This document shows positions 1-64,000 of a stretch of 64,000 nt of DNA, piece by piece (positions within the stretch are counted from its first letter, which is position 1; each line of letters begins with the position of its first letter). The stretch comes from Zhongshania aquatica (lineage in GTDB: Bacteria; Pseudomonadota; Gammaproteobacteria; Pseudomonadales; Spongiibacteraceae): NCBI RefSeq assembly GCF_027257955.1, contig NZ_JANZNQ010000005.1, positions 1 to 64,000 of the forward strand, given 5' to 3'. The notes under the pieces are model-generated. The model was not told where the DNA came from and did no database searches. It saw nothing but the letters and a program-made list of their open reading frames with translations. The position numbers were made by a program, and so were the translations under genes.

Positions 1-25
1 CTACTCCAACTCTTGTAATGTTCAT
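1..25 (-). CDS. 5' end of an unidentified gene running off the window
   Basis: On the minus strand an ATG (25-23) lies 14 bases after the stop of the 185-aa secreted gene. It is preceded by AGGAG about nine bases upstream, and the frame (MNITRVGV...) stays open to the window edge. The close spacing suggests a second gene in the same transcript. Only eight codons are visible, so no function can be given. Confidence 0.35.
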
Positions 26-38
26 ATAGGGCTTCTCC

Positions 39-596
39 TCATCTTCTGAATGGCAAATTGACACTTACCATTCTGGCGCATTGACGCCGCATTGCTAGGG
101 TGAGGAGGAGTCCATCCCATTGCTTACGTTTTTTAGCTTCAAAATTGACCGCCAGCCCCGTTTCCATCGCATCTTCCAACTGCTTGCGACTTAACTCCGC
201 AGTGACGACTTCATGCTGACCGCATTTGAGAAACGCGCTTGAACAACGTGAGAATCGACGTTCGACTGTTTCGAATGGTAGTGCTTGTCCACCCAAGGAC
301 GCGCCACGGTAAAAACGCCAGCCGCCAACATAACGAGTTTCAAAGAATACCTGATGGCGGGCGACACCCTCGTCGTCGGCAATGGTTCTAATATAACGCT
401 GGCTAAAATTATCAACCCAGCCAATCGGCGTCTTCTTGGTAATCTTCATACCACGAAGAACCGGTTCTCTATCTGCACCGATTCGCTCATATTGAGTCAG
501 CGCAATAATATTTTCGACGGTCAACCCTTGCTTTGCCTCTGCATGACTAGGCAGTGAAATGCAGCTAGCTAGCAAGGCCACGATTAGCAGTCTCAT
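39..596 (-). CDS. Secreted protein of unknown function
   Basis: This 185-aa protein starts with a classic Sec signal peptide: charged MR, a hydrophobic LLIVALLASCISL stretch and a likely cleavage after SHA (about residue 19). The mature part is mixed alpha/beta with several Arg and Tyr residues and two Cys (in RCSSAFLKCG) that could form a disulfide. It carries no motif I recognise. The start is supported by GGAGGATCT just before the ATG. The last 30 or so residues are rich in Arg and Met and read less like the rest, so a frameshift near the 3' end is possible. Function is unknown. Confidence 0.7.
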   Translation of the reverse strand: MRLLIVALLASCISLPSHAEAKQGLTVENIIALTQYERIGADREPVLRGMKITKKTPIGWVDNFSQRYIRTIADDEGVARHQVFFETRYVGGWRFYRGASLGGQALPFETVERRFSRCSSAFLKCGQHEVVTAELSRKQLEDAMETGLAVNFEAKKRKQWDGLLLTLAMRRQCARMVSVNLPFRR

Positions 597-733
597 AGAT
601 CCTCCACGGGCAGTATCACCCTATTTTTTTATTTGACTATAGCCGGCTGCCCGAATCGTTTAAGATTCAGGCAGTAAAATTGACATTACAGTCAATAAAT
701 ACGGAAGTCCGAGCTAAGTGGATTTATGAGCAA

Positions 734-2872
734 CTAAAATGTGAAGAAATCTTCTCCTGCTGGTAGTTTCCGCACGCGCTTTCCGGTAGCCGCAAATAGG
801 GCATTGGCAACCGCAGGCGCGACTACGGGCGTACCAGGCTCCCCAACGCCGCTTGGCGCCTCCGCAGAGGGCACAATGTGAACGTCTACATGAGGCATAT
901 GACGCATCCGCACCACTTTGTAGGAATCAAAGTTTTGCTGCGCAGGTTTGCCGTCCTTTAGCGTGATTTCACTGAACATGAATGGTGACAAACCAAAACC
1001 AATGCCGCCTTCCATTTGCGCAGCAATAACATCGGGATTTATGGCAACACCGCAATCGACTGCGCAGGTAACTTTCACGATCTTATATTTGCCGTCTTTT
1101 TGAGCGGCAATCTCAGCAACTTGGGCAACATAGGTGCCAAAAGACTTGTGCAGCGCTACGCCATGAAAATGGCCGTCTGGTAGAGGTTTACCCCACTGGG
1201 CTTTTTCCGCAACCAGCTTCAAAACCCCAGTATAGCGAGGCTCATCTTTAAGTAGTGCTAAACGGAAGGCCACCGGATCACGACCGGCCTTCTGCGCTAA
1301 TTCATCAATAACTGTTTCCACTGCAAAGGCCGTATGGGTGGAACCAACACTACGCCACCATGAAATTGGCACGGCCTCATTGGTGTTATGTGCTTCAACA
1401 CTGAGATTAGCGATAGCGTAGGGTAGGTTTGATGCCCCTTCCACAGTGGTGTGGTCTACTGAATCACTCGCACCCATTATCGACTGACCCACAATACGTT
1501 GCTGCCACGCGCTAAGCTCACCGGACACGTTTAACGATGCCTTGACGCTATGAACATACATCGGCCGGTAGTAACCACTCGCCGTATCATCCTCACGAGT
1601 CCACACCAATTTGACGGGCGCCGAACCACCCCAGGCCTTTACAATTTCTGCTAACTCCACTGCGTAATCTGACACCATAGTCGCCCTGCGGCCAAAACTG
1701 CCACCGGCATAAAGTGTATTAATGGTGACGGCCTCAGGTGCGAGTCCAAAAACCTTGGCAACATTTTGTTGGTCCCAACTTTGAGCCTGGCATCCGTACC
1801 ACATATCTACACCTAAGGCGGTTTTCTGTAAGGCACAATTCATCGGTTCCATGGCCGCATGGGCCAAGAAGGGAAACTCAAACTCAACATCGACAAGATG
1901 CTCACCATTACTTAGTGCCGACGAGACATCGCCCTTAATAACCGCGCTCAAGCCTGGCTTACTAGCAAGTTTTTTGTAATCAGCAATGATGTCTTCCGAA
2001 CTACGCTCACTGCCACCCTGCCATTGAAGCTTCAAAGCATCGCGGCCTTTTTTGGCCTGCCAAAAGCTGTCTGCCAATACGGCAACACCACTGGGAATCT
2101 GCACCACGGCCCTCACACCAGGCAGTGCCTTTGCGTTAGATGCATCTACAGATTTCAAGGTGGCGCCGAACAACGGTGGATGAACTACCACCGCCGTTAA
2201 CATTCCGGGCCGCTGCACGTCTTGGGTGAAAATCGCCGTTCCGTCGGTTTTACCGCTATCTTTGCGGCCAAGCTTAGCTTTACCAATGAGGACAAACTCA
2301 CTGGGGTCCTTCAAACTGATTTTCTTAGGGAGTGGCTGCTTAGCGGCCGCTGCTGCTAACTCGCCAAAGCTCGCATGGCGACCTGATGCGCTATGAGTAA
2401 TGGTGCCTGATTGAACACCGAGACTCGATACGGCGACATTCCAACGTTGGCCTGCAGCGGCAAGCAGCATTGCTCTAGCGGTCGCACCCGCTTCACGCAT
2501 TTGAGTATATGAATTGGCAATAGCCGTACTGCCGCCAGTAAGTTGCAGCCCCATGGCCAGATTTGCGTATTTTTTAGTATTGGCCGGTGCACCGAAAGAC
2601 TTAACCTGAGACCAGTCCGCATCTAATTCCTCTGCGACGATAGTTGCCAAACCAGTAAATGTACCCTGCCCCATTTCCAGATGTTTGATGGTAATGACAA
2701 CGGTGTTATCCGGTTGAATAGTGACAAAAGCATTGGGTTCAAAGTCGCCCGTCTCAGCATTCGCGGCGAGTACTCGACCACCTAAGCTCATCCCCAAGGT
2801 CAACGCCGCCCCCACCTGAGCGCCGCGAATTAGAAACAGTCTGCGATTTAGGCCTTCCTGAATATAGCTCAT
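734..2872 (-). CDS. Molybdenum hydroxylase large subunit (isoquinoline 1-oxidoreductase beta / aldehyde oxidase type)
   Basis: This is a molybdopterin-binding catalytic subunit of the xanthine dehydrogenase family, about 712 aa. Visible landmarks are a twin-arginine signal (NRRLFLIRG, residues 9-17) followed by a hydrophobic stretch, GGSFGRRA in the cofactor region, WWRSVGSTHTAF, and VGEPGTPVVAPAVANA near the C-terminus, where this family keeps its active-site Glu. The Tat signal implies a folded, cofactor-loaded periplasmic enzyme. The start at 2872 is chosen over a longer frame because its ATG overlaps the TGA of the upstream iron-sulfur gene (ATGA) and follows GGAGGTGG. IorB-like enzymes hydroxylate N-heterocycles or oxidise aldehydes; the neighbouring aldehyde dehydrogenase favours an aldehyde, but the substrate is inference. 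Confidence 0.88.
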   Translation of the reverse strand: MSYIQEGLNRRLFLIRGAQVGAALTLGMSLGGRVLAANAETGDFEPNAFVTIQPDNTVVITIKHLEMGQGTFTGLATIVAEELDADWSQVKSFGAPANTKKYANLAMGLQLTGGSTAIANSYTQMREAGATARAMLLAAAGQRWNVAVSSLGVQSGTITHSASGRHASFGELAAAAAKQPLPKKISLKDPSEFVLIGKAKLGRKDSGKTDGTAIFTQDVQRPGMLTAVVVHPPLFGATLKSVDASNAKALPGVRAVVQIPSGVAVLADSFWQAKKGRDALKLQWQGGSERSSEDIIADYKKLASKPGLSAVIKGDVSSALSNGEHLVDVEFEFPFLAHAAMEPMNCALQKTALGVDMWYGCQAQSWDQQNVAKVFGLAPEAVTINTLYAGGSFGRRATMVSDYAVELAEIVKAWGGSAPVKLVWTREDDTASGYYRPMYVHSVKASLNVSGELSAWQQRIVGQSIMGASDSVDHTTVEGASNLPYAIANLSVEAHNTNEAVPISWWRSVGSTHTAFAVETVIDELAQKAGRDPVAFRLALLKDEPRYTGVLKLVAEKAQWGKPLPDGHFHGVALHKSFGTYVAQVAEIAAQKDGKYKIVKVTCAVDCGVAINPDVIAAQMEGGIGFGLSPFMFSEITLKDGKPAQQNFDSYKVVRMRHMPHVDVHIVPSAEAPSGVGEPGTPVVAPAVANALFAATGKRVRKLPAGEDFFTF

Positions 2873-3342
2873 GCCACCACCTCCTTGGCGAGATTCAATG
2901 CGGCTTGTTTGATTCCTGCGCGAATCCGCTGATAGGTAGCGCAACGGCAGATATTTCCCGACATAAACTGATCGATATCGTCGTCTGTTGGCGACGGCTT
3001 ATCCCGAAGTAATTTAGCTGCCGACATTAGCTGGCCCGACTGGCAGTAACCACATTGGTAAACAGCGAGATCTTCCCATGCGGCCTGCAAAGCCTTTGCT
3101 TCCGCACTGACTTCACCCTCAATCGTAGTTACATTTTGGCCCTCAACCGCTTGAACTGGCAAAGAGCAGGAGCGCATCGCATTGCCATTAAAATGCACGG
3201 TACACGCACCACATTGGGCAATCCCACAGCCGAACTTGGTGCCGGTCATTTGCAATTCGTCTCGCAAAACCCACAGCAACGGGGTATCAGGCGCAACCTC
3301 AACCTTGGTCTTTTTGCCGTTAAGCGTAAAATTTATAGCCAT
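2869..3342 (-). CDS. [2Fe-2S] subunit of the molybdenum hydroxylase (IorA type)
   Basis: This 157-aa small subunit passes electrons from the molybdenum site. The N-terminal plant-type ferredoxin cluster is held by Cys39, Cys44, Cys47 and Cys59 (CGIAQCGAC, then SC). The C-terminal helical cluster is held by Cys97, Cys100, Cys132 and Cys134 (CGYC and CRC). All eight ligands are present. An upstream in-frame TTG (3348) is rejected because GGAG sits seven bases before the ATG at 3342 but directly against the TTG. The 4-base overlap with the large subunit implies coupled translation. No cytochrome c or maturation gene lies beside the pair. Confidence 0.9.
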   Translation of the reverse strand: MAINFTLNGKKTKVEVAPDTPLLWVLRDELQMTGTKFGCGIAQCGACTVHFNGNAMRSCSLPVQAVEGQNVTTIEGEVSAEAKALQAAWEDLAVYQCGYCQSGQLMSAAKLLRDKPSPTDDDIDQFMSGNICRCATYQRIRAGIKQAALNLAKEVVA

Positions 3343-3587
3343 GGCCAATCTCCATTTTCTAGGTGGTGCTGATATCGGCGTTGCTGGTATTACTAGCCTG
3401 CAGCAACGAAATGTTAGTTGTTTGGATAATACTGATATTTGTGAGCGCTAAAGCACAGAGGAGTATGGTGACATTACTGCACCGTTATAAAATAGTCGCG
3501 CCGCTCCATGGCGGCGCTACAAGAAAATACCTAAGTATCTCTAAGAAAACTATGCCCACTATATAGGCAAGTATACGCGACGCTCGT

Positions 3588-5033
3588 TCAACTCTTAAAT
3601 TTCACTAAGAAATTATAAAACGACGTGGCAAATTTACCATAGGGCGGACGCAAAAATGTCATCGGCGAAAACGACGCCTGATAAAATATTGGCCGCAGCT
3701 TTGAAAACGTCACAAAGCCTTCGTAACCGTGATAATGGCCCATACCACTGGGGCCAACACCGCCAAAAGGAATGTCGTGCTGAGCAACATGAAATAGCGC
3801 GTCATTTACTGTTACACCACCAGACATAATGCGCTCAATATATTGGTCTTGCAGATCACGTTTATTGGTAAAGGGGTAAATGGCCAAGGGGCGATCATGG
3901 GCATTTACATAATCAATCACGTCCTTAGGCTGATCATAAGCGATCACCAAAAGTAGCGGCCCAAAGGTTTCACGGCTGCGAATATTCATGTCAGCGGTGG
4001 TATCTAAAATCAAATGTAGAGGCATCTTACGCGTAGTTGGATCGCTGGTCTGATCACCGTGCAAATTGATCACTCGCGCGCCCTTGCTGCGCGCATCTTC
4101 TATCGTGTTTTCAAGACGTTGCAAAGAGCGACCATCAATAATTGAGGTGTAATCTGGGCTATTAATATCCGGGCAGTGCTTTTTCACCCAAGCTTGCGAT
4201 GCGCTAACAAACTCTTCAACTTTACTTTGGTGAACGAACACATAATCGACGTTGGTGCAGATTTGTCCCGCATTAAACTGCTTAACAAATAAAATACGGT
4301 CAACGGCTTTTTCCAAAGAGTAATCTGGATCGATAACTGCTGGTGCTTTGCCACCCAATTCAAGTACAACAGGTGTTAAGTTTTTAGCTGCGGCAGCCAT
4401 TACTGCTCGCCCGGTTTGACCGGAACCGGTAAACACCAGCAAATCAAAAGGCAGCGTTGAAAACTCGATGCCTACCTGCCCAGTCTCCTCAAAAAACGCG
4501 AGTTTTTCTGGCGGGAAATAGTTGGGAGTGATGGAAATAAGCAGCCTTGTCAGTGCGATAGAATTTTCAGACATTTTCACCATGGCACGATTACCCGCCG
4601 CAAATGCGGCAGTGATCTGGGTCATACTGAGATTGATCGGAAAATTCCAAGGAATAATGAGTCCCACCACACCAAGCGGCTGAGGAATGACTCTATTCTT
4701 GCCACCGGGAAACATCATTTGATCAACATGGCGGCGCTGAACCTTCATCCAGCCTTTCATCTTTTTGATAATGCCGTTGATACCATCGGTTACCGTAATG
4801 ATCTCAGCGAACAAACTTTCATGACGTGAGCGATTGCCGTAGTCCTCAGAAATCGCATCAATTATTGCATCGCGATTTTCATTGATCATGCGTTTGAGGG
4901 TCAACAAATCCTGCTTACGCTGAGCGTAATCGGGCACTGGCGCGACAAGATAAGCTGCGCGCTGTGCGTCGAAAGCACTTTGTAGAATAGAGCCCTGCTC
5001 AATATTACTCGCTATCTCAACACTGCTATTCAT
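3588..5033 (-). CDS. calB: Coniferyl-aldehyde dehydrogenase family protein
   Basis: This is an NAD(P)-dependent aldehyde dehydrogenase of 481 aa. The active-site set is complete: Asn130 in PWNFP, Glu225 in LELGGKAP, and catalytic Cys259 in FNAGQICTN. The C-terminal hydrophobic tail (FSKLRPIFYQ onward) is typical of the coniferyl-aldehyde/ALDH3-like group, which often has a membrane-associated end and oxidises aromatic or fatty aldehydes to acids. The start follows GAGGAG eight bases upstream. It is transcribed in the same direction as the molybdenum hydroxylase genes but about 245 bases away, so co-transcription is uncertain. The gene symbol is given by family similarity; the true substrate is not shown by sequence. 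Confidence 0.85.
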   Translation of the reverse strand: MNSSVEIASNIEQGSILQSAFDAQRAAYLVAPVPDYAQRKQDLLTLKRMINENRDAIIDAISEDYGNRSRHESLFAEIITVTDGINGIIKKMKGWMKVQRRHVDQMMFPGGKNRVIPQPLGVVGLIIPWNFPINLSMTQITAAFAAGNRAMVKMSENSIALTRLLISITPNYFPPEKLAFFEETGQVGIEFSTLPFDLLVFTGSGQTGRAVMAAAAKNLTPVVLELGGKAPAVIDPDYSLEKAVDRILFVKQFNAGQICTNVDYVFVHQSKVEEFVSASQAWVKKHCPDINSPDYTSIIDGRSLQRLENTIEDARSKGARVINLHGDQTSDPTTRKMPLHLILDTTADMNIRSRETFGPLLLVIAYDQPKDVIDYVNAHDRPLAIYPFTNKRDLQDQYIERIMSGGVTVNDALFHVAQHDIPFGGVGPSGMGHYHGYEGFVTFSKLRPIFYQASFSPMTFLRPPYGKFATSFYNFLVKFKS

Positions 5034-5206
5034 ACCCCGTACTCCTCATCCAAATTTTAATTATGCTTATTTTATAAAGTGGCGCTTATCCACCAAGCGT
5101 AACCCTTATCATACCCTCATCAATGTGTCAGGTGTAACCATTCAATCGGTTAAACCAAAGTACATGGCTGAGCGGATTACACATCAATCCTACTGGGAAT
5201 GGCGAG

Positions 5207-5226
5207 AAGCGACGATATCGTCGCTT
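5207..5226. repeat. 20-bp perfect palindrome after the AAA ATPase gene
   Basis: AAGCGACGAT is followed directly by its exact reverse complement, giving a loop-free 20-bp palindrome 11 bases beyond the AAA ATPase stop. There is no T-run on either side, so it does not look like an ordinary intrinsic terminator. It may be a binding site or an mRNA 3'-end hairpin. Confidence 0.5.
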
Positions 5227-5237
5227 AAATCAGGCGA

Positions 5238-6329
5238 TCAGACTTTCAACATATGGCTCTGTGCATACAACTGCTGCCAGTGACTACCTTGCTTGTTGAC
5301 GACCTCGGTATCGAAATAATGCTTAACCCGACGGCGATCTTGAAGATTATCTTTTAACGTAGCGCCCAGTAAAAAATGAATTAGGTCAGCAGCTTCCATT
5401 CTGCCTTCTCGGTAGTAGTGGGCGTAGACACCCAACGCATGTGCTACCGATACCGCCTCGGCGGTAGACATCACCGCCGCTGCCAAGCGGTCGGTACTGC
5501 GGCCACTAAGGGTTACGCCGTTTCGCAACTCATGGAATACGGTTACCAGCATTTCGACGATCATCGGATCAAGCGCTATGGTCACCCCTGAACGCCGCAA
5601 CAGTTTCGTCGCCTCGCGCTGCACCACGTCCATTTCGTCATTTACGTCATTAATCGCTTCTATGGTTTCAAAATTCATGCGCCGCTTTAAGGCCGCACTC
5701 ATATCAAACAATCCTCTATCTAATGAGTTTGAGCTAGCGATAATATTAAAACCATCTCGTGCGTATAGCGTTGCATCTTCGCCGCTCAGTTCCGGGATTT
5801 GAATTTGGCGCTCAGACAACACCGATAAAATGGCGTCTTGAACCATCTGTGGGCAACGCGCTAATTCTTCGAATCGAACCAGTTGCCCTGCCGCCATGCC
5901 TCGATAAACAGGGCCTGGAATTAAGGCTTCCTTAGTCGGGCCATCGCGCTGCAATAAGGCCTTATTCCAATCATATAAAAGTTGGCTGTAATGGGAGACA
6001 GCCCCTCCTTGTATGGTCAGCTTGGAATGACCCGACACCGCACAAGCGAGTAGTTCAGATAGCCAAGACTTTGCTGTCCCTGGCTCACCAATAAGCATGA
6101 CGCCGCGATTTGTTGCCAAAGAAATAATCACCCGACTGATCAATTCCCGCGAGGCTACAAATTTACGCTCTACGCCAAGCTCTTCATTGCCAAGGATAAA
6201 ATGCTCCACCGCAAACGGAGACAGCACCCAACCTGGCGGCACAGGCGCTGTATCCCACTCACGCAATTTGGCCAGCTCTTCACTGTATGCATCTTCCGCC
6301 GCGAGCCGCTGTATTGCTTTATTTACCAT
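5238..6329 (-). CDS. MoxR-like AAA family ATPase, orphan
   Basis: This 363-aa AAA+ ATPase has Walker A GEPGTAKS (81-88), a Walker B-like LVRFEELAR (150-158) where the usual Asp-Glu is Glu-Glu, and a sensor-1-like IIASSNS. MoxR-type ATPases remodel or insert cofactors and normally work with a VWA-domain partner; none is encoded nearby. The ATG at 6329 is preferred to an upstream in-frame GTG (6359) because it follows AGGAAGGGAG at five bases. It starts 17 bases after the stop of the methyltransferase-GspE fusion gene, so the two are probably co-transcribed. The client protein is unknown. Confidence 0.75.
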   Translation of the reverse strand: MVNKAIQRLAAEDAYSEELAKLREWDTAPVPPGWVLSPFAVEHFILGNEELGVERKFVASRELISRVIISLATNRGVMLIGEPGTAKSWLSELLACAVSGHSKLTIQGGAVSHYSQLLYDWNKALLQRDGPTKEALIPGPVYRGMAAGQLVRFEELARCPQMVQDAILSVLSERQIQIPELSGEDATLYARDGFNIIASSNSLDRGLFDMSAALKRRMNFETIEAINDVNDEMDVVQREATKLLRRSGVTIALDPMIVEMLVTVFHELRNGVTLSGRSTDRLAAAVMSTAEAVSVAHALGVYAHYYREGRMEAADLIHFLLGATLKDNLQDRRRVKHYFDTEVVNKQGSHWQQLYAQSHMLKV

Positions 6330-6346
6330 TTCCGCTCCCTTCCTGA

Positions 6347-8602
6347 TTATGCTTGCCACTGACCGCGTTTTTCTGGTGCCATCCGCTCTTCGGGTAAAAT
6401 ACGTGGCAACTCACTCAATGGAATATTGCCCTGTACCACGTGATCCAGCGCACTGTCTCGCATGGTAATAAGGCCGGAGTCTAGGGCTTGAGATCGCAAC
6501 TCCCCCATCGGCACACGACGTGAAATACTGTCGCGCAGCTCTGCATTTAATTGCAGGTATTCGATCACCGCCACTCGGCCATGCGTACCTGTACCGTGGC
6601 AGCGCTCACAACCCTTGCCGCGAAAAGCCTTAAAATACTTGGGCACATCGCGGGGGAAGAGCTCTTTTAGTATTGCAGGATCAGCTTCCGCCTCAACCTT
6701 GCAGTGTTCGCAAATACGCTTAGCCAGGCGCTGCGCAATCACCGCCAATAGTTCGCTAGCCAGGGAATTGGGATGCACGTCTAGGTCAAACAAACGCTGC
6801 ACGGCGTCAATCGCGTCGTTGCAATGCAATGTAGATAAAACGATGTGACCGGTTTGAGAGGCCCTGATCGCTTCTAGCGCCGTCTCGTGGTCACGAATTT
6901 CCCCCACCAAAATCACATCTGGATCTTGGCGAACAAATGAGCGCATCGCATCTGCAAAGTTAAACCCAATTTCAGGACGTACTCGGGTTTGTTGAATATC
7001 ATCGATGGAGTACTCAATAGGATCTTCCACGGTGATGACTTTACGACTGGTGTCTTTAGCTAACATCTGTAATCCAGCGTTCAGCGTGGTGCTTTTACCC
7101 GATCCTGTCGGGCCTACCACCAACACCAGCCCCGCTGGATTAGTCAATAAACGCCGATAATGACTGGCCACTATCGGCGCCAAACCAAGACTATCGATAC
7201 TAATTAATGGCGAATTCTGCGGCAGTAGGCGAATCACCACATGCTCGCCATGCAGTGACGGCTGCACCTGCACTCGCAAATCAAATCGCGACTCGCCCAC
7301 CCTTACCTGCGAACGACCACTCTGGGGCAGCCGCCGCTCGGCAATGTTCATCTCGGCGCGCAGCTTTACCACATTCACAAGCCCGCGATAGCCCGCGCTA
7401 CTAATTTGATAGTGATGTAAATCACGTAATTCACCGTCTATCCGCAGGCGTACACGCACCCGATCAACATACTTCTCTAGGTGAATATCGCTGGCGCGAT
7501 CCGCGACCGCATCAAGCAATAAAGCCTCATACACCGCCACCATACGCGCATCGGGTGCGGCGCTATCTAGCAAGTCTTTATCTTCGTCATCACCCTTGGC
7601 GTCTTTTGACTCTAAGGCAGAACTCCCTTCTTTTACCCCGCGATTTAAAGAGCTCCACAAACGACGATAATCCACCGGCGTAACCAGCACTTTTTCAATT
7701 TTTAAACCAGGGTAAACCAGCTGGATTTCCCGCATAGTCGTTCCGGGACTCGTACAGGCAACCACAAGGTTTTCCCCCTCTATACATAGAGGTATCGCCT
7801 GCTGATGGTCGAGAAAAGCCTTTGAAAACTGCAAAAACACCTTGGGGTCTGCGCGCTTCAGTAGCTCGTCTAAGGTGCGTAGAGGCAGACCATATTGCTT
7901 GGCCATCGAGCGATACAGCTTCAGCTCGTCAAGGTGCTGAAATTTACTAATCTCGTCAACGATCAGCGTGTTGTTTACTTTGGCAAGTTCACGCGCCCTA
8001 GAAAGCAGTTCCGGCGTTATTAGGCCAAGCTCTACAAAAATCTGATCGTCATTCTGCAGTAAATCAACGTAGCCATGCTCTGTGCGCGCGATCTTATGTT
8101 GGCCGCGATTATGGTATTTCACCAAGACTAAACGCGAGGCCTCACCGGTTTCGATGCAAATAAATTGACCACCTACCGAAAGCTGCTCCCACAGATTCTC
8201 TCTATTGGAAATAGTGGGCGTAGACACCAGAATCAAGTCAAAAGGGCCATCAGCAGGCGCGCCCGCATTACCATCACCAAGGCGGAAGTCAACGTTGTGA
8301 ATATTCAACTCGGCCAACTTTACCCTAGCGATATCGACAAGCTGACTATTCTTCTCGACAGCGATTACGGTGCCCGCAACCGCAGCCAATACCGCCGTGG
8401 CATATCCAACCCCGGCCCCCAAGTGAAGAACTTTGGCGTGGGAAGACAATTTACACAGCGCCAAACTGCGCTCTACCAATTCCGTAGGCGGAATACTTCG
8501 CCCAACAACCAAGTCCTGTTGTGAATTCTGAACAAAGTGCTGGCGATCAACCGCCGCAATAGCGTCGTCATACCAATGATGTTGCAGTGTATCTGCTTGC
8601 AT
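6347..8602 (-). CDS. PCMT-like methyltransferase fused to a GspE/PilB-type secretion ATPase
   Basis: This 751-aa protein combines domains not usually joined. Residues 1 to about 200 resemble protein-L-isoaspartate methyltransferase: a SAM-binding VLHLGAGVGY (58-67) and GRSIPPTELV where PCMTs have the TISQPY substrate loop, so the active site is altered. About 205-350 is an MshEN-like domain. About 375-720 is the traffic ATPase, with Walker A GPTGSGKS (near 497), Asp box and Walker B DPDVILVGEIRD (near 557), and two CxxC pairs (CEHC near 627, CERC near 663) that bind zinc in PilB/GspE. The ATPase half looks intact. No pilus or secretion pore genes are nearby. Function of the methyltransferase half is inference. 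Confidence 0.85.
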   Translation of the reverse strand: MQADTLQHHWYDDAIAAVDRQHFVQNSQQDLVVGRSIPPTELVERSLALCKLSSHAKVLHLGAGVGYATAVLAAVAGTVIAVEKNSQLVDIARVKLAELNIHNVDFRLGDGNAGAPADGPFDLILVSTPTISNRENLWEQLSVGGQFICIETGEASRLVLVKYHNRGQHKIARTEHGYVDLLQNDDQIFVELGLITPELLSRARELAKVNNTLIVDEISKFQHLDELKLYRSMAKQYGLPLRTLDELLKRADPKVFLQFSKAFLDHQQAIPLCIEGENLVVACTSPGTTMREIQLVYPGLKIEKVLVTPVDYRRLWSSLNRGVKEGSSALESKDAKGDDEDKDLLDSAAPDARMVAVYEALLLDAVADRASDIHLEKYVDRVRVRLRIDGELRDLHHYQISSAGYRGLVNVVKLRAEMNIAERRLPQSGRSQVRVGESRFDLRVQVQPSLHGEHVVIRLLPQNSPLISIDSLGLAPIVASHYRRLLTNPAGLVLVVGPTGSGKSTTLNAGLQMLAKDTSRKVITVEDPIEYSIDDIQQTRVRPEIGFNFADAMRSFVRQDPDVILVGEIRDHETALEAIRASQTGHIVLSTLHCNDAIDAVQRLFDLDVHPNSLASELLAVIAQRLAKRICEHCKVEAEADPAILKELFPRDVPKYFKAFRGKGCERCHGTGTHGRVAVIEYLQLNAELRDSISRRVPMGELRSQALDSGLITMRDSALDHVVQGNIPLSELPRILPEERMAPEKRGQWQA

Positions 8603-9219
8603 AAACGTATTTCTTTGATGGCGGGTAATTATAAAAAATAATATATAACAAAATGACGACGCCCGTACTACGCATAAACCTACTAAGCTAATTCGACGTT
8701 GGCGCTCCGCGTCGTGTCACGATCAAACTCGTTTCTAACTTAGAGATACCAGCTCGTGCGCCCTTAATTACCCCACCGCAAGTAAAGAGCCTCCAGCAAA
8801 GTGATAAAGAGAGCCAGATACGCGCCGTGTCATTTTTGACAAACCCCTCGCCATTAATGACAAAAACAGCTATCAGAGTTGCCGCCACCACTTTTCTATA
8901 GCTATGCCAATCACAGAAAAACTATAAAAATCAATGTACTACAGCGTCACCTCATTTCACATAGCTGCTGGCACAGGAGTTGCTATTTACACATCAAAGA
9001 ACTTTATGGAATATACTTATTCCTTAATTGAATAAGAGAATTACAACGTAAGGGCAGAAATCGCTATGGACACGCTAATACAAATTGTCACGACAACCAG
9101 CTTACACGCTCCTTTTCCGACAGCGATAGGATCAGCCAGTTTTTACCGAAATTTAGGCAATAGCGCCTCCAAATGAACAACGCGTATTAACGATATCAGG
9201 TACAACAGGAGATACTCGC
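8603..9219. other. Non-coding spacer upstream of the sulfide module
   Basis: This 617-base stretch separates two divergent units, the minus-strand fusion gene and the plus-strand sulfide operon. No convincing gene is seen: a 67-codon minus-strand frame at 8688-8891 has no family resemblance. The supportable content is the promoter/operator at 9012-9036. Confidence 0.5.
9012..9036 (+). promoter_or_regulatory. Putative -10 element with overlapping inverted-repeat operator for the sulfide operon
   Basis: TATACT (9012-9017) resembles a sigma-70 -10 box. It overlaps an inverted repeat of perfect 7-bp arms, CTTATTC (9016-9022) and GAATAAG (9030-9036), with a 7-base AT-rich spacer. A protein bound here would cover the -10 and start site, which fits a repressor. 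Related blh/SQR operons are known to be controlled by ArsR-type persulfide sensors such as BigR/SqrR; no such regulator gene is seen beside this operon. No good -35 is visible at the right distance. Confidence 0.4.
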
Positions 9220-10113
9220 ATGAACAACACTAGCCTACCGGTAGATTTCGACCACAAACCAGAGGTGATTCCGTTTTTCGACAAGGACACCAATACCTTT
9301 TCATATATCGTAAAAGATCCCACATCGACATCCTGTGCGGTGGTCGACTCAGTTATGGAATTGGATTATGCCGCAGGTCGCACCAGCCTAGATGGCGCGG
9401 ACAAGATTATTGAACACATCCGAGACCACGGTCTGACACTGGAGTGGCTGATTGAAACCCATGTGCACGCTGACCATCTTTCCGCCGCGCCCTATATCAA
9501 GGAAAAACTGGGCGGCAAGATTGGCATTGGCGCCAAGATCACCATTGTTCAAGATACCTTCGCCACCGTATTTAACACCGGTACGGAATTCGCCCACGAT
9601 GGCTCTCAATTCGACCATCTTTTTGAAGATGGCGAAGAATATCTAGTTGGCAATATGCGCTGCGTCGCCATTCACACACCCGGACATACACCGGCTTGTA
9701 TGGTGCACCTAATGGGTGATGCCGCCTTTGTTGGCGATACCCTTTTTATGCCTGACGGCGGCACAGCCCGCGCAGACTTCCCCGGCGGCAATGCCCGCGT
9801 ACTATACCACTCGATACAACGCGTGCTGGCGCTACCTGAGGTGGTTCGTCTATTCATGTGCCACGACTATATGCCCAATGGTCGCGAAGTTGAGTTTGAA
9901 ACCACGGTCGCCGAAGAGAAGGCCAAAAATATTCATGTTCATGAAGGAGTCAGCGAAGACGAGTTTGTCGCAATGCGAGAAGCCCGCGACGCAACACTAG
10001 GTATGCCGCGACTAATTTTGCCGTCACTGCAGGTAAATATGCGCGCCGGGCACCTACCGGATCCAGACAACAATGGCACGGTATACCTGAAATTACCGCT
10101 AAACCTGCTTTAG
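9220..10113 (+). CDS. blh: Persulfide dioxygenase-like metallo-beta-lactamase-fold enzyme (ETHE1/Blh type)
   Basis: This 297-aa protein has the MBL metal motif THVHADH (His81, His83, Asp85, His86), then His156 (HTPGHTP), Asp173 (VGDTLF) and His215 (CHDY). RADFPGG (185-191) is typical of ETHE1-like persulfide dioxygenases. These oxidise glutathione persulfide to sulfite in the cytoplasm, using a single iron. The start follows AGGAG. It is the first gene of a likely operon with the DUF442-SQR fusion 21 bases downstream and the SulP transporter, matching the blh sulfide-detoxification clusters of other proteobacteria. Substrate is inferred from family and neighbours. Confidence 0.85.
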   Translation: MNNTSLPVDFDHKPEVIPFFDKDTNTFSYIVKDPTSTSCAVVDSVMELDYAAGRTSLDGADKIIEHIRDHGLTLEWLIETHVHADHLSAAPYIKEKLGGKIGIGAKITIVQDTFATVFNTGTEFAHDGSQFDHLFEDGEEYLVGNMRCVAIHTPGHTPACMVHLMGDAAFVGDTLFMPDGGTARADFPGGNARVLYHSIQRVLALPEVVRLFMCHDYMPNGREVEFETTVAEEKAKNIHVHEGVSEDEFVAMREARDATLGMPRLILPSLQVNMRAGHLPDPDNNGTVYLKLPLNLL

Positions 10114-10134
10114 ACAAGCGCGAGGATCTCTAGT

Positions 10135-11805
10135 ATGGATTTAAAAGAACTCGACACTGGCCTCAGTGTTTCCGGCCAAGTATGTGCCGCCGACCTCGAT
10201 GCATTGTCAGCCAGAGGCGTAAAACACCTAATCTGCAACCGCCCCGACGGCGAAGGTGCCGATCAACCCAACTTTAGCGAAATTGCCCAAAAAGCAGAAA
10301 GCTTAGGCATGACCACCCACTACCTGCCGGTAATTACAGGTCGCGTCAGCGATGACATCGCCGAAGAATTTGGAAAAATACTGGCCAATGCCGAAGGCCA
10401 CGTACACGCGTTCTGCCGAAGCGGCATGCGCTCTACAACATTATGGGCACTGTCGCAGGGAAGGAAAAAACCGCTATCGGAAATAGTTAATCAAGCGAAA
10501 AAAGCCGGGTACGACATGACCGGCGTTGCCGCCCGCATCGGCGGCTCAGACAACGCCGATAACGGTCATCGTTTAGCAAAATACGATGTGGTCATCGTTG
10601 GGGCCGGTGCTGGCGGCATATCCGTCGCATCGAGCCTACTAGCACGTCAACACAACATCAACATAGCCATTGTTGACCCCGCCGACATTCATTACTACCA
10701 ACCCGGCTGGACCTTTGTCGGCAGCGGCATCTTCAAGCCCGAGTATACTGCTCGCACAATGGCCTCACTGATTCCGAATGACGTGGATTGGATCAAAGCC
10801 GCCGTCGCGGCCTTCGACCCCGAGCGCAACACCGTGATTTTAGAAGGCTGTCGCCTGCTACACTACGAACGCTTGGTCGTTGCTCCGGGCCTAAAACTAA
10901 ACTGGGATGGCATTGAAGGCCTAGTCGATACCCTCGGCCGCAATGGTGTCACCTCCAACTATCGCTACGATCTAGCCCCCTATACTTGGGAGCTGGTACA
11001 AAATCTGCGCAACGGAAAAGCTCTTTTCACCCAGCCTCCCATGCCAATCAAGTGCGCAGGCGCGCCGCAAAAAGCGATGTACCTGTCTGCAGACTATTGG
11101 TACAAACAGGACTATCTGAAAAATATTGATGTCGAGTTTTACAACACCGGCGCCGTATTGTTTGGAGTAGAGGCCTATGTACCCGCGCTAATGGAATATA
11201 TAAAGAAATACGACGCCCAACTTAATTTCAATCACCAACTGGTAAAAATCGACGGCTACAAAAAGCTCGCGTGGTTCGAAACCAAGGACGCCCAAGGTGA
11301 AACCACAACGATCGAACGGCCCTTCGACATGATCCACGTAGTTCCGCCACAGTGTGCACCGGACTTCATCCGCAATAGCCCCCTAGCTGACGCCGCTGGC
11401 TGGGTAGACGTGGATCAGAATACCTTACGCCACAAGAAGTTTGACAATATATGGTCGCTCGGCGACGTCATGAACGCACCCAACGCGAAAACCGCAGCGG
11501 CGGCGCGCAAGCAAGCACCGGTAGTGGCCAATAATGTACTCGCTGATATGGGTAAAACACGAGGCATCGCCCACTATGACGGCTATGGCTCCTGTCCGCT
11601 CACCGTAGAGCGAGGCAAGATTGTATTGGCGGAGTTTGGCTATGGCGGCAAGTTAATGCCCAGCTTCCCACGCTGGCTCGTCAACGGGCAGAAACCCACG
11701 CGGCTAGCTTGGTTGTTAAAGGAGCGGCTGCTGCCACCCCTCTATTGGGACGGTATGCTTCGCGGCCGTGAGTGGATGGCCAAGCCGGTGATTGGCGAGG
11801 ACTAA
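10135..11805 (+). CDS. DUF442 phosphatase/sulfurtransferase-like domain fused to sulfide:quinone oxidoreductase
   Basis: This 556-aa bifunctional protein has an N-terminal DUF442 domain (1-110) with the P-loop-like CRSGMRS (Cys94, Arg99), related to tyrosine phosphatases and rhodanese-like sulfur carriers. From about 148 comes an FAD-dependent SQR-type domain with the dinucleotide motif VGAGAGG (155-161). Cys307 (IKCAGAP) matches one redox cysteine of type II SQR. The region equivalent to the second redox cysteine (GDC in the human enzyme) reads GDVMNAPNAKTAAA, so that Cys is absent; another Cys lies at 407 (PPQCAP). It probably moves sulfide electrons to quinone and hands sulfane sulfur to the neighbouring dioxygenase. 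The fused architecture is known in proteobacteria; the chemistry here is inference. Confidence 0.85.
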   Translation: MDLKELDTGLSVSGQVCAADLDALSARGVKHLICNRPDGEGADQPNFSEIAQKAESLGMTTHYLPVITGRVSDDIAEEFGKILANAEGHVHAFCRSGMRSTTLWALSQGRKKPLSEIVNQAKKAGYDMTGVAARIGGSDNADNGHRLAKYDVVIVGAGAGGISVASSLLARQHNINIAIVDPADIHYYQPGWTFVGSGIFKPEYTARTMASLIPNDVDWIKAAVAAFDPERNTVILEGCRLLHYERLVVAPGLKLNWDGIEGLVDTLGRNGVTSNYRYDLAPYTWELVQNLRNGKALFTQPPMPIKCAGAPQKAMYLSADYWYKQDYLKNIDVEFYNTGAVLFGVEAYVPALMEYIKKYDAQLNFNHQLVKIDGYKKLAWFETKDAQGETTTIERPFDMIHVVPPQCAPDFIRNSPLADAAGWVDVDQNTLRHKKFDNIWSLGDVMNAPNAKTAAAARKQAPVVANNVLADMGKTRGIAHYDGYGSCPLTVERGKIVLAEFGYGGKLMPSFPRWLVNGQKPTRLAWLLKERLLPPLYWDGMLRGREWMAKPVIGED

Positions 11806-11887
11806 TTATCACTACGCACGGCACAATGCCTCACCGAACTCGTCTAGCGGGCTGCGGTGGGGTAACAATAAACATTGGGTCGACCCT

Positions 11888-13627
11888 ATGAAGCAACTTC
11901 AAAAATACCTGCCTATTCTCGATTGGGGCAGTAAATACACCAAGCAAACACTGATGAGTGATCTGCTTGCGGCGATCATTGTCACTATTATGTTGATCCC
12001 GCAATCACTCGCCTATGCATTGCTCGCAGGCCTACCTCCCGAAGTGGGTCTATACGCCAGCATCACCCCACTGATTGCCTACGGGATTTTTGGTAGCAGC
12101 CGAACACTGGCGGTCGGCCCTGTCGCCGTTGCATCACTAATGACCGCCGCCGCCGCGGGACAAGTTGCCAACGGCGGCACCGCAGAATACCTCGCCGCCG
12201 CCGTTTTGATGGCAGCAATATCCGGTATTTTCCTGTTGGTCATGGGGATATTAAAAATGGGCTTTTTGGCCAATTTTCTATCCCACCCCGTTATTGCCGG
12301 ATTCATTACCGCCTCGGGAATCATCATCGCCTTCAGCCAGCTCAAACATATTCTCGGCATAAGCGCGCACGGCGAAAACCTATTACAGCTTATCATCAGC
12401 GTGGTAAATCACATTGGCGATACCAATATCTACACAATGATGGTGGGCATTCCGGTATTACTGTTTTTGTTCTGGGTAAGAAGTGGCTTAAAACCCTTAT
12501 TAGTTAAAATGGGAGCCTCGCCTTTTGCGGCTAGTATGCTCGCCAAAACCGGCCCCGTGTTTGGCGTGATTGGCACCAGCGTTGCTGCCTACTCCCTCGA
12601 CTTAGGCAGTAAGGGTGTTTCTCTGGTAGGCGCGGTGCCCACCGGCCTACCCAGCTTTGTTATGCCCAATTTCCTTAACCCCGCGTGGAAAGAACTACTG
12701 ATTTCAGCGATATTTATTTCAATAATTGGCTTCGTCGAATCCGTATCGGTAGGGCATACGCTAGCCGCAAAACGCCGCCAGAAAATTTCGCCTGACCAAG
12801 AATTGATCGGCCTTGGCGCAGCCAATATGGCATCGGCCATGTCGGGCGGCTATCCAGTAACCGGCGGATTTGCCCGCAGCGTAGTAAATTTCGACGCCGG
12901 TGCAGAAACCCCTGCGGCGGGTATATTCACTGCTATCGGCATTGGACTCGCCGCTATATTCTTCACCCCCTACTTAGCCTATTTACCAACAGCAACGTTA
13001 GCTGCGACGATCATCGTGGCGGTGCTTTCGCTAGTCGATTTTTCGATTATCAAAAAGACATGGCAATTTGCTCGCTCAGACTTTGTTGCAGTAATCACCA
13101 CCATTGGCTTCACCTTAAGTATGGGTGTCGAAACGGGCGTTGCTTGCGGCGTATTTGCCTCACTTGCACTTCATCTCTACAAAACATCAAAGCCTCATAT
13201 GGCGGTTATCGGCGAAGTACCTGGCACCGAACATTTCCGCAATATTGATCGGCATGAGGTTATTACACACAAGGAAATCCTATCTCTGCGTGTTGACGAA
13301 AGCCTGTATTTCGCCAACGCAGGCTACATAGAAGACCGCATCTACAGTCTACTAGAAACGTACCCGGACACCCGGCATGTAATTCTTTTATGTACCGCCG
13401 TCAATGAAATAGACCTCAGTGCCCTAGAGGCACTGGAGTCCATCAACCATCGCCTCAAAGACGCCGGCATCAAGCTGCACTTGTCCGAGGTAAAAGGCCC
13501 AGTTATGGATATGCTCAAAAAAACCAAATTCTTAGATCAGCTAAGTGGAAAGGTATTCTTAACCCATCATTTGGCATTCAACGCTGCAATGAATGACACC
13601 GGTGGACAAGCCGAATGGACGATTTAA
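11888..13627 (+). CDS. SulP-family anion transporter with STAS domain
   Basis: This membrane transporter of about 579 aa has roughly 10-12 hydrophobic segments, including the SulP signature area (IPQSLAYALLAGLPPEVGLYAS) and GGYPVTGGFARSVVN. It ends in a cytoplasmic STAS domain (last 120 residues). SulP proteins move sulfate, bicarbonate or related anions. Its place behind the dioxygenase and SQR suggests export of sulfite/sulfate or uptake of sulfur anions. The ATG at 11888 is chosen by homology to the usual N-terminus (MKQLQKYLPILDW); an upstream extension overlapping the SQR stop has no family resemblance. No strong ribosome site is seen before 11888, so the start is moderately sure. Confidence 0.83.
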   Translation: MKQLQKYLPILDWGSKYTKQTLMSDLLAAIIVTIMLIPQSLAYALLAGLPPEVGLYASITPLIAYGIFGSSRTLAVGPVAVASLMTAAAAGQVANGGTAEYLAAAVLMAAISGIFLLVMGILKMGFLANFLSHPVIAGFITASGIIIAFSQLKHILGISAHGENLLQLIISVVNHIGDTNIYTMMVGIPVLLFLFWVRSGLKPLLVKMGASPFAASMLAKTGPVFGVIGTSVAAYSLDLGSKGVSLVGAVPTGLPSFVMPNFLNPAWKELLISAIFISIIGFVESVSVGHTLAAKRRQKISPDQELIGLGAANMASAMSGGYPVTGGFARSVVNFDAGAETPAAGIFTAIGIGLAAIFFTPYLAYLPTATLAATIIVAVLSLVDFSIIKKTWQFARSDFVAVITTIGFTLSMGVETGVACGVFASLALHLYKTSKPHMAVIGEVPGTEHFRNIDRHEVITHKEILSLRVDESLYFANAGYIEDRIYSLLETYPDTRHVILLCTAVNEIDLSALEALESINHRLKDAGIKLHLSEVKGPVMDMLKKTKFLDQLSGKVFLTHHLAFNAAMNDTGGQAEWTI

Positions 13628-13658
13628 AGAATTAAATTCATGCACTCTCATTGCTCCT

Positions 13659-13695
13659 GCCACCGCCGTGCTTTTTGGGCGGTGGCTTTTTCTTT
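13659..13695 (+). terminator. Intrinsic terminator of the sulfide operon
   Basis: A 9-bp perfect stem, GCCACCGCC (13659-13667) with GGCGGTGGC (13678-13686), a 10-base loop and a T-rich tail. It lies 32 bases after the SulP stop. Confidence 0.85.
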
Positions 13696-14051
13696 AACGT
13701 CACATGATTAAGACAATACCGCCATCAAGACAATCACTACACAAAAACTAAAATACGGTTATCACTCATAAAAACTTACACTCCTGTAGGTCGCTATATT
13801 GCAGGTTCAACTACAACAGTCGCAAACAACCATGACGTCGCGGCGCCGCAATCGCCCTACCACTTGAAATCCACTCCGTCGACGCCGAATCAATAAGTGG
13901 CATTTCTCTACTAACCATCCTCCTCGCAACTATTTCGAAAAATTAAATTACAAATTCAAACTTTCTTGTTGTAAATCAAATTTTGAATTCAAGATTAGGC
14001 GTCTAATGAGCAGGTAGGAGAAAACACAATTTTGAGATATGGAGAGCAGTT
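13696..14051. other. Upstream region of ompW
   Basis: This 356-base stretch between the sulfide operon terminator and ompW has no credible gene. It becomes strongly AT-rich over the last 120 bases. The only site I can support is the FNR/Anr-like box at 13966-13979. Confidence 0.45.
13966..13979 (+). promoter_or_regulatory. FNR/Anr-like box upstream of ompW
   Basis: TTGTTGTAAATCAA matches the FNR/Anr consensus TTGAT-N4-ATCAA at nine of ten defined positions. It sits 73 bases before the ompW start. OmpW is FNR-controlled in E. coli, which makes oxygen control plausible here; no fnr/anr gene is in the window. Confidence 0.4.
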
Positions 14052-14732
14052 ATGAAAATGTTAAAAGCAGCAGCTTATGTTGTGACAGGGGTGAGCCTGT
14101 CCTTTTCCGCGCTAGCTTATGAAGCGGGAGATTGGATAGTACGCGCGGGTGTAACGCAAGTCGCCCCAGACGAATCTAGCTCCGTTGTCAGCGTTAACGG
14201 CGACAATGGTGCGGCACTCGGTACCAACAGCGGTGTCGGCGTAGATAACGATGAGCAACTGGGTTTGAATATTCAATATATGCTAAACAAACAATGGGGG
14301 GTGGAATTACTTGCGGCAACCCCATTCAAACATAAGGTTAACGGCACAGGAGATCTAGCTGGGCTGGATATCGGAGAAGGCAAACAGCTACCACCAACCT
14401 TAAGCGCAGTATATTACTTCGATACCGGTTCGGCCTTTATGCCTTACTTCGGCGCAGGCATTAACTACACGGTGTTTTTTGACGCGGAACCAAGCGATTC
14501 ATTAAAGTCTGCGCTAGGTGCCTCTAAAATGAAGATGGACGATTCTATTGGCCTTGCAGTTCAGGTAGGCGTCGACTACAAAATTAATACGCACTGGCTT
14601 GTAAATGCTTCTGTGCGAAAAATAGATATCGAAACCGATGCCACTATTGACCTAAGCAACGGTGACAGAGTCGATGTAAATGTTGATATCGATCCCTATG
14701 TTTATACACTATCAGTGGGTTATGTTTTTTAA
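14052..14732 (+). CDS. ompW: OmpW-family outer membrane protein
   Basis: This 226-aa protein has a signal peptide cleaved after SALA (about residue 23). The mature sequence is made of alternating amphipathic strands and ends in aromatic YVF, as expected for an eight-stranded outer-membrane barrel. Motifs such as GDWIVRAGVTQVAPD at the mature start, LPPTLSAVYYF and YFGAGINYT are characteristic of OmpW. Family members form narrow channels for small hydrophobic compounds and respond to oxygen and stress. The start follows GGAGAGCAG. It is monocistronic, with a terminator downstream. Confidence 0.92.
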   Translation: MKMLKAAAYVVTGVSLSFSALAYEAGDWIVRAGVTQVAPDESSSVVSVNGDNGAALGTNSGVGVDNDEQLGLNIQYMLNKQWGVELLAATPFKHKVNGTGDLAGLDIGEGKQLPPTLSAVYYFDTGSAFMPYFGAGINYTVFFDAEPSDSLKSALGASKMKMDDSIGLAVQVGVDYKINTHWLVNASVRKIDIETDATIDLSNGDRVDVNVDIDPYVYTLSVGYVF

Positions 14733-15074
14733 AAAGTTAACTTTAAAAGCCAAACACCTCCACAAATTGAATAGGGGGTGTTTTATTTTAAGCATATAAA
14801 ATATTAAAAAATCTGCGTTCAGCCTTCTTATCGCTACATCAATAATAACGATCTAAGCCAAACATCTATATTTATTAGAGAGATTCATCTGCCCACCACT
14901 CCTCATTACGAAATATATTTTCTACCGAGCACGTTTTAACCCCCCTCAGTCAAAGTAAAGTTCAAATTAAACTGACACACTATTACTCACCAAAACAAAA
15001 TGCGAAATTAGACCTAGAATCCAACTACCCGAATAACTACTATAGGCTTACTTACCAATTCTAAGGACAGGACA
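14733..15074. other. Spacer between ompW and the membrane unknown
   Basis: This 342-base AT-rich stretch holds the ompW terminator at its start. I see no other gene or clear regulatory site in it. Confidence 0.5.
14753..14790 (+). terminator. Intrinsic terminator of ompW
   Basis: AACACCTCC (14753-14761) pairs with GGGGGTGTT (14774-14782) with one wobble, followed by a T-rich tail, 20 bases after the stop. Confidence 0.75.
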
Positions 15075-15758
15075 ATGCTTCCACGATCGCACCTCGCTGG
15101 CGCTTGGTCAGGCTTCATGTTTATTATTTTTTTAGGGGTCGGCATGCTGCTATTTGCCGACTTTATCCCCGCACATAAACCCAGCGCATCTGCAGCTGAA
15201 ATCGCCTTGATATACCAGAATAATCTAAACGGCATTCGCGTAGGCATGTTATTTATGATGTTCGCGTCATCACTTTATATCGCGTGGGTCATAAGTCTGT
15301 CAGCTGCCATTAAAACAATAGAAGGGGACAACGGCTTTTTAAGCCCCGGCCAACTGATTGGTGGCTCCATTGGCAGCCTGTTTTTTTTGTTACCTGCGTT
15401 TTTCTTCGAGTTCGCCGCGTTCAGGCCCGAACGAGACGCAGAACTCGTTTTACTTTTAAATGATATTGGATGGCTCCTCTTAATCACACCTGCACCGCCA
15501 TTCTTGCTGCAAGCTATCAGCCTGGGCGCAGCAATACTAATCGATAAACGCTCGACGCCAATATTTCCACGCTGGTCGGGATACTTTACTTTATGGGTGG
15601 CCGTTTTACTGATTCCGGCCATTTTGCCGTTTTTCTTTAAGACCAATATATTCGCATGGAACGGCTTATTCCCATTCTGGATACCACTTGCGATTTTTGG
15701 CGCGTGGATTTCAATTATGAGTTATTTATTATTCTCGGCCATCAAACGCCAAGCATGA
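15075..15758 (+). CDS. Six-helix integral membrane protein of unknown function
   Basis: This 227-aa protein has about six hydrophobic helices (near residues 10-30, 55-75, 90-112, 125-150, 172-192 and 200-222) and no signal peptide. The longest soluble loop, around 28-50, contains [12 protein letters not shown]. No catalytic or transporter motif is recognised. The start follows AAGGACAGGA. It stands alone, with about 340 bases upstream and a convergent fba gene downstream. It resembles uncharacterised membrane proteins of marine proteobacteria in general character only. Confidence 0.7.
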
Positions 15759-15842
15759 TCGGATTAGACGTTTAAAGCGTGCTGTTATTAAATAGTTAAA
15801 ATAAATGGTATCAGCAGGATTTAACAAAAATAGAATATAGGA

Positions 15843-15861
15843 CTGCGCGGTCACCGCGCAG
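15843..15861 (-). terminator. Hairpin after fba
   Basis: CTGCGCGGT (15843-15851) and ACCGCGCAG (15853-15861) form a tight 9-bp inverted repeat 16 bases beyond the fba stop. Read on the minus strand it is followed by a loose T-rich run. It probably ends the tkt-epd-pgk-fba transcript. Confidence 0.55.
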
Positions 15862-15877
15862 CCCTAGACAAAAAGCA

Positions 15878-16942
15878 CTACTTAACTTTGGGGTTTAAAC
15901 GGCCTGAGTCATATTCCATATACATGGCTTCCAAACTCAACGGTTTAATTTTAGAGGCATTACCCGCTGTACCAAACGCTTCATAACGTGCGACACAAAT
16001 CGCCTTCATCTCTTTAATCGTTTCTTGCAGATATTTACGCGGATCAAATTCGCTTGGGTTTTGCGCCATAAAACGGCGGATTGCGCCAGTCGATGCCAAA
16101 CGCAGGTCGGTATCGATGTTTACTTTACGCACACCGTATTTAATACCTTCGGCAATCTGCTCAACCGGTACACCATAGGTTTCAGGAATCTTGCCGCCGT
16201 ATTCATTAATAATCGCGAGCCAATCCTGCGGTACGCTAGAGCTGCCATGCATAACCAGATGCGTGTCTGGAATACGTGCGTGAATCGCTTTAATACGGTC
16301 AATTGCCAAAATATCGCCTGTCGGTGGACGGGTAAACTTGTAAGCGCCGTGGCTAGTACCACAGGCAATTGCCAAGGCATCTACACCAGTTTTAGTGACA
16401 AAATCCGCCGCCTCTTCCGGGTCAGTCAACATTTGGTCGTGAGACAAAATGCCCTCTGCGCCAACGCCGTCCTCTTCGCCCGCTTGACCCGTTTCAAGTG
16501 AGCCCAAGCAACCCAATTCACCCTCAACTGAAACGCCGCAAGCGTGGGCCATGTCCACGACTTTACGAGTCACATCGACGTTATAGTCATACTCAGCTGG
16601 TGTTTTGCCATCTTCTAATAATGAACCGTCCATCATTACCGAGCTAAAGCCCAACTGCATTGAGCGCTGGCAAATAGCAGGACTAGTACCGTGATCCTGG
16701 TGCATGACCACTGGAATTTCAGGAAATTCTTCAATTGCCGCCAAAATCATGTGACGCAGAAAAGGGGCGCCAGCATACTTACGTGCACCCGCAGATGCCT
16801 GCATGATAACGGGACTATTTGTCTCACGCGCCGCTTCCATAATGGCGCGGGTTTGCTCTAGGTTATTAACATTAAATGCGGGTACGCCGTAAGCATATTC
16901 GGCGGCGTGATCCAACATTTGACGCAGACTGATAAGTGCCAT
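15878..16942 (-). CDS. fba: Class II fructose-bisphosphate aldolase
   Basis: This zinc-dependent aldolase of 354 aa interconverts fructose-1,6-bisphosphate with DHAP and glyceraldehyde-3-phosphate. Zinc-ligand regions are clear: [21 protein letters not shown], and [10 protein letters not shown]. The form ([27 protein letters not shown] start, [15 protein letters not shown]) is the subtype usual in Pseudomonas-like gammaproteobacteria and in Calvin-cycle bacteria. The start follows AAGGAA. It is the last gene of tkt-epd-pgk-fba; no pyruvate kinase gene intervenes. Confidence 0.95.
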
Positions 16943-17011
16943 TGTGAGTTCCTTTTAAGTTTTACTAAATTCGTTGTTTGCGATTCGCCAAGACGTTTAA
17001 GCTCAAAGCAA

Positions 17012-18175
17012 TTAAGCTTTTGCCCGCTCTTCTAATATCGCCACGGCAGGCAACACTTTGCCTTCCACATACTCCAAAAACGCACCACCGCCAGTCGAGA
17101 TATACGACACCTTATCGGCAATGCCAAACTTATCGACAGCGGCTAGGGTATCACCACCACCAGCAATGGAAAATGCGCTCGACTCGGCAATGGCGCGGGC
17201 AATATCTTCGGTGCCGTCGGCAAATTGATCGAACTCAAATACGCCAACAGGGCCATTCCAGATGATAGTGCCGGCCTGTTTCAGTATTTCGGCAAGGCAG
17301 GCAGATGAGACGGGGCCGATATCAAAAATCATATCGTCGTCACCCACGTTTTCAACCGGACGCAGCGTTGCTGGCTCATTGGCATCGAATTTCTTACCAG
17401 TAATCACGTCCGTTGGAATCGGGATATGACACTTCTCCATCAACGCCTTCGCCTTTGGAATCAAGTCTTCTTCATATAAAGACTTACCAACGTTATAACC
17501 CGCCGCTGCCAAGAAGGTATTAGCGATACCGCCGCCAACAACGAGCTGATCTACCTTATCTGACAATGTTTCTAGCACGGTCAATTTCGTTGATACCTTT
17601 GAGCCACCGACGATAGCCACAAATGGACGCGCTGGATTCGCCAGAGCGCGCTCCAAATTATCTAATTCACTCGCTAACAAAGGCCCCGCGCAGGCAATAG
17701 GAGCGAACTTAGCCACACCGTGAGTCGATGCTTGCGCGCGATGCGCTGTACCAAAGGCGTCCATCACAAACACATCACACAACGCGGCATAGGCTTTCGA
17801 TAATGTCTCGTCGTCTTTTTTCTCACCAGTGTTAAAGCGCACATTCTCAAGCAGGGCGAGCTGGCCATTTTCTAGCGACACGCCGCTTTGCCAATCATCC
17901 AGTAGCGCTACCGGTGCACCCAATGCCTCACTTAAATAATCTGCTACTGGTTTGAGCGAGTATTGCGCATCAAACTCTCCCTCTGTGGGGCGTCCAAGAT
18001 GAGACATGACAATAACTTTGGCACCGGCTTCCATTGCCAACTTCAAGGTTGGCAGAGCGGCGCGCAGACGCGCATCTGAACTTACCTTACCATCGGCGAT
18101 GGGTACATTGAGATCTTCTCGAATGAGTACCCGCTTCCCGGCCAAATCCAAATCCTGCATTCTAATTACTGCCAT
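17012..18175 (-). CDS. pgk: Phosphoglycerate kinase
   Basis: This 387-aa two-domain kinase makes ATP and 3-phosphoglycerate from 1,3-bisphosphoglycerate. Visible family features are the N-terminal [45 protein letters not shown] and the C-terminal [11 protein letters not shown]-like [12 protein letters not shown]. The length is normal. The start follows AAGGAA nine bases upstream. It lies 69 bases before fba and 143 bases after epd on the minus strand, so it is probably in the same transcript. Confidence 0.96.
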
Positions 18176-18318
18176 GTTCTATTCCTTGTTATCTCTACAG
18201 CCATCAGGTTCTATAAAACCGGTTTGGCTTGTCCAATTAAAACGTTTTACCAGCGCCACTATCTTTGGAACTGGCCAAAAACATCATGCAAGAATCGCGC
18301 TGACCTAAATAAAGTACG

Positions 18319-19320
18319 CTACTGCAGCCAATGCGCGGTCACATCCAACATACGATTGGCATATCCCCATTCGTTGTCGAACCACGTAAATAAACTGACC
18401 AACTCCCCCGCTACGCGGGTTTGCCCGGCATCGACAATGGCCGAACGTGGATCGTGGTTAAAATCACAGGATGCCAGCGGTTCGTTGCTATAACCTAATA
18501 TTCCTGACAAGCGACCGCTTGCCGCCATTTTTAAGGCTGCATTCACATCGTCAACGCTCACGTCAGCATCTAGACTGACAGTCAGCTCCATCGCCGACAC
18601 ATTGTGCGTTGGAATACGCACTGCACGGGCAGCAAAACGCCCATCAAGCTCAGGAATAATACGGCCAATGCCCGCGGCCAAACCCGTATCTACCGGAATC
18701 ATTGAAAGGCCCGCTGCGCGAGTTTTCCGCAAATCCGTATGATGATATGCATCTAATACTGGCTGATCATTCATCGCCGAGTGAATCGTGGTAATACAGC
18801 CAGAGCGAACGCCAAAGGCTTTATTCAACACATCAATTACCGGCACAATACCGTTTGTGGTGCACGACGCGTTCGACACAATACGTTGCTCAGGATTAAG
18901 TTCTTGGTGATTCAAGCCATAAACAATGGTCGGAATGCCGGACTCGCCAGGCTGAGACAACAAAACATGACGAGCACCGCGCTCGATATGGGCCTCTAAA
19001 TCAGCGTAGCGACTGATCACACCCGAGCATTCCAAAACCACATCAACGTTGTGACGAGACCAGTCTACATTCGCCATCTCGTCGTGATGGCTAACCGAAA
19101 TCACATCGTCATTAATCACTAAACTGTCGTGACGATGTTCAACCGTACCGGGAAAGCGGCCATGGGTGCTATCGTATCGAGTTAAGTGCGCAATCGTCGC
19201 CAAATCCGCCGGTTCATTAATGGCGACAATCTGCATGTTTGCCCGCAAAGGCGATTCGTAAAGGGCGCGCAATACACAGCGCCCTATGCGGCCGTATCCG
19301 TTTATGGCCAGTCGTAGCAT
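18319..19320 (-). CDS. epd: Erythrose-4-phosphate dehydrogenase (GapA paralogue)
   Basis: This 333-aa protein belongs to the GAPDH fold: NAD-binding INGYGRIGR at the N-terminus, catalytic Cys in SNASCTTN, His in the following TTIHSAMND. The SAMNDQPVLDAYHHTDLRKTR stretch and IPVDTGLAAGIGRIIPEL are Epd-like rather than the HSYTATQ form of glycolytic GapA. Epd oxidises erythrose-4-phosphate to 4-phosphoerythronate for pyridoxal phosphate synthesis. It lies between tkt and pgk, the standard gammaproteobacterial order. A glycolytic role cannot be excluded, as no separate gapA is in the window. Confidence 0.88.
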   Translation of the reverse strand: MLRLAINGYGRIGRCVLRALYESPLRANMQIVAINEPADLATIAHLTRYDSTHGRFPGTVEHRHDSLVINDDVISVSHHDEMANVDWSRHNVDVVLECSGVISRYADLEAHIERGARHVLLSQPGESGIPTIVYGLNHQELNPEQRIVSNASCTTNGIVPVIDVLNKAFGVRSGCITTIHSAMNDQPVLDAYHHTDLRKTRAAGLSMIPVDTGLAAGIGRIIPELDGRFAARAVRIPTHNVSAMELTVSLDADVSVDDVNAALKMAASGRLSGILGYSNEPLASCDFNHDPRSAIVDAGQTRVAGELVSLFTWFDNEWGYANRMLDVTAHWLQ

Positions 19321-19335
19321 TAGAATCTGCTCACA

Positions 19336-21333
19336 CTAATCTAAACAGTCTTCAACGGCGTCAACCACCGCGTCAGTCGTGATGCCAAAATATTCAAACA
19401 AGGCGTCAGCCGGTGCGGACTCACCGAAACTGTCCATGCCGACAATACGACCATCGAGACCAACGTATTTGTACCAGTAGTCGCGGTGGGCGGCTTCAAC
19501 GGCAACACGGGTCGGCACATTACTTGGCAATACAGACTCGCGGTAGTCGCCGTCTTGGCTGTCGAATACGTCGGTGCTTGGCATAGAGACAACGCGTACT
19601 TTCTTGCCTTTGGCACTCAATACTTCTTGGGCCGCCATCGCCAGCTTCACTTCTGACCCGGTGGCAATAATGATGGCCTCTGGCTCGCCGTCGCAATCGC
19701 TTAAGACATAAGCACCCCGGGCAACGTTGGCCAATTGCTCAGCATCGCGCTGCTGATGTGGCAAACCTTGGCGGGTGAAAATTAATGCGGTTGGCCCATC
19801 AGTTCTTTCCAACGCGGCCTTCCACGCTACCGCAGATTCAGTCATATCACAGGGGCGCCACAACGACATATTTGGCGTACCACGCAAACTGGCTATTTGC
19901 TCAATGGGCTGATGGGTCGGCCCATCTTCACCCAAACCAATAGAATCATGGGTGTAAATATGAATAACACGCTGCCCCATGATCGCTGCCATACGCACTG
20001 CGTTACGGGCGTATTCCATAAATACTAAGAAGGTTGAGCCGTAGTTAATGAAGCCACCGTGCAGAGCGATACCATTCATCATCGCCGACATACCAAACTC
20101 GCGAACACCGTAGTGCAGGTAGTTGCCGCTAGCGTCTTTGGCGCTGATGGATTTAGCTCCCTTCCAGATCGTCAAGTTTGAACCCGCCAAATCTGCTGAG
20201 CCACCAAACAGTTCTGGCAACATCGCGCCGTAAGCGTCTAGACAAAGTTGCGAGGCTTTGCGGGTAGCAACATCCTTCGACTCCGCTTGGCACTGCGCAA
20301 TATAAGCATCGGCTTTAGCCGCAAAATCAGCAGGTAAGTCACCCGCCGAGCGACGAGCAAACTCAGCAGCTAACTCTGGGTATTCCGCTGCATAAGCATC
20401 AAAACGTTCATCCCATGCCGCTTCTAGGGCTTTACCCTTGTCCTGCGCATTCCATTCGTCATAGATTTCTTCAGGAATTTCAAACGCCGGGTATGGCCAG
20501 CCCAAAGCTTCTCGGGTCAAGGCGATTTCTGCCTCGCCAAGCGCTGCGCCATGGCTTTCTTCTTTACCCTGCTTGTTCGGTGAGCCTTTACCAATGATCG
20601 TTTTGCAGCAAATCAATGTTGGCTTATCAGTCTCGGCACGAGCGGCTTCAATGGCGCGGGCGATCTCTGCACTGTTGTGGCCATCAACGGCGGGGATAAC
20701 ATGCCAGCCGTATGCTTCAAAGCGAGCTGGGGTGTCGTCGGTAAACCAGCCCTCGACTTCGCCATCAATCGAAATACCATTGTCGTCATAAAAGGCGACC
20801 AGCTTGCCCAAGCCCAAAGTGCCAGCAAGCGAACACACCTCATGGGAAATACCTTCCATCATGCAACCGTCGCCAAGGAAGGTATAAGTGTAATGATCAA
20901 CGATATCGAAACCGTCGCGGTTGAATTGCGCAGCCAACACTTTTTCTGCAACCGCCATACCCACCGCGTTGGCAATACCTTGACCTAAGGGGCCAGTGGT
21001 GGTTTCTACGCCCGGTGTATAACCGTATTCAGGGTGACCGGGAGTGCGGCTGTGCAGCTGGCGGAATTGCTGCAGGTCTTCAATCGCTAAATCGTAGCCG
21101 GTGAGATGCAACAAGGAGTAAATAAGCATGGAGCCGTGGCCATTAGAAAGCACAAAGCGGTCACGGTTTACCCAAGACGGGTTATTGGGATTGTGCTGCA
21201 AATAATCGCGCCACAATACTTCGGCAATATCTGCCATCCCCATTGGGGCGCCTGGGTGACCAGAATTGGCTTTCTGAACGGCATCCATACTGAGGGCGCG
21301 AATGGCGTTAGCGAGATCACTGCGAGAAGGCAT
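19336..21333 (-). CDS. tkt: Transketolase
   Basis: This 665-aa thiamine-diphosphate enzyme moves two-carbon units in the pentose phosphate pathway. Landmarks: [19 protein letters not shown] at the N-terminus, [14 protein letters not shown], the ThDP motif [12 protein letters not shown], and in the second domain [19 protein letters not shown]. The length matches bacterial transketolases. The start follows CAGGAG. It is the first gene of the central-carbon operon and is only 15 bases upstream of epd, so the two are co-transcribed. Confidence 0.96.
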
Positions 21334-21496
21334 TGGTTGCTCCTGAAATTTTAGCGGGCTGCAAAGAGGCGGTATTTTCCCCTACCGGCGCCCAGACAGC
21401 AAATAGCAGAACCGTAAAAATGGCCAATTTACTTGCGCCATTTGCCATCCACAGCGAAAATCATTGCCTCAACGAACAAATCAGGCTCAAAACCCC

Positions 21497-21934
21497 ATGT
21501 TCAACAATATTTTGATGGTATGCGTTGGCAATATTTGCCGCAGCCCAACCGCCGAATACATGCTCAAGCACAAGCTCGCTCACAAACCAAATGTGATCAT
21601 CCACTCCGCAGGTCTCGGTGCACTAGTAGACAAACCCATCGACCCAAGTGCGGGGCAATTACTCACCGCCAACGGCATCGATGCAAGCGCCCACCGCGCC
21701 CGTCAACTCAACACCGAAATGCTACTCAAGGCAGATTTAATATTGGTGATGGAACAGCGTCACATAAAGGGCGTCACTGACCTCGCCCAACAAGTCAGCG
21801 GGAAAACCTTTTTGCTTGGCAAATGGTCGCAAAATCAAGCCGTTCCAGATCCCTACCGAAAAAGCATGGAAGCCTTTGAGCATGTTTACGGGCAAATGGA
21901 TCAGTTCACCAATGACTGGCTGAAGTATTTGTAA
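21497..21934 (+). CDS. Low-molecular-weight protein-tyrosine phosphatase
   Basis: This 145-aa cytoplasmic phosphatase has the P-loop CVGNICRS (Cys9, Arg15) near the N-terminus and the general-acid DPYRKS loop toward the C-terminus. It resembles Wzb/Etp-type enzymes, which dephosphorylate tyrosine kinases that control exopolysaccharide export. The ATG at 21497 is preferred over an upstream in-frame TTG because it places the P-loop at the normal position. The ribosome site is weak either way. No kinase or polysaccharide-export gene is adjacent, so its partner is unknown. Confidence 0.85.
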   Translation: MFNNILMVCVGNICRSPTAEYMLKHKLAHKPNVIIHSAGLGALVDKPIDPSAGQLLTANGIDASAHRARQLNTEMLLKADLILVMEQRHIKGVTDLAQQVSGKTFLLGKWSQNQAVPDPYRKSMEAFEHVYGQMDQFTNDWLKYL

Positions 21935-21975
21935 AAGAGTCGGACGCAAGATGTCAGACGACTGACACCAAAGAA

Positions 21976-22021
21976 ATCTATATCAATATATTTTGATATA
22001 GATAAAAAGCCCTGCTACACT
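21976..22021 (+). promoter_or_regulatory. Promoter and overlapping palindromic operator of the ArsR-methyltransferase gene
   Basis: A 28-bp inverted repeat has perfect 11-bp arms, ATCTATATCAA (21976-21986) and TTGATATAGAT (21993-22003), around a 6-base spacer. The right arm contains TTGATA (21993-21998), which is 17 bases from TACACT (22016-22021), a good sigma-70 pair. Binding at the palindrome would block the -35, fitting autorepression by the ArsR-type regulator downstream. The predicted transcript starts within about one base of the ATG at 22029. Confidence 0.65.
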
Positions 22022-22028
22022 GCGCAGC

Positions 22029-23051
22029 ATGAACACTGCCGTCAAGACAAATACCCGTACTCCTGCGCTAGATACCGAGCTTTTGCAACTTTGCAAAGCG
22101 GGCGGTGATTCGCTGCGTTTACTGGTTTTGCGGGTATTAAGCCGCGACGCCTACTCTGTTCAGGAGCTTTGCCACATTCTCGATTGCCGACAGTCGGGTA
22201 TGAGCCATCATCTTAAAACCCTGACGACGGCAGGGCTGATCACAAAACGTCGCGAAGGTAATAGCCTTTTTTATCGACGAACCTATACACCGAGTCACCC
22301 CGACCTCAGCGAGCTTCACGATGCTCTGCTCAACAGCGCTGACCTCATCATCTTGGCCCAGGATCAACAAACACGACTGGAGCAGGTGTACCTAGAGCGG
22401 GCGGAGCGCTCGCGAGCATTTTTTGCAGAGCACGCCGGTGAATTCGGTGAGCAGCAAGAACAAATGGTGGCCTACGGTGTTTACGGTCAAAGCTGTTTAG
22501 AACTGCTGCGCAGCAGCCAAGCGGCTGGCGGCAAGCTAGCCATTGAAGTCGGCCCCGGCGAAGGCGCATTTTTAGCTGAGCTATCACCTCACTATGAGAA
22601 AGTGATTGCCGTGGACAATGCCGAGGCGATGCTGAATAGAGCCCATGAATTTATAAACCAACACGCCTTGAACAACGTATCGTTCATTCTTGGTGATAGT
22701 CGGGACCCCAGCCTGCAGCAAAACGCGGCTGACTGTGTGATCACCAATATGGTCTTACACCATGTACCGTCACCGGCAGATATTTTCAAAGACGCCGCTC
22801 GCCTGCTTCGACCCGGCGGTATTTTTTGCGTTACCGATTTATGCCGCCACGATCAAAGCTGGGCAAGAGATGCCTGCGGTGATTTGTGGCTGGGCTTTGA
22901 GCCCGACGATTTAACGGAGTGGGCACAGGCCAGTGGTCTGCAGGACGGCCCCGCTGCGTACTTAGCTCAACTCAATGGATTTCGCGTACAAGTTCGGCAA
23001 TTTATAAAGCCGGATCATGTTCAACTTCACACCAAGAACCGCAGCGTTTAA
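22029..23051 (+). CDS. ArsR-family regulator fused to a SAM-dependent methyltransferase
   Basis: This 340-aa protein has an ArsR-type winged helix in about 20-110 (YSVQELCHILDCRQSGMSHHLKTL is the recognition part) and a class I methyltransferase in about 165-310 (SAM motif AIEVGPGEGAFL, then NMVLHHVPSP and LRPGGIFCVTDL). No metal-binding CxC of ArsR itself is evident. The same fusion precedes metK in pseudomonads. It probably senses S-adenosylmethionine or -homocysteine and controls the methyl cycle genes; that is inference from context. There is no ribosome site and the promoter suggests a leaderless mRNA. Confidence 0.88.
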   Translation: MNTAVKTNTRTPALDTELLQLCKAGGDSLRLLVLRVLSRDAYSVQELCHILDCRQSGMSHHLKTLTTAGLITKRREGNSLFYRRTYTPSHPDLSELHDALLNSADLIILAQDQQTRLEQVYLERAERSRAFFAEHAGEFGEQQEQMVAYGVYGQSCLELLRSSQAAGGKLAIEVGPGEGAFLAELSPHYEKVIAVDNAEAMLNRAHEFINQHALNNVSFILGDSRDPSLQQNAADCVITNMVLHHVPSPADIFKDAARLLRPGGIFCVTDLCRHDQSWARDACGDLWLGFEPDDLTEWAQASGLQDGPAAYLAQLNGFRVQVRQFIKPDHVQLHTKNRSV

Positions 23052-23087
23052 AAAAACGTCGGCAATTAAAACAGAGGACCCAGCAAC

Positions 23088-24296
23088 ATGTCTGACTACA
23101 GTATCTTTACATCAGAGTCGGTGTCGGAAGGACATCCGGACAAAATGGCCGATCAGATTTCTGATGCCGTACTAGACGCGATTATCGCCCGTGACAAATA
23201 CGCCCGCGTTGCAGTGGAAACGCTGGTAAAAACCGGCATGGCAATCGTCGCTGGTGAAGTCACCACCTCGTGCTATGTCGATTTAGAAGACATCATTCGC
23301 GACGTGATTACCGGCATCGGCTACAACAGCTCAGACGTCGGTTTTGACGGCGCGAGCTGCGCAGTACTCAACGCCATTGGCAAACAATCTGTCGACATTA
23401 ACCAAGGTGTGGACCGCGCCAAGCCAGAAGACCAAGGTGCTGGCGACCAGGGCTTGATGTTTGGTTACGCAACTAACGAAACGCCGTCCTTAATGCCTGC
23501 GCCGTTGTTCTACTCTCACCGCCTTGTTGAGCGCCAAGCATACCTGCGTAAAAACGGGGTATTGCCGTGGCTGCGTCCAGATGCCAAAAGCCAAGTGACT
23601 CTACGCTATGAAAATGGCGTGCCAGTTGCTATCGACGCGGTGGTTTTATCCACCCAGCACAACCCAGAAATTTCACTGAGCGACTTACAAGAAGCCGTGC
23701 GTGAAGAGATTATTAAAAACGTATTGCCTGCAGAGCTGCTGCACGCAGGCACCAAATACCACATCAACCCCACCGGCAAATTTGTCATCGGCGGCCCAGT
23801 AGGCGACTGCGGCTTAACTGGTCGCAAAATTATCGTAGACACCTACGGCGGTATGGCACGTCACGGCGGCGGTGCGTTCTCGGGTAAAGACCCATCAAAG
23901 GTTGACCGCAGCGCGGCGTATGCTGGTCGTTATGTTGCCAAGAATATCGTGGCGGCAGGCCTAGCCGATCGCTGTGAAATTCAAGTGTCTTACGCAATCG
24001 GTGTTGCAGAACCAACCTCTATCTCAATCAACACCTTTGGCACCGGCAAAGTCAGCGACGATAAATTAATCGCCGCAGTACGTGACGTGTTTGACCTACG
24101 CCCCTACGGCATCACCAAAATGCTGGATCTGGCTCACCCCATGTATCAACCGACCGCCGCCTACGGTCACTTCGGTCGCGATCCCTACGAACACACTTAC
24201 ACGTGGAAAGAGAACGGCGAAACCAAATCTGAAACCAGCACTGCATTTAGCTGGGAGAAAACAGATCGGGCGGAGGCGTTGAAGGCAGCGCTATAA
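23088..24296 (+). CDS. metK: S-adenosylmethionine synthetase
   Basis: This 402-aa enzyme makes SAM from methionine and ATP. Family features include [16 protein letters not shown] at the N-terminus, [12 protein letters not shown], the P-loop-like [14 protein letters not shown], and [16 protein letters not shown]. The length is slightly above the E. coli enzyme and typical of Pseudomonas relatives. The start follows AGAGGA. It begins 36 bases after the ArsR-methyltransferase gene, so the regulator and enzyme are likely co-transcribed. An inverted-repeat element starts three bases after its stop. Confidence 0.97.
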
Positions 24297-24298
24297 CT

Positions 24299-24768
24299 CG
24301 GGAGAGGCTTGACGGGAGACGGTATACGCACAACCTTCTAAGCCGCTCAAAAATATTAGGAGAGTTGCCATGGAACGGCGACATATAAGAATGGATGTCT
24401 GGCAGGATGCTGTCGCACTGGTTCATCAAATATATGAATTCAGCTCAGCATTCCCCCAAGACGAACGGTTTGGACTGACCAGCCAAATGCGTCGCTCGGC
24501 TGTTAGTGTTCCGAGCAATATCGCAGAGGGGGCCGCCAGAGGCTCTGACAAAGAGTTTTTACGGTTTTTATATATTGCGAGGGGCTCTCTCGCAGAGCTA
24601 GAAACCCAAATGATTATAGCCACACAACTAGGTTATATAAACGAACAAGAAAATTGGCAGCCAGCCTTGGAACGCGTTTTCGCAAAACTAGCTGCACTAA
24701 TTAACCGACTTAGGGCGAGTATCGGCTGATACGCATTTGCGTCTCCCATCTCCCGTCCAGCATTTAGC
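24299..24768 (+). mobile_element. Inverted-repeat element carrying an S23/IVP-like gene
   Basis: A 470-bp unit bounded by imperfect inverted repeats encloses the four-helix-bundle gene. The left end holds GCTTGACGGGAGACGG (24307-24322); the right end holds the complement of GCTGGACGGGAGATGG (24746-24761). Both ends recur, in the same order and orientation, in an 80-bp unit after ahcY (27 of 31 bases match at the left, 29 of 33 at the right). The element sits exactly in the metK-ahcY gap. Mobility is inferred from these repeats; no transposase is encoded. Confidence 0.65.
24370..24729 (+). CDS. Four-helix-bundle protein of the S23 ribosomal / IVP family
   Basis: This 119-aa basic helical protein shows the family core: MDVWQDAVALV, FGLTSQMRRSAVSVPSNIAEG, KEFLRFLYIARGSLAELETQ. 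Members were first found encoded in intervening sequences of 23S rRNA genes and resemble the Avd subunit of diversity-generating retroelements; free-standing copies have no settled function. The conserved Arg pair in QMRRS suggests nucleic-acid binding. The start follows AGGAGAG. It is located between metK and ahcY inside a repeat-bounded unit, in the same orientation as both neighbours, so it is likely carried by their transcript. Confidence 0.9.
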   Translation: MERRHIRMDVWQDAVALVHQIYEFSSAFPQDERFGLTSQMRRSAVSVPSNIAEGAARGSDKEFLRFLYIARGSLAELETQMIIATQLGYINEQENWQPALERVFAKLAALINRLRASIG

Positions 24769-24785
24769 TTACAGAGGAATACAAC

Positions 24786-26159
24786 ATGACAACATTCACA
24801 GATTACAAAGTCGCCGACATCAGCCTAGCAGCTTGGGGACGCAAAGAACTCAGTATTGCAGAAGGCGAAATGCCAGCGCTGATGGCACTGCGCAGCAAGT
24901 ACGGTGCAGACAAGCCATTAGCAGGCGCTAAGATTCTTGGCTGCATTCACATGACAATTCAAACCGGCGTGTTGATCGAAACCTTGATCGAACTCGGTGC
25001 CGAAGTGCGCTGGTCTTCATGCAATATTTTCTCTACCCAGGACCACGCTGCCGCCGCAATTGCCGCTGCGGGTATTCCTGTTTTCGCTTGGAAAGGCGAA
25101 ACCGAAGAAGAATACGAATGGTGTTTAGAGCAAACCATTCTTAAAGATGGCCAGCCTTGGGATGCCAATATGGTATTGGATGACGGCGGCGACTTAACTG
25201 GCCTGCTTCATCAGAAATACCCACAAATGATGGATAGCATTCACGGTATTACCGAAGAGACCACAACAGGTGTTCACCGTCTTCAAGAAATGATGAAAAA
25301 AGGGGAGTTAAAAGTACCCGCCATCAATGTGAACGACTCGGTCACCAAGTCTAAAAATGACAACAAATACGGCTGTCGCCACAGCTTGAACGATGCGATC
25401 AAACGCGGCACAGATCACCTGTTATCTGGCAAGAAAGCATTGGTTATTGGCTACGGTGATGTGGGCAAGGGTTCTGCACAATCGCTTCGCCAAGAAGGCA
25501 TGATTGTTAAGATCACCGAAATAGATCCGATCTGCGCAATGCAAGCCTGCATGGATGGCTATGAAGTGGTATCGCCATTCATCGACGGCATCAACGACGG
25601 CACTGAAGCCTGTATCAACACATTGGTGCTGGGAAACACTGATTTGCTGGTTACCACCACAGGCAACGTCAATGTATGCGATTCTAATATGTTGAAGGCT
25701 CTCAAAAATGGCTGTGTAGTCTGCAATATCGGTCACTTCGACAACGAAATTGATACGGCCTTTATGCGTAAAAACTGGGAATGGGAAGAAGTGAAACCAC
25801 AGGTTCACCTCGTGTACCGTAACAAGGCAACTAACGACCATTTAATTCTACTGTCTGAAGGTCGCTTGGTTAACTTGGGCAACGCAACAGGCCACCCAAG
25901 CCGCATCATGGATGGCTCATTCGCCAACCAAGTACTGGCGCAAATGTACCTGTACGAGCGTCGCTTTGCCGACTTAGAAGATAACTTTAAAGCAGCTGCC
26001 ATAACCGTTGAAGTATTACCTAAAAAGCTAGACGAAGAAGTAGCAGCTGATATGGTCGCTGGATTCGGTGGCGTCATCACCAAGCTCAGCACTACTCAGG
26101 CTGACTATATTGGTGTTAGCGTTGAAGGACCATTTAAGCCCGAGAGTTATAAGTACTAA
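24786..26159 (+). CDS. ahcY: Adenosylhomocysteinase
   Basis: This 457-aa NAD-dependent enzyme hydrolyses S-adenosylhomocysteine to homocysteine and adenosine, removing the product of SAM-dependent methylation. Landmarks: [28 protein letters not shown], the NAD-binding [31 protein letters not shown], and C-terminal KPESYKY. The start follows AGAGGAA. It is in line with metK and metF. I see no SAH-riboswitch-like leader in the 57-base gap upstream, which is instead filled by the right repeat of the S23 element. Confidence 0.97.
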
Positions 26160-26160
26160 G

Positions 26161-26240
26161 CGGGAGACGCTTGATGGGAGACGGCAAACGCGAGGGCTGA
26201 GTTGGCTTTTGCGTCTTCCGTCTCCCGTCCAGCCTTAAGC
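26161..26240 (+). repeat. 80-bp miniature inverted-repeat element between ahcY and metF
   Basis: This unit begins one base after the ahcY stop codon. Its left end (26161-26191) and right end (26207-26240) closely match the two ends of the S23 element at 24299-24768, but only about 15 bases separate them. The ends pair through GCTTGATGGGAGACGG (26169-26184) and the complement of GCTGGACGGGAGACGG, 14 of 16 bases. It therefore looks like an ORF-less derivative and would form a strong hairpin in the mRNA. Confidence 0.75.
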
Positions 26241-26270
26241 GATATTGCAAAACATCACCGGAACACCATC

Positions 26271-27104
26271 ATGTCCAACCGTTACAGTTTTGAATTCTTC
26301 CCACCCAAAACCGAAGCCGGTCGCGAGAAGTTAAAAGACACCCGCAGCCAATTGGCCGCGCTGAATCCCGAGTTCTTTTCGGTGACCTACGGCGCTGGCG
26401 GCTCCACCCGCGACAACACCCGCGGCATTGTGCTGGAAACAAAAAAGGCCGGCTTATCAGTCGCGCCGCACTTGTCTTTTGGCGGCGATGAAGAGTCTGA
26501 GATTTTAGAATTATTAAACAGCTACAAAGATGCGGGTATCGATCGCATCGTTGCCCTGCGCGGTGACATTCCTTCTGGCATGGGCGCCACTCGCTTGGTT
26601 TATGCTCGTGAATTGGTTGAATTTATTCGCAAACACACTGGCGATCACTTTCAACTAGAAGTAGCGGCCTACCCAGAAATTCACCCTGATGGCAAAAGCT
26701 ACGATGCCGATATTGGCTTTCTAAAAGACAAACTGGACGCCGGTGCAAACAGTGCCATCACCCAGTATTTTTTCAGCGCCGATTCCTACTTCTACTTTTT
26801 AGACGCCTGTGACAAGGCCGGTATCGACAAGCCGATTTACCCCGGCATTATGCCGATAACGAACTATACCAATCTGGCGCGTTTCTCCCGCAACTGCGGC
26901 GCAGAAATTCCCCGCTGGTTGTCGAAAAAACTAGAAGGTTACGGCGACGATCAGCAAAGCATCATTGATTTCGGCACAGAGTTTGTGACCGAGCTTTGCC
27001 ATATTCTGATGGAAGGCGGCGCACCAGGTATTCATTTTTACAGCATGAATCAGGTAGAGCCGATTAAGAGTATTGCTAAAGCCGTGATGGAATCGCATCC
27101 ATAA
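26271..27104 (+). CDS. metF: Methylenetetrahydrofolate reductase
   Basis: This 277-aa flavoenzyme reduces 5,10-methylene-THF to 5-methyl-THF, the methyl donor for homocysteine remethylation. Family signs are SFEFFPPKT at the N-terminus, FFSVTYGAGGSTRD, IVALRGDIP, ITQYFFSAD, and GIMPITN. The start at 26271 gives the normal N-terminus; an in-frame extension upstream runs through the miniature repeat and is not coding-like. The ribosome site is weak (CCGGAA). It closes the methyl-cycle cluster and is followed by a terminator. Confidence 0.95.
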   Translation: MSNRYSFEFFPPKTEAGREKLKDTRSQLAALNPEFFSVTYGAGGSTRDNTRGIVLETKKAGLSVAPHLSFGGDEESEILELLNSYKDAGIDRIVALRGDIPSGMGATRLVYARELVEFIRKHTGDHFQLEVAAYPEIHPDGKSYDADIGFLKDKLDAGANSAITQYFFSADSYFYFLDACDKAGIDKPIYPGIMPITNYTNLARFSRNCGAEIPRWLSKKLEGYGDDQQSIIDFGTEFVTELCHILMEGGAPGIHFYSMNQVEPIKSIAKAVMESHP

Positions 27105-27112
27105 GCCCCACT

Positions 27113-27146
27113 CAGACGGCGTTTAGTACAAACGCCGTCTGCTTTA
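27113..27146 (+). terminator. Terminator hairpin after metF
   Basis: CAGACGGCGTTT (27113-27124) and AAACGCCGTCTG (27130-27141) form a perfect 12-bp stem with a 5-base loop, 8 bases after the metF stop. The T-tail is short (CTTTAAG). Confidence 0.75.
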
Positions 27147-27379
27147 AGTAATCTGTAGTAAAAGTCAGTGCCAGCCACATTTTAATAAAGCAGATTTCAC
27201 AGTGTGTATTTGAGGGCCGATGTTGGTAACAGGCGGATGGTCGAATATTCCGAACGCCGCCAGCACGCGGAGCTTTGCAGTGGAGCCGAAGGCACAACGA
27301 CAAAGCTGTCGCAGAGCTTGGCCTTGTTAGGGCTCTTGGCATATAGTTGTACGGCATTTCCGTACATAAAGGTGGCCGC
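27142..27379. other. Left edge of an accessory patch
   Basis: Between the metF terminator and the antitoxin lie about 240 bases without a gene. AGCTTTG (27271-27277) and CAAAGCT (27301-27307) can form a hairpin. GTTAGGGC at 27326-27333 is mirrored by GCCCTAAC at the end of the toxin gene (27899-27906), a layout like integron cassette boundaries. Confidence 0.4.
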
Positions 27380-27652
27380 ATGGACACGATCAGCGTAAAC
27401 AAATTTAGAGACAACCTTAAAAGCGTTGTAGAACAAGTAGTTAGCAGGCATGAACCGCTCAAAGTGACTCGGCGAGCCGGTGAGGCTTTTGTTGTAATGA
27501 GCGCCGACGATTGGGAACGAGAGCAGGAAACCCTGCACGTACTCCAAAGCAAAAACCTCATGCAACAAATTGCCGATTCCCTTGAAACCCATACCCGCGG
27601 GCAAGGCTACAAACCGACCGAAGAGCAGATGAATGAGATCACTGGTATTTGA
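27380..27652 (+). CDS. yefM: YefM/Phd-type antitoxin
   Basis: This 90-aa protein has the Phd/YefM fold signature: MDTISVNKFRDNLKSVVEQV, then PLKVTRRAGEAFVVMSADDWE. The N-terminal half binds operator DNA and the disordered C-terminal half wraps the toxin. The ATG at 27380 is preferred to an in-frame upstream start because it gives the family's standard N-terminus. It overlaps the toxin gene by 20 bases, as is usual for such pairs, and the complex normally autorepresses the operon. Confidence 0.9.
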   Translation: MDTISVNKFRDNLKSVVEQVVSRHEPLKVTRRAGEAFVVMSADDWEREQETLHVLQSKNLMQQIADSLETHTRGQGYKPTEEQMNEITGI

Positions 27653-27905
27653 GGGTAATACCTGGGAAGCGTATGAAAGCATGCGCGAAAAGGACAAGAG
27701 GCTGCACAAGGCACTCTGTAAATTACTCAAGGAAATGCTCAGATCTGATGATCCTTCATCCGACCTCGGCAAGCCCGAACCACTCATGCACAATCTCTCG
27801 GGCCTTTGGTCAAAACGAATCTCGCAGAAAGACCGCTTGATATATCGTTTCGATGATAAGTCCATTTATATCTTCGCTATTGGTGGACACTACGATCAGC
27901 CCTAA
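27633..27905 (+). CDS. yoeB: YoeB/Txe-type mRNA-cleaving toxin
   Basis: This 90-aa RelE-superfamily RNase cuts mRNA on the ribosome. Residues equivalent to E. coli YoeB Glu46, Arg65, His83 and Tyr84 are visible as Glu49 (GKPEPL), Arg68 (DRLIY), His86 and Tyr87 (GGHYDQ). HNLSGLWSKRI is the family signature. All key residues are present, so it should be active. It has a three-residue extension beyond the usual C-terminal HY. Its stop codon lies inside GCCCTAAC, a cassette-boundary-like motif. Confidence 0.9.
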   Translation: MRSLVFEGNTWEAYESMREKDKRLHKALCKLLKEMLRSDDPSSDLGKPEPLMHNLSGLWSKRISQKDRLIYRFDDKSIYIFAIGGHYDQP

Positions 27906-28326
27906 CGAGGCTGCAAAAAAACTCCAGCCACTCCAAAAATGAAATTACATTCGTGTTCCCACTCGAAATCTGGAGCTTATTCGCATGCCAACTCGGCCAG
28001 ATTTCAAAAAAAGCGCCTATTTTTAGCTCAAAATGCAATCAAACAAATTCGCCAGAATTCCGTTTTAGTTTTTCTGCAGCCTCAACGCCTGAGCTTACCG
28101 GCATATTTTGGATTGCCGCAGGCAACGAAAAATATGTCCGAGTACAGCGAATTGTTAGGCGGAAGTCCTCCACGACCCCTGGAGCTCTCCCGAAACTGCC
28201 GACGCGGACGTATTGTTCTGCCACCGTACCCTTGTCATCAACTGTGTCCAGCGCCGTGCGATGCGTTGCATCTGTTCGGAGGCTTTGTACGTACAATAAA
28301 TGCAAATTCAAATACTAGGAAAGATT
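27906..28326. other. Structured non-coding region between toxin and MAPEG gene
   Basis: These 421 bases contain no gene I trust; two open frames over it resemble nothing. They hold nested inverted repeats: GAGGCTGCAAAAAAACT (27907-27923) against its complement at 28067-28083 (16 of 17), and GAAATCTGG (27965-27973) against CCAGATTTC (27997-28005). GTTAGGCGG at 28154-28162 is the exact complement of CCGCCTAAC at 28793-28801. Confidence 0.5.
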
Positions 28327-28731
28327 ATGACCGGATTCATTGCAGTGGTGCTTTACGTGGTGTGGATACAACTTCTCACGCTGTCTTACGCATTCCCTCG
28401 CGTGCCAATGGCGCTTTTCGGAGGCCGCAAGTTCTCAGACTGGGAACGCGCTGAGGTCAACCGCGACCCGGCCTTCATGGTTCGCGCCAAGGGCGCGCAC
28501 CTGAACTGCGTGGAAAACTTTCCGCTTTTCGCAGGCGTGGTGGTGGTTGCCGCGCTCATGGGCAAGAGCCCCGTGGTAGATAGTCTTGCGATGTTCATCC
28601 TGCTTGCGCGCGTGGGGCAGAGCCTGTCACATCTCATAAGCACTGCCCCGGCGTTTGTGCTATCACGTGCTACGTTCTTCCTTGCCCAGGTCGGCATGAT
28701 TTTCTGGATTTGCTTCCAGCTCATCGTCTGA
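28327..28731 (+). CDS. MAPEG-family membrane protein
   Basis: This 134-aa protein has four hydrophobic helices and the MAPEG layout: an N-terminal helix, VNRDPAFMVRAKGAHLNCVENFPLFAGVVV (with the family's Glu-Asn-Phe in the second helix), then ARVGQSLSHL. Eukaryotic members handle glutathione and eicosanoids; bacterial roles are mostly unknown. The ATG at 28327 follows AGGA. Its base composition is more GC-rich than the flanking spacers, and it stands alone between complementary GTTAGGC/GCCTAAC motifs, suggesting acquisition as a unit. Confidence 0.85.
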   Translation: MTGFIAVVLYVVWIQLLTLSYAFPRVPMALFGGRKFSDWERAEVNRDPAFMVRAKGAHLNCVENFPLFAGVVVVAALMGKSPVVDSLAMFILLARVGQSLSHLISTAPAFVLSRATFFLAQVGMIFWICFQLIV

Positions 28732-29180
28732 TTTTGCCCCTGGATGGGGGCGCCCGATACAGGACATCCCGTGATAATAGGGCCGAACCCGGCCGCCTAA
28801 CAGTTTTGTTATCAAGACTGGGGTCACATATCACTTTGGCCCCCTATCACGGGAGCAAAAGTGAGCGACGTCTCAGAAAATTTAATTTTTTCAAAAGGTT
28901 GGCAAAGATGTGGCGCAAAAGCCTTTGAAGATATCACGAATCGTTCCCTGTATATTTTTGAATTTCCTTTCTCCCGATCATATACCTACTTGATTATAAA
29001 TCAATCAGTTAGCGCCTCGCAGGCCGTGATAGGGAGCCTGTGGCTCCTGAAAAGGCGCCATTGGCGATTATCCTACGGTGATTTAATGCCTTTTATGGCA
29101 TGTGAGTGCCCAATAATGACGGCTTGAAAAGAGAGCTCGCTTTTGTGACTGGTCAGCATTTGGCTTAATCAACACACGAT
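28732..29180. other. Non-coding region with short dispersed repeats
   Basis: This 449-base stretch holds an inverted repeat of TCCCGTGATA (28767-28776) and TATCACGGGA (28845-28854), backed by GGGCC (28780-28784) and GGCCC (28838-28842). A third related copy, CCGTGATAGGG, is at 29024-29034, next to a hairpin GGAGCC-TGT-GGCTCC (29033-29047). An 88-codon GTG frame from 28861 has GGGAG before it but no recognisable sequence, so it is not called. Confidence 0.5.
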
Positions 29181-29690
29181 TCATTTTTCCGGCGGCGGTT
29201 TTTTCTGGTAGCGTCGCCCTGTGATTTTTTGATGCACGCCCTTGCGCAGGGAGTGGAAACTGTTTTCCAATACGTCCACCCCAACCAAAATACCGACAAC
29301 GACCAGCGCAATAAGTAAGGCGGGGCCATATTTATCTAGCCCGATCATCACGCCAATTGCCGCCAGCACCCATATTGCCGCTGCTGAGGTAACGCCCAAG
29401 ACCATACCGTCGCGGGACAAAATCACGCCGGCACCGAGAAAGCCAATGCCGGTAATAATTTGACCTATTACCCGTGACGGGTCTGTTACGCCGTTACCCA
29501 CCGATACCGCCATGGCCATAAACACATAGGTACCCAAGCAAATAAGTGCGGCGGTGCGAATACCGATAGGCTTGCCACGAACTTGCCGCTCTAGGCCAAT
29601 GATTGCCCCAGCAACAATTGTAGTAAGTACACCGCCCCACTTGAGAGGCTCAATAGAAAAAAGCGCCAAATCCGGTAAATTTATAGCCAT
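29181..29690 (-). CDS. MgtC/SapB-family membrane protein
   Basis: This 169-aa protein has four to five membrane helices and the family core IIGLERQVRGKPIGIRTAALICLGTY followed by GIGFLGAGVIL. MgtC-like proteins help cells cope with low magnesium or envelope stress, partly by acting on the F-type ATP synthase; the C-terminal soluble domain of true MgtC is missing, as in the shorter SapB type. The start overlaps the end of the ZntB-like gene by 10 bases, so the two are translated from one mRNA. Pairing with a metal transporter supports a cation-homeostasis role. Confidence 0.85.
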   Translation of the reverse strand: MAINLPDLALFSIEPLKWGGVLTTIVAGAIIGLERQVRGKPIGIRTAALICLGTYVFMAMAVSVGNGVTDPSRVIGQIITGIGFLGAGVILSRDGMVLGVTSAAAIWVLAAIGVMIGLDKYGPALLIALVVVGILVGVDVLENSFHSLRKGVHQKITGRRYQKKPPPEK

Positions 29691-30649
29691 TTTTTATACC
29701 GAAAATAAATAAGTAATGCGCCGGAAATCGCCACTAAAATTCCGATAAATATCGCAAAGGCATTGCCGTTATCTGCGCCTGGAATACCACCCACGTTTAT
29801 ACCTAGTAAACCCGTTGCAAAGCCCAAGGGTAAAAATATCGCCGAGACAATAGACAGCACATACATACGGCTATTGGACTCCTCCGATATCTGATTCACC
29901 AATTCCTCTTGGCTTACCGCTGCACGTTCACGAATGCTATCCAATGTTTCTATATATTGTGCAAGCCGGTCACTAACCTCACGAACTTGCAAGCGCTGCG
30001 CATCGCCAAACCACGACAGGCGCTCACTCTGCACCCAACTCAGGGCTTCACGTTGCGGGGCAAGATAGCGTCGTAAGCTTATCGACTGCCGACGTACTTG
30101 ACCTAGCTCGCTGCGCAACTTTGCGCGGGCACCCGTTAACAGCGATTCTTCAAGTTCATCAACCTTGTCCTCGGCTGCGTCTATTGGGCCAGCAATACGC
30201 CTGACCAATCGATCACACAGCACTGCGACGAACTCTGCGCTAGTTGTGGGGCCCGCTTCATCTTTGAAACTGCGGACAATATCATCTACCGACAGTAGTC
30301 GACGTTTTCGCGAGCTAATAATCCGATACTCAGACACACATAAACGGATGGAAACCATGTCTTCCGGGTCCGCTTCTGGATTCATATTCACGCCGCGCAG
30401 CGCCATTAGCAGGCCGCCCGCGTGGGAGGTCGCGCGCGGACGAGTATCCTCCGCAACTAATGCGGCAATCGCAATGTCATCAAGGCCACTACGCTCTTGC
30501 AACCACGCCAAGGTACCTGATTTGCTGTAATCCATGTGCAACCACAGCAAGCCGTGGGCAGGTTCCCACTTAGCCAACTCAGCGGAGCTAATATCACGGG
30601 CACCGCCTTTGCCATCAAGTATTTTTGCGTAGACTAAAAAATCATCCAT
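29681..30649 (-). CDS. zntB: ZntB/CorA-family divalent metal transporter
   Basis: This 322-aa protein has a large soluble N-terminal domain (1-255) with a long helical stalk, then two C-terminal membrane helices. The first helix ends in GINVGGIPG, the ZntB variant of the CorA GMN motif, and the protein ends in a Lys/Arg-rich RYKKWL. ZntB moves zinc (import by proton coupling in recent work, earlier thought to be export). The start is the ATG at 30649. It overlaps the MgtC-like gene downstream. The exact metal is inferred from family. Confidence 0.85.
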   Translation of the reverse strand: MDDFLVYAKILDGKGGARDISSAELAKWEPAHGLLWLHMDYSKSGTLAWLQERSGLDDIAIAALVAEDTRPRATSHAGGLLMALRGVNMNPEADPEDMVSIRLCVSEYRIISSRKRRLLSVDDIVRSFKDEAGPTTSAEFVAVLCDRLVRRIAGPIDAAEDKVDELEESLLTGARAKLRSELGQVRRQSISLRRYLAPQREALSWVQSERLSWFGDAQRLQVREVSDRLAQYIETLDSIRERAAVSQEELVNQISEESNSRMYVLSIVSAIFLPLGFATGLLGINVGGIPGADNGNAFAIFIGILVAISGALLIYFRYKKWL

Positions 30650-30849
30650 ACCGAGTATCTCATTTTTTCATATTCTCATTGATAATCGCACAGCAGAACC
30701 GCGATAAACAATCGCCTAGTATCAGGAACGCGCATATGCGCAGTCTATTTTCTTATACCTATTCACTATGATTTACCGCGATTCGCCACAAGCCAACATT
30801 GCGCACGTACAATACCCCTTGATAATAAAATAATGCCACAGGACCTATC

Positions 30850-31728
30850 ATGAAAATCGGTGTTTGCCTTCCCTATATGCAGCGCGACATAAGCCGTCAA
30901 AACTTTAAAGATTGGTGCCGCATTATTGACCAAGGGCCCTTCCATAGCCTGTCTTGCGGCGAGCGTGTCACAGGTTATAGCTACGAAATGCGCAATATTT
31001 TAGCCTTTGCCGCTGCCGCCACCGAACGGGTTCGTATTATTCCCGCCCTATATGTACTGCCGATGCACAGCGCTGTGCAAGCGGCCAAAGAGATTGCCAC
31101 CCTCGATATTTTGTCGGAAGGTAGGGTTACATTGACCGTGGGCGTGGGCGGTCGCGAAAAAGATTATGAAGCCCTCGACGCCAGCTTTAAAAACCGCTTT
31201 CAAAGGATGGACGATCAAATCGCCACCATGAAAAAAATCTGGCGTGGTGAACTGCTAGATGGCTTAGAGGAAATCGGCCCGACCCCCATTCAGGCGGGCG
31301 GTCCGCCGATATTAGTGGGGGCAATGGGACCAAAAAGTATTCAGCGGGTATCGAAATGGGCCGACGGTCTGTACGGCTTTGCAATGGACGGCAACTCCGA
31401 CTTAATCAATCATTTTTTCAGCTCCGCCGATAATGCCTGGCAAGAATCTGGTCGCGAGCAAAAACCCTATCGCATGGGTGGATTCTGGTATTCGCTGGCC
31501 GATAACGCCGAAGAAGCGTTGGGTAACTATGTATTTGATTACCTAAAAACCTTTGGCGAAGACGATGCCCGAAAAATAGCCAAGACTATGACAATGCACG
31601 ACCCGATTGCGATCCAAGACGGGCTGGACGCCATAGAAGCGCTAGGCTGTGACGAGATTCAACTGGTGCCGGCAAGCTCAGACGTAAGCGAGGTGGATCG
31701 TCTAGCAAACATGTTGGCAGGCCGCTAA
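30850..31728 (+). CDS. LLM-class flavin-dependent oxidoreductase
   Basis: This 292-aa protein is a luciferase-like TIM-barrel monooxygenase. Typical parts are MKIGVCLPYMQ at the start, ATERVRIIPALYVLPMHSAVQAAKEIATLDILSEGRVTLTVGVG, FQRMDDQIATMKKIW, and GGPPILVGAMGPKS. It should use FMNH2 or F420 to oxidise a small organic compound; the substrate cannot be read from sequence. The start follows AGGA. It stands alone, convergent with a MarR regulator 24 bases away. Confidence 0.85.
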   Translation: MKIGVCLPYMQRDISRQNFKDWCRIIDQGPFHSLSCGERVTGYSYEMRNILAFAAAATERVRIIPALYVLPMHSAVQAAKEIATLDILSEGRVTLTVGVGGREKDYEALDASFKNRFQRMDDQIATMKKIWRGELLDGLEEIGPTPIQAGGPPILVGAMGPKSIQRVSKWADGLYGFAMDGNSDLINHFFSSADNAWQESGREQKPYRMGGFWYSLADNAEEALGNYVFDYLKTFGEDDARKIAKTMTMHDPIAIQDGLDAIEALGCDEIQLVPASSDVSEVDRLANMLAGR

Positions 31729-31752
31729 AACGACATACTACGAAATACAGCG

Positions 31753-32172
31753 CTATTTTAATTTGGCGAATATATCGAGAACGGTATTTAGCTGCTTGCC
31801 AGTCACGTTCTCCATCAAACTATTAGCACAGTGTATGCAAGTCACTAGAGCATCGTTATAAATTTCCACCCCGGTCGCGGTTAGCTTCACCAGGCTAAAC
31901 CGCGCGTCGCGCGCATTCACCACTTTCTCAACAAGATGCAGTTTTTGCATAGGATTAAGCTTTTTAGTAATACCCGACGGCGACAAGCTCACCGCATCTG
32001 CAAGCTCTGTTCTGCTCATCGTATACTCCGGCGCCCTATGCAGATAATGCATCACCATAAATTCAGCAAAGCTAATACCATGGGCGCTAAGCTTGCGATC
32101 CGCCTGTTTTATAAAGGCAGAACTCAATGACGACATCTCTGTTAATAAATGAAAAGAAGCTGGGAGCTCCAT
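31753..32172 (-). CDS. MarR-family transcriptional regulator
   Basis: This 139-aa protein has the MarR winged helix: FAEFMVMHYLHRAPEYTMSRTELADAVSLSPSGITKKLNPMQKLHLVEKVVNARDARFSLVKLTATG, where the DxR wing tip is visible as NARDARFS. A dimerisation helix lies at each end. It is divergent from the cytochrome b561-YceI operon and convergent with the LLM oxidoreductase, either of which it may control. An inverted repeat in its own promoter region (32187-32217) is a likely operator. Confidence 0.88.
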   Translation of the reverse strand: MELPASFHLLTEMSSLSSAFIKQADRKLSAHGISFAEFMVMHYLHRAPEYTMSRTELADAVSLSPSGITKKLNPMQKLHLVEKVVNARDARFSLVKLTATGVEIYNDALVTCIHCANSLMENVTGKQLNTVLDIFAKLK

Positions 32173-32186
32173 AATAACAACCCCTA

Positions 32187-32217
32187 ATACTTGACTAGTA
32201 AAATATTAATCAAGTAT
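32187..32217. promoter_or_regulatory. Inverted repeat, likely MarR operator
   Basis: Perfect 8-bp arms ATACTTGA (32187-32194) and TCAAGTAT (32210-32217) flank a 15-base AT-rich centre, 15 bases upstream of the MarR start codon. Position and form fit an autoregulatory site. Confidence 0.5.
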
Positions 32218-32441
32218 ATATCGATGAGTATTTAGACTGCAAGGGGTAAATATACCGGACTAAAATCAGCCAAAATCCTCAACCCCTGCCAATAACATCA
32301 AATAAGCTGATCAATTAACCCAGAATTTTGCACTTTTCTATTAATTTATTGTTTATATACTCAAATTCTAGAAAATAACTGAAAACACAAATATCGACTT
32401 TTTCAGTGAGCTTGGATGAAATCTCAGACAAAGGAGCCGTC

Positions 32442-33026
32442 ATGACAGCAAAAAATACCTACAGCCGCTACGGCTGGGTCAGTGTTGGCCTGCATTGGCT
32501 AATGGCCATTACCGTTATTGGCATGTTTGCTCTTGGTATTTGGATGCGCCAATTGTCTTACTACGACCCCTGGTACAAAGACGGGCCAACAATCCATAAA
32601 AGCATAGGTATTTTGTTATTCCTCGTTCTGCTGGCGCGCATTGTTTGGCGCAATATCAATATACGCCCTAGCGACGACCCAGCACTGAAAGCGTGGGAGA
32701 GAGTAACCGCCCACCTCACCCACTTTGCACTGTATGGCTTGATGCTCGCACTGATGATTGCAGGGTATTTAATTTCAACAGCAGATGGTCGGCCCATCGA
32801 GGTATTTAATTTATTTAGCGTGCCCGCAACCTTACACGGAATAGCGGATCAAGAAGATATTGCTGGTGAGATACACGAAATTCTCGCATGGACACTCATT
32901 TTATTAGCCGGTGTTCATGCGCTCGCCGCATTGAAACATCATTTTATAAACCACGACTCGACCCTGCTAAAAATGCTGGGAAGAGAATCAACGATGACAT
33001 CACCACAAAAGGAATCTGAACTATGA
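32442..33026 (+). CDS. Cytochrome b561 family protein
   Basis: This 194-aa protein has four membrane helices with conserved His residues for two b haems ([45 protein letters not shown]). Such proteins take electrons from the quinone pool or superoxide. The start at 32442 follows AAGGAG and gives the usual N-terminus. Its TGA overlaps the ATG of the YceI gene (ATGA), so the two are translationally coupled, a common arrangement. Confidence 0.9.
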
Positions 33027-33604
33027 AAAAGCTAATCGCCCTAGGCTTTACCGCACTACTCGGACTCAGCGGCGCACTGCATGCCGCAGAATACAAAATT
33101 GACACAGCCGGCGCCCACGCCTTTGTGCAATTTAAAATTAAACACCTTGGCTACAGCTGGCTATATGGCCGCTTTAATGACTTTGAAGGTCGCTTTAACT
33201 ACGACCCGGCTAAGCCTGAAGCATCGACGGTCGACGTCACAATCAAAACCGCCAGTCTCGACAGCAATCATGCTGAGCGCGACAAGCACTTACGTGGCAA
33301 AGACTTTTTAGAGGTAGACAAATACCCTACCGCCACATTCAAAAGCACCAGCTTTAAAGCGCTTGGCGACGGTAAGGCGGAATTGAAAGGTATGCTTACC
33401 CTACACGGCGTAAGCAAACCCGTGACTATTGCGGTAACTGAAATTGGTGGCGGCAAAGATCCTTGGGGTGGTGTTCGCCAAGGTTTTCACGGCACCACAG
33501 AAATCGCCCTGAAAGACTTTGGCATCGACTTCGATCTTGGCCCAGCATCGCAAGTTGTCGAGCTGACGCTTGACGTAGAAGGTATTGCACAATCAATGAT
33601 GTAA
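33023..33604 (+). CDS. YceI-family periplasmic protein
   Basis: This 193-aa protein has a signal peptide cleaved after LHA (about residue 22). The rest is the YceI lipocalin-like barrel: [28 protein letters not shown], then [21 protein letters not shown] and [10 protein letters not shown]. The fold binds long isoprenoid chains such as ubiquinone precursors. Coupling to the cytochrome b561 gene suggests a shared periplasmic redox or isoprenoid task, but no reaction is established. A strong terminator follows. Confidence 0.92.
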
Positions 33605-33674
33605 ACCAAATGAACTTATTCGACGTAACACTACTCGAAGATTAGGAATTACCCTCATTCAGTCTCGATACTTT

Positions 33675-33697
33675 GGCCGCTTTGCGGCCTTTTTTAT
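33675..33697 (+). terminator. Intrinsic terminator after yceI
   Basis: GGCCGC-TTT-GCGGCC followed by TTTTTTATTT, about 70 bases after the yceI stop. The T-tail overlaps the last codon of the convergent ABC1 kinase gene. Confidence 0.85.
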
Positions 33698-35070
33698 TTC
33701 CGACCTTCCCCTATATATTTTTGAATAGCATCGTCTGCGTTAAATTGCGCATCTAACAATGCAATCAGTGCATAGACCCCCATTAACTTGCGCATCACAT
33801 ACAAAAAGTCTTTTGGCGGCAGGGCAAAATACTTGCTAATTGACGCAGTCACCGCCCGTTTTGCAATACGTTGCGGCAAACCACTGTTCCGCCACCAGTA
33901 GAACCCGTCTTCAGTAAGCGCCCGCGCGGGTACAGAACTATCAATGGGCCTCAGCGGTTCGGCGATGTCCACCCCGATATCAACAAAATTATCGAGCACC
34001 GTCTTCGGAAAATGCGATTTCATAAATCCGAGGCTTATTGATCTCGCCAAAAACGTCGGTTTATCGCGCTCGCAGGCAGCAACTAACATATCGCAAAATT
34101 CGTCCGCGAATTCAGCGGGTAATAGGCGCATGGCACCGAAATCCAGCAACACTAACTTATCATCCGACCCATTTTCGTCGATACGCACACGATAATTGCC
34201 GAAATTTGGGTCAGTCTGCATTCGCCGCCATTCAAATAATTCGGTGAGGAAAAGCTCCAAGATCGATCGACCTAAACGATTGCGCCGCGGCTGGGGTAGC
34301 GCCGCAACCTCGGCGGCATTCACCGATGTTGCCGACTCATAACTCATGGTGAGAATACGACGGGTACAAAACTGCGGATAGCTTTTTGGCACCACAAAAC
34401 GCTCGTCATCGACTAGGGAGTTTCTAACAAAATCCAGATCTCGACGCTCTTGTTCGTAATCCACTTCTTTATGTAACAAGGCGCGAATATCGCCAAACCA
34501 TTCATCTAAATTTCGTGTACTCGGTATTAGCCTCGACATTTTCATCAAATGCATCACGGCGCTAAAATCGGCATCTATGGTGTCTTCCACCCCCGGAAAT
34601 TGCACTTTTATACAGAGCAATTCGCCGGTTTCTCGCAATACCGCGCGATGCACCTGACCCAGCGATGCTGCCGCCAATGGCTGCGGATCTATGTCTAGCT
34701 CAGCCAGTACATCCTCGCCCAACTCGTTTACCATCGCTTTTCTAATGGCTCGCCACGACATCGGCTGAGTATTATCCTCAAGCTTATGCAGAGCCTCGGC
34801 CACCTCCGGCGGCATTAGATAGTCCCCGTAGGTCGCCATCATCTGGCCAATTTTTACCACACTGCCCTTTAAGCGCCCGAGCTCCGCAACAAAAAAATCG
34901 ATGTTCTCGGTGCGCTTAGCCAGCGCCTCTTCACCATCACCACTAATCCGCTGCCAGAGGTTTTGTCGCACGGCCCGGGCGCCGTAGCGCAAGCCCACTT
35001 TGGACAGCTCAAAACGACGAGAAAACGCGCCGGTTTTCAATTTGTCGAGGGGGTTGTCCTTGTCACTCAT
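33694..35070 (-). CDS. ABC1/UbiB-family atypical kinase
   Basis: This 458-aa protein has the family's KxGQ motif (VVKIGQMMATYGDYL), the Ala-rich nucleotide loop AAASLGQVHRA, a catalytic-core LCIKVQFPGVED Lys, and LVLLDFGAMRLL as the metal-binding DFG equivalent. ABC1 proteins act in quinone biosynthesis as ATPases or small-molecule kinases. It is not UbiB itself by context: no ubiE/ubiJ is nearby and it lacks the two C-terminal membrane helices expected of UbiB. Its specific partner is unknown. It is divergent from the Nramp-like gene. Confidence 0.87.
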   Translation of the reverse strand: MSDKDNPLDKLKTGAFSRRFELSKVGLRYGARAVRQNLWQRISGDGEEALAKRTENIDFFVAELGRLKGSVVKIGQMMATYGDYLMPPEVAEALHKLEDNTQPMSWRAIRKAMVNELGEDVLAELDIDPQPLAAASLGQVHRAVLRETGELLCIKVQFPGVEDTIDADFSAVMHLMKMSRLIPSTRNLDEWFGDIRALLHKEVDYEQERRDLDFVRNSLVDDERFVVPKSYPQFCTRRILTMSYESATSVNAAEVAALPQPRRNRLGRSILELFLTELFEWRRMQTDPNFGNYRVRIDENGSDDKLVLLDFGAMRLLPAEFADEFCDMLVAACERDKPTFLARSISLGFMKSHFPKTVLDNFVDIGVDIAEPLRPIDSSVPARALTEDGFYWWRNSGLPQRIAKRAVTASISKYFALPPKDFLYVMRKLMGVYALIALLDAQFNADDAIQKYIGEGRK

Positions 35071-35196
35071 AGAAACGTATTTACCTTATTCAATCATATT
35101 CATCACTACCGATCGCAACGCTAGTGACCTACTATTCGTCTATATTGCATTATCGTTCATCGACACGGCCAAACAACATCCTAACAGGTATTAGCC

Positions 35197-36396
35197 ATGA
35201 AGCAGCTTCGCGCCCTCACTCTAATTGGCCCCGGATTTGTTGTCGCGGCGACCGGTCTAGGGGCTGGCGATTTAGTTGCCGCGGCGGTATCCGGCGCCAG
35301 TCTCGGCACCCAACTGCTTTGGGCTATTGCCTTTGGTGCCATTATTAAACTCGCTCTGAACGAGGGCTTGGCGCGCTGGCAGTTAGCTACGGGGAACACA
35401 TTACTCGCCGGCTGGCAGCAGTATTTACCACACTGGATAAATTGGTATTTTCTCATTTATCTCTTTATTTGGGCATTTCTTGTTGGCGCAGCGCTCATGG
35501 CGGCCTGCGGCTTGGCTGCAAATGCACTGCTCCCGCAGTTATCGATAAATAGCTGGGCCTCACTGCACTCTCTAGTCGCCATTACTCTGGTTCTATTCGG
35601 GCGCTACTCACTTTTTGAACAGGCAATGAAAATTCTCATTCTGCTCATGTTTGCCACGGTAATGGCAGCACTCTTTGCGAGTGATTGGTCGAGCATAGGT
35701 GATAGCTCATCGACGACCATTAGCAGCATCAGTGAGCATTTTAATTTAGTCATGGCACTTGTTGGCGGCGTTGGCGGCAGTGTCACTTTGTTGTGCTACG
35801 GCTACTGGATGCGAGAAAAAGGCTGGCAGAATAGTGAGTCGCTCACCCTCGCACGGATAGATTTGATCATCGCCTACACAATTACTGCTCTATTTGGCAT
35901 GGGAATTATGATTCTTGCCTCGCAGTCGGCGCCCGAATCAGCGTCTGGCACCCATATATTGCTGGCGATGGCCGATCAACTTGGCCTGCTGCTAAGCCCC
36001 ATTTTTAGAGACCTTTTCTTAGTTGGGGTTTGGGCTGCGGTATTCAGCTCGATGCTCGGTGTATGGCAGGGCGTGCCCTATATTTTTACAGATGCCACAG
36101 CACATTGGCGTGGCACACAGGAAGCAAATGGGGTAAGCAGCAAGGCCTACAAATTGGCGCTGCTGTATATCGCCATTCCGCCCGTTGCACTGCTTTACAT
36201 GGGTAAACCTGTTTGGCTCATCATTTTATATTCGGTTACTGGCGCCTTGTTCATGCCCTTTTTGGCTCTCACGCTACTTTACTTAAACAACCGAATTATC
36301 GCGCCAGCGTTGCGCTATGGCTTTATCAGCAACATCGCAATTGTTATCGCATTAATACTATTTTCATGTATTGGCGCACAGTATTTTCTATCCTGA
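35197..36396 (+). CDS. Nramp-related divalent metal transporter, non-canonical clade
   Basis: This 399-aa protein has about 11 membrane helices in the LeuT-like Nramp fold. It begins with LIGPGFVVAATGLGAGDLVAA, where canonical Nramps have DPGN in helix 1, and helix 6 reads GGSVTLLCYGYWMREKGW in place of the MPH motif. The metal-binding Asp-Asn and Met are therefore not in their usual form. Relatives with GxGAGD occur widely in bacteria, and some Nramp-related proteins carry magnesium. The cargo here is not determined by sequence. Confidence 0.8.
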   Translation: MKQLRALTLIGPGFVVAATGLGAGDLVAAAVSGASLGTQLLWAIAFGAIIKLALNEGLARWQLATGNTLLAGWQQYLPHWINWYFLIYLFIWAFLVGAALMAACGLAANALLPQLSINSWASLHSLVAITLVLFGRYSLFEQAMKILILLMFATVMAALFASDWSSIGDSSSTTISSISEHFNLVMALVGGVGGSVTLLCYGYWMREKGWQNSESLTLARIDLIIAYTITALFGMGIMILASQSAPESASGTHILLAMADQLGLLLSPIFRDLFLVGVWAAVFSSMLGVWQGVPYIFTDATAHWRGTQEANGVSSKAYKLALLYIAIPPVALLYMGKPVWLIILYSVTGALFMPFLALTLLYLNNRIIAPALRYGFISNIAIVIALILFSCIGAQYFLS

Positions 36397-36406
36397 ATGA
36401 AGCCAG

Positions 36407-36706
36407 CTAGTGCCACTCGTCGCCATAGTCATGGAGCAACTCTTCGCCAGCCGCTATATCGCGTAGCGCCACGACGGTGAAATCATCGTAGTAAATGACG
36501 TTGGCAGACTTATGATGGTTGATGTACTTGAGCGCGCACGTCACATCAATCAAACGGCCATCTGTCATGGTCAGTGTATGCAGACCCGCCTCGATAGCGG
36601 GCCTGGTTTCACATACCCCAAGTACAGTGCCTTCAATAATGCCCTTTCGAGCAAATAAACCTTTACCGTGAATAGCACTTTTCTGTACGCGATAGCACTT
36701 TTTCAT
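36407..36706 (-). CDS. Small SET-domain protein
   Basis: This 99-aa protein is a compact SET domain. AIHGKGLFARKGIIEGTVLG matches the N-terminal SET strand, YINHHKSANV (61-70) is the NHxxxxN SAM-binding motif, and EELLHDYGDEW (89-98) gives the catalytic Tyr94. Bacterial SET proteins methylate lysines in unknown targets. The ATG at 36706 follows GAGGGAG, better than the upstream start. It lacks pre- and post-SET zinc clusters. Convergent with the Nramp-like gene; substrate unknown. Confidence 0.82.
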   Translation of the reverse strand: MKKCYRVQKSAIHGKGLFARKGIIEGTVLGVCETRPAIEAGLHTLTMTDGRLIDVTCALKYINHHKSANVIYYDDFTVVALRDIAAGEELLHDYGDEWH

Positions 36707-36820
36707 ATCACTCCCTCGGCAGCACAAATAACGAGCACGCAGAGGACTATGTGATACATTCCTTCGCCCTGCTATCGACTATTCGCTCGTTAACAGGGCC
36801 AAGCAATGACTACGCCAATC

Positions 36821-37591
36821 TTACTCAGCCAACATCGTCATCAATGCATCCCAACTGACTTTATCTGCATGAGCATCATACGCCAGCGGCATGTCATATT
36901 TTTTACCGAGTTCGGTTGAGCCAGGATTTGTAAAACTGTGCTTCACGCCCGGAAAGCTTAGCAATTCAAAATCAACACCAGCCACGGACATTTCTTCGAC
37001 AAAACCTGCCACTTGTTTTGCTGGCACCATCGTGTCGGCACCGCCCGTTGCCACTAATACCTTCGCCTTAATCGTGCCAGGCTCAACCTTGGTGTCAGTA
37101 CCCAGCGATCCATGGAAACTCGCCACGCCAGCAAGATCAAGTCCACGGCGTGCTTGATTCAATACCACCGCCCCGCCAAAACAATAACCAATGGCGAACA
37201 ACTTTTGACTATTTACTGATGGCTGCTTACGTAAAATAGCTAATGCCGCATCAAAACGCGCATCCATTTTTTCCGGTTCGGCTAGTGCCGCATTCATAAA
37301 TGACATCGCATCCTTGGGGTGGCTTGTGGACTTACCTGTGCCATACATATCAACCGCAATTGCCGTGTAACCTAATTCCGCTAGCTGGTGAGCCCGCTCC
37401 CGTGCGTAATCATTCAAACCCCACCATTCATGAACTACAACCACCGCAGGCGATGGCTGAGTGACCTCACTATCGTGATACATAACCGCGGTTCCGAGCT
37501 TATTAGGCAGGGTAATTTTTTTCTCAACAACGGCGGCATGTAAAGCTGAACTCGCGAGTGCCGCAGCTATAAGTAAGGTTAAAAATCTCAT
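36821..37591 (-). CDS. Exported dienelactone hydrolase family protein
   Basis: This 256-aa alpha/beta hydrolase has a signal peptide cleaved after LHA (about residue 19). The catalytic triad is visible: Cys in GYCFGGAVV, Asp in TGGADTMVP, and His in GVKHSFTNPG. The WWGLNDYARERAHQLAELGY stretch is typical of the DLH family. True dienelactone hydrolase is cytoplasmic in aromatic degradation; this exported form is of unknown substrate. The start follows AGGGGAG. It is monocistronic. Confidence 0.88.
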   Translation of the reverse strand: MRFLTLLIAAALASSALHAAVVEKKITLPNKLGTAVMYHDSEVTQPSPAVVVVHEWWGLNDYARERAHQLAELGYTAIAVDMYGTGKSTSHPKDAMSFMNAALAEPEKMDARFDAALAILRKQPSVNSQKLFAIGYCFGGAVVLNQARRGLDLAGVASFHGSLGTDTKVEPGTIKAKVLVATGGADTMVPAKQVAGFVEEMSVAGVDFELLSFPGVKHSFTNPGSTELGKKYDMPLAYDAHADKVSWDALMTMLAE

Positions 37592-37772
37592 TCGAAACTC
37601 CCCTAAAACAATAATTATAAGCCTACGAAATATAACGCATTCGCGATGACAAACATACGCGAGATAAACAGCAGCGTGTGCGAACGCCTCAAAACCAAGG
37701 GCATTCGCTCCGGTTCGGTGAATACCCTATCGGGCGGCTATAACGGTGTGCTTAATCATTCCACCTAACCAA

Positions 37773-38030
37773 TCACATCATATCCCGTTCTAAGTCACGT
37801 AACCGGCGAGAGTAGTAGCGGCAGTTTTTCCATATCCAGTCTTCTTTGGCGCGACGTGCTTTCTTCATTGCTGCGCCACTGGCATAACCCTTTAGTTTTT
37901 TGCCATCTCCCAATGCCTGCTCTAAGCGAACCGCCTCAACTTTTCTCGCGCGGCAGGCTTGCCAATCTGCGGCACACAGTAGCGACGAGAATCCAAAACA
38001 TAGAGCGAGCAATATCAGACGAGATTTCAT
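37773..38030 (-). CDS. Small secreted basic protein of unknown function
   Basis: This 85-aa protein has a signal peptide cleaved after LCAA (about residue 21). The mature part is highly charged and helical, with two Cys (WQACRAR and WKNCRYY) likely to form a disulfide, and an Arg-rich C-terminus. A near-consensus AAGGAGG precedes the ATG, so it is a real gene. No family is recognised. Confidence 0.75.
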   Translation of the reverse strand: MKSRLILLALCFGFSSLLCAADWQACRARKVEAVRLEQALGDGKKLKGYASGAAMKKARRAKEDWIWKNCRYYSRRLRDLERDMM

Positions 38031-38196
38031 GATGACCTCCTTGTCAGTCGTGAAATTGTTTCGTTAACGATAAATGAATCAGGCAGTCGATGTAAAATCA
38101 ATCTAGCTTTTGACTTCACCAACCCTGTCTAACTGTCTTATGCGCACGCTGACTGGCATAATAGTCCGCTGTTAACTCGTAAACGGAATTTTCTCC

Positions 38197-39171
38197 ATGA
38201 GCAGAATTGCACTGCCCCAGTATTTAGCAAACGCCGACGTTGCGCCAGAATTACAATCCATCATTCTCGGTTTGGCCGATGTGAGCATCAATATCAGCAA
38301 GTCCCTAGCGAAGGGTGCTTTAGCGGGCATTCTCGGTGCCGCTGGCGCTGAAAATGTGCAGGGAGAAGATCAAAAGAAACTTGATGTCATCGCCAACGAC
38401 ATGATCAAAGACGCCTTAGCGGCGATACCGGCTGTGCGCGGCTTAGCCTCTGAAGAAGAAACCGATGTCGTCCCTTGCCATACCAACGGCAGTTTTTTGG
38501 TCACCTTCGACCCCCTCGATGGCTCATCGAATATCGATATTAATAGCATGGTCGGCACCATCTTTTCAGTGCTGCCCCACAGCGGCACGGAAGTAGTTAC
38601 CGAACAGGACTTCCTTCAGCCCGGCCGCCATCAAAGTGCAGCAGGTTATGTTTTGTACGGCCCGTCGGTGATGCTGGTATTAAGTATCGGTAAGGGCGTG
38701 GTGATGTTCACCCTCGACCAAGACGTCAACAACTATTTAATGACCGACGCAGAAGTCGCGATTCCCGCAGACGCGAAAGAATTCTCCATCAATATGTCTA
38801 ACCAACGTCATTGGGTAGCACCAATGCAAGACTATATTGCCGATCTAATGGCTGGCAAAGACGGTCCGCGCGGTAAAGATTTTAATATGCGCTGGGTCGC
38901 GGCAATGGTCGCCGATGTTCATCGTATCCTGTGTCGCGGCGGTTTGTTCACCTACCCGTGGGACAGCCGTAAACCAGACCAAGCGGGCAAACTACGTCTC
39001 ATGTATGAAGCGAACCCAATGGGATATTTAGTCGAACAGGCAGGCGGTGAAGTGTGGACCCCTGACGGCAAGATTCTCGATATTCAGCCAGAACATATCC
39101 ACCAACGCGTTCCCGTTATATTGGGTGCAGCAAACGAAGTCGCGCTTTGCGTAGACTATCACCAGCGCTGA
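38197..39171 (+). CDS. fbp: Class 1 fructose-1,6-bisphosphatase
   Basis: This 324-aa enzyme makes fructose-6-phosphate in gluconeogenesis. Metal-site motifs are [21 protein letters not shown], and [18 protein letters not shown]. Length and order match class 1 FBPases. It serves the same pathway as the tkt-epd-pgk-fba operon 17 kb away. The ribosome site is weak (ACGGAA). rlmJ follows after 33 bases and may be co-transcribed. Confidence 0.95.
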
Positions 39172-39204
39172 GACCTCTCAGCGCCAGCACCGGAATAGTC
39201 GGCA

Positions 39205-40038
39205 ATGCTTAGTTACCGCCACGGCTTTCACGCCGGCAATCACGCTGATGTGTTAAAGCACGTCGTTGAGGTACTCATCCTCGACTACTTGCTACAAAAG
39301 CCCACAGCCCTATCTTACATCGACACCCATGCTGGGGCGGGGTTTTACCATTTTGCCAGTGCTTTTAGCGCCCAAAACCGCGAATTCGACAGCGGTATCG
39401 CGAAGCTTTGGCAATCTGAAATAGAGCTTCCGGCCGCGCTTAGACGTTACCTCGACATTATCAACACTTGCTCCGCGGGCGAAGCAGCTGGCTACCCCGG
39501 CTCGCCGGCCATTGCACTGGCACTGTTACGCGAGCAGGACAAAGCACACTTATTTGAACTGCATCCTAACGATCACCAGAATTTGAGTAAGCGTTTCAAA
39601 CGACGCGCCCAAATTCATGACAGCGATGGATTTGCGGGATTAAAAGCCTTATTGCCGCCACCCAGCAAACGGGCACTGGTGTTGATTGATCCACCTTACG
39701 AAGACAAAAATGACTACCGCAATGTCATTACCACATTAAAAGATTGCCAAAGACGATTCCAGAATGGCGTGTACGCACTCTGGTACCCGCTCATTCCTAG
39801 AGACGAATCAAAGGATTTAGGCCGCCGGTTGAAAGCACTATCACCAAGTAATTTCTTACATGCGCAACTTTGTGTTCAGGCCGAGCAAGGCAGTCACGGC
39901 ATGTATGGCAGTGCGATGTTTGTCATCAATCCACCGTGGCAACTAAACACGCAGCTACAAGAAGTCATGCCTGTTTTACAAACATTACTAGCTGATGCTG
40001 AAAGTAAGCCATTCACCCTTGATGCTGTGATTGCGTAG
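39205..40038 (+). CDS. rlmJ: 23S rRNA (adenine(2030)-N6)-methyltransferase
   Basis: This 277-aa protein begins MLSYRHGFHAGNHADVLKH, the RlmJ signature, and has YIDTHAGAGFY (SAM site) and LIDPPYEDKNDY (the DPPY catalytic motif for N6-adenine methylation). RlmJ modifies A2030 of 23S rRNA. Length is normal. It closely follows fbp. Confidence 0.93.
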   Translation: MLSYRHGFHAGNHADVLKHVVEVLILDYLLQKPTALSYIDTHAGAGFYHFASAFSAQNREFDSGIAKLWQSEIELPAALRRYLDIINTCSAGEAAGYPGSPAIALALLREQDKAHLFELHPNDHQNLSKRFKRRAQIHDSDGFAGLKALLPPPSKRALVLIDPPYEDKNDYRNVITTLKDCQRRFQNGVYALWYPLIPRDESKDLGRRLKALSPSNFLHAQLCVQAEQGSHGMYGSAMFVINPPWQLNTQLQEVMPVLQTLLADAESKPFTLDAVIA

Positions 40039-40125
40039 TTGGAGCAAAGAAGAAACACGCATATTCTAGCTGATTTCTCCCCAGCTACTGACGAGAAAAC
40101 TCAGATCAAAATCAGTGAAAATGGT

Positions 40126-41217
40126 TTAGGCCTTAGACGTTCGGGCGCGGCCTTTTTCTGACGTGTGCTCGACAGCTTTGACGTCTAATAAACGAACCTG
40201 ACTAAACAAATGATAGGCGGCAGTGTGTTCTGTCAGCGCATCGGCCGCCAGTAAGATTGCAGCAGCAGTCCATGTTGGGCGTTCATCTGGCCACAACACA
40301 TCTTCTACAAATTGGTAACCAGTCCAGTATTCGCCATTGGATTCACGCCACTGATGCAACCAGCTATACACCATTACTGCGCGAGCGTGATCACCTGCCG
40401 CTAATAACGCCATAGTTAACTCGCAGGACTCAGCGACAGTCACCCATGGCTGATCCGATACGCATCGGCAACCCAAACCCTGCTCTACAAAATCGTCCCA
40501 GCGTTTTTGCAAATGGGCGCTCGCCTTTGCGCTGGGCACCGCGCCAGTCAACACTGGATAGAACCAATCCATGGAGTAACGCGCCTTGCTTTCCCAGGTA
40601 CGATCAAAACGTTCGGGTTTGTTACGTAAAGCGTCGCCCAAGGCTGCCCGTGCATCTCGCCAATCGGCGCGCGGGTCGCCAATGATCACAGAAATATTCA
40701 CAGCGCATTCAAGGCTTTTATAGATAGAAGAACAACCGGTAATCAGCGCATCTGGCATTGGCTGGCCGTGAGCGTCTACCGCCCAATTTATTTCGCCGTG
40801 ACGGGACTGTTGCGCGAGTACAAATCCAATGGCACGCCGAACGCAGGGCCACATTTCACGCAAAAATGATCGGTTTTCGCTAATTAAGTAGTGATGCCAA
40901 ACACCGGTCGCGATATACGCGACAAAGTTCGTTTCACGGCGCTCTTTGTTATCAACTTCACCGGCACGGTATGCTGCCCACCAACTGCCGTCTTCTAGCT
41001 GTGCGTTCTTCAACCACCGGTAGGCGTTTTCAGCGGCCGCATACTCCCCACCAATACTCAGACCCATCGCCGATTCAACATGATCCCAAGGGTCACAATG
41101 TCCGCCATCAAACCACGGTATACTGCCATCAGCCTGCTGCGCACGAAGTAAAAATTCGACCGTCGGTCGGAAGAACTCTTGCGGAAAAAGACCCTTACTC
41201 AGAAACAGTCCGCTCAT
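40126..41217 (-). CDS. Alpha/alpha-barrel protein, prenyltransferase or six-hairpin glycosidase-like
   Basis: This 363-aa protein has repeated helical hairpins with Gly-Ser-Trp turns (QQADGSIPWFDGG, AQLEDGSWWAAY, ESNGEYWTGY), as in squalene-cyclase/prenyltransferase repeats and six-hairpin glycosidases. No QW or DxDD cyclase motif is obvious. It has no signal peptide. It is the last gene of a three-gene unit with a GT4 glycosyltransferase and a methyltransferase, overlapping the latter by four bases (ATGA). The context suggests handling of a glycosylated or isoprenoid-linked metabolite, but this is inference. Confidence 0.7.
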   Translation of the reverse strand: MSGLFLSKGLFPQEFFRPTVEFLLRAQQADGSIPWFDGGHCDPWDHVESAMGLSIGGEYAAAENAYRWLKNAQLEDGSWWAAYRAGEVDNKERRETNFVAYIATGVWHHYLISENRSFLREMWPCVRRAIGFVLAQQSRHGEINWAVDAHGQPMPDALITGCSSIYKSLECAVNISVIIGDPRADWRDARAALGDALRNKPERFDRTWESKARYSMDWFYPVLTGAVPSAKASAHLQKRWDDFVEQGLGCRCVSDQPWVTVAESCELTMALLAAGDHARAVMVYSWLHQWRESNGEYWTGYQFVEDVLWPDERPTWTAAAILLAADALTEHTAAYHLFSQVRLLDVKAVEHTSEKGRARTSKA

Positions 41218-41930
41218 GCCGCTTTCGCCTTTTCAAAATACATGACTACTGATTTCCCCAGCACTGGATTCAAGCTTGCCTCTAAGGTTCGCGTGAACAG
41301 GGGCCTATCCATTAAGTCCCAGACTAAAAAACGGTGGTATTGCTTAATGATAGGATTGGAATCCTGATTTTTCCAAAATGCGCATTTCAGCCACCAATAG
41401 GGTGAATGCAAAGCGTGTGCCCAATGGCGTCGATAAAACCGAAAACCCAAACTCTGAATTTGGCGGCGCAATTCGCTCGCCTTAAATATGCGTAGATGGC
41501 CGCCTTCAACCTTGTGATAAGCCTCGCTTAGCGCCCAACATATTTTTTCCGGCCAGGCTCTTGGTACGCTGGCACAGAACAGGCCACCAGGTTTAAGCAC
41601 GCGCTCAATTTCTTTTAATACCGATTGATAGTCCGGGATATGCTCTAAGACTTCCGAGCAGATAATTTTATCAAAGGTATTATCGGCAAAGGGCAGCTGC
41701 ATAGCATCGCCATTGGCAAGACCGAAACCCTTATTAGCGTCCTCGCCCGGACAGAAATCCTTGAACCTTTCTTGCGCAGTTTTCAAATCACCGAGAGATA
41801 AATCTACGCCAATCGCGGTGACGTCAGCTTCAACATACGCAGAGATAACATGGCGACCTTCGCCACAACCGAGGTCTAGGATTATGTCTCCTCGATTTAA
41901 TTGAAAATGACGAAAATCAACCGTTTTCAC
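41214..41930 (-). CDS. Class I SAM-dependent methyltransferase
   Basis: This 238-aa protein has the SAM motif IILDLGCGEGRHVI (residues about 16-29), an acidic IGVDLS ribose-binding strand, LPFADNTFDKIICSEVLEHIPD, and LKPGGLFCASVPR. The C-terminal half is Trp/Tyr-rich. The start is a GTG (41930) preceded by AGGTGAT; no ATG is available. It overlaps the GT4 gene by 14 bases and the helical-barrel gene by 4, so all three are translated in step. Its acceptor is unknown. Confidence 0.85.
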   Translation of the reverse strand: MKTVDFRHFQLNRGDIILDLGCGEGRHVISAYVEADVTAIGVDLSLGDLKTAQERFKDFCPGEDANKGFGLANGDAMQLPFADNTFDKIICSEVLEHIPDYQSVLKEIERVLKPGGLFCASVPRAWPEKICWALSEAYHKVEGGHLRIFKASELRRQIQSLGFRFYRRHWAHALHSPYWWLKCAFWKNQDSNPIIKQYHRFLVWDLMDRPLFTRTLEASLNPVLGKSVVMYFEKAKAA

Positions 41931-43236
41931 GTTGTATCACCTGCCAATAATAATTCGTCATTTGCTGCGCGGCCCGCGTCCAGCAGAACAATTCTTCTAT
42001 GCGTTTACGACCTGCTACAGCCAATTCATCACGCCATGCAGGTGAGGCCAGCAAGGTTTCTAAAGCTTCAGCAATGGCCGCACTATCGCGAACCGGCACC
42101 TTAACAGCCGCGTCACCGACCACCTCGGGCAATGCACCACCGTCGGTAGAAATCAATGCGGTGCCACAGGCCATGGCTTCGCCTGCAGGCAAGCCAAAGC
42201 CTTCGTATATTGAGGGAACCACCACCACCGAGGCCTCGTTATAGTACTTAACCAGATCTTCAGTACTAATGCCGCTAACGGCGCGAATATGTTTGCCGAT
42301 ACCTAATTTGCGGATCAACTCACCACTTTCGCCGTCTTCTTTCGGTTTACCCACCAGCAATAATTCGAGATCAGGGTAATTAGGCACAACCGCAGCAACC
42401 GCCTCTAACAAATAACGCATACCTTTCAGTGGTTGGTCAGATGACACCGTCGCCATAATGCGATTCGGCTTTTTCGCTACGTGTTCAAGCGGCTTAAATT
42501 CCTCGGTATCGATTCCACAATGGACCAAGCTAATTCCCGCCGGTTGTATATCAAAGGCGGCGGCGATATCCATTCTCGACCGCTCAGACACCGTCACCAC
42601 ATGATGAAGCTCCCGCGCAACATTACGCTGCATAATCAAAAAGCTGTGCCAACGACGTATAAGTAGTCGCTCCGTCCAACTTTTCGCCGCTTTTAACGCA
42701 ATCTTTAAATCACTGGTAATCGGATGATGGATCGTTGTAATTAACGGAAAGCCCTGCTTTTGCAGCTCCAACATGCCGTAACTCAAGCACTGATTGTCAT
42801 GGATAATATCGTAATGACGACCGTGTTCTTTTAAATATTTGAGCACCCGCCGTCCAAAGCAATAGGGCTCAGAAAATGCACCGGTGAGCTTCCCCGTCCA
42901 TTCGTAGATATTGGTAAGGGAAGTGAGATGATGTGGGCGAATCGACGTTAAGCCGGTTTCAAATAAATTCATGCCCGGCATTTTGATGAGATTTACCCGC
43001 GGATCAAGATGGGGGTATGGCTGACCAGAGATCACGTCAACCTGGTGACCAGCCTCAACTAAAGCCTTACTCAAATACTTAAGGTAGATACCCTGACCAC
43101 CGCCATAGGGCGCGCTTCGATACCCCAAAAGGCATACTTTTAAGGCGCGCCTTGGTCTCGCTTCATTTAAAGACGTAACACTGGCTTTAGCAGCCCGGAG
43201 TATGGGCTGACTGGCAATTGCTGATTCTGACGGCAT
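41917..43236 (-). CDS. GT4-family glycosyltransferase
   Basis: This 439-aa enzyme is a GT-B retaining glycosyltransferase: Gly-rich GYRSAPYGGGQGIYLKYLSKAL near the N-terminus for the acceptor domain, VSSDQPLKGMRYLLEAV in the donor domain, and the EX7E motif in YEGFGLPAGEAMACGTALIST. It probably transfers a sugar from a nucleotide donor to a lipid or polysaccharide. It is the first gene of the three-gene unit. The start is the ATG at 43236. Confidence 0.87.
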   Translation of the reverse strand: MPSESAIASQPILRAAKASVTSLNEARPRRALKVCLLGYRSAPYGGGQGIYLKYLSKALVEAGHQVDVISGQPYPHLDPRVNLIKMPGMNLFETGLTSIRPHHLTSLTNIYEWTGKLTGAFSEPYCFGRRVLKYLKEHGRHYDIIHDNQCLSYGMLELQKQGFPLITTIHHPITSDLKIALKAAKSWTERLLIRRWHSFLIMQRNVARELHHVVTVSERSRMDIAAAFDIQPAGISLVHCGIDTEEFKPLEHVAKKPNRIMATVSSDQPLKGMRYLLEAVAAVVPNYPDLELLLVGKPKEDGESGELIRKLGIGKHIRAVSGISTEDLVKYYNEASVVVVPSIYEGFGLPAGEAMACGTALISTDGGALPEVVGDAAVKVPVRDSAAIAEALETLLASPAWRDELAVAGRKRIEELFCWTRAAQQMTNYYWQVIQRENG

Positions 43237-43517
43237 AAAACGGGGCCACTATTCTTCTGATTGCTGTTATTTGGAATATAGTCCGTGGAATTCTTCTAAG
43301 CCTAAAAACCTATTAAAGATACCGAGGTCATATCAGGCACCTTAAGGCGTTGGCCAAGTACAAATAGAAAGAATGCCGCTCATGTAGTAACAGGATTCTA
43401 ACCATGGGATGAGCATAAATCCACCTGCGATGACAAAGGGCCCGGTGATCTGGCATTAAGACTTTGTCATGTTAAACTCGCCAAGCTCACAAATTTGCCG
43501 ATGAGAACCCCAGACAC

Positions 43518-43913
43518 ATGCGCATAAACGTCATTTTTTGCACATTTTTCAGTGCGATACTTTGCCTAGTTACGTTGAGCGGCTGCGCGAGTCGGCCGGC
43601 GCAGCAGGCGCCACGTGGCAAATTTGAACAAACCATCAAAGCTGGTGATATTCGCTTATTTAGCTATAGCCAACCATTGTTTCGCGAAGCGCCTCGCCCC
43701 ATAACCTCTTCAAATCGGCGCGAAGATGGCACAGGCAAACCACGGGAGGACAGTGAGTCTCAATTAAAAAGAACATTAAACGACTTGGAACACGATCCAC
43801 GACTAAAAAAATACTGCCCAGTTGGCTACCTTATTATTGATAAATACGCGGTGCTAAATGAGGTCGTTATCAGAGGGGAATGCAAATACAGCGAAAAACC
43901 CAAGGAGAAATAA
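43518..43913 (+). CDS. Putative lipoprotein of unknown function
   Basis: This 131-aa protein has a lipoprotein signal with lipobox LSGC (acylated Cys23). The mature part is short and charged, with a stretch of predicted disorder (residues 60-85, rich in Arg, Glu and Ser) and two further Cys (KKYCPV and RGECKY). The residue after Cys is Ala, which favours the outer membrane. No family is recognised. Its stop codon lies within a hairpin shared with convergent ilvE. Confidence 0.7.
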   Translation: MRINVIFCTFFSAILCLVTLSGCASRPAQQAPRGKFEQTIKAGDIRLFSYSQPLFREAPRPITSSNRREDGTGKPREDSESQLKRTLNDLEHDPRLKKYCPVGYLIIDKYAVLNEVVIRGECKYSEKPKEK

Positions 43914-43938
43914 ACGCCGCAGCTAGCGCTACGGCGTT
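43913..43938. terminator. Hairpin between convergent lipoprotein gene and ilvE
   Basis: AACGCCG (43913-43919) pairs with CGGCGTT (43932-43938), with AGC/GCT continuing the stem after one mismatch. It could end either transcript; on the minus strand it is followed by TATTT. Confidence 0.45.
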
Positions 43939-43948
43939 CGATCAAAAC

Positions 43949-44875
43949 TTACTTAACAGGCGTCAACCACTCAGGAAACTCTTCGCGACGTCCTTTAACT
44001 TGATCAAAATACATATTTTGTAGCAAGTTAGTCACAGGGCCACGTGAACCGGAGCCGATAATCCGACCATCCAACTCGCGAATCGGCAGAACTTCTGCTG
44101 CAGTACCAGTAAAGAAGGCCTCATCCGCAACGTAAACTTCATCACGCGTGATACGTTTTTCTTCCACTTTCAAACCAAGCTCATTGGCAAATTCAAAAAT
44201 GGTGTTGCGCGTAATACCATCTAAGCAGCTGGTTAACTCAGGGGTATACAACTTGCCGTTGCGAACAATAAAGACATTCTCGCCACTGCCTTCGGCAACA
44301 TAGCCTTCGTTGTCCAGAAGCAGCGCCTCTTCACAGCCGCTGTCCAAGGCTTCGCGCAGAGCCAACATCGAATTGATGTAATGACCATTCGCCTTAGCTT
44401 TACACATCGAAATATTGACGTGGTGACGTGTATAGGACGAGCAACGTACTTTAATACCTTTGTCCCGCGCCTCAGGGCTCATGTAACTTGGCCAATCCCA
44501 GGCGGCAACAATAACGTGCATCTTTAGGTTGTCGGCACGCAGACCCATACCTTCTGAGCCGTAAAAGCACATAGGACGCAAATACGCTTCCTGCAATCCG
44601 TTTTCACGAACCACGGCACGCTGAGCTTCATTAACCTGATCTTTGGTCACTGACATTTCCATACGCATGATATGCGCAGACCGGAATAAGCGGTCAGTGT
44701 GCTCGTGCATACGGAAAATGCAGGTGCCACGATCTTTGGTTTGATAGGCGCGTACGCCTTCAAACACGCCCATACCGTAGTGCAGTGTATGTGTTAAAAC
44801 ATGAACCCGCGCATCGCGCCAGGGAACCATTTCACCGTCGAACCAAATCAGGCCGTCACGATCAGCCATAGACAT
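43949..44875 (-). CDS. ilvE: Branched-chain amino acid aminotransferase
   Basis: This 308-aa class IV PLP aminotransferase converts branched-chain keto acids to valine, leucine and isoleucine. The PLP Lys is in CKAKANGHYINS. Other family parts are YGMGVFEGVRAY, EALLLDNEGYVAEGSGENVF and TRNTIFEFA. The start follows GAGGAG. It lies 36 bases after glnE on the minus strand, the same order as in pseudomonads. Confidence 0.95.
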   Translation of the reverse strand: MSMADRDGLIWFDGEMVPWRDARVHVLTHTLHYGMGVFEGVRAYQTKDRGTCIFRMHEHTDRLFRSAHIMRMEMSVTKDQVNEAQRAVVRENGLQEAYLRPMCFYGSEGMGLRADNLKMHVIVAAWDWPSYMSPEARDKGIKVRCSSYTRHHVNISMCKAKANGHYINSMLALREALDSGCEEALLLDNEGYVAEGSGENVFIVRNGKLYTPELTSCLDGITRNTIFEFANELGLKVEEKRITRDEVYVADEAFFTGTAAEVLPIRELDGRIIGSGSRGPVTNLLQNMYFDQVKGRREEFPEWLTPVK

Positions 44876-44911
44876 CGTGTGTTACTCCTCAACAAATTCA
44901 GGCAAATACCA

Positions 44912-47833
44912 TTATGGAGACAACATCAGTTGCTGCCAGAAACGGCTTACAATTTCCCGCTCTGTACCCAATGCCGTATCGGCTATCAACCCTTTTTGCT
45001 CTTGTAAGCTGAGGCGATGCGCCTGACTGCGGAACGCCTTGTAAGCGTCAATCAGTGTCCGGGTATCCGATGTCGAAATTAGGCCCTGTTCAGCCAGTGA
45101 TTCCAAGATACGAATATTATCAGTGTAGTTAGTAAGCGGTGGGTGCTGATGCGACCATGCTAAAACGGCATATTGCACCATAAATTCAATATCAACGATA
45201 CCTCCAGTACCCTGTTTAATATCAAAATCTGCATTTTTATCGCTACCAGACAGCAGATGGTCACGCATTTTCTGCCGCATGCTCACTACTTCTTTGTTAA
45301 GCACCAAAATATCGCGCGGTTTACACAGGATTTCGGCCCTCAATCTGGCAAACTTTTGCGCCAACACTTCATCGCCCGCGACCGCACGCACACGAACCAA
45401 GGCCTGATGTTCCCATGTCCACGCCTGATTGTGCTGGTAGTCGCTAAATGCAGTAAACGACGACACTAATAATCCAGAATTGCCTGAAGGCCGCAATCGC
45501 ATATCTACGTCGTAAAGCGCACCTAATCGGGTTGTCGCAGTAAGAATATGAATAATACGCTGCCCTAGGCGCGTATAAAATGACCCCGCATCCAAGGGTC
45601 TGTCACCATCACTGACACAGCTTGAGGGCAAATCATGCATAAAAACGAGGTCAAGGTCAGAGCTGTAACCCAGTTCAATCCCACCTAATTTACCGTAACC
45701 CAAAATAACAAAATGACGCTGATCGTCACCCGCTGGCACCGGGCTACCATGCTTATCAACTAAATTTTGCCACGCAATATCAAGCACCGCCTCTAAGACT
45801 ACCTCCGCGATATACGTCAGGTAATCACTCACTTTCATTAGTGGTAAACTGCCGGTCACCTCCGATGCCATCACACGCAGAACGTGGGCCAAACGAAAAT
45901 GTCGGAGCGCCTCCATTTGCGTCTCAAGATCATCTCGCTCGACACGCAGTAAGCGCTGCCGTAGTTCACTGGTTAAACCAGCCTTTTCTGGCACCGAGAA
46001 CAAACTGCTCGGGTCTAATAACTCATCTAGTAACACCGGCTGCGCCGCCAGCTGCCTAGCGATCCACGGACTCGCATCGCACAACTCTACTAGACGACTA
46101 CGTGCGCCTGGATTTTCCATTAGCAGTACCAAATACGAAGTGCGTCGCAGTACTGCCTCCACAAGTGGTATCAAGCGCAGCAGTGTCGCTGACGGTGAAC
46201 TTGCCTCGCACAGGTCTTCTAATAACAGGGGCAGAAAATCATATAAGCGATCACGGCCACGACCCTGCATACGCAAGACGCTGGCGCCATTGAGCAACGC
46301 GACTAATAGGCGCGCAGCTTCGTCCGCATCGTCAAATCCCGCTTCTTCCAAGGTTGCTTTAACGGAGTCTCGATCTAATTCATCAAGCATCGTTCTCCAG
46401 CGATTATTACTGAGATGCTGGCCCTCGAGCTCGGATTCTGGGGGCGCAATAACGTGAGCAAAATGCGCGGCAACACGCTGCCGATGCTCACCCAGGGCAT
46501 GCTGAAAGGCGCTGACATCTTCGCCAAACCCCATGGCGATACTTAAGGCCACGCGCTCAGCGTCATTCTCGGGTAGCTGCTGCGTTTGCTCATCTCGCCA
46601 GGCCTGAATCGCATGTTCGGTATTACGTAAAAAGCGATACGCGGCCTGCAATTCATCTACAACCACTGCGGGAAGACAAGACATCTTTACCAATTCTGGA
46701 AGAACGACTTGTAATTTTAAAGCCTGCAAGGCGGGCTCTTGGCCACCGCGAATTAACTGGAAGCACTGGGCAATAAATTCAATTTCACGAATACCGCCGG
46801 AGCCGAGCTTAATATTGTCTTGCAGCTGGCGCCGCACTACCTCTCGCTGAATCATCGACTTCATATCGCGCAGCGATTCGATCGCTGAGAAATCGAGATA
46901 GCGGCGATAGACAAAGGGCCGCAATTGCGTGAGTAAACGATTGCCTTCTTGGTGATCTCCAGCAATGCAACGCGCCTTGATAAGGGCGTATCGCTCCCAA
47001 TCTCGTCCCTGATCTTGGTAATACTCTTCTAATGCGTCGAAGCTAATTACCAAGGGACCGCTCTCCCCATAGGGGCGCAACCGCATATCGACTCTAAAAA
47101 CGAAACCATCCGCCGTGCGGATATCTAAGGCTTTAATTAAGCGCTGACCGAGACGAATAAAAAAGGCCTGATTATCATCCACACGTGGCCCACCAACGGT
47201 GCTCCCCGCCTGCGGATAGGTAAAAATAAGATCAATATCGGAAGACAGGTTTAACTCGCCGGCCCCCAACTTACCCATGGCAATCACTACTAATTGCTGC
47301 GGGGTGCCATCTGCCGATTGCGGCTCGCCGCGCTCGACAACTAACTGACGATGCAAAACCGCCAAGGCAATCTCAACACAGGCGTCAGCAAGCCGAGACA
47401 AGTCCCGCACTGTTTCTTCCATGTCAGCAAGGCGATTGAGGTCGCGCCAGACAACTCGCAGCCAATGACGGTTGCGAAAGTCACGCAGTATTTTCGCCAG
47501 CGAGTCCGCATTGTCACAGTCAGTACATAAAGCACTTAATTCCGCTTGCCACGCTTCGTCCGGTAAAAAAGAAAGCAGCTGATCGGTTGAAAACAGTTCA
47601 ATTAGCCAAGCAGGATGGCGCACACACAATTCCGCCAATGCCTGACTGCAGGCGAAGGCCCTTAATAGTTGCGGACGATGTTCAGACTCGGCAAAAGCCT
47701 CATACCAATCGCGCTGCGTTTTATCACAGCGTTCAAACAGATTTTGCCAGACTACTTCGACGTCTGCCGCCAAGGATGGGGGCAGCTCTTCCGCCAAAAC
47801 ATGTAAGCCGCGATACTCGCGTGGCATGGTCAT
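44912..47833 (-). CDS. glnE: Bifunctional glutamine synthetase adenylyltransferase/adenylyl-removing enzyme
   Basis: This 973-aa protein controls glutamine synthetase by adding or removing AMP. It has two nucleotidyltransferase domains: the first with LSSDIDLIFTYP (near residue 200), the second with YSSDLDLVFMHD (near residue 720), each followed by RLRP motifs (MRLRPYGESG and MRLRPSGNSG). Length is standard. The start at 47833 follows AGGAA; a second ATG is two codons in. ilvE follows. Confidence 0.95.
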   Translation of the reverse strand: MTMPREYRGLHVLAEELPPSLAADVEVVWQNLFERCDKTQRDWYEAFAESEHRPQLLRAFACSQALAELCVRHPAWLIELFSTDQLLSFLPDEAWQAELSALCTDCDNADSLAKILRDFRNRHWLRVVWRDLNRLADMEETVRDLSRLADACVEIALAVLHRQLVVERGEPQSADGTPQQLVVIAMGKLGAGELNLSSDIDLIFTYPQAGSTVGGPRVDDNQAFFIRLGQRLIKALDIRTADGFVFRVDMRLRPYGESGPLVISFDALEEYYQDQGRDWERYALIKARCIAGDHQEGNRLLTQLRPFVYRRYLDFSAIESLRDMKSMIQREVVRRQLQDNIKLGSGGIREIEFIAQCFQLIRGGQEPALQALKLQVVLPELVKMSCLPAVVVDELQAAYRFLRNTEHAIQAWRDEQTQQLPENDAERVALSIAMGFGEDVSAFQHALGEHRQRVAAHFAHVIAPPESELEGQHLSNNRWRTMLDELDRDSVKATLEEAGFDDADEAARLLVALLNGASVLRMQGRGRDRLYDFLPLLLEDLCEASSPSATLLRLIPLVEAVLRRTSYLVLLMENPGARSRLVELCDASPWIARQLAAQPVLLDELLDPSSLFSVPEKAGLTSELRQRLLRVERDDLETQMEALRHFRLAHVLRVMASEVTGSLPLMKVSDYLTYIAEVVLEAVLDIAWQNLVDKHGSPVPAGDDQRHFVILGYGKLGGIELGYSSDLDLVFMHDLPSSCVSDGDRPLDAGSFYTRLGQRIIHILTATTRLGALYDVDMRLRPSGNSGLLVSSFTAFSDYQHNQAWTWEHQALVRVRAVAGDEVLAQKFARLRAEILCKPRDILVLNKEVVSMRQKMRDHLLSGSDKNADFDIKQGTGGIVDIEFMVQYAVLAWSHQHPPLTNYTDNIRILESLAEQGLISTSDTRTLIDAYKAFRSQAHRLSLQEQKGLIADTALGTEREIVSRFWQQLMLSP

Positions 47834-47912
47834 TCGTTTATTCCTAAAACCGTCTTATTTTATTTCTAGCAAAATAGCGCGGCTCTACACGCTACTAAAC
47901 AGCAATTCAAAC

Positions 47913-49691
47913 TCAGCCCGTTTGCACCGGCGGCGCCACTCGCAATACCTCAGCGATGGTAGTTTCCCCACGCGCCACTTTATGGGCACCACTTAGCCGC
48001 AACGTGCGCATCCCATTTTTCATTGCCAAACGACGTAATTTATCGAGTTCGACATCATCCCCTATCGCCGCTTGTACCTGTCCCTCAACGGGCAGAATTT
48101 CATAGATACCTTGCCGACCATAGAAGCCCGTATTACGACACTCCAGACAGCCAGGCGCATGATAAATCTGGGGCGGCGGCGTGACCTTCCAAGGAGATGT
48201 TAAAGTCGTCCACTCAGTTTCATCAAGCGCCACTGGCGCTTTGCAATGAGGACACAAGCTACGTACCAATCGCTGCGCCATAACACCAAGAACCGTCGCG
48301 CGAATTAAATACGCGGGCACGCCAAGCTCTAATAATCGCGTCACCGCCGAGGGCGCGTCATTGGTATGCAGAGTTGAAATCACCAAATGGCCAGTTAAAG
48401 CGGCTTGAATAGCCATTTCAGCGGTTTCTAAGTCGCGAATCTCGCCGATCATAATAATATCTGGATCTTGTCGCAAAAGTGCGCGCACGCCACCGGCAAA
48501 ATCGAGATTAATATTGTGCTGTACCTGCATTTGATTGAAGGCGTCTTCCACCATTTCAATCGGATCTTCGATGGTGCACACATTCACTTCGCTGGTGGCA
48601 ATCTGTTTGAGGCTAGAATACAGGGTGGTGGTCTTACCCGAGCCTGTTGGTCCAGTTACCAAAACTATACCGTGGGGCGCGCGAATCATGCCATCCCAGC
48701 GCTGACGGTCTTCACCACGCAGACCTAGCTCATCAAAACTGCGCAGTAAGACCTCTGGGTCAAATATCCGCATGACCATTTTTTCGCCGAAGGCAGTGGG
48801 CAGCGTTGAAAGCCGCAATTCAATTTCATCGCCCGCAGAATTTTTTGTTTTCAATCGACCATCTTGTGGACGACGTTTCTCAGCGACGTCCATACGACCT
48901 AATATCTTTAACCGGCTGACGACCGCCGTAAGTACCGACGCCGGCAACTCATATACGTTGTACAAAACTCCGTCGATTCGAAATCGCACATTGCCATGCT
49001 CACGGCGTGGCTCAATGTGAATATCGCTGGCGCGCTGGTCGTAGGCGTACTGCAATAGCCAGTCGACGATATTGACGACATGACCATCATTAGCATCCAA
49101 ATCCTTGAGATTACTAATCTCCAGCAATTGCTCAAGATTAGCATTGGCCTGCCCGCCATTGCGGCTATCACCACTGGCGCCGCGCACCGATTTTGCCAAG
49201 CTGTAAAATTCTACCGTAAAGCGGTCAATCGCTTCGGGATCGGCAATAACCCTGCGTATAGGGCGGCGCACCACCTGCTGCAAATCCTTTTCCCAGGCGC
49301 TGACAAAGGGCTCCCCTCCGGCGATCACAACCTCCTGAGGTGTGACCGCTAAGGCCAAAATGCGGTGACGTTGCGCAAAGGCAAAAGACATCACCGCAGT
49401 TACCGCTGGCACATCAACCTTTAGGGGGTCTATACGCTGCGGAAGCTGACCGCAATGCCCAGACAGCCATTCAAGCAAACGGTCCATACCAAGCAGGCGC
49501 CCCGCTCGACTCGCGTCTGGCAACTGCTCGGCAGCAAGATAATTAAGAACATGCTGGGTCTTATCACCAACACGCGGGGGATTTGGCCGCACACGCTTCG
49601 CCACAGCGGCATCTAAAACACCGTCTTCCACAAGCTGTCTGATCAGCAACGCCGTGTCTAAAAGCCCAGTTTTATTGATGTTGCTGTGCAT
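47913..49691 (-). CDS. PilB/GspE-type traffic ATPase, stand-alone
   Basis: This 592-aa protein has a divergent N-terminal region (1-195), then the ATPase: SDIHIEPR, Walker A GPTGSGKT (near 346), Asp box TIEDPIE, Walker B QDPDIIMIGEIRD (near 405), His box TLHTND, and two CxxC zinc pairs (CPHC near 476, CLEC near 515). All catalytic motifs are intact. Such ATPases power type II secretion or type IV pilus assembly. No pilus, gspF or pilC gene adjoins it, so its machine lies elsewhere. It is the second GspE-type protein in the window and lacks the methyltransferase head of the first. Confidence 0.88.
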   Translation of the reverse strand: MHSNINKTGLLDTALLIRQLVEDGVLDAAVAKRVRPNPPRVGDKTQHVLNYLAAEQLPDASRAGRLLGMDRLLEWLSGHCGQLPQRIDPLKVDVPAVTAVMSFAFAQRHRILALAVTPQEVVIAGGEPFVSAWEKDLQQVVRRPIRRVIADPEAIDRFTVEFYSLAKSVRGASGDSRNGGQANANLEQLLEISNLKDLDANDGHVVNIVDWLLQYAYDQRASDIHIEPRREHGNVRFRIDGVLYNVYELPASVLTAVVSRLKILGRMDVAEKRRPQDGRLKTKNSAGDEIELRLSTLPTAFGEKMVMRIFDPEVLLRSFDELGLRGEDRQRWDGMIRAPHGIVLVTGPTGSGKTTTLYSSLKQIATSEVNVCTIEDPIEMVEDAFNQMQVQHNINLDFAGGVRALLRQDPDIIMIGEIRDLETAEMAIQAALTGHLVISTLHTNDAPSAVTRLLELGVPAYLIRATVLGVMAQRLVRSLCPHCKAPVALDETEWTTLTSPWKVTPPPQIYHAPGCLECRNTGFYGRQGIYEILPVEGQVQAAIGDDVELDKLRRLAMKNGMRTLRLSGAHKVARGETTIAEVLRVAPPVQTG

Positions 49692-49852
49692 ATAAGCCTA
49701 AATCCTATGATCGATATCACTCCATTATGGCAAGTCACACAATCTTAACAACCAGCTGTAAGAATATTAGTGGGCTTTATTAACTGGTGAGCCTCGACAG
49801 AGGCCCGTATAATTCCGGCCACTTAACGCTCGACGACCATAGGAGTTGTACC

Positions 49853-50530
49853 GTGCCTTTAAACTCGCTAAGTAATTTATTCGGCAAATCACCCTTTGCG
49901 CCTATTCAAGAACACATGAAACAGGCAAAAAATTGTGCTGCTGCATTAAAGCCCTTTATCAACGCCGTTCTAGAAGGTGATTGGGACAAAGCTGCCAAAG
50001 CCCACAGTGTTATTGTCGATCTCGAGAACGAAGCCGACAAGCTTAAAAAGCAAGTACGTCTTCAGCTTCCTAGCAACCTCTTCCTGCCCGTACCGCGCTC
50101 AGACCTCTTAGATTTGGTCAGCATGCAGGATCGCATTGCCAACTGCAGCAAAGACATTGCCGGATTGATGCTGGGGCGGCAGATGAAAATCCCTGAGTCA
50201 CTCACCAAGATCATGGTTGATTACGTAGACTTAGCGATTGCTACCTCTGCTCAAGCGATGAAAGCCATTGAGGAGCTCGACGAACTACTTGAAACCGGTT
50301 TTCGCGGCCGTGAAGTTAAATTAGTTGAAACACTTATCGAAGAGCTTGATCGCTTAGAGCATTCAGCCGACAAGGTGCAAATTGATATTCGCGCCGCACT
50401 CTATTTAATAGAGAAAGACCACCCCCCCGTAGATGTCATGTTCCTGTATCAAATCATTAACTTGATTGGTGAACTGTCTGACAAATCACAGAAAGTAGGT
50501 TCACGCCTGCAAATTGTTATCGCACGCTAA
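49853..50530 (+). CDS. DUF47/PhoU-like phosphate transport regulator (TIGR00153)
   Basis: This 225-aa helical protein belongs to the DUF47/PhoU-like family, with MPLNSLSNLFGKSPFAPIQ at the start and long charged helices such as LVETLIEELDRLEHSADK. Members pair with PiT phosphate permeases and are thought to modulate them. The GTG at 49853 is chosen because it follows AGGAG at seven bases; an upstream in-frame start would add 22 residues not typical of the family. The PiT gene begins 33 bases downstream. Confidence 0.88.
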   Translation: MPLNSLSNLFGKSPFAPIQEHMKQAKNCAAALKPFINAVLEGDWDKAAKAHSVIVDLENEADKLKKQVRLQLPSNLFLPVPRSDLLDLVSMQDRIANCSKDIAGLMLGRQMKIPESLTKIMVDYVDLAIATSAQAMKAIEELDELLETGFRGREVKLVETLIEELDRLEHSADKVQIDIRAALYLIEKDHPPVDVMFLYQIINLIGELSDKSQKVGSRLQIVIAR

Positions 50531-50563
50531 AGCCGCGGTTTTCGCTCAAAATAAGGATTTAAC

Positions 50564-51826
50564 ATGTCAATTATTGCTGAACACGGGCAACTATTGCTAA
50601 TTCTGGCTTGTCTCTTTGGTTTTTTCATGGCGTGGGGCGTTGGCGCCAACGACGTTGCTAATGCGATGGGGACGTCAGTAGGCGCTAAAGCGCTCACCAT
50701 TAAACAAGCAATTCTGATCGCCATGGTTTTTGAATTCTGCGGCGCCTATCTTGCAGGTGGCGAAGTCACCGAAACTATACGTAAAGGCATTATCGATCCA
50801 GCGTTTGTCGCGGGCAATCCCGACTTGCTGGTTTTCGGCATGCTATCGTCCTTGCTCGCCGCCGGTGTGTGGCTTTTTATCGCAAGCATGATGGGCTGGC
50901 CGGTATCGACCACACACTCTATCGTTGGTGCGCTAGTGGGTTTCGCTGCCGTCGGCATTAGCACTGACGCCGTTGAGTGGGGGAAAGTAGGTCAAATCGT
51001 TGCGAGTTGGGTTGTTTCACCGGTGCTAGCAGGAACACTGTCCTTCGGTTTGTTCCTAAGCGCACAGCGCTTAATTTTGAATGCTGCAGACCCCTTCGCG
51101 GCAGCCAAGAAATACATTCCATACTATCTATTTGTTGTCGGCTTTATGATCTCTATGGTCACCATGACCAAAGGTTTAAAGCACGTTGGACTTGGCCTCA
51201 ACTTCAATGAGTGCATCATTTACTCAGCCGCTGTCGGTGTTGTAGTGTCGATCGCCGGCCAGCTATTCATGCGCGGTATCAAAGACGTTTCTGCCGACGA
51301 AAGCACCTCTCGTTTTGCCGGTGTTGAGCGCATGTTTGCCGTACTCATGGTGTTCACCGCCTGCGCCATGGCCTTCGCCCATGGCTCAAATGACGTAGCC
51401 AATGCAATAGGACCGGTGGCCGCAATAGTAAGTGTTGTACAATCCGGCGGTGAGATCGGCGCTAAATCTGGCCTACCACCTTGGGTTCTATTGGTCGGTG
51501 CCGGCGGCATAGTGTTTGGCCTTGCCACCTACGGTTTCAAAGTTATCGCCACTGTTGGCACCAAGATCACCGAACTCACACCCAGCCGAGGCTTTGCTGC
51601 AGAGCTTGGCGCCGCCTCAACCGTCGTTATTGCCTCGGCAACCGGGCTACCGATTTCAACGACACATACTCTGGTTGGTGCAGTACTAGGGGTTGGCCTA
51701 GCACGCGGCATTGCCGCGCTAAACTTGAGCGTTATCCGCAATATTTTCATGTCATGGATTATTACGCTTCCGGCCGGCGCGGGACTCGCGATCCTATTCT
51801 TCTTTATTCTGAAGGCGCTTTTTTAG
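50564..51826 (+). CDS. pit: PiT-family inorganic phosphate transporter
   Basis: This 420-aa permease has 10-11 membrane helices and the two PiT repeats: GVGANDVANAMGTSVGAKALT near the N-terminus and AHGSNDVANAIGPVAA in the second half. WPVSTTHSIVGALVG and LPISTTHTLVGAVLG are matching halves of the repeat. It imports metal-phosphate with protons. The start follows AAGGA. It forms an operon with the DUF47 gene. Confidence 0.93.
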   Translation: MSIIAEHGQLLLILACLFGFFMAWGVGANDVANAMGTSVGAKALTIKQAILIAMVFEFCGAYLAGGEVTETIRKGIIDPAFVAGNPDLLVFGMLSSLLAAGVWLFIASMMGWPVSTTHSIVGALVGFAAVGISTDAVEWGKVGQIVASWVVSPVLAGTLSFGLFLSAQRLILNAADPFAAAKKYIPYYLFVVGFMISMVTMTKGLKHVGLGLNFNECIIYSAAVGVVVSIAGQLFMRGIKDVSADESTSRFAGVERMFAVLMVFTACAMAFAHGSNDVANAIGPVAAIVSVVQSGGEIGAKSGLPPWVLLVGAGGIVFGLATYGFKVIATVGTKITELTPSRGFAAELGAASTVVIASATGLPISTTHTLVGAVLGVGLARGIAALNLSVIRNIFMSWIITLPAGAGLAILFFFILKALF

Positions 51827-51846
51827 TCTGAAGCTTTAATACAATC

Positions 51847-51882
51847 GTCGTGCAAACAAAGCCCTGTTTTTGTTTGCACGAC
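51847..51882. terminator. 14-bp hairpin downstream of pit
   Basis: GTCGTGCAAACAAA (51847-51860) and TTTGTTTGCACGAC (51869-51882) form a perfect 14-bp stem with an 8-base loop. It lies 20 bases after the pit stop and 43 bases before argE. No T-run follows, so it may be a Rho-protected 3' end or a protein-binding site instead of a standard terminator. Confidence 0.55.
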
Positions 51883-51925
51883 TCGCTACAATGGCCCGTT
51901 ACTTAACACTTAGCGCGGGCTGATC

Positions 51926-53083
51926 GTGGCAAACCAAAACAACATACCAAGCGTTCTGTCGATGATCACAGAACTCGTTAAAATCCCCTCTGTCAGCTCC
52001 ACCTTACCCAGTTGTGATATGGGCAATATTCGCGTCATCGAGCAACTGGCCATGTGGCTAGAGCCCCTCGGTTTTCAGGTTAAAATTCAGCCAATTGTCG
52101 GCCATAAAGACAAAGCCAACTTAATCGCCACCCTAGGCACGGGCAGTGGCGGCCTCGTGCTCGCCGGCCATACCGACACAGTGCCCTTCAACGAATCTCT
52201 GTGGCAAAGCGATCCATTCGTCCTAACAGAACGCGACAGCAAACTTTATGGCTTAGGTAGCACCGACATGAAGGGCTTTTTCGCTATCGCCATCGAGGCA
52301 TTGCAGCCCTTCTTAGGCAAACCACTCAAAGCACCGCTCATTATTTTGGCAACCGCCGACGAAGAAAGCAGTATGGATGGCGCGCGCTCACTAGTGCAGG
52401 CCGACGTGTCTGGCGCCCGCTATGCGGTTGTCGGCGAACCTACGGGCTTAAAACCCATGCGCGCCCACAAGGGCATCGTGATGAAGGGCATCACAATTAA
52501 GGGACGATCCGGGCACTCATCAAATCCTCTACTTGGCAACAACGCCATGGATGCCATGCACGAAGTCATGAGCGGCTTAATTCAGCTACGACAAGAACTC
52601 GCCTTAAAATACCAACACCCCGGCTTCTCTGTACCGACACCCACGATGAATTTTGGCTGTATACACGGCGGCGACAATCCAAACCGTATCTGCGGACAAT
52701 GCGAACTACATTTTGATATTCGCACCACCCCCGGCATGGACAACGATGAACTAGATACCTTAATCCAAAAAATCCTTACACCCGTGGCCGAACGCCGTGC
52801 CATCAATATTGGTCTGCGCGCTTTAATGCCCGGCTTGGCTGCCTATGAAGAGCCCGCCGATTCAGAGCTAGTCACTCTTGTAGAGCAACTGACAGGGCAG
52901 CCCGCCGGCACAGTGGGCTTCGCGACCGAAGCGCCATTTTTTCAGCAGCTGGGGATGCAAACGATCGTCATGGGGCCTGGCTCAATAGACCAAGCACACC
53001 AACCAGACGAGTTTATGGCGCTAGATCAGATCCAGCCGAGCATTGATGTTCTGCGAAGCATGATCAAGCGGTTCTGCGCTTAA
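51926..53083 (+). CDS. argE: Acetylornithine deacetylase
   Basis: This 385-aa M20-family metallo-amidohydrolase releases ornithine from N-acetylornithine in arginine synthesis. Metal-site motifs: LAGHTDTVPF, LGSTDMKGFFA, ATADEESSMDGA, VVGEPTGLKPMRAHKG. The start is a GTG (51926); the ribosome site is weak. Its stop codon is inside the loop of a strong hairpin. It could also act on related N-acyl amino acids, but length and motifs fit ArgE best. Confidence 0.9.
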   Translation: MANQNNIPSVLSMITELVKIPSVSSTLPSCDMGNIRVIEQLAMWLEPLGFQVKIQPIVGHKDKANLIATLGTGSGGLVLAGHTDTVPFNESLWQSDPFVLTERDSKLYGLGSTDMKGFFAIAIEALQPFLGKPLKAPLIILATADEESSMDGARSLVQADVSGARYAVVGEPTGLKPMRAHKGIVMKGITIKGRSGHSSNPLLGNNAMDAMHEVMSGLIQLRQELALKYQHPGFSVPTPTMNFGCIHGGDNPNRICGQCELHFDIRTTPGMDNDELDTLIQKILTPVAERRAINIGLRALMPGLAAYEEPADSELVTLVEQLTGQPAGTVGFATEAPFFQQLGMQTIVMGPGSIDQAHQPDEFMALDQIQPSIDVLRSMIKRFCA

Positions 53084-53098
53084 TCATGCTTCGCAGAA
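53049..53098. terminator. 16-bp hairpin spanning the argE stop codon
   Basis: TTCTGCGAAGCATGAT (53049-53064) and ATCATGCTTCGCAGAA (53083-53098) are perfect complements with an 18-base loop that contains the end of the argE reading frame. It separates argE from the convergent MDR gene. There is no T-run on either side. Confidence 0.5.
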
Positions 53099-53110
53099 AC
53101 TCGACTGACC

Positions 53111-54094
53111 TTATTTATTAACATCAACAACCACACGGCCGCGCAGAGTACCTTCCATCATTTGCGTTGCCACACCAATGGCATCAGACAGCGTGATATC
53201 TTTCACGATCTGCTCAAGTACATCGACATCCAGATCACGTGCGAGACGCTCCCAAGCAACCGTTCTCGCCGCCTTAGGTGCCATTACGCTATCAATCCCC
53301 AACAGAGAAACACCACGTAAAATAAAGGGCATTACGGTACTGGGAAAATCAAAACCCTGTGCCAAACCACAAGCGGCTACTGCACCCCCGTAACGGGTTT
53401 GTGCACAGGCATTCACCAAGGTCTGGCTACCGGCTGCGTCAACAACACCAGCCCACCGCTCTTTCTGCAATGGCTTACCGCGCTCACCTAACTCGGCGCG
53501 ATCAATTACAGAGGTGGCACCAAGTCGCTTTAAATAATCTCCTTCACTGGCTTTACCAGTCGCCGCAACCACGTTAAATCCGGCCTTGGCTAATAAAGCA
53601 ATCGCAATACTGCCAACGCCGCCCGTTGCTGCGGTCACTAGCACCTCCCCTTGATCAGGCGCAACACCCTGTTTAATCAATGCTTCTGCGCAAAGACTGG
53701 CGGTGTACCCCGCAGTGCCAATTGCCATCGCCTGACGGGTAGTAAATGCAGAGGGTAATGCGACAAGCCAATCACCATTCAACCGCGCCTTCTGAGCAAG
53801 ACCGCCCCAGTGACCTTCACCCACACCCCAGCCATTCAAAACAACTTTATCGCCGATTTTATAATCGGCGTGGCTACTTTGTGAAACAACGCCAGCCAAA
53901 TCTATACCTGGCACCATCGGAAATTTACGAACCACCGGAGAACTACCAGTAATAGCCAATCCGTCTTTATAATTCATTGTGGAGTACTCCACGTCTATCG
54001 TTACATCCCCCTCAGGTAATTGCGCCTCGTCGATTTGAGTTACGGCTACCGACTGCCCAGCATCGTCCTTACTAATTAGAATTCCAGAAAACAT
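53111..54094 (-). CDS. acuI: MDR-family acrylyl-CoA reductase-like oxidoreductase (AcuI/YhdH)
   Basis: This 327-aa zinc-free medium-chain reductase has MNYKDGLAITG, VVRKFPMVPGIDLAGVV, the NADPH site VTAATGGVGSIAIALLAKAGF, and VMPFILRGVSLLGIDSV, all typical of YhdH/AcuI. AcuI reduces acrylyl-CoA to propionyl-CoA and protects marine bacteria from acrylate formed in DMSP breakdown. No other DMSP gene is nearby, so a DMSP link is only possible. The ATG at 54094 follows GGGGAG; the upstream TTG is too close to it. Confidence 0.88.
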   Translation of the reverse strand: MFSGILISKDDAGQSVAVTQIDEAQLPEGDVTIDVEYSTMNYKDGLAITGSSPVVRKFPMVPGIDLAGVVSQSSHADYKIGDKVVLNGWGVGEGHWGGLAQKARLNGDWLVALPSAFTTRQAMAIGTAGYTASLCAEALIKQGVAPDQGEVLVTAATGGVGSIAIALLAKAGFNVVAATGKASEGDYLKRLGATSVIDRAELGERGKPLQKERWAGVVDAAGSQTLVNACAQTRYGGAVAACGLAQGFDFPSTVMPFILRGVSLLGIDSVMAPKAARTVAWERLARDLDVDVLEQIVKDITLSDAIGVATQMMEGTLRGRVVVDVNK

Positions 54095-54667
54095 AACTAC
54101 CAACTCCCCGTCTATTTAATTCAAAAATTGGGTCTTGCCGACTTCCGTCGAGAATAGCCTGCAAACCATTTAACGATAATCTCCGCTCAGCATGGGAAAA
54201 CGACGAATTACTCAGCAAAAAGACTGACACGAATGAATGTTCATACCGATCGACCATACCAAAACCACCATGCAACTTTCGCGGCTATTGCGCAAGTTAG
54301 ACAAAAGTCGTACTCGATCAATATTTATCCACCGCGACGGCAGCTCAGGCGACAATATCAACCGTCAACTCCAGCGCCCCTATATCTGCAGCGCGCTAAG
54401 TATTTAACGATTTTGTGGCCAACGAACTAAACAAATATTGATAAAAACAGCTTGAGCAAGGTAAAAAATACATGTATCTATACTCTCTGCACCCAAATTT
54501 ATTTTCTAATAATACTAAATAGGCGAATCCGGGCTGCAGAATTCGCCAATTAAATAAAAAATAACGACAGTTTTAAGCGGATTTCACAGGAAAGTGTCAT
54601 CGGCGTTTTCCTTGCTGCGTTAATCAGCAAGCCGTGCAAACTGACGGATATTTTCAAGGAGCTCTTG
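54095..54667. other. Spacer between divergent acuI-like and lipoprotein genes
   Basis: About 570 bases of AT-rich DNA. Short frames in it show no family resemblance and I see no RNA gene or clear palindrome. It must contain the promoters for both flanking genes, but I cannot place them with confidence. Confidence 0.4.
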
Positions 54668-56944
54668 ATGATTACCACCCCTCGTTTTTGTAAACTCATC
54701 TTACCCATTGCCGTCAGTACCGTACTCATTGCCTGTGGCAGCAGCAGTAGCGGCAGCGGCTCAGCCCCCAGCAACAATGTCGGCGGAACAGCATCAAAAG
54801 GCATCATCATTGGCGGCACCGTCAATGCCTACGCTATAGCAGCCGATGGCACCGTAGATAAAACAACACCACTGGCAACGCCAGCCGTAACGGCCGAAGA
54901 CGGCACATACAGCTTGACCCTGAATAGTAGCTACGTTTCAGGCACGGCTATATTTATCGAAATTAGCGCCGAAGACGGTGCGACAATGCGCTGCGACGTT
55001 ACTCAGTGCGGCACGGTTGATGGCACGCCCATTTTATTCGGTGATACCTATCCACTGGCATCAACATTTACCATGGCGGCAACACTGCCAAAAGCTGATT
55101 CAAGTACCGTTACCGTTAACGTGACACCACTTACAGACATCGCATCGAAACTGACCCTACAGAAAGTGGTTAGTGGTGCTCGAGCCTCTGACGCGGCACT
55201 TGCCTCTAATGCTCAAATAGCAAACCGCCTTGGTATCACCGGTGGCCTGATCAATCAGGCGATCGTCGACATTACCAATGCAGATGCTGTCAACGGTGCG
55301 ACAAAAGACGCGCTTGACTATAACTTGAAAGCTGCCGCTGCTATTGCCGCGATCCTGAAAGATGATTCAAGCCTGTCGCTAGAAGATGCCGTCGCAAGCT
55401 TAAGCAACCAATTTGCAAATGGTGGTATTGCGGACAAAGAAACCACTGAATCTACCGCGATTACCATAGAAGAGTTGCTCGAAGAGGCACTTGCAATCCT
55501 CGACGCGGTTAAAGCTGTTGAGGGCGTCGACTCAGACGATCAAGAACTAACTGGTGCAAGCACTAGCATCACCGCCGCAGAGGCTGATGCTGAGCAAAAT
55601 GGCGACACCACAGCCAGTCAAGGTGACATCCCCGACGACATTGGTAGTGAAGGTCTAATTGCGGCGAAAGCTTTTGTAAAACAAGTGCGCGACTTGGGCA
55701 GCGCCGGTGTCATCACTGAAAACCAAGCGGCGTTTGCAGATCAAGTTGATTTGGCGGCACAAGTTTTGGCAGACGATGGCGATATCGTTGCTGAGGCCAT
55801 GGGCCTAGCTCTAAATGCCATTGCCAATGCGGTTGGCGAATTCGAAGATGCAGAAGGCACCAAGCCGACGTCGTCCACCACGGATGGTATTACCGTCGCT
55901 ATTAGTGTTTCTGGCGATACAGAAACCTACACAATCGACCAGAACCTAAGCGTTAGTGAGACAGATGTTGCGCTGGCTCTAAGTGCGGTCAACGGTTCAG
56001 TCATCGATGAAGATAGCGATGAAACTGAAAACGACGATGGTAGCGTCACTTACGTTGCAGAGGGTACAGCTACTATCGACTTAAGCATTACCGGCAGCGC
56101 GGAAAGCAGTGCCGCTAAACTCACGATCGACGAAGGCTCATCAATCAGCGCCTCTTTCGCCTATAGCGAGCAAAGCGATGAAACAGAGTTTTTCAGTGAA
56201 TACAACGAAGAGTGGAATGACGCTACTACCGTAGAGGACGCCAGCGCCAGCCTTAGCGTCACGCTCGCTCAGCTTGGCGGCGACAATCCAGTCTCCTTCA
56301 CCGGCGCAATGAACATTGCTCTCGACCTGCTCGATTACACTGACATGGGCGAATATAGCAGCGAATTTGGCGAGAATGGTTATAGCGAATCAGAAAAATA
56401 TACCGAAACCACGATAGTAGATGGTTTTGAAATCACCCTTTCAGGTGAATTCAGTGACGCTAGCGGCAACGCCATCAGCGCCACGTTGGCTGCCAATTTG
56501 ACAAACTTCGATGAAACTTGCACCAGCGATCTTAGCTACAGCAACTTAAACGGCTATAGCTATTCCTACACATGTGACGATGAGACAGCGCAAGATTATG
56601 CAATGGGCAGCCTAAGCATCATCTTTGACGTCGACTTGGCTGGCGTGAGTGACGATATCAACATTAACTTTAGTGCAGGTCGTACAGGCTTAGATACCGG
56701 CGAAGGTAGCATCAAACTAAGTTATGGTGGCAAGCAATTAAACTTAGTTTACGAAGGTGGTAATTCGGTTTCTTTGAGCAACCACAACAATGTGACGCTC
56801 ATCCTTACCGAAACTGAAGATGGCGATGAAACTAGTGTGAGCGGCTCAATAAACGTAGGCGATGACAAGTTCGCCGACGTCAACGATGACTCTGGCACTA
56901 TCATTATTCGCTATTCCGACGGAAGCTTCGAATCCATTATGTAA
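54668..56944 (+). CDS. Large acidic surface lipoprotein of unknown function
   Basis: This 758-aa protein has a lipoprotein signal with lipobox LIAC (Cys23), followed by a Gly/Ser linker. Residues about 40-110 read as a carboxypeptidase-regulatory-like beta domain (GGTVNAYAIAADGTV, EDGTYSLTL). The middle (about 150-400) is helical and Ala-rich. The C-terminal half (about 400-758) is beta-rich and very acidic, with many Asp/Glu/Ser and repeated strand patterns. It carries only a few Cys. The start follows AAGGAG. It is followed by a terminator and then a predicted outer-membrane barrel gene. No family is recognised. Confidence 0.75.
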   Translation: MITTPRFCKLILPIAVSTVLIACGSSSSGSGSAPSNNVGGTASKGIIIGGTVNAYAIAADGTVDKTTPLATPAVTAEDGTYSLTLNSSYVSGTAIFIEISAEDGATMRCDVTQCGTVDGTPILFGDTYPLASTFTMAATLPKADSSTVTVNVTPLTDIASKLTLQKVVSGARASDAALASNAQIANRLGITGGLINQAIVDITNADAVNGATKDALDYNLKAAAAIAAILKDDSSLSLEDAVASLSNQFANGGIADKETTESTAITIEELLEEALAILDAVKAVEGVDSDDQELTGASTSITAAEADAEQNGDTTASQGDIPDDIGSEGLIAAKAFVKQVRDLGSAGVITENQAAFADQVDLAAQVLADDGDIVAEAMGLALNAIANAVGEFEDAEGTKPTSSTTDGITVAISVSGDTETYTIDQNLSVSETDVALALSAVNGSVIDEDSDETENDDGSVTYVAEGTATIDLSITGSAESSAAKLTIDEGSSISASFAYSEQSDETEFFSEYNEEWNDATTVEDASASLSVTLAQLGGDNPVSFTGAMNIALDLLDYTDMGEYSSEFGENGYSESEKYTETTIVDGFEITLSGEFSDASGNAISATLAANLTNFDETCTSDLSYSNLNGYSYSYTCDDETAQDYAMGSLSIIFDVDLAGVSDDININFSAGRTGLDTGEGSIKLSYGGKQLNLVYEGGNSVSLSNHNNVTLILTETEDGDETSVSGSINVGDDKFADVNDDSGTIIIRYSDGSFESIM

Positions 56945-56960
56945 TGGGTTCTATACAATG

Positions 56961-56991
56961 AAAAGGGGAGGCCCAAGGCCTCCCCTTTTTT
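56961..56991 (+). terminator. Intrinsic terminator after the large lipoprotein gene
   Basis: AAAAGGGGAGGCC-CAA-GGCCTCCCCTTTT with a further T-run, 16 bases after the stop. The stem is 13 bp and perfect. Confidence 0.9.
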
Positions 56992-57041
56992 CATCCCAGC
57001 ACCACACTGGGAGTTACCAAAAATAAATATGGATTTAACCA

Positions 57042-58118
57042 ATGCACTTGCAGGCTTTAATATTTATTAGTCTTTGTGTTTTATCAGTAAACGGCCGAGC
57101 CGACTTAAAACCAGAGTCTTTAGAATTGCGTTTTGAGAGTCAGAGCTATAGCTCGATAGCGTCTATCGATCAAACAATCCATGACCTCGAAGGCAAGCCA
57201 GTTAAAAACGGCAACATTGCATTTACACATAACCAACTAGAGGTGACCGCGACTAAAAGTGAGTTTGAATACAGCCTATTTCAACGCTACGACTATTATC
57301 TAAAGTTTAATAACGACACCGCAGAGCTCGCCTATTTGCTTCGCAACGATTTACCCGTACCCACCAATCGGCACTACGATGTTTATCTTAAACCAAATCA
57401 CATACGTGCGTGGGGACTTGGCCTAGCACGCAAAATCGACATAACACCCCAGCTTAAAAGTAAAATTCGCGCAAACTATCTACGCGCAGATAAAACAACA
57501 AACGGCTACCTTAAAGGACAATTCCAATCTCTAGATGATGGCTACCAAGCACAATTACACTTGGATTACGGGTACAGCCGAGACACATTATTAGATCGAA
57601 AAGAGGAGGACACAGATGGCCATGGGGTCAGCCTAGACTTTGACATCGAATGGCAAGCCTCAGAAACCCTTACTTTAGGCTTACAAGGTAGAGACGTTCT
57701 TTCCTATATAAAATTTAAAAACCTCACTTACACTCAGGCGAATGCTGATACCAATACGGTCTCATTTGACAGCAACGGCGCTATTGACACCAAACCAACG
57801 ATTAGCGGCATCGAAGGCTATCGAGATCAAACTCAACATTTGCCACACCGCTATATCATCAATGGCCAGTATTCACTAAACAAAGACTCAGACATTACCA
57901 GCCAACTTTTTTCCTACAATAAAGTCATTTTTCCGCGGCTGGGTTACTCGTCGAAAACTCAATTCTTTGCATGGCATACAGATTACGACTTCAGAAGCAA
58001 AGCGATAGGGATCATCATCAGCCATCCGCTGGCATCCTTTTCTGTGCGCAGCGACTCTCTAAAATGGGAAACAGCGCAGATGTTAGAATTTTCGATTAGC
58101 AGCAACATCAAATTTTAG
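57042..58118 (+). CDS. Predicted outer-membrane beta-barrel protein of unknown function
   Basis: This 358-aa protein has a signal peptide cleaved near NGRA (about residue 20). The rest is a series of alternating amphipathic strands with many Tyr and charged turns (e.g. SEFEYSLFQRYDYYLKF, GYQAQLHLDYGYS), and it ends in Phe (SNIKF), the usual barrel-assembly signal. No family motif is recognised. It begins 98 bases after the large lipoprotein gene, past its terminator, so it may have its own promoter. The two may still act together at the outer membrane. Confidence 0.7.
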   Translation: MHLQALIFISLCVLSVNGRADLKPESLELRFESQSYSSIASIDQTIHDLEGKPVKNGNIAFTHNQLEVTATKSEFEYSLFQRYDYYLKFNNDTAELAYLLRNDLPVPTNRHYDVYLKPNHIRAWGLGLARKIDITPQLKSKIRANYLRADKTTNGYLKGQFQSLDDGYQAQLHLDYGYSRDTLLDRKEEDTDGHGVSLDFDIEWQASETLTLGLQGRDVLSYIKFKNLTYTQANADTNTVSFDSNGAIDTKPTISGIEGYRDQTQHLPHRYIINGQYSLNKDSDITSQLFSYNKVIFPRLGYSSKTQFFAWHTDYDFRSKAIGIIISHPLASFSVRSDSLKWETAQMLEFSISSNIKF

Positions 58119-58197
58119 TACGGTATAATTCATATATCGGTGCAAGTATAATAGCGAACAACCTAGCATTGCTTTACAAAAACCCGAAAATACCAAC

Positions 58198-58833
58198 ATG
58201 TCATTGGCGGCGATAAAATATATGACTCAAGGAAAAATCCACTTTGTTCGCCACGCGCAGACCTATGCAAATATCGACAAAGTATGGCATGGCCATACAG
58301 ATACGGAATTAACTCCCGAAGGCTATGAGCAAACACGTAAGTTGGGCGCCTACTTTTCCAACTATCTACGCCCAGATGTAATCTACACCAGCCCACTTCA
58401 GCGGGCTCGAATTACAGCAGAGGCCATAGCTAAGCCATTTGATTTAAGCGTAATTCACGACCCGAGACTGATGGAACTGGATCTTGGCGACTGGGAAGGG
58501 GTGACCTTTCAGTCATTGAGTAAAGAAGATACTAATGCAATGGCTGAGTTAGTGAACAACCCGGATTATTGCTCGCCAAACGGCGAATCTCAAAATGTTG
58601 TGAAACTGCGAATGCTTGCTGCAATTAGCGAGATTAGTGCAAAACACCCAAATGAAAACATTGTCATTGTTTCGCATGGCGTAGCAATCAGTATTGCCCT
58701 AGCTCACTATCTCGACGATGACACAACGCAGTGGCCAAAATACAGTAAAAGCAATACTGCTTTTTCGGAGCTTTGCTTAAGCAGTAAACAACTTCTTCGA
58801 TTCAATCAAAGCGATCATCTTATTGCAGACTGA
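58198..58833 (+). CDS. Histidine phosphatase family protein
   Basis: This 211-aa protein has the phosphoglycerate-mutase-like RHA motif (HFVRHAQTYANID), a second Arg in YTSPLQRARITAEAI, Glu in LMELDLGDWEGV, and the second His in VIVSHGVAISIALAH. It should be a small-molecule phosphatase; alpha-ribazole phosphatase and phosphoserine phosphatase are relatives. Two candidate starts (58198 and 58222) both lack a ribosome site. Substrate unknown. Confidence 0.85.
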   Translation: MSLAAIKYMTQGKIHFVRHAQTYANIDKVWHGHTDTELTPEGYEQTRKLGAYFSNYLRPDVIYTSPLQRARITAEAIAKPFDLSVIHDPRLMELDLGDWEGVTFQSLSKEDTNAMAELVNNPDYCSPNGESQNVVKLRMLAAISEISAKHPNENIVIVSHGVAISIALAHYLDDDTTQWPKYSKSNTAFSELCLSSKQLLRFNQSDHLIAD

Positions 58834-58856
58834 TTATCGCTTTAATTGACAGGTTT

Positions 58857-59174
58857 TTATCTCCGGCGACGCATCTCAACAAAAAGCCGACTTAGCTGCC
58901 GATCTAAGACATCGACAACAATCTGCCGCCATACTGGGTTTCCGGCACTGACGGTTTTGCATTGTTCATTATCGCCACAGTCATTCTTTTTTTGGCGAAG
59001 AGAAAATAAAAAACCAAGACAAAGACCGCCAATCAGAAACTCAGGCTTAGCTAAGTTATTAGCTAACTGGTCGCGATATAACTCGCGCCGATGCCGAAGC
59101 ACCTCTCTGTCTTGCGCTTGTTGTGCCCTCTTTCGCTCAATAGCTTTTACTAGCTGAGCTTCTACACTCGCCAT
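58857..59174 (-). CDS. YqjK-like small protein, third gene of a DUF883 operon
   Basis: This 105-aa protein has a charged coiled-coil N-terminal half (VEAQLVKAIERKRAQQAQDREVLRHRRELYRDQLA), one short hydrophobic segment (LIGGLCLGFLFSL) and a basic C-terminus. It follows YqjD- and YqjE-like genes, matching the yqjDEK order of enterobacteria. The ATG at 59174 begins two bases after the TAG of the upstream gene and follows GGAGGGG; the longer frame overlapping it is rejected. Function unknown. Confidence 0.65.
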   Translation of the reverse strand: MASVEAQLVKAIERKRAQQAQDREVLRHRRELYRDQLANNLAKPEFLIGGLCLGFLFSLRQKKNDCGDNEQCKTVSAGNPVWRQIVVDVLDRQLSRLFVEMRRRR

Positions 59175-59176
59175 GG

Positions 59177-59620
59177 CTAAGCCCCTCCGCCGTCCGCTGG
59201 ACTCGAATCGCGAGTAGACTCGGCCAAAGACGATGGCGAGAATTCGCCAATACGTCGGCGCAAAGCTCGCCAACAAGCCCAGCTAAGCGCAAGGCTCGCC
59301 GCACTTGCAAGCAACATCGCTCCAGCAAGTGACAAGCCCGCCTGCATCATTACGCCAACGAGCGCAGCCAGCACACTAAGCCAGCTGGCGAGCAGCAACA
59401 TAAACACCGCAAGACTTAGCACCAGTATTTTGCAAAGCAGCAGCATCCAGCGCTGACCGTGCATCTCTGCCAAGCTTAAATAGCCCGTCAAATAATCGCG
59501 ATACGCGTACACCAAGCTAGCCATAGATTCGTTCGAATCTAGCAACTTCGACTTTGCTTCGGCGTTTAACGACCTATCAGCTATGATCTGCTCGTCGCCC
59601 TTGCTCGCATTTAAAGTCAT
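59177..59620 (-). CDS. YqjE/DUF1469-like phage-holin-family membrane protein
   Basis: This 147-aa protein has a helical N-terminal region and two strong adjacent hydrophobic helices (about 62-85 and 95-115), as in the YqjE/holin-superfamily proteins. It is encoded 5 bases downstream of the YqjD-like gene. Such proteins are not phage lysis factors; they are inner-membrane proteins linked to stationary phase and envelope stress. Confidence 0.75.
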   Translation of the reverse strand: MTLNASKGDEQIIADRSLNAEAKSKLLDSNESMASLVYAYRDYLTGYLSLAEMHGQRWMLLLCKILVLSLAVFMLLLASWLSVLAALVGVMMQAGLSLAGAMLLASAASLALSWACWRALRRRIGEFSPSSLAESTRDSSPADGGGA

Positions 59621-59625
59621 TTCTT

Positions 59626-59919
59626 TTATTTACGAAATAAAAATGCGAGAACGGCGCCTAGCAAAAATGCGATGCCAATACTTTTTGCCGGGTTCTCTCG
59701 CGTGTAGTCACCTACTGCGGAGCTAACCGCTTCAGATCGTGATTTAGCGGATTGTGCAAGCCTGTCTGCATGCTCGCGCAACTCATTCGCCAACTCGATT
59801 AAGCGATCCTCACTGGTGCCTGCCACTGCGGCCGCCCGATCAACAGCCTCATGTATTTTTTCGGCAGCACCATCTACTTTTGCATGCGCCTTATCACTCG
59901 TTGCAGCTGAATTCGCCAT
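59626..59919 (-). CDS. DUF883/ElaB-YqjD-like protein
   Basis: This 97-aa protein has a long charged helix (residues about 8-70) and a C-terminal membrane anchor (IGIAFLLGAVLAFLFRK) after ENPAK, the typical YqjD/ElaB ending. YqjD anchors ribosomes at the membrane in stationary-phase E. coli. The ATG at 59919 follows AAGGGAG and removes a 15-residue extension. It heads the minus-strand operon divergent from the DUF1328 gene. Confidence 0.85.
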   Translation of the reverse strand: MANSAATSDKAHAKVDGAAEKIHEAVDRAAAVAGTSEDRLIELANELREHADRLAQSAKSRSEAVSSAVGDYTRENPAKSIGIAFLLGAVLAFLFRK

Positions 59920-59986
59920 ATTGCATCTCCCTTTAATTAACAAATTACTAAATATTGGCTTCACTGTGTGGACAATTCATTCCAGA

Positions 59987-60045
59987 CAAAGTTTGTATTT
60001 TATAAAAAAAACAAACTTTGAACTTATTATTTAGTCGAGGTCAGA
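59987..60045 (+). promoter_or_regulatory. Inverted repeat and sigma-E-like promoter in the divergent stress region
   Basis: Perfect 10-bp arms CAAAGTTTGT (59987-59996) and ACAAACTTTG (60011-60020) flank an A-rich 14-base centre. Overlapping the right arm is GAACTT (60020-60025), 15 bases before TCAGA (60041-60045), close to the sigma-E/AlgU pattern (GAACTT, 16, TCTGA). The DUF1328 start lies about 25 bases beyond the expected start site. A role in envelope-stress control is inference. Confidence 0.4.
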
Positions 60046-60075
60046 ATTAGCACTGCAACAAAAAAGGAAATTGTC

Positions 60076-60252
60076 ATGCTGGGATGGTCACTTGTATTTT
60101 TTATTGTTGCCATAGCTTCTGCAGCACTTGGCTTTGGCGGCATAGCAGGTACAGCAGCGAGTATTGCGAAAACTTTGTTTTTTATATTTTTAGTACTACT
60201 TGTTATTTCTTTACTATTGCAAATTTTGCAAGGACGACCACCTCGGTTGTAA
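60076..60252 (+). CDS. DUF1328 (YtjA-like) small membrane protein
   Basis: This 58-aa protein has two membrane helices: [20 protein letters not shown], then a loop [13 protein letters not shown], then [17 protein letters not shown]. The GFGGIAG...[11 protein letters not shown] pattern is the DUF1328 signature. AAGGA precedes the ATG. It is the first gene of a plus-strand set with CsbD and BON proteins, all typical stress-induced products. Confidence 0.88.
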
Positions 60253-60306
60253 TCGCATCTTACTTTGCCAAAGACGGCAAAAATTCGCTATCAAGAGGAG
60301 TATTTT

Positions 60307-60507
60307 ATGAATCAAGATATCGCTGAAGGAAAATGGAAGCAGTTAAAAGGCCAAATTAAAGAGAAATGGGCTGATTTAACTGACGATGATATTAATTACG
60401 CACAAGCCAACAACGAACGCTTTATAGGTGTTATACAAGAGCGCTACGGCTTGGCCAAGGACGAAGCAGAAAAGCAATTTAACGAATTAAAAAAGAAAGT
60501 TTCTTGA
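60307..60507 (+). CDS. CsbD-family stress protein
   Basis: This 66-aa protein begins MNQDIAEGKWKQLKGQIKEKWADLTDDD, the CsbD signature. It is small, charged and helical. Relatives are induced by sigma-B, RpoS or sigma-E in other bacteria, but no molecular role is known. The ATG at 60307 follows AGAGGAG. It lies 54 bases after the DUF1328 gene. Confidence 0.92.
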   Translation: MNQDIAEGKWKQLKGQIKEKWADLTDDDINYAQANNERFIGVIQERYGLAKDEAEKQFNELKKKVS

Positions 60508-60555
60508 AATTAATTTTACATAGAAATTTTATCTTTCAAATTCATGGAGAAGAAT

Positions 60556-61113
60556 ATGACTATCAAAAAAACGCTAGCAAGCGCTATTGTACTTTCAACT
60601 ATTAGCATTACGCCGGTATTAGCTAATGATTGGCAAGGTAAAACAAATGATGCGTGGCTCGATGGGAAGATTGAAACTGCCTTAATGCTAAACAGCGAAC
60701 TTAACAATTTCACCATCGACACTGACGTTAAAAAATCAAACGTAACGCTCAAAGGCACTGTAAATAGCGAAATTGAAAAGGACTTGGCAGGGCAGATTGC
60801 TGAGAATGTAGACGGTGTAAAGTCTGTAGACAACAAGCTAACTGTAGATAAAAACTACACCAGCAAAATGGAAGCTACTGGCGAGAAATTTAGCCGCACC
60901 TGGTATGACTTAACCACCACCGCCGGCATCAATATGAAATATGCTGCCAATGACGACATTGAGGCCACCAGCATTGATGTCGACACTAAAAACGGCATGG
61001 TGGTGCTAACAGGCACGGTTAAAAGCGGTGCTGCTCACGACTTAGCCATAGAGATTGCTAAAGGCTTTGATCACGTTAAAAACGTTGAAGACAAGCTAAC
61101 TGTCGTTAACTAA
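60556..61113 (+). CDS. Periplasmic protein with two BON domains (OsmY-like)
   Basis: This 185-aa protein has a signal peptide cleaved after VLA (about residue 23). It carries two BON domains (about 35-98 and 118-185), each with the GTVxS...A...A..V.GVK.V.N.L pattern (GTVNSEIEKDLAGQ; GTVKSGAAHDLAIE). OsmY-like proteins act as periplasmic chaperones or bind envelope lipids. The ATG at 60556 follows GGAG at six bases; the ATG at 60544 lies ahead of that site and is rejected. Confidence 0.88.
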   Translation: MTIKKTLASAIVLSTISITPVLANDWQGKTNDAWLDGKIETALMLNSELNNFTIDTDVKKSNVTLKGTVNSEIEKDLAGQIAENVDGVKSVDNKLTVDKNYTSKMEATGEKFSRTWYDLTTTAGINMKYAANDDIEATSIDVDTKNGMVVLTGTVKSGAAHDLAIEIAKGFDHVKNVEDKLTVVN

Positions 61114-61165
61114 AAGACAAACCGGTCGTTCTCGGCACCTTAGCTCTGCTAATTTCTGCAGACAT

Positions 61166-61196
61166 AAAAAAAACCGCGCATTGCGCGGTTTTTTTA
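61166..61196. terminator. Bidirectional terminator between the BON gene and rpmG
   Basis: CCGCGC-ATT-GCGCGG flanked by A-run and T-run (stem extends through A-T pairs). It can terminate the plus-strand stress genes and, read the other way, the rpmB-rpmG transcript. Confidence 0.85.
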
Positions 61197-61216
61197 TGGA
61201 AGCACCAAACCAAGAG

Positions 61217-61387
61217 TTACTTGATTTTAGCTTCTTTATACATCACGTGCTTACGTACTACTGGATCGTATTTTGAAAATTCAAATTTATCCGGAGTATT
61301 ACGCTTGTTCTTAGTGGTCGTGTAGAAGTGACCAGTACCCGCACTAGAAACTAAACGGATTTTATCGCTTGCGCCTTTCTTAGCCAT
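61217..61387 (-). CDS. rpmG: 50S ribosomal protein L33
   Basis: This 56-aa ribosomal protein begins [15 protein letters not shown] and contains [20 protein letters not shown] and [14 protein letters not shown]. It has no CxxC pairs, so it is the zinc-free form. The start follows GGAG. It is the second gene after rpmB, 11 bases away, in the standard order. Confidence 0.96.
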
Positions 61388-61398
61388 GACAAGTCTCC

Positions 61399-61635
61399 TT
61401 AGAATTTTTCGCCACGGGCAGTAAGATCTGCTAACACAGACTCAATACCTTTTTTGTCGATGATGCGCATGCCCTTGCTAGAAACACGCAAAGTAACAAA
61501 ACGCTTTTCTGCTTCAACCCAAAAACGATGGCTGTGCAGGTTTGGCAAAAAACGACGACGAGTGCGGTTTTTTGCGTGTGATACATTGTTTCCGGTTACC
61601 GGACGCTTGCCAGTAACTTGACATACTCTAGACAT
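61399..61635 (-). CDS. rpmB: 50S ribosomal protein L28
   Basis: This 78-aa protein has the L28 pattern [37 protein letters not shown] and [15 protein letters not shown]. It retains one Cys (Cys5) but not a CxxC zinc knuckle. It precedes rpmG, and radC lies about 200 bases upstream on the same strand. Confidence 0.97.
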
Positions 61636-61833
61636 GTGATAGTCGCCTCTTCAACCTTTACCCGCATCAACGGTGCAAAAGGTTTATAAAATCAGGTTCA
61701 AACTGGGCCGCCGCGTGTTTATGACAATACTCGGGTGCCCTGAGAAGTTGTGGCATCCCGGACACGGCCCAAATGGAGCGCGACTTTATACCAGAACACA
61801 GAACAGCAAGCAAGTTTTGCTCAGAAATTTTCT

Positions 61834-62508
61834 TTAGATCAATCCGCGCTCGGCGAGCGAAATTACCTCTGGACCCGCCACCACACAATGATCTAGCAAG
61901 CGCATATCCAGCAATGCTAGGGCGTCACGAATACGACGAGTAATTCTAATATCAGCATCACTTGGCTCAGCCACCCCCGAAGGATGATTGTGCGCCACAA
62001 TCAGTGCCGCCGCATGTAACTCAAGGGCACGACGGGCAATTTCCCGCGGGTAAACTGCCGCCCCATCAATCGTACCGTAAAACAGTGGCTCGTAGCACAG
62101 TAATTGGTGCTGATTATCCAAATATAGAACCGCAAATACCTCGCGCACCTCCTGTCGCAGCTGCGCCAGCAGAAATTGCCGGGTCGCCGCCGCGCTGCTA
62201 AACACGGGCTGCTGCTGAAGGGCTTCAGATAAATAGCGACGGGACATTTCTACCACGGCCTGCAATTGCACAAATTTAGCGTCTCCCAAGCCATGGGACG
62301 CACAAAAACGCTCGCGGCTCGCGGCGATCAAGGCACCAAGCCCGCCATGTTCCTGCAACAACTCCCGAGCCAAATCCACCGCCGACTTACCCGTCACACC
62401 AGTACGCAGAAAAATGGCCAATAGCTCCGCATCTGCGAGCGCCGCTGCGCCGCGCTGCAATAATTTCTCTCTAGGCCGCTCATCGGCAGGCCAATCCCTA
62501 ATTGCCAT
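61834..62508 (-). CDS. radC: RadC/JAMM-family protein
   Basis: This 224-aa protein has a helix-hairpin-helix N-terminal part ([26 protein letters not shown]) and a C-terminal JAMM domain with [15 protein letters not shown] supplying the metal-binding His-x-His and Asp. Its name comes from an old DNA-repair assignment that has been questioned; many copies are near mobile DNA, but this one holds the normal core position before rpmB. The ATG at 62508 follows AAGGAGG. Confidence 0.93.
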
Positions 62509-62638
62509 CACACCCTCCTTGGTGAACATGGAAGCTACTCAAAATATATACAATCTTGTACCGCTGCGCGACACGGTAGTCGGCGGCAACGATAAGCTTC
62601 ATAATAACGCCACACTGACCACTTGCGACAATGGTGAT

Positions 62639-63844
62639 ATGAAACAACTCAGCAACCGACAGATTCTACTTGGCGTAACCGGCGGCATTGCGGCGTACAA
62701 AAGTGCCGAGCTGATTCGACGCCTAAAAGATCGCGGCGCCGATGTTCGAGTCGTCATGACCGCAGCTGCGATGGAGTTTATTACGCCACTAACGCTGCAA
62801 GCCCTGTCGGGTAATCCCGTTCACACCACTTTGCTCGATCCTGAAGCCGAAGCAGGAATGGGGCACATCGAGCTAGCGCGCTGGGCCGATCTTATTCTAG
62901 TCGCTCCAGCTAGTGCGGATTTTATGGCGCGCCTTGCCAACGGACGTGGCGATGACCTACTCACCACGCTGTGTTTGGCAACAGCAGCACCAATAGCACT
63001 CGCCCCCGCCATGAACCAAGGCATGTGGCGCGACGCGGCAACGCAGGCCAATATCCATACACTAACAGAGCGCGGTATTTCCCTGTTCGGCCCCGCAGCG
63101 GGGGAACAAGCCTGCGGTGATATTGGCCCAGGAAGAATGTTAGAGGCCGAAGAGCTAGCGGCACTGGCCGCAAACATGTTCAATCACCGCCTATTAGACG
63201 GCATACGCCTGACTATTACCGCAGGCCCAACCCGCGAGGCCATCGACCCGGTACGCTATATCAGCAACCATAGCTCAGGGAAAATGGGTTACGCGCTAGC
63301 GGCCGCCGCGGCCGATGCTGGAGCCATCGTGACATTAATCAGCGGCCCAACTAACTTAGCCTGCCCAGAGCGGGTGACGCGAATCGACGTGATTAGCGCG
63401 CAAAATATGTTTGACGCCACCATCGCCACTCTCGGCTCATGCCAGCTATTCATCGGCTGCGCAGCCGTTGCCGATTATCGCCCCACCAACGCGGCTGATC
63501 AAAAGATCAAAAAAGACAATGAGACAATGCAAATTGAGCTCGTCCGCAACCCAGACATCGTCAAGACTGTCGCCAATCACGAGAAACGCCCCATCACCGT
63601 CGGTTTCGCGGCGGAGACCCAAGACCTCATAAAGTATGCACGCGGTAAACTTGAACGCAAAAATCTCGACTTAATTATTGCCAACGATGTTTCTAATACG
63701 AATATTGGCTTCAACGCTAGCGATAATGCCGTCACGGCAATTTGGAAGGAAGGTGAAACCACAATTCCTCAAATGGGTAAAAATCAGCTATCGACCCAGC
63801 TGATTTCTTTAATAGCGAACCAATTCTTTGCTGTGAAAAACTAG
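62639..63844 (+). CDS. coaBC: Bifunctional phosphopantothenoylcysteine decarboxylase/phosphopantothenate-cysteine ligase
   Basis: This 401-aa enzyme carries out two steps of coenzyme A synthesis. The N-terminal CoaC flavin domain has [18 protein letters not shown] and [10 protein letters not shown] (the PxMNxxMW motif). The C-terminal CoaB domain has [26 protein letters not shown] and the DQKIKKD nucleotide loop. The ATG at 62639 gives the standard N-terminus; a longer frame reaching into radC is rejected. It is divergent from radC. No ribosome site is obvious. Confidence 0.95.
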
Positions 63845-64000
63845 ACAGACACGCTGAGCGCTTCCATTATGACGTCATTGAGATCCAAAACCTCCAGCTA
63901 CACGCCAACATCAAGGATCAGATAACCATTACAATGAGAAAAAAAGCGCCTGCCACACCAAGTACCAAGCAGACACACGCCCCGCGATTTTCTGCGAATC

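Follow-up and report, generated by a model that had tools for sequence, protein, structure and literature searches.

A gene-less hairpin between ahcY and metF of Zhongshania aquatica belongs to a dispersed hairpin family that shares its ends with an S23 gene unit

What is the 80-bp gene-less hairpin between ahcY and metF of Zhongshania aquatica, and how is it related to the unit with an S23 gene on the other side of ahcY? We analysed a stretch of 64,000 nucleotides (hereafter the window; contig NZ_JANZNQ010000005.1, positions 1 to 64,000) from a genome assembly of 4.49 Mb in 107 contigs. An earlier note on this DNA had described the hairpin as a shortened copy of the S23 unit. The features concerned are as follows.

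23088-24296, + strand: metK, upstream of the S23 unit
24299-24768, + strand: S23 unit of 470 bp in the metK-ahcY gap, with inverted heptad arms around the S23 gene
24307-24345, + strand: left arm of the S23 unit (inverted pair, 74% complementary over 39 nt)
24370-24729, + strand: S23 gene of 119 aa (PF05635; TIGR02436 four helix bundle protein; relative of PDB 2gsc)
24723-24761, + strand: right arm of the S23 unit (inverted pair), overlapping the S23 stop codon
24786-26159, + strand: ahcY, between the S23 unit and the 80-bp hairpin
26161-26240, + strand: gene-less hairpin of the GGGAGAC (A) type in the ahcY-metF gap (imperfect palindrome, fold, ends and copies)
26169-26191, + strand: left arm of the hairpin (inverted pair)
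26211-26233, + strand: right arm of the hairpin with the CGTCTTCCGTCTCCCGTC core (inverted pair, core search)
26271-27104, + strand: metF, downstream of the 80-bp hairpin

Downstream of metF, a Phd/YefM-type antitoxin gene and, after it, a YoeB-type toxin gene occupy positions 27380-27905 of the window, and a MAPEG-family gene follows at 28300. Short flanking repeats there might be integron cassette ends.

The 80-bp element is real and lies where the earlier note had placed it. It contains no ORF and starts at 26161, one base past the ahcY stop codon, which ends at 26159. Its own inverted repeat (26169-26191 and 26211-26233) pairs at 83%, and the RNA fold of 26155-26245 reaches -46.3 kcal/mol, compared with -29.2 ± 3.4 kcal/mol in 200 shuffles, none of which was as low (z = -5.0). 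The fold as single-stranded DNA is weaker (z = -2.97; 3 of 200 shuffles equally good), and the single arms fold weakly on their own (0 and -3.1 kcal/mol). The core CGTCTCCCGTC, with at most one mismatch, occurs six times in the window against 0.59 expected, and all six occurrences are inside the 80-bp element and the S23 unit. Each arm of the hairpin holds about two heptad units; longer arrays are found elsewhere in the genome, and a lag-7 scan of the window gave no stretch over the threshold. An Rfam match to mir-1292 at 26169-26233 (E = 0.0013; 35.6 bits against a cut-off of 90) was judged a chance match to a hairpin.

Compared with the ends of the S23 unit between metK and ahcY, those of the element agree at 27 of 31 bases on the left and 29 of 33 on the right, with the same orientation, which reproduces the earlier comparison. 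On the right, the match extends over 46 bp (83%, E = 1.7e-5) back to the S23 stop codon. This match is compatible with an origin by deletion of the S23 interior, rather than proof of it; the roughly 390 bp reported as missing stand as arithmetic. The two units are similar and only 1.4 kb apart, as would be expected if the ends of the S23 unit had been duplicated locally inside one operon. The right arm nevertheless has its best match on a different contig (C19:391800-391828, 97% over 29 bp, E = 7.5e-7) and scores lower against the S23 unit next to it; further copies lie on other contigs, and both window units are found in a second genome of the family (G008) as well. We therefore rejected local duplication, which we regard as extremely improbable.

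Repeats of the A type occur elsewhere in this genome on contigs C11, C19, C25, C30, C52, C85 and C96, among others, together with a second repeat type, GTCGGAN (B). The 80-bp element is thus a non-coding member of a dispersed hairpin family that shares its ends with the S23 unit. The earlier note had named the absence of further copies in this genome or its relatives as evidence against its reading; such copies are present. A profile search with PF05635 found one S23 gene in the genome, and B hits outnumber A hits (52 against 22), although this S23 is of the A type. Contig C19 also carries two longer, perfect-looking GTCGGAA arrays (133106-133177 and 188419-188503), the sole lag-7 stretches in 400 kb of that contig.

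Both window units begin shortly after stop codons, from which target preference or selection for an mRNA hairpin had been suggested. We surveyed 22 hand-picked places in this genome, including both window elements, with genes taken as simple ORF calls. The purH-purD place missed the strict motif (its hairpin was recognised by eye), and one place fell within an antisense ORF call. Among 19 places outside the window, 13 had motifs of at least 38 bases and 6 had only a short motif (<38 bases). In all 20 places outside ORF calls, the nearest stop codon is within 42 nt; the median distance is 15 nt on the stop side, counting all distances, and 40.5 nt on the start side. In another family genome, G010, where the first 20 A clusters by contig order were taken and 2 were lost to the strict motif, the nearest stop codon is within 78 nt in 16 of 18 places, and the remaining two lie between divergent ORFs (medians of 19 nt on the stop side and 131 nt on the start side). 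Closeness to stop codons is therefore general, and it does not decide between targeting and selection.

S23-bearing and gene-less units occupy the same gaps. The purH-purD gap holds a gene-less hairpin in this genome and an S23 unit in another Spongiibacteraceae genome (L207), and the ahcY-metF gap, gene-less here, has its counterpart in L213, where an S23 unit follows ahcY (metF was read by eye there).

PF05635 matched 11 of 21 genomes of the family, 10 of which carry the gene between metK and ahcY. The arms there are of the A type in six (G000, the window's genome, G002, G003, G008, G014 and G015) and of the B type in three (G010, G016 and G017). In G001 they are of a GCGAGAC/GCTAGAC type, with additional A-type units on the left side. 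The A-type S23 protein of the window is 47-51% identical to two aligned B-type proteins. Without S23 there, metK and ahcY lie 54-67 bp apart in 8 genus members; in two sister-genus genomes the distance is 122-125 bp. The ahcY-metF gap carries A hairpins in eight genomes, a third type in G001, and none of these types nor B in eight. At this site G017 has a B hairpin, G007 a degenerate one recognised by eye, and G003 one beside its second ahcY copy. The G001 hairpin (L078) has 14 consecutive perfect GACGCTA units in one arm.

Dispersed arrays and S23 co-occur in this family. Hits to heptad-pair patterns were counted with the strands summed and with backward patterns as control. A and B together gave 74-256 hits in 10 of 10 genomes with S23 at metK-ahcY (G003 among them is only 84% complete, with 7% contamination) and 0-8 hits in nine S23-less genomes, each at least 99% complete; the backward controls gave at most 24, apart from G014 (45). 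A clear exception is G020 (70% complete), with 133 hits and no S23 detected, and the S23-less G019 (89% complete) has 29, little over its control of 20. Fisher's test gives 1.1e-5, or 2.2e-4 when G019 and G020 are counted against the association, and the former overstates the case since the genomes are related; they are not independent, because within the genus the S23 genes lie in one common slot. G012, which has a PF05635 match, was counted as S23-less because that match resembles Avd (see below), and the alternative count is 10/11 versus 0/8. The third pattern was highest in G014 (432, control 131) and G001 (213, control 14) and was omitted from the comparison, since it is unspecific and with 2 mismatches also takes A repeats. 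In G012 (L106, contig C18, about 1450-1857 plus flanks), the ORF scoring with PF05635 resembles, by eye, the Avd of a diversity-generating retroelement, and its flanking repeats look near-identical, differing mainly where one copy has A.

How such hairpins came to lie in these gaps may be explained in several ways. They could be selected intercistronic RNA hairpins, acting as mRNA stabilisers or processing sites, which are inherited and exchanged by recombination, with S23 as an RNA-binding partner and movement playing a minor part. Closeness to stop codons and the strong RNA fold agree with this, as does the purifying selection on S23. It is also in line with the other stem-loops that occupy the ahcY-metF gap in S23-less species. 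Recombination is also seen: the contig with the second ahcY of G003 is a chimera that joins the left end and beginning of a B unit, through a decayed middle, to the terminal part and right arm of an A unit, which shows recombination between A and B units. (Within this decayed S23 chimera, in the metK-ahcY gap of G003:C49 (L069), a further repeat, GTAGGTTGGG...CCCAACCTAC, occurs twice.) Differences between relatives speak against this explanation. A hits number 22 in the window's genome and 78 in its close relative G008, although the former is split into 107 contigs, and one and the same gap, ahcY-metF, holds an A hairpin in G016 and a B hairpin in its sister species G017. Arrays are nearly missing from the S23-less G005 and G007, both of which are nested in an S23-bearing clade of the ahcY tree (support 94/92 for the position of G007). 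This tree, in which G003 is represented by the contig with the decayed S23 and scored as S23-less, requires 6 changes of S23, at least 4 of them forced, and the S23 label is no more clustered on it than in 185 of 500 shuffles. We consider the explanation by selected RNA hairpins unlikely, while taking it seriously.

The earlier note had treated the two units as the same element within one operon. Their shared ends bear this out, with the amendments that the arms are built of 7-base units, that one gap can hold the A type in one species and the B type in its sister, and that the pattern reaches far beyond the operon. S23 genes in many phyla sit between inverted arrays of lineage-specific 7-base repeats. 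Among the best 80 of at least 582 relatives in an S23-alignment scan, drawn from many phyla, 76 had flanks long enough for testing; the inverted arms beat all 100 shuffles at 45 of these 76 loci, compared with 3 of 173 control ORFs, and 31 of the 76 had no significant arms. Tandem similarity with a period of 7 was found at 30 of the same 76 loci, compared with 13 of 173 control ORFs and with 8 of 636 pieces cut at random from these loci, and other periods except 14 at 0-3 of the 76. A second, class-wide set of 45 loci, some picked for arrays in their genomes and several sharing a genome, showed arms at 32 of 43 testable loci. The arm unit, read at 42 of the 80 loci of the first set and in the second set, differs by lineage: GGGAATC in Xanthomonadaceae, CGGAACT in Geobacter, GGGTGAT in Sulfuricella and AGTGAGA in a Flavobacterium. 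The gaps that hold S23 units include accB-accC, gmd-fcl, purH-purD and apbC-dcd. Other units follow sdhA, ahcY or an acetyltransferase gene or lie amid polysaccharide genes, and nuoC-nuoD, nuoM-nuoN and the gap after rpsI were added by eye.

Beyond the family, too, repeat types and S23 types match only loosely. PF05635 matched 77 of 369 genomes in a sample of the class, 71 of them over the cut-off. It was found in 7 of 8 genomes in which both strands carry GGGANNC triple arrays, compared with 70 of 361 others; among the 7, G263 has only a sub-cut-off S23 remnant, which lies between its own arrays. Any GGGANNC array at all was present in 22 genomes, 11 with and 11 without PF05635. In G210, whose S23 arms are of the AGGGCCA type, AGGGCNN, a pattern run solely as a backward control, gave 345 genome hits, and AAGGGCC/AAGGGCG arrays appear within 40 kb; the same backward pattern gave 153 hits in its genus mate G320, which has no PF05635 match. 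Units similar to their own arms were seen by eye in G180, G177 and G301. In 200 kb from each of three S23-positive genomes (G191, G316 and G416) no tandem heptad was seen, and a fourth (G364) had one stretch that differs from its arm type; among the S23-less, G395 (40 kb) and G005 (120 kb) had no lag-7 stretch. The proposition that every S23 genome has dispersed arrays was accordingly dropped, as 3 of 8 sampled had no lag-7 stretch and 1 had another type. A strict pairing of dispersed repeat type with S23 type also failed in several genomes; the arrays of G387 and of G313/G408 are unlike their own S23 flanks.

The family can be compared with several known systems. REP/REPIN elements, which are moved by a RAYT transposase, are short inverted doublets that lie outside genes, for the most part on their downstream side (PMC3116915, PMC3733652), and are thought to depend on one repeat-adjacent gene (PMC3116915). 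The 80-bp element is likewise an inverted doublet hairpin with many extragenic copies, and the REP tag CGTC is present in A arms. It could therefore be a REPIN, with the S23 gene merely caught between two of them. Against this, REPs are small palindromes with a GTAG or CGTC tag, whereas the arms here are heptad arrays that fold weakly when single, and the gene is S23 instead of a tyrosine transposase. A search of 464 kb (some 10% of this genome) with an approximate regular expression, a weak instrument, brought up no RAYT-like ORF. S23 genes of many phyla between heptad arms of unrelated sequence would also be unexpected from chance neighbours. We hold the REPIN explanation to be quite improbable.

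A second system is the intervening sequences of 23S rRNA, for example in Coxiella, where an S23 ORF lies within a stem of terminal inverted repeats and the element has been described as selfish (PMC4990558). The metK-ahcY unit likewise has its S23 ORF within a stem-loop. It differs in that the present units lie in the protein-gene gaps metK-ahcY and ahcY-metF instead of inside an rRNA gene, have arms built of heptads and come with many gene-less copies. Three conserved 23S motifs were found in none of the 80 and 45 S23 loci of the two sets. Since neither palindromic arms nor an rRNA location was found, we file the hairpin family under neither REPIN/RAYT nor intervening sequences.

Heptamer repeats have been described before. 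Xanthomonas and Nostoc carry GGGAATC and GGGGAYT repeats, in Xanthomonas as 70-75 inverted intergenic pairs per genome at a mean of 28 nt from the 5' neighbouring ORF (PMC4692102). The 7-base unit is common to these repeats and the present family, and GGGAATC-type arms also flank S23 in X. arboricola and X. dyei (the arms in X. vasicola were not significant). In the available text of PMC4692102, the repeats are mostly transcribed, generally have no association with mobile elements, and lie at 90% between the same ORFs in two species, at loci more stable than controls. This stable placement supports the explanation by selected RNA hairpins and argues against frequent movement. The TAACTGA heptamers of Beggiatoaceae also form intergenic 7-base arrays in unrelated phyla and differ in being almost all direct rather than inverted (PMC4679880). 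Word searches of the available texts gave no hits for S23 or helix bundle in PMC4692102, which names no protein partner there, or for S23, helix bundle or intervening in PMC4679880. In the open-licence papers searched, which leave most subscription papers and preprints outside, we found no link between S23 and heptamers.

S23 belongs to PF05635, the "23S rRNA intervening sequence protein", a four-helix-bundle family. The one PDB relative found, 2gsc of Xanthomonas campestris, is a homopentamer, and the function of S23 was called unknown in 2016 (PMC4990558). Avd of diversity-generating retroelements is distantly similar in sequence (E = 3e-4 to 6e-4), with about 20 bits where the cut-off is 80. 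Within the genus, dN/dS of S23 stays at 0.007-0.088 in 12 of 13 pairs and reaches 0.21 in the closest B pair, and these low values indicate that the protein is maintained by purifying selection. We know of no catalytic activity of this small helical bundle, and S23 would therefore be unable to copy DNA alone.

The explanation that we favour, as somewhat the more probable side of an even question, is a family of S23-linked hairpins, in which hairpin and protein work together in outline as REPIN and RAYT do, with S23 in the place of RAYT. The complete unit is a long stem with the S23 gene as its loop; the two arms of the stem are arrays of a 7-base unit, inverted with respect to each other, and gene-less members are the same stems minus the gene. 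S23 may bind the heptad stem in the form of RNA or of single-stranded DNA. Such binding would let the hairpins be copied or kept, by enzymes of the host or of other elements, in transcribed gaps just past stop codons. The 23S rRNA intervening sequences could then be copies that landed in rRNA loops. The 80-bp hairpin itself would be transcribed between ahcY and metF, where it is a plausible RNase III or mRNA-stability site. Several results weigh against the S23-linked system: the inability of S23 to copy DNA alone, the loose match of repeat and S23 types, arrays without S23 in G020, S23 without tandem heptads in 200 kb each of G191, G316 and G416, the 31 of 76 loci with no significant arms, the 11 of 22 array genomes without PF05635, and the stable placement of the Xanthomonas repeats.

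A broader proposal, which we put forward tentatively and with more doubt than trust, is that S23 is the dedicated partner of bacteria-wide mobile hairpins made of lineage-specific 7-base repeats, each S23 lineage having its own arm repeat; the rRNA intervening sequences and the Xanthomonas heptamers, perhaps the cyanobacterial ones too, would be members. Since S23 is no known transposase, copying would have to follow a new kind of route, for example RNA-guided or borrowed from the host. Through the S23 arms, the rRNA intervening sequences, the published GGGAATC repeats of Xanthomonas and the hairpins of the window become linked. The association gives a testable role to S23 and to heptamer repeats that were described without a protein partner in the available texts (PMC4692102, PMC4679880), and it suggests a reason for the S23 gene in rRNA intervening sequences. 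It also offers a natural series of many lineages for comparing a repeat "word" with its protein, and it points to an overlooked partnership between S23 and bacterial repeat DNA.
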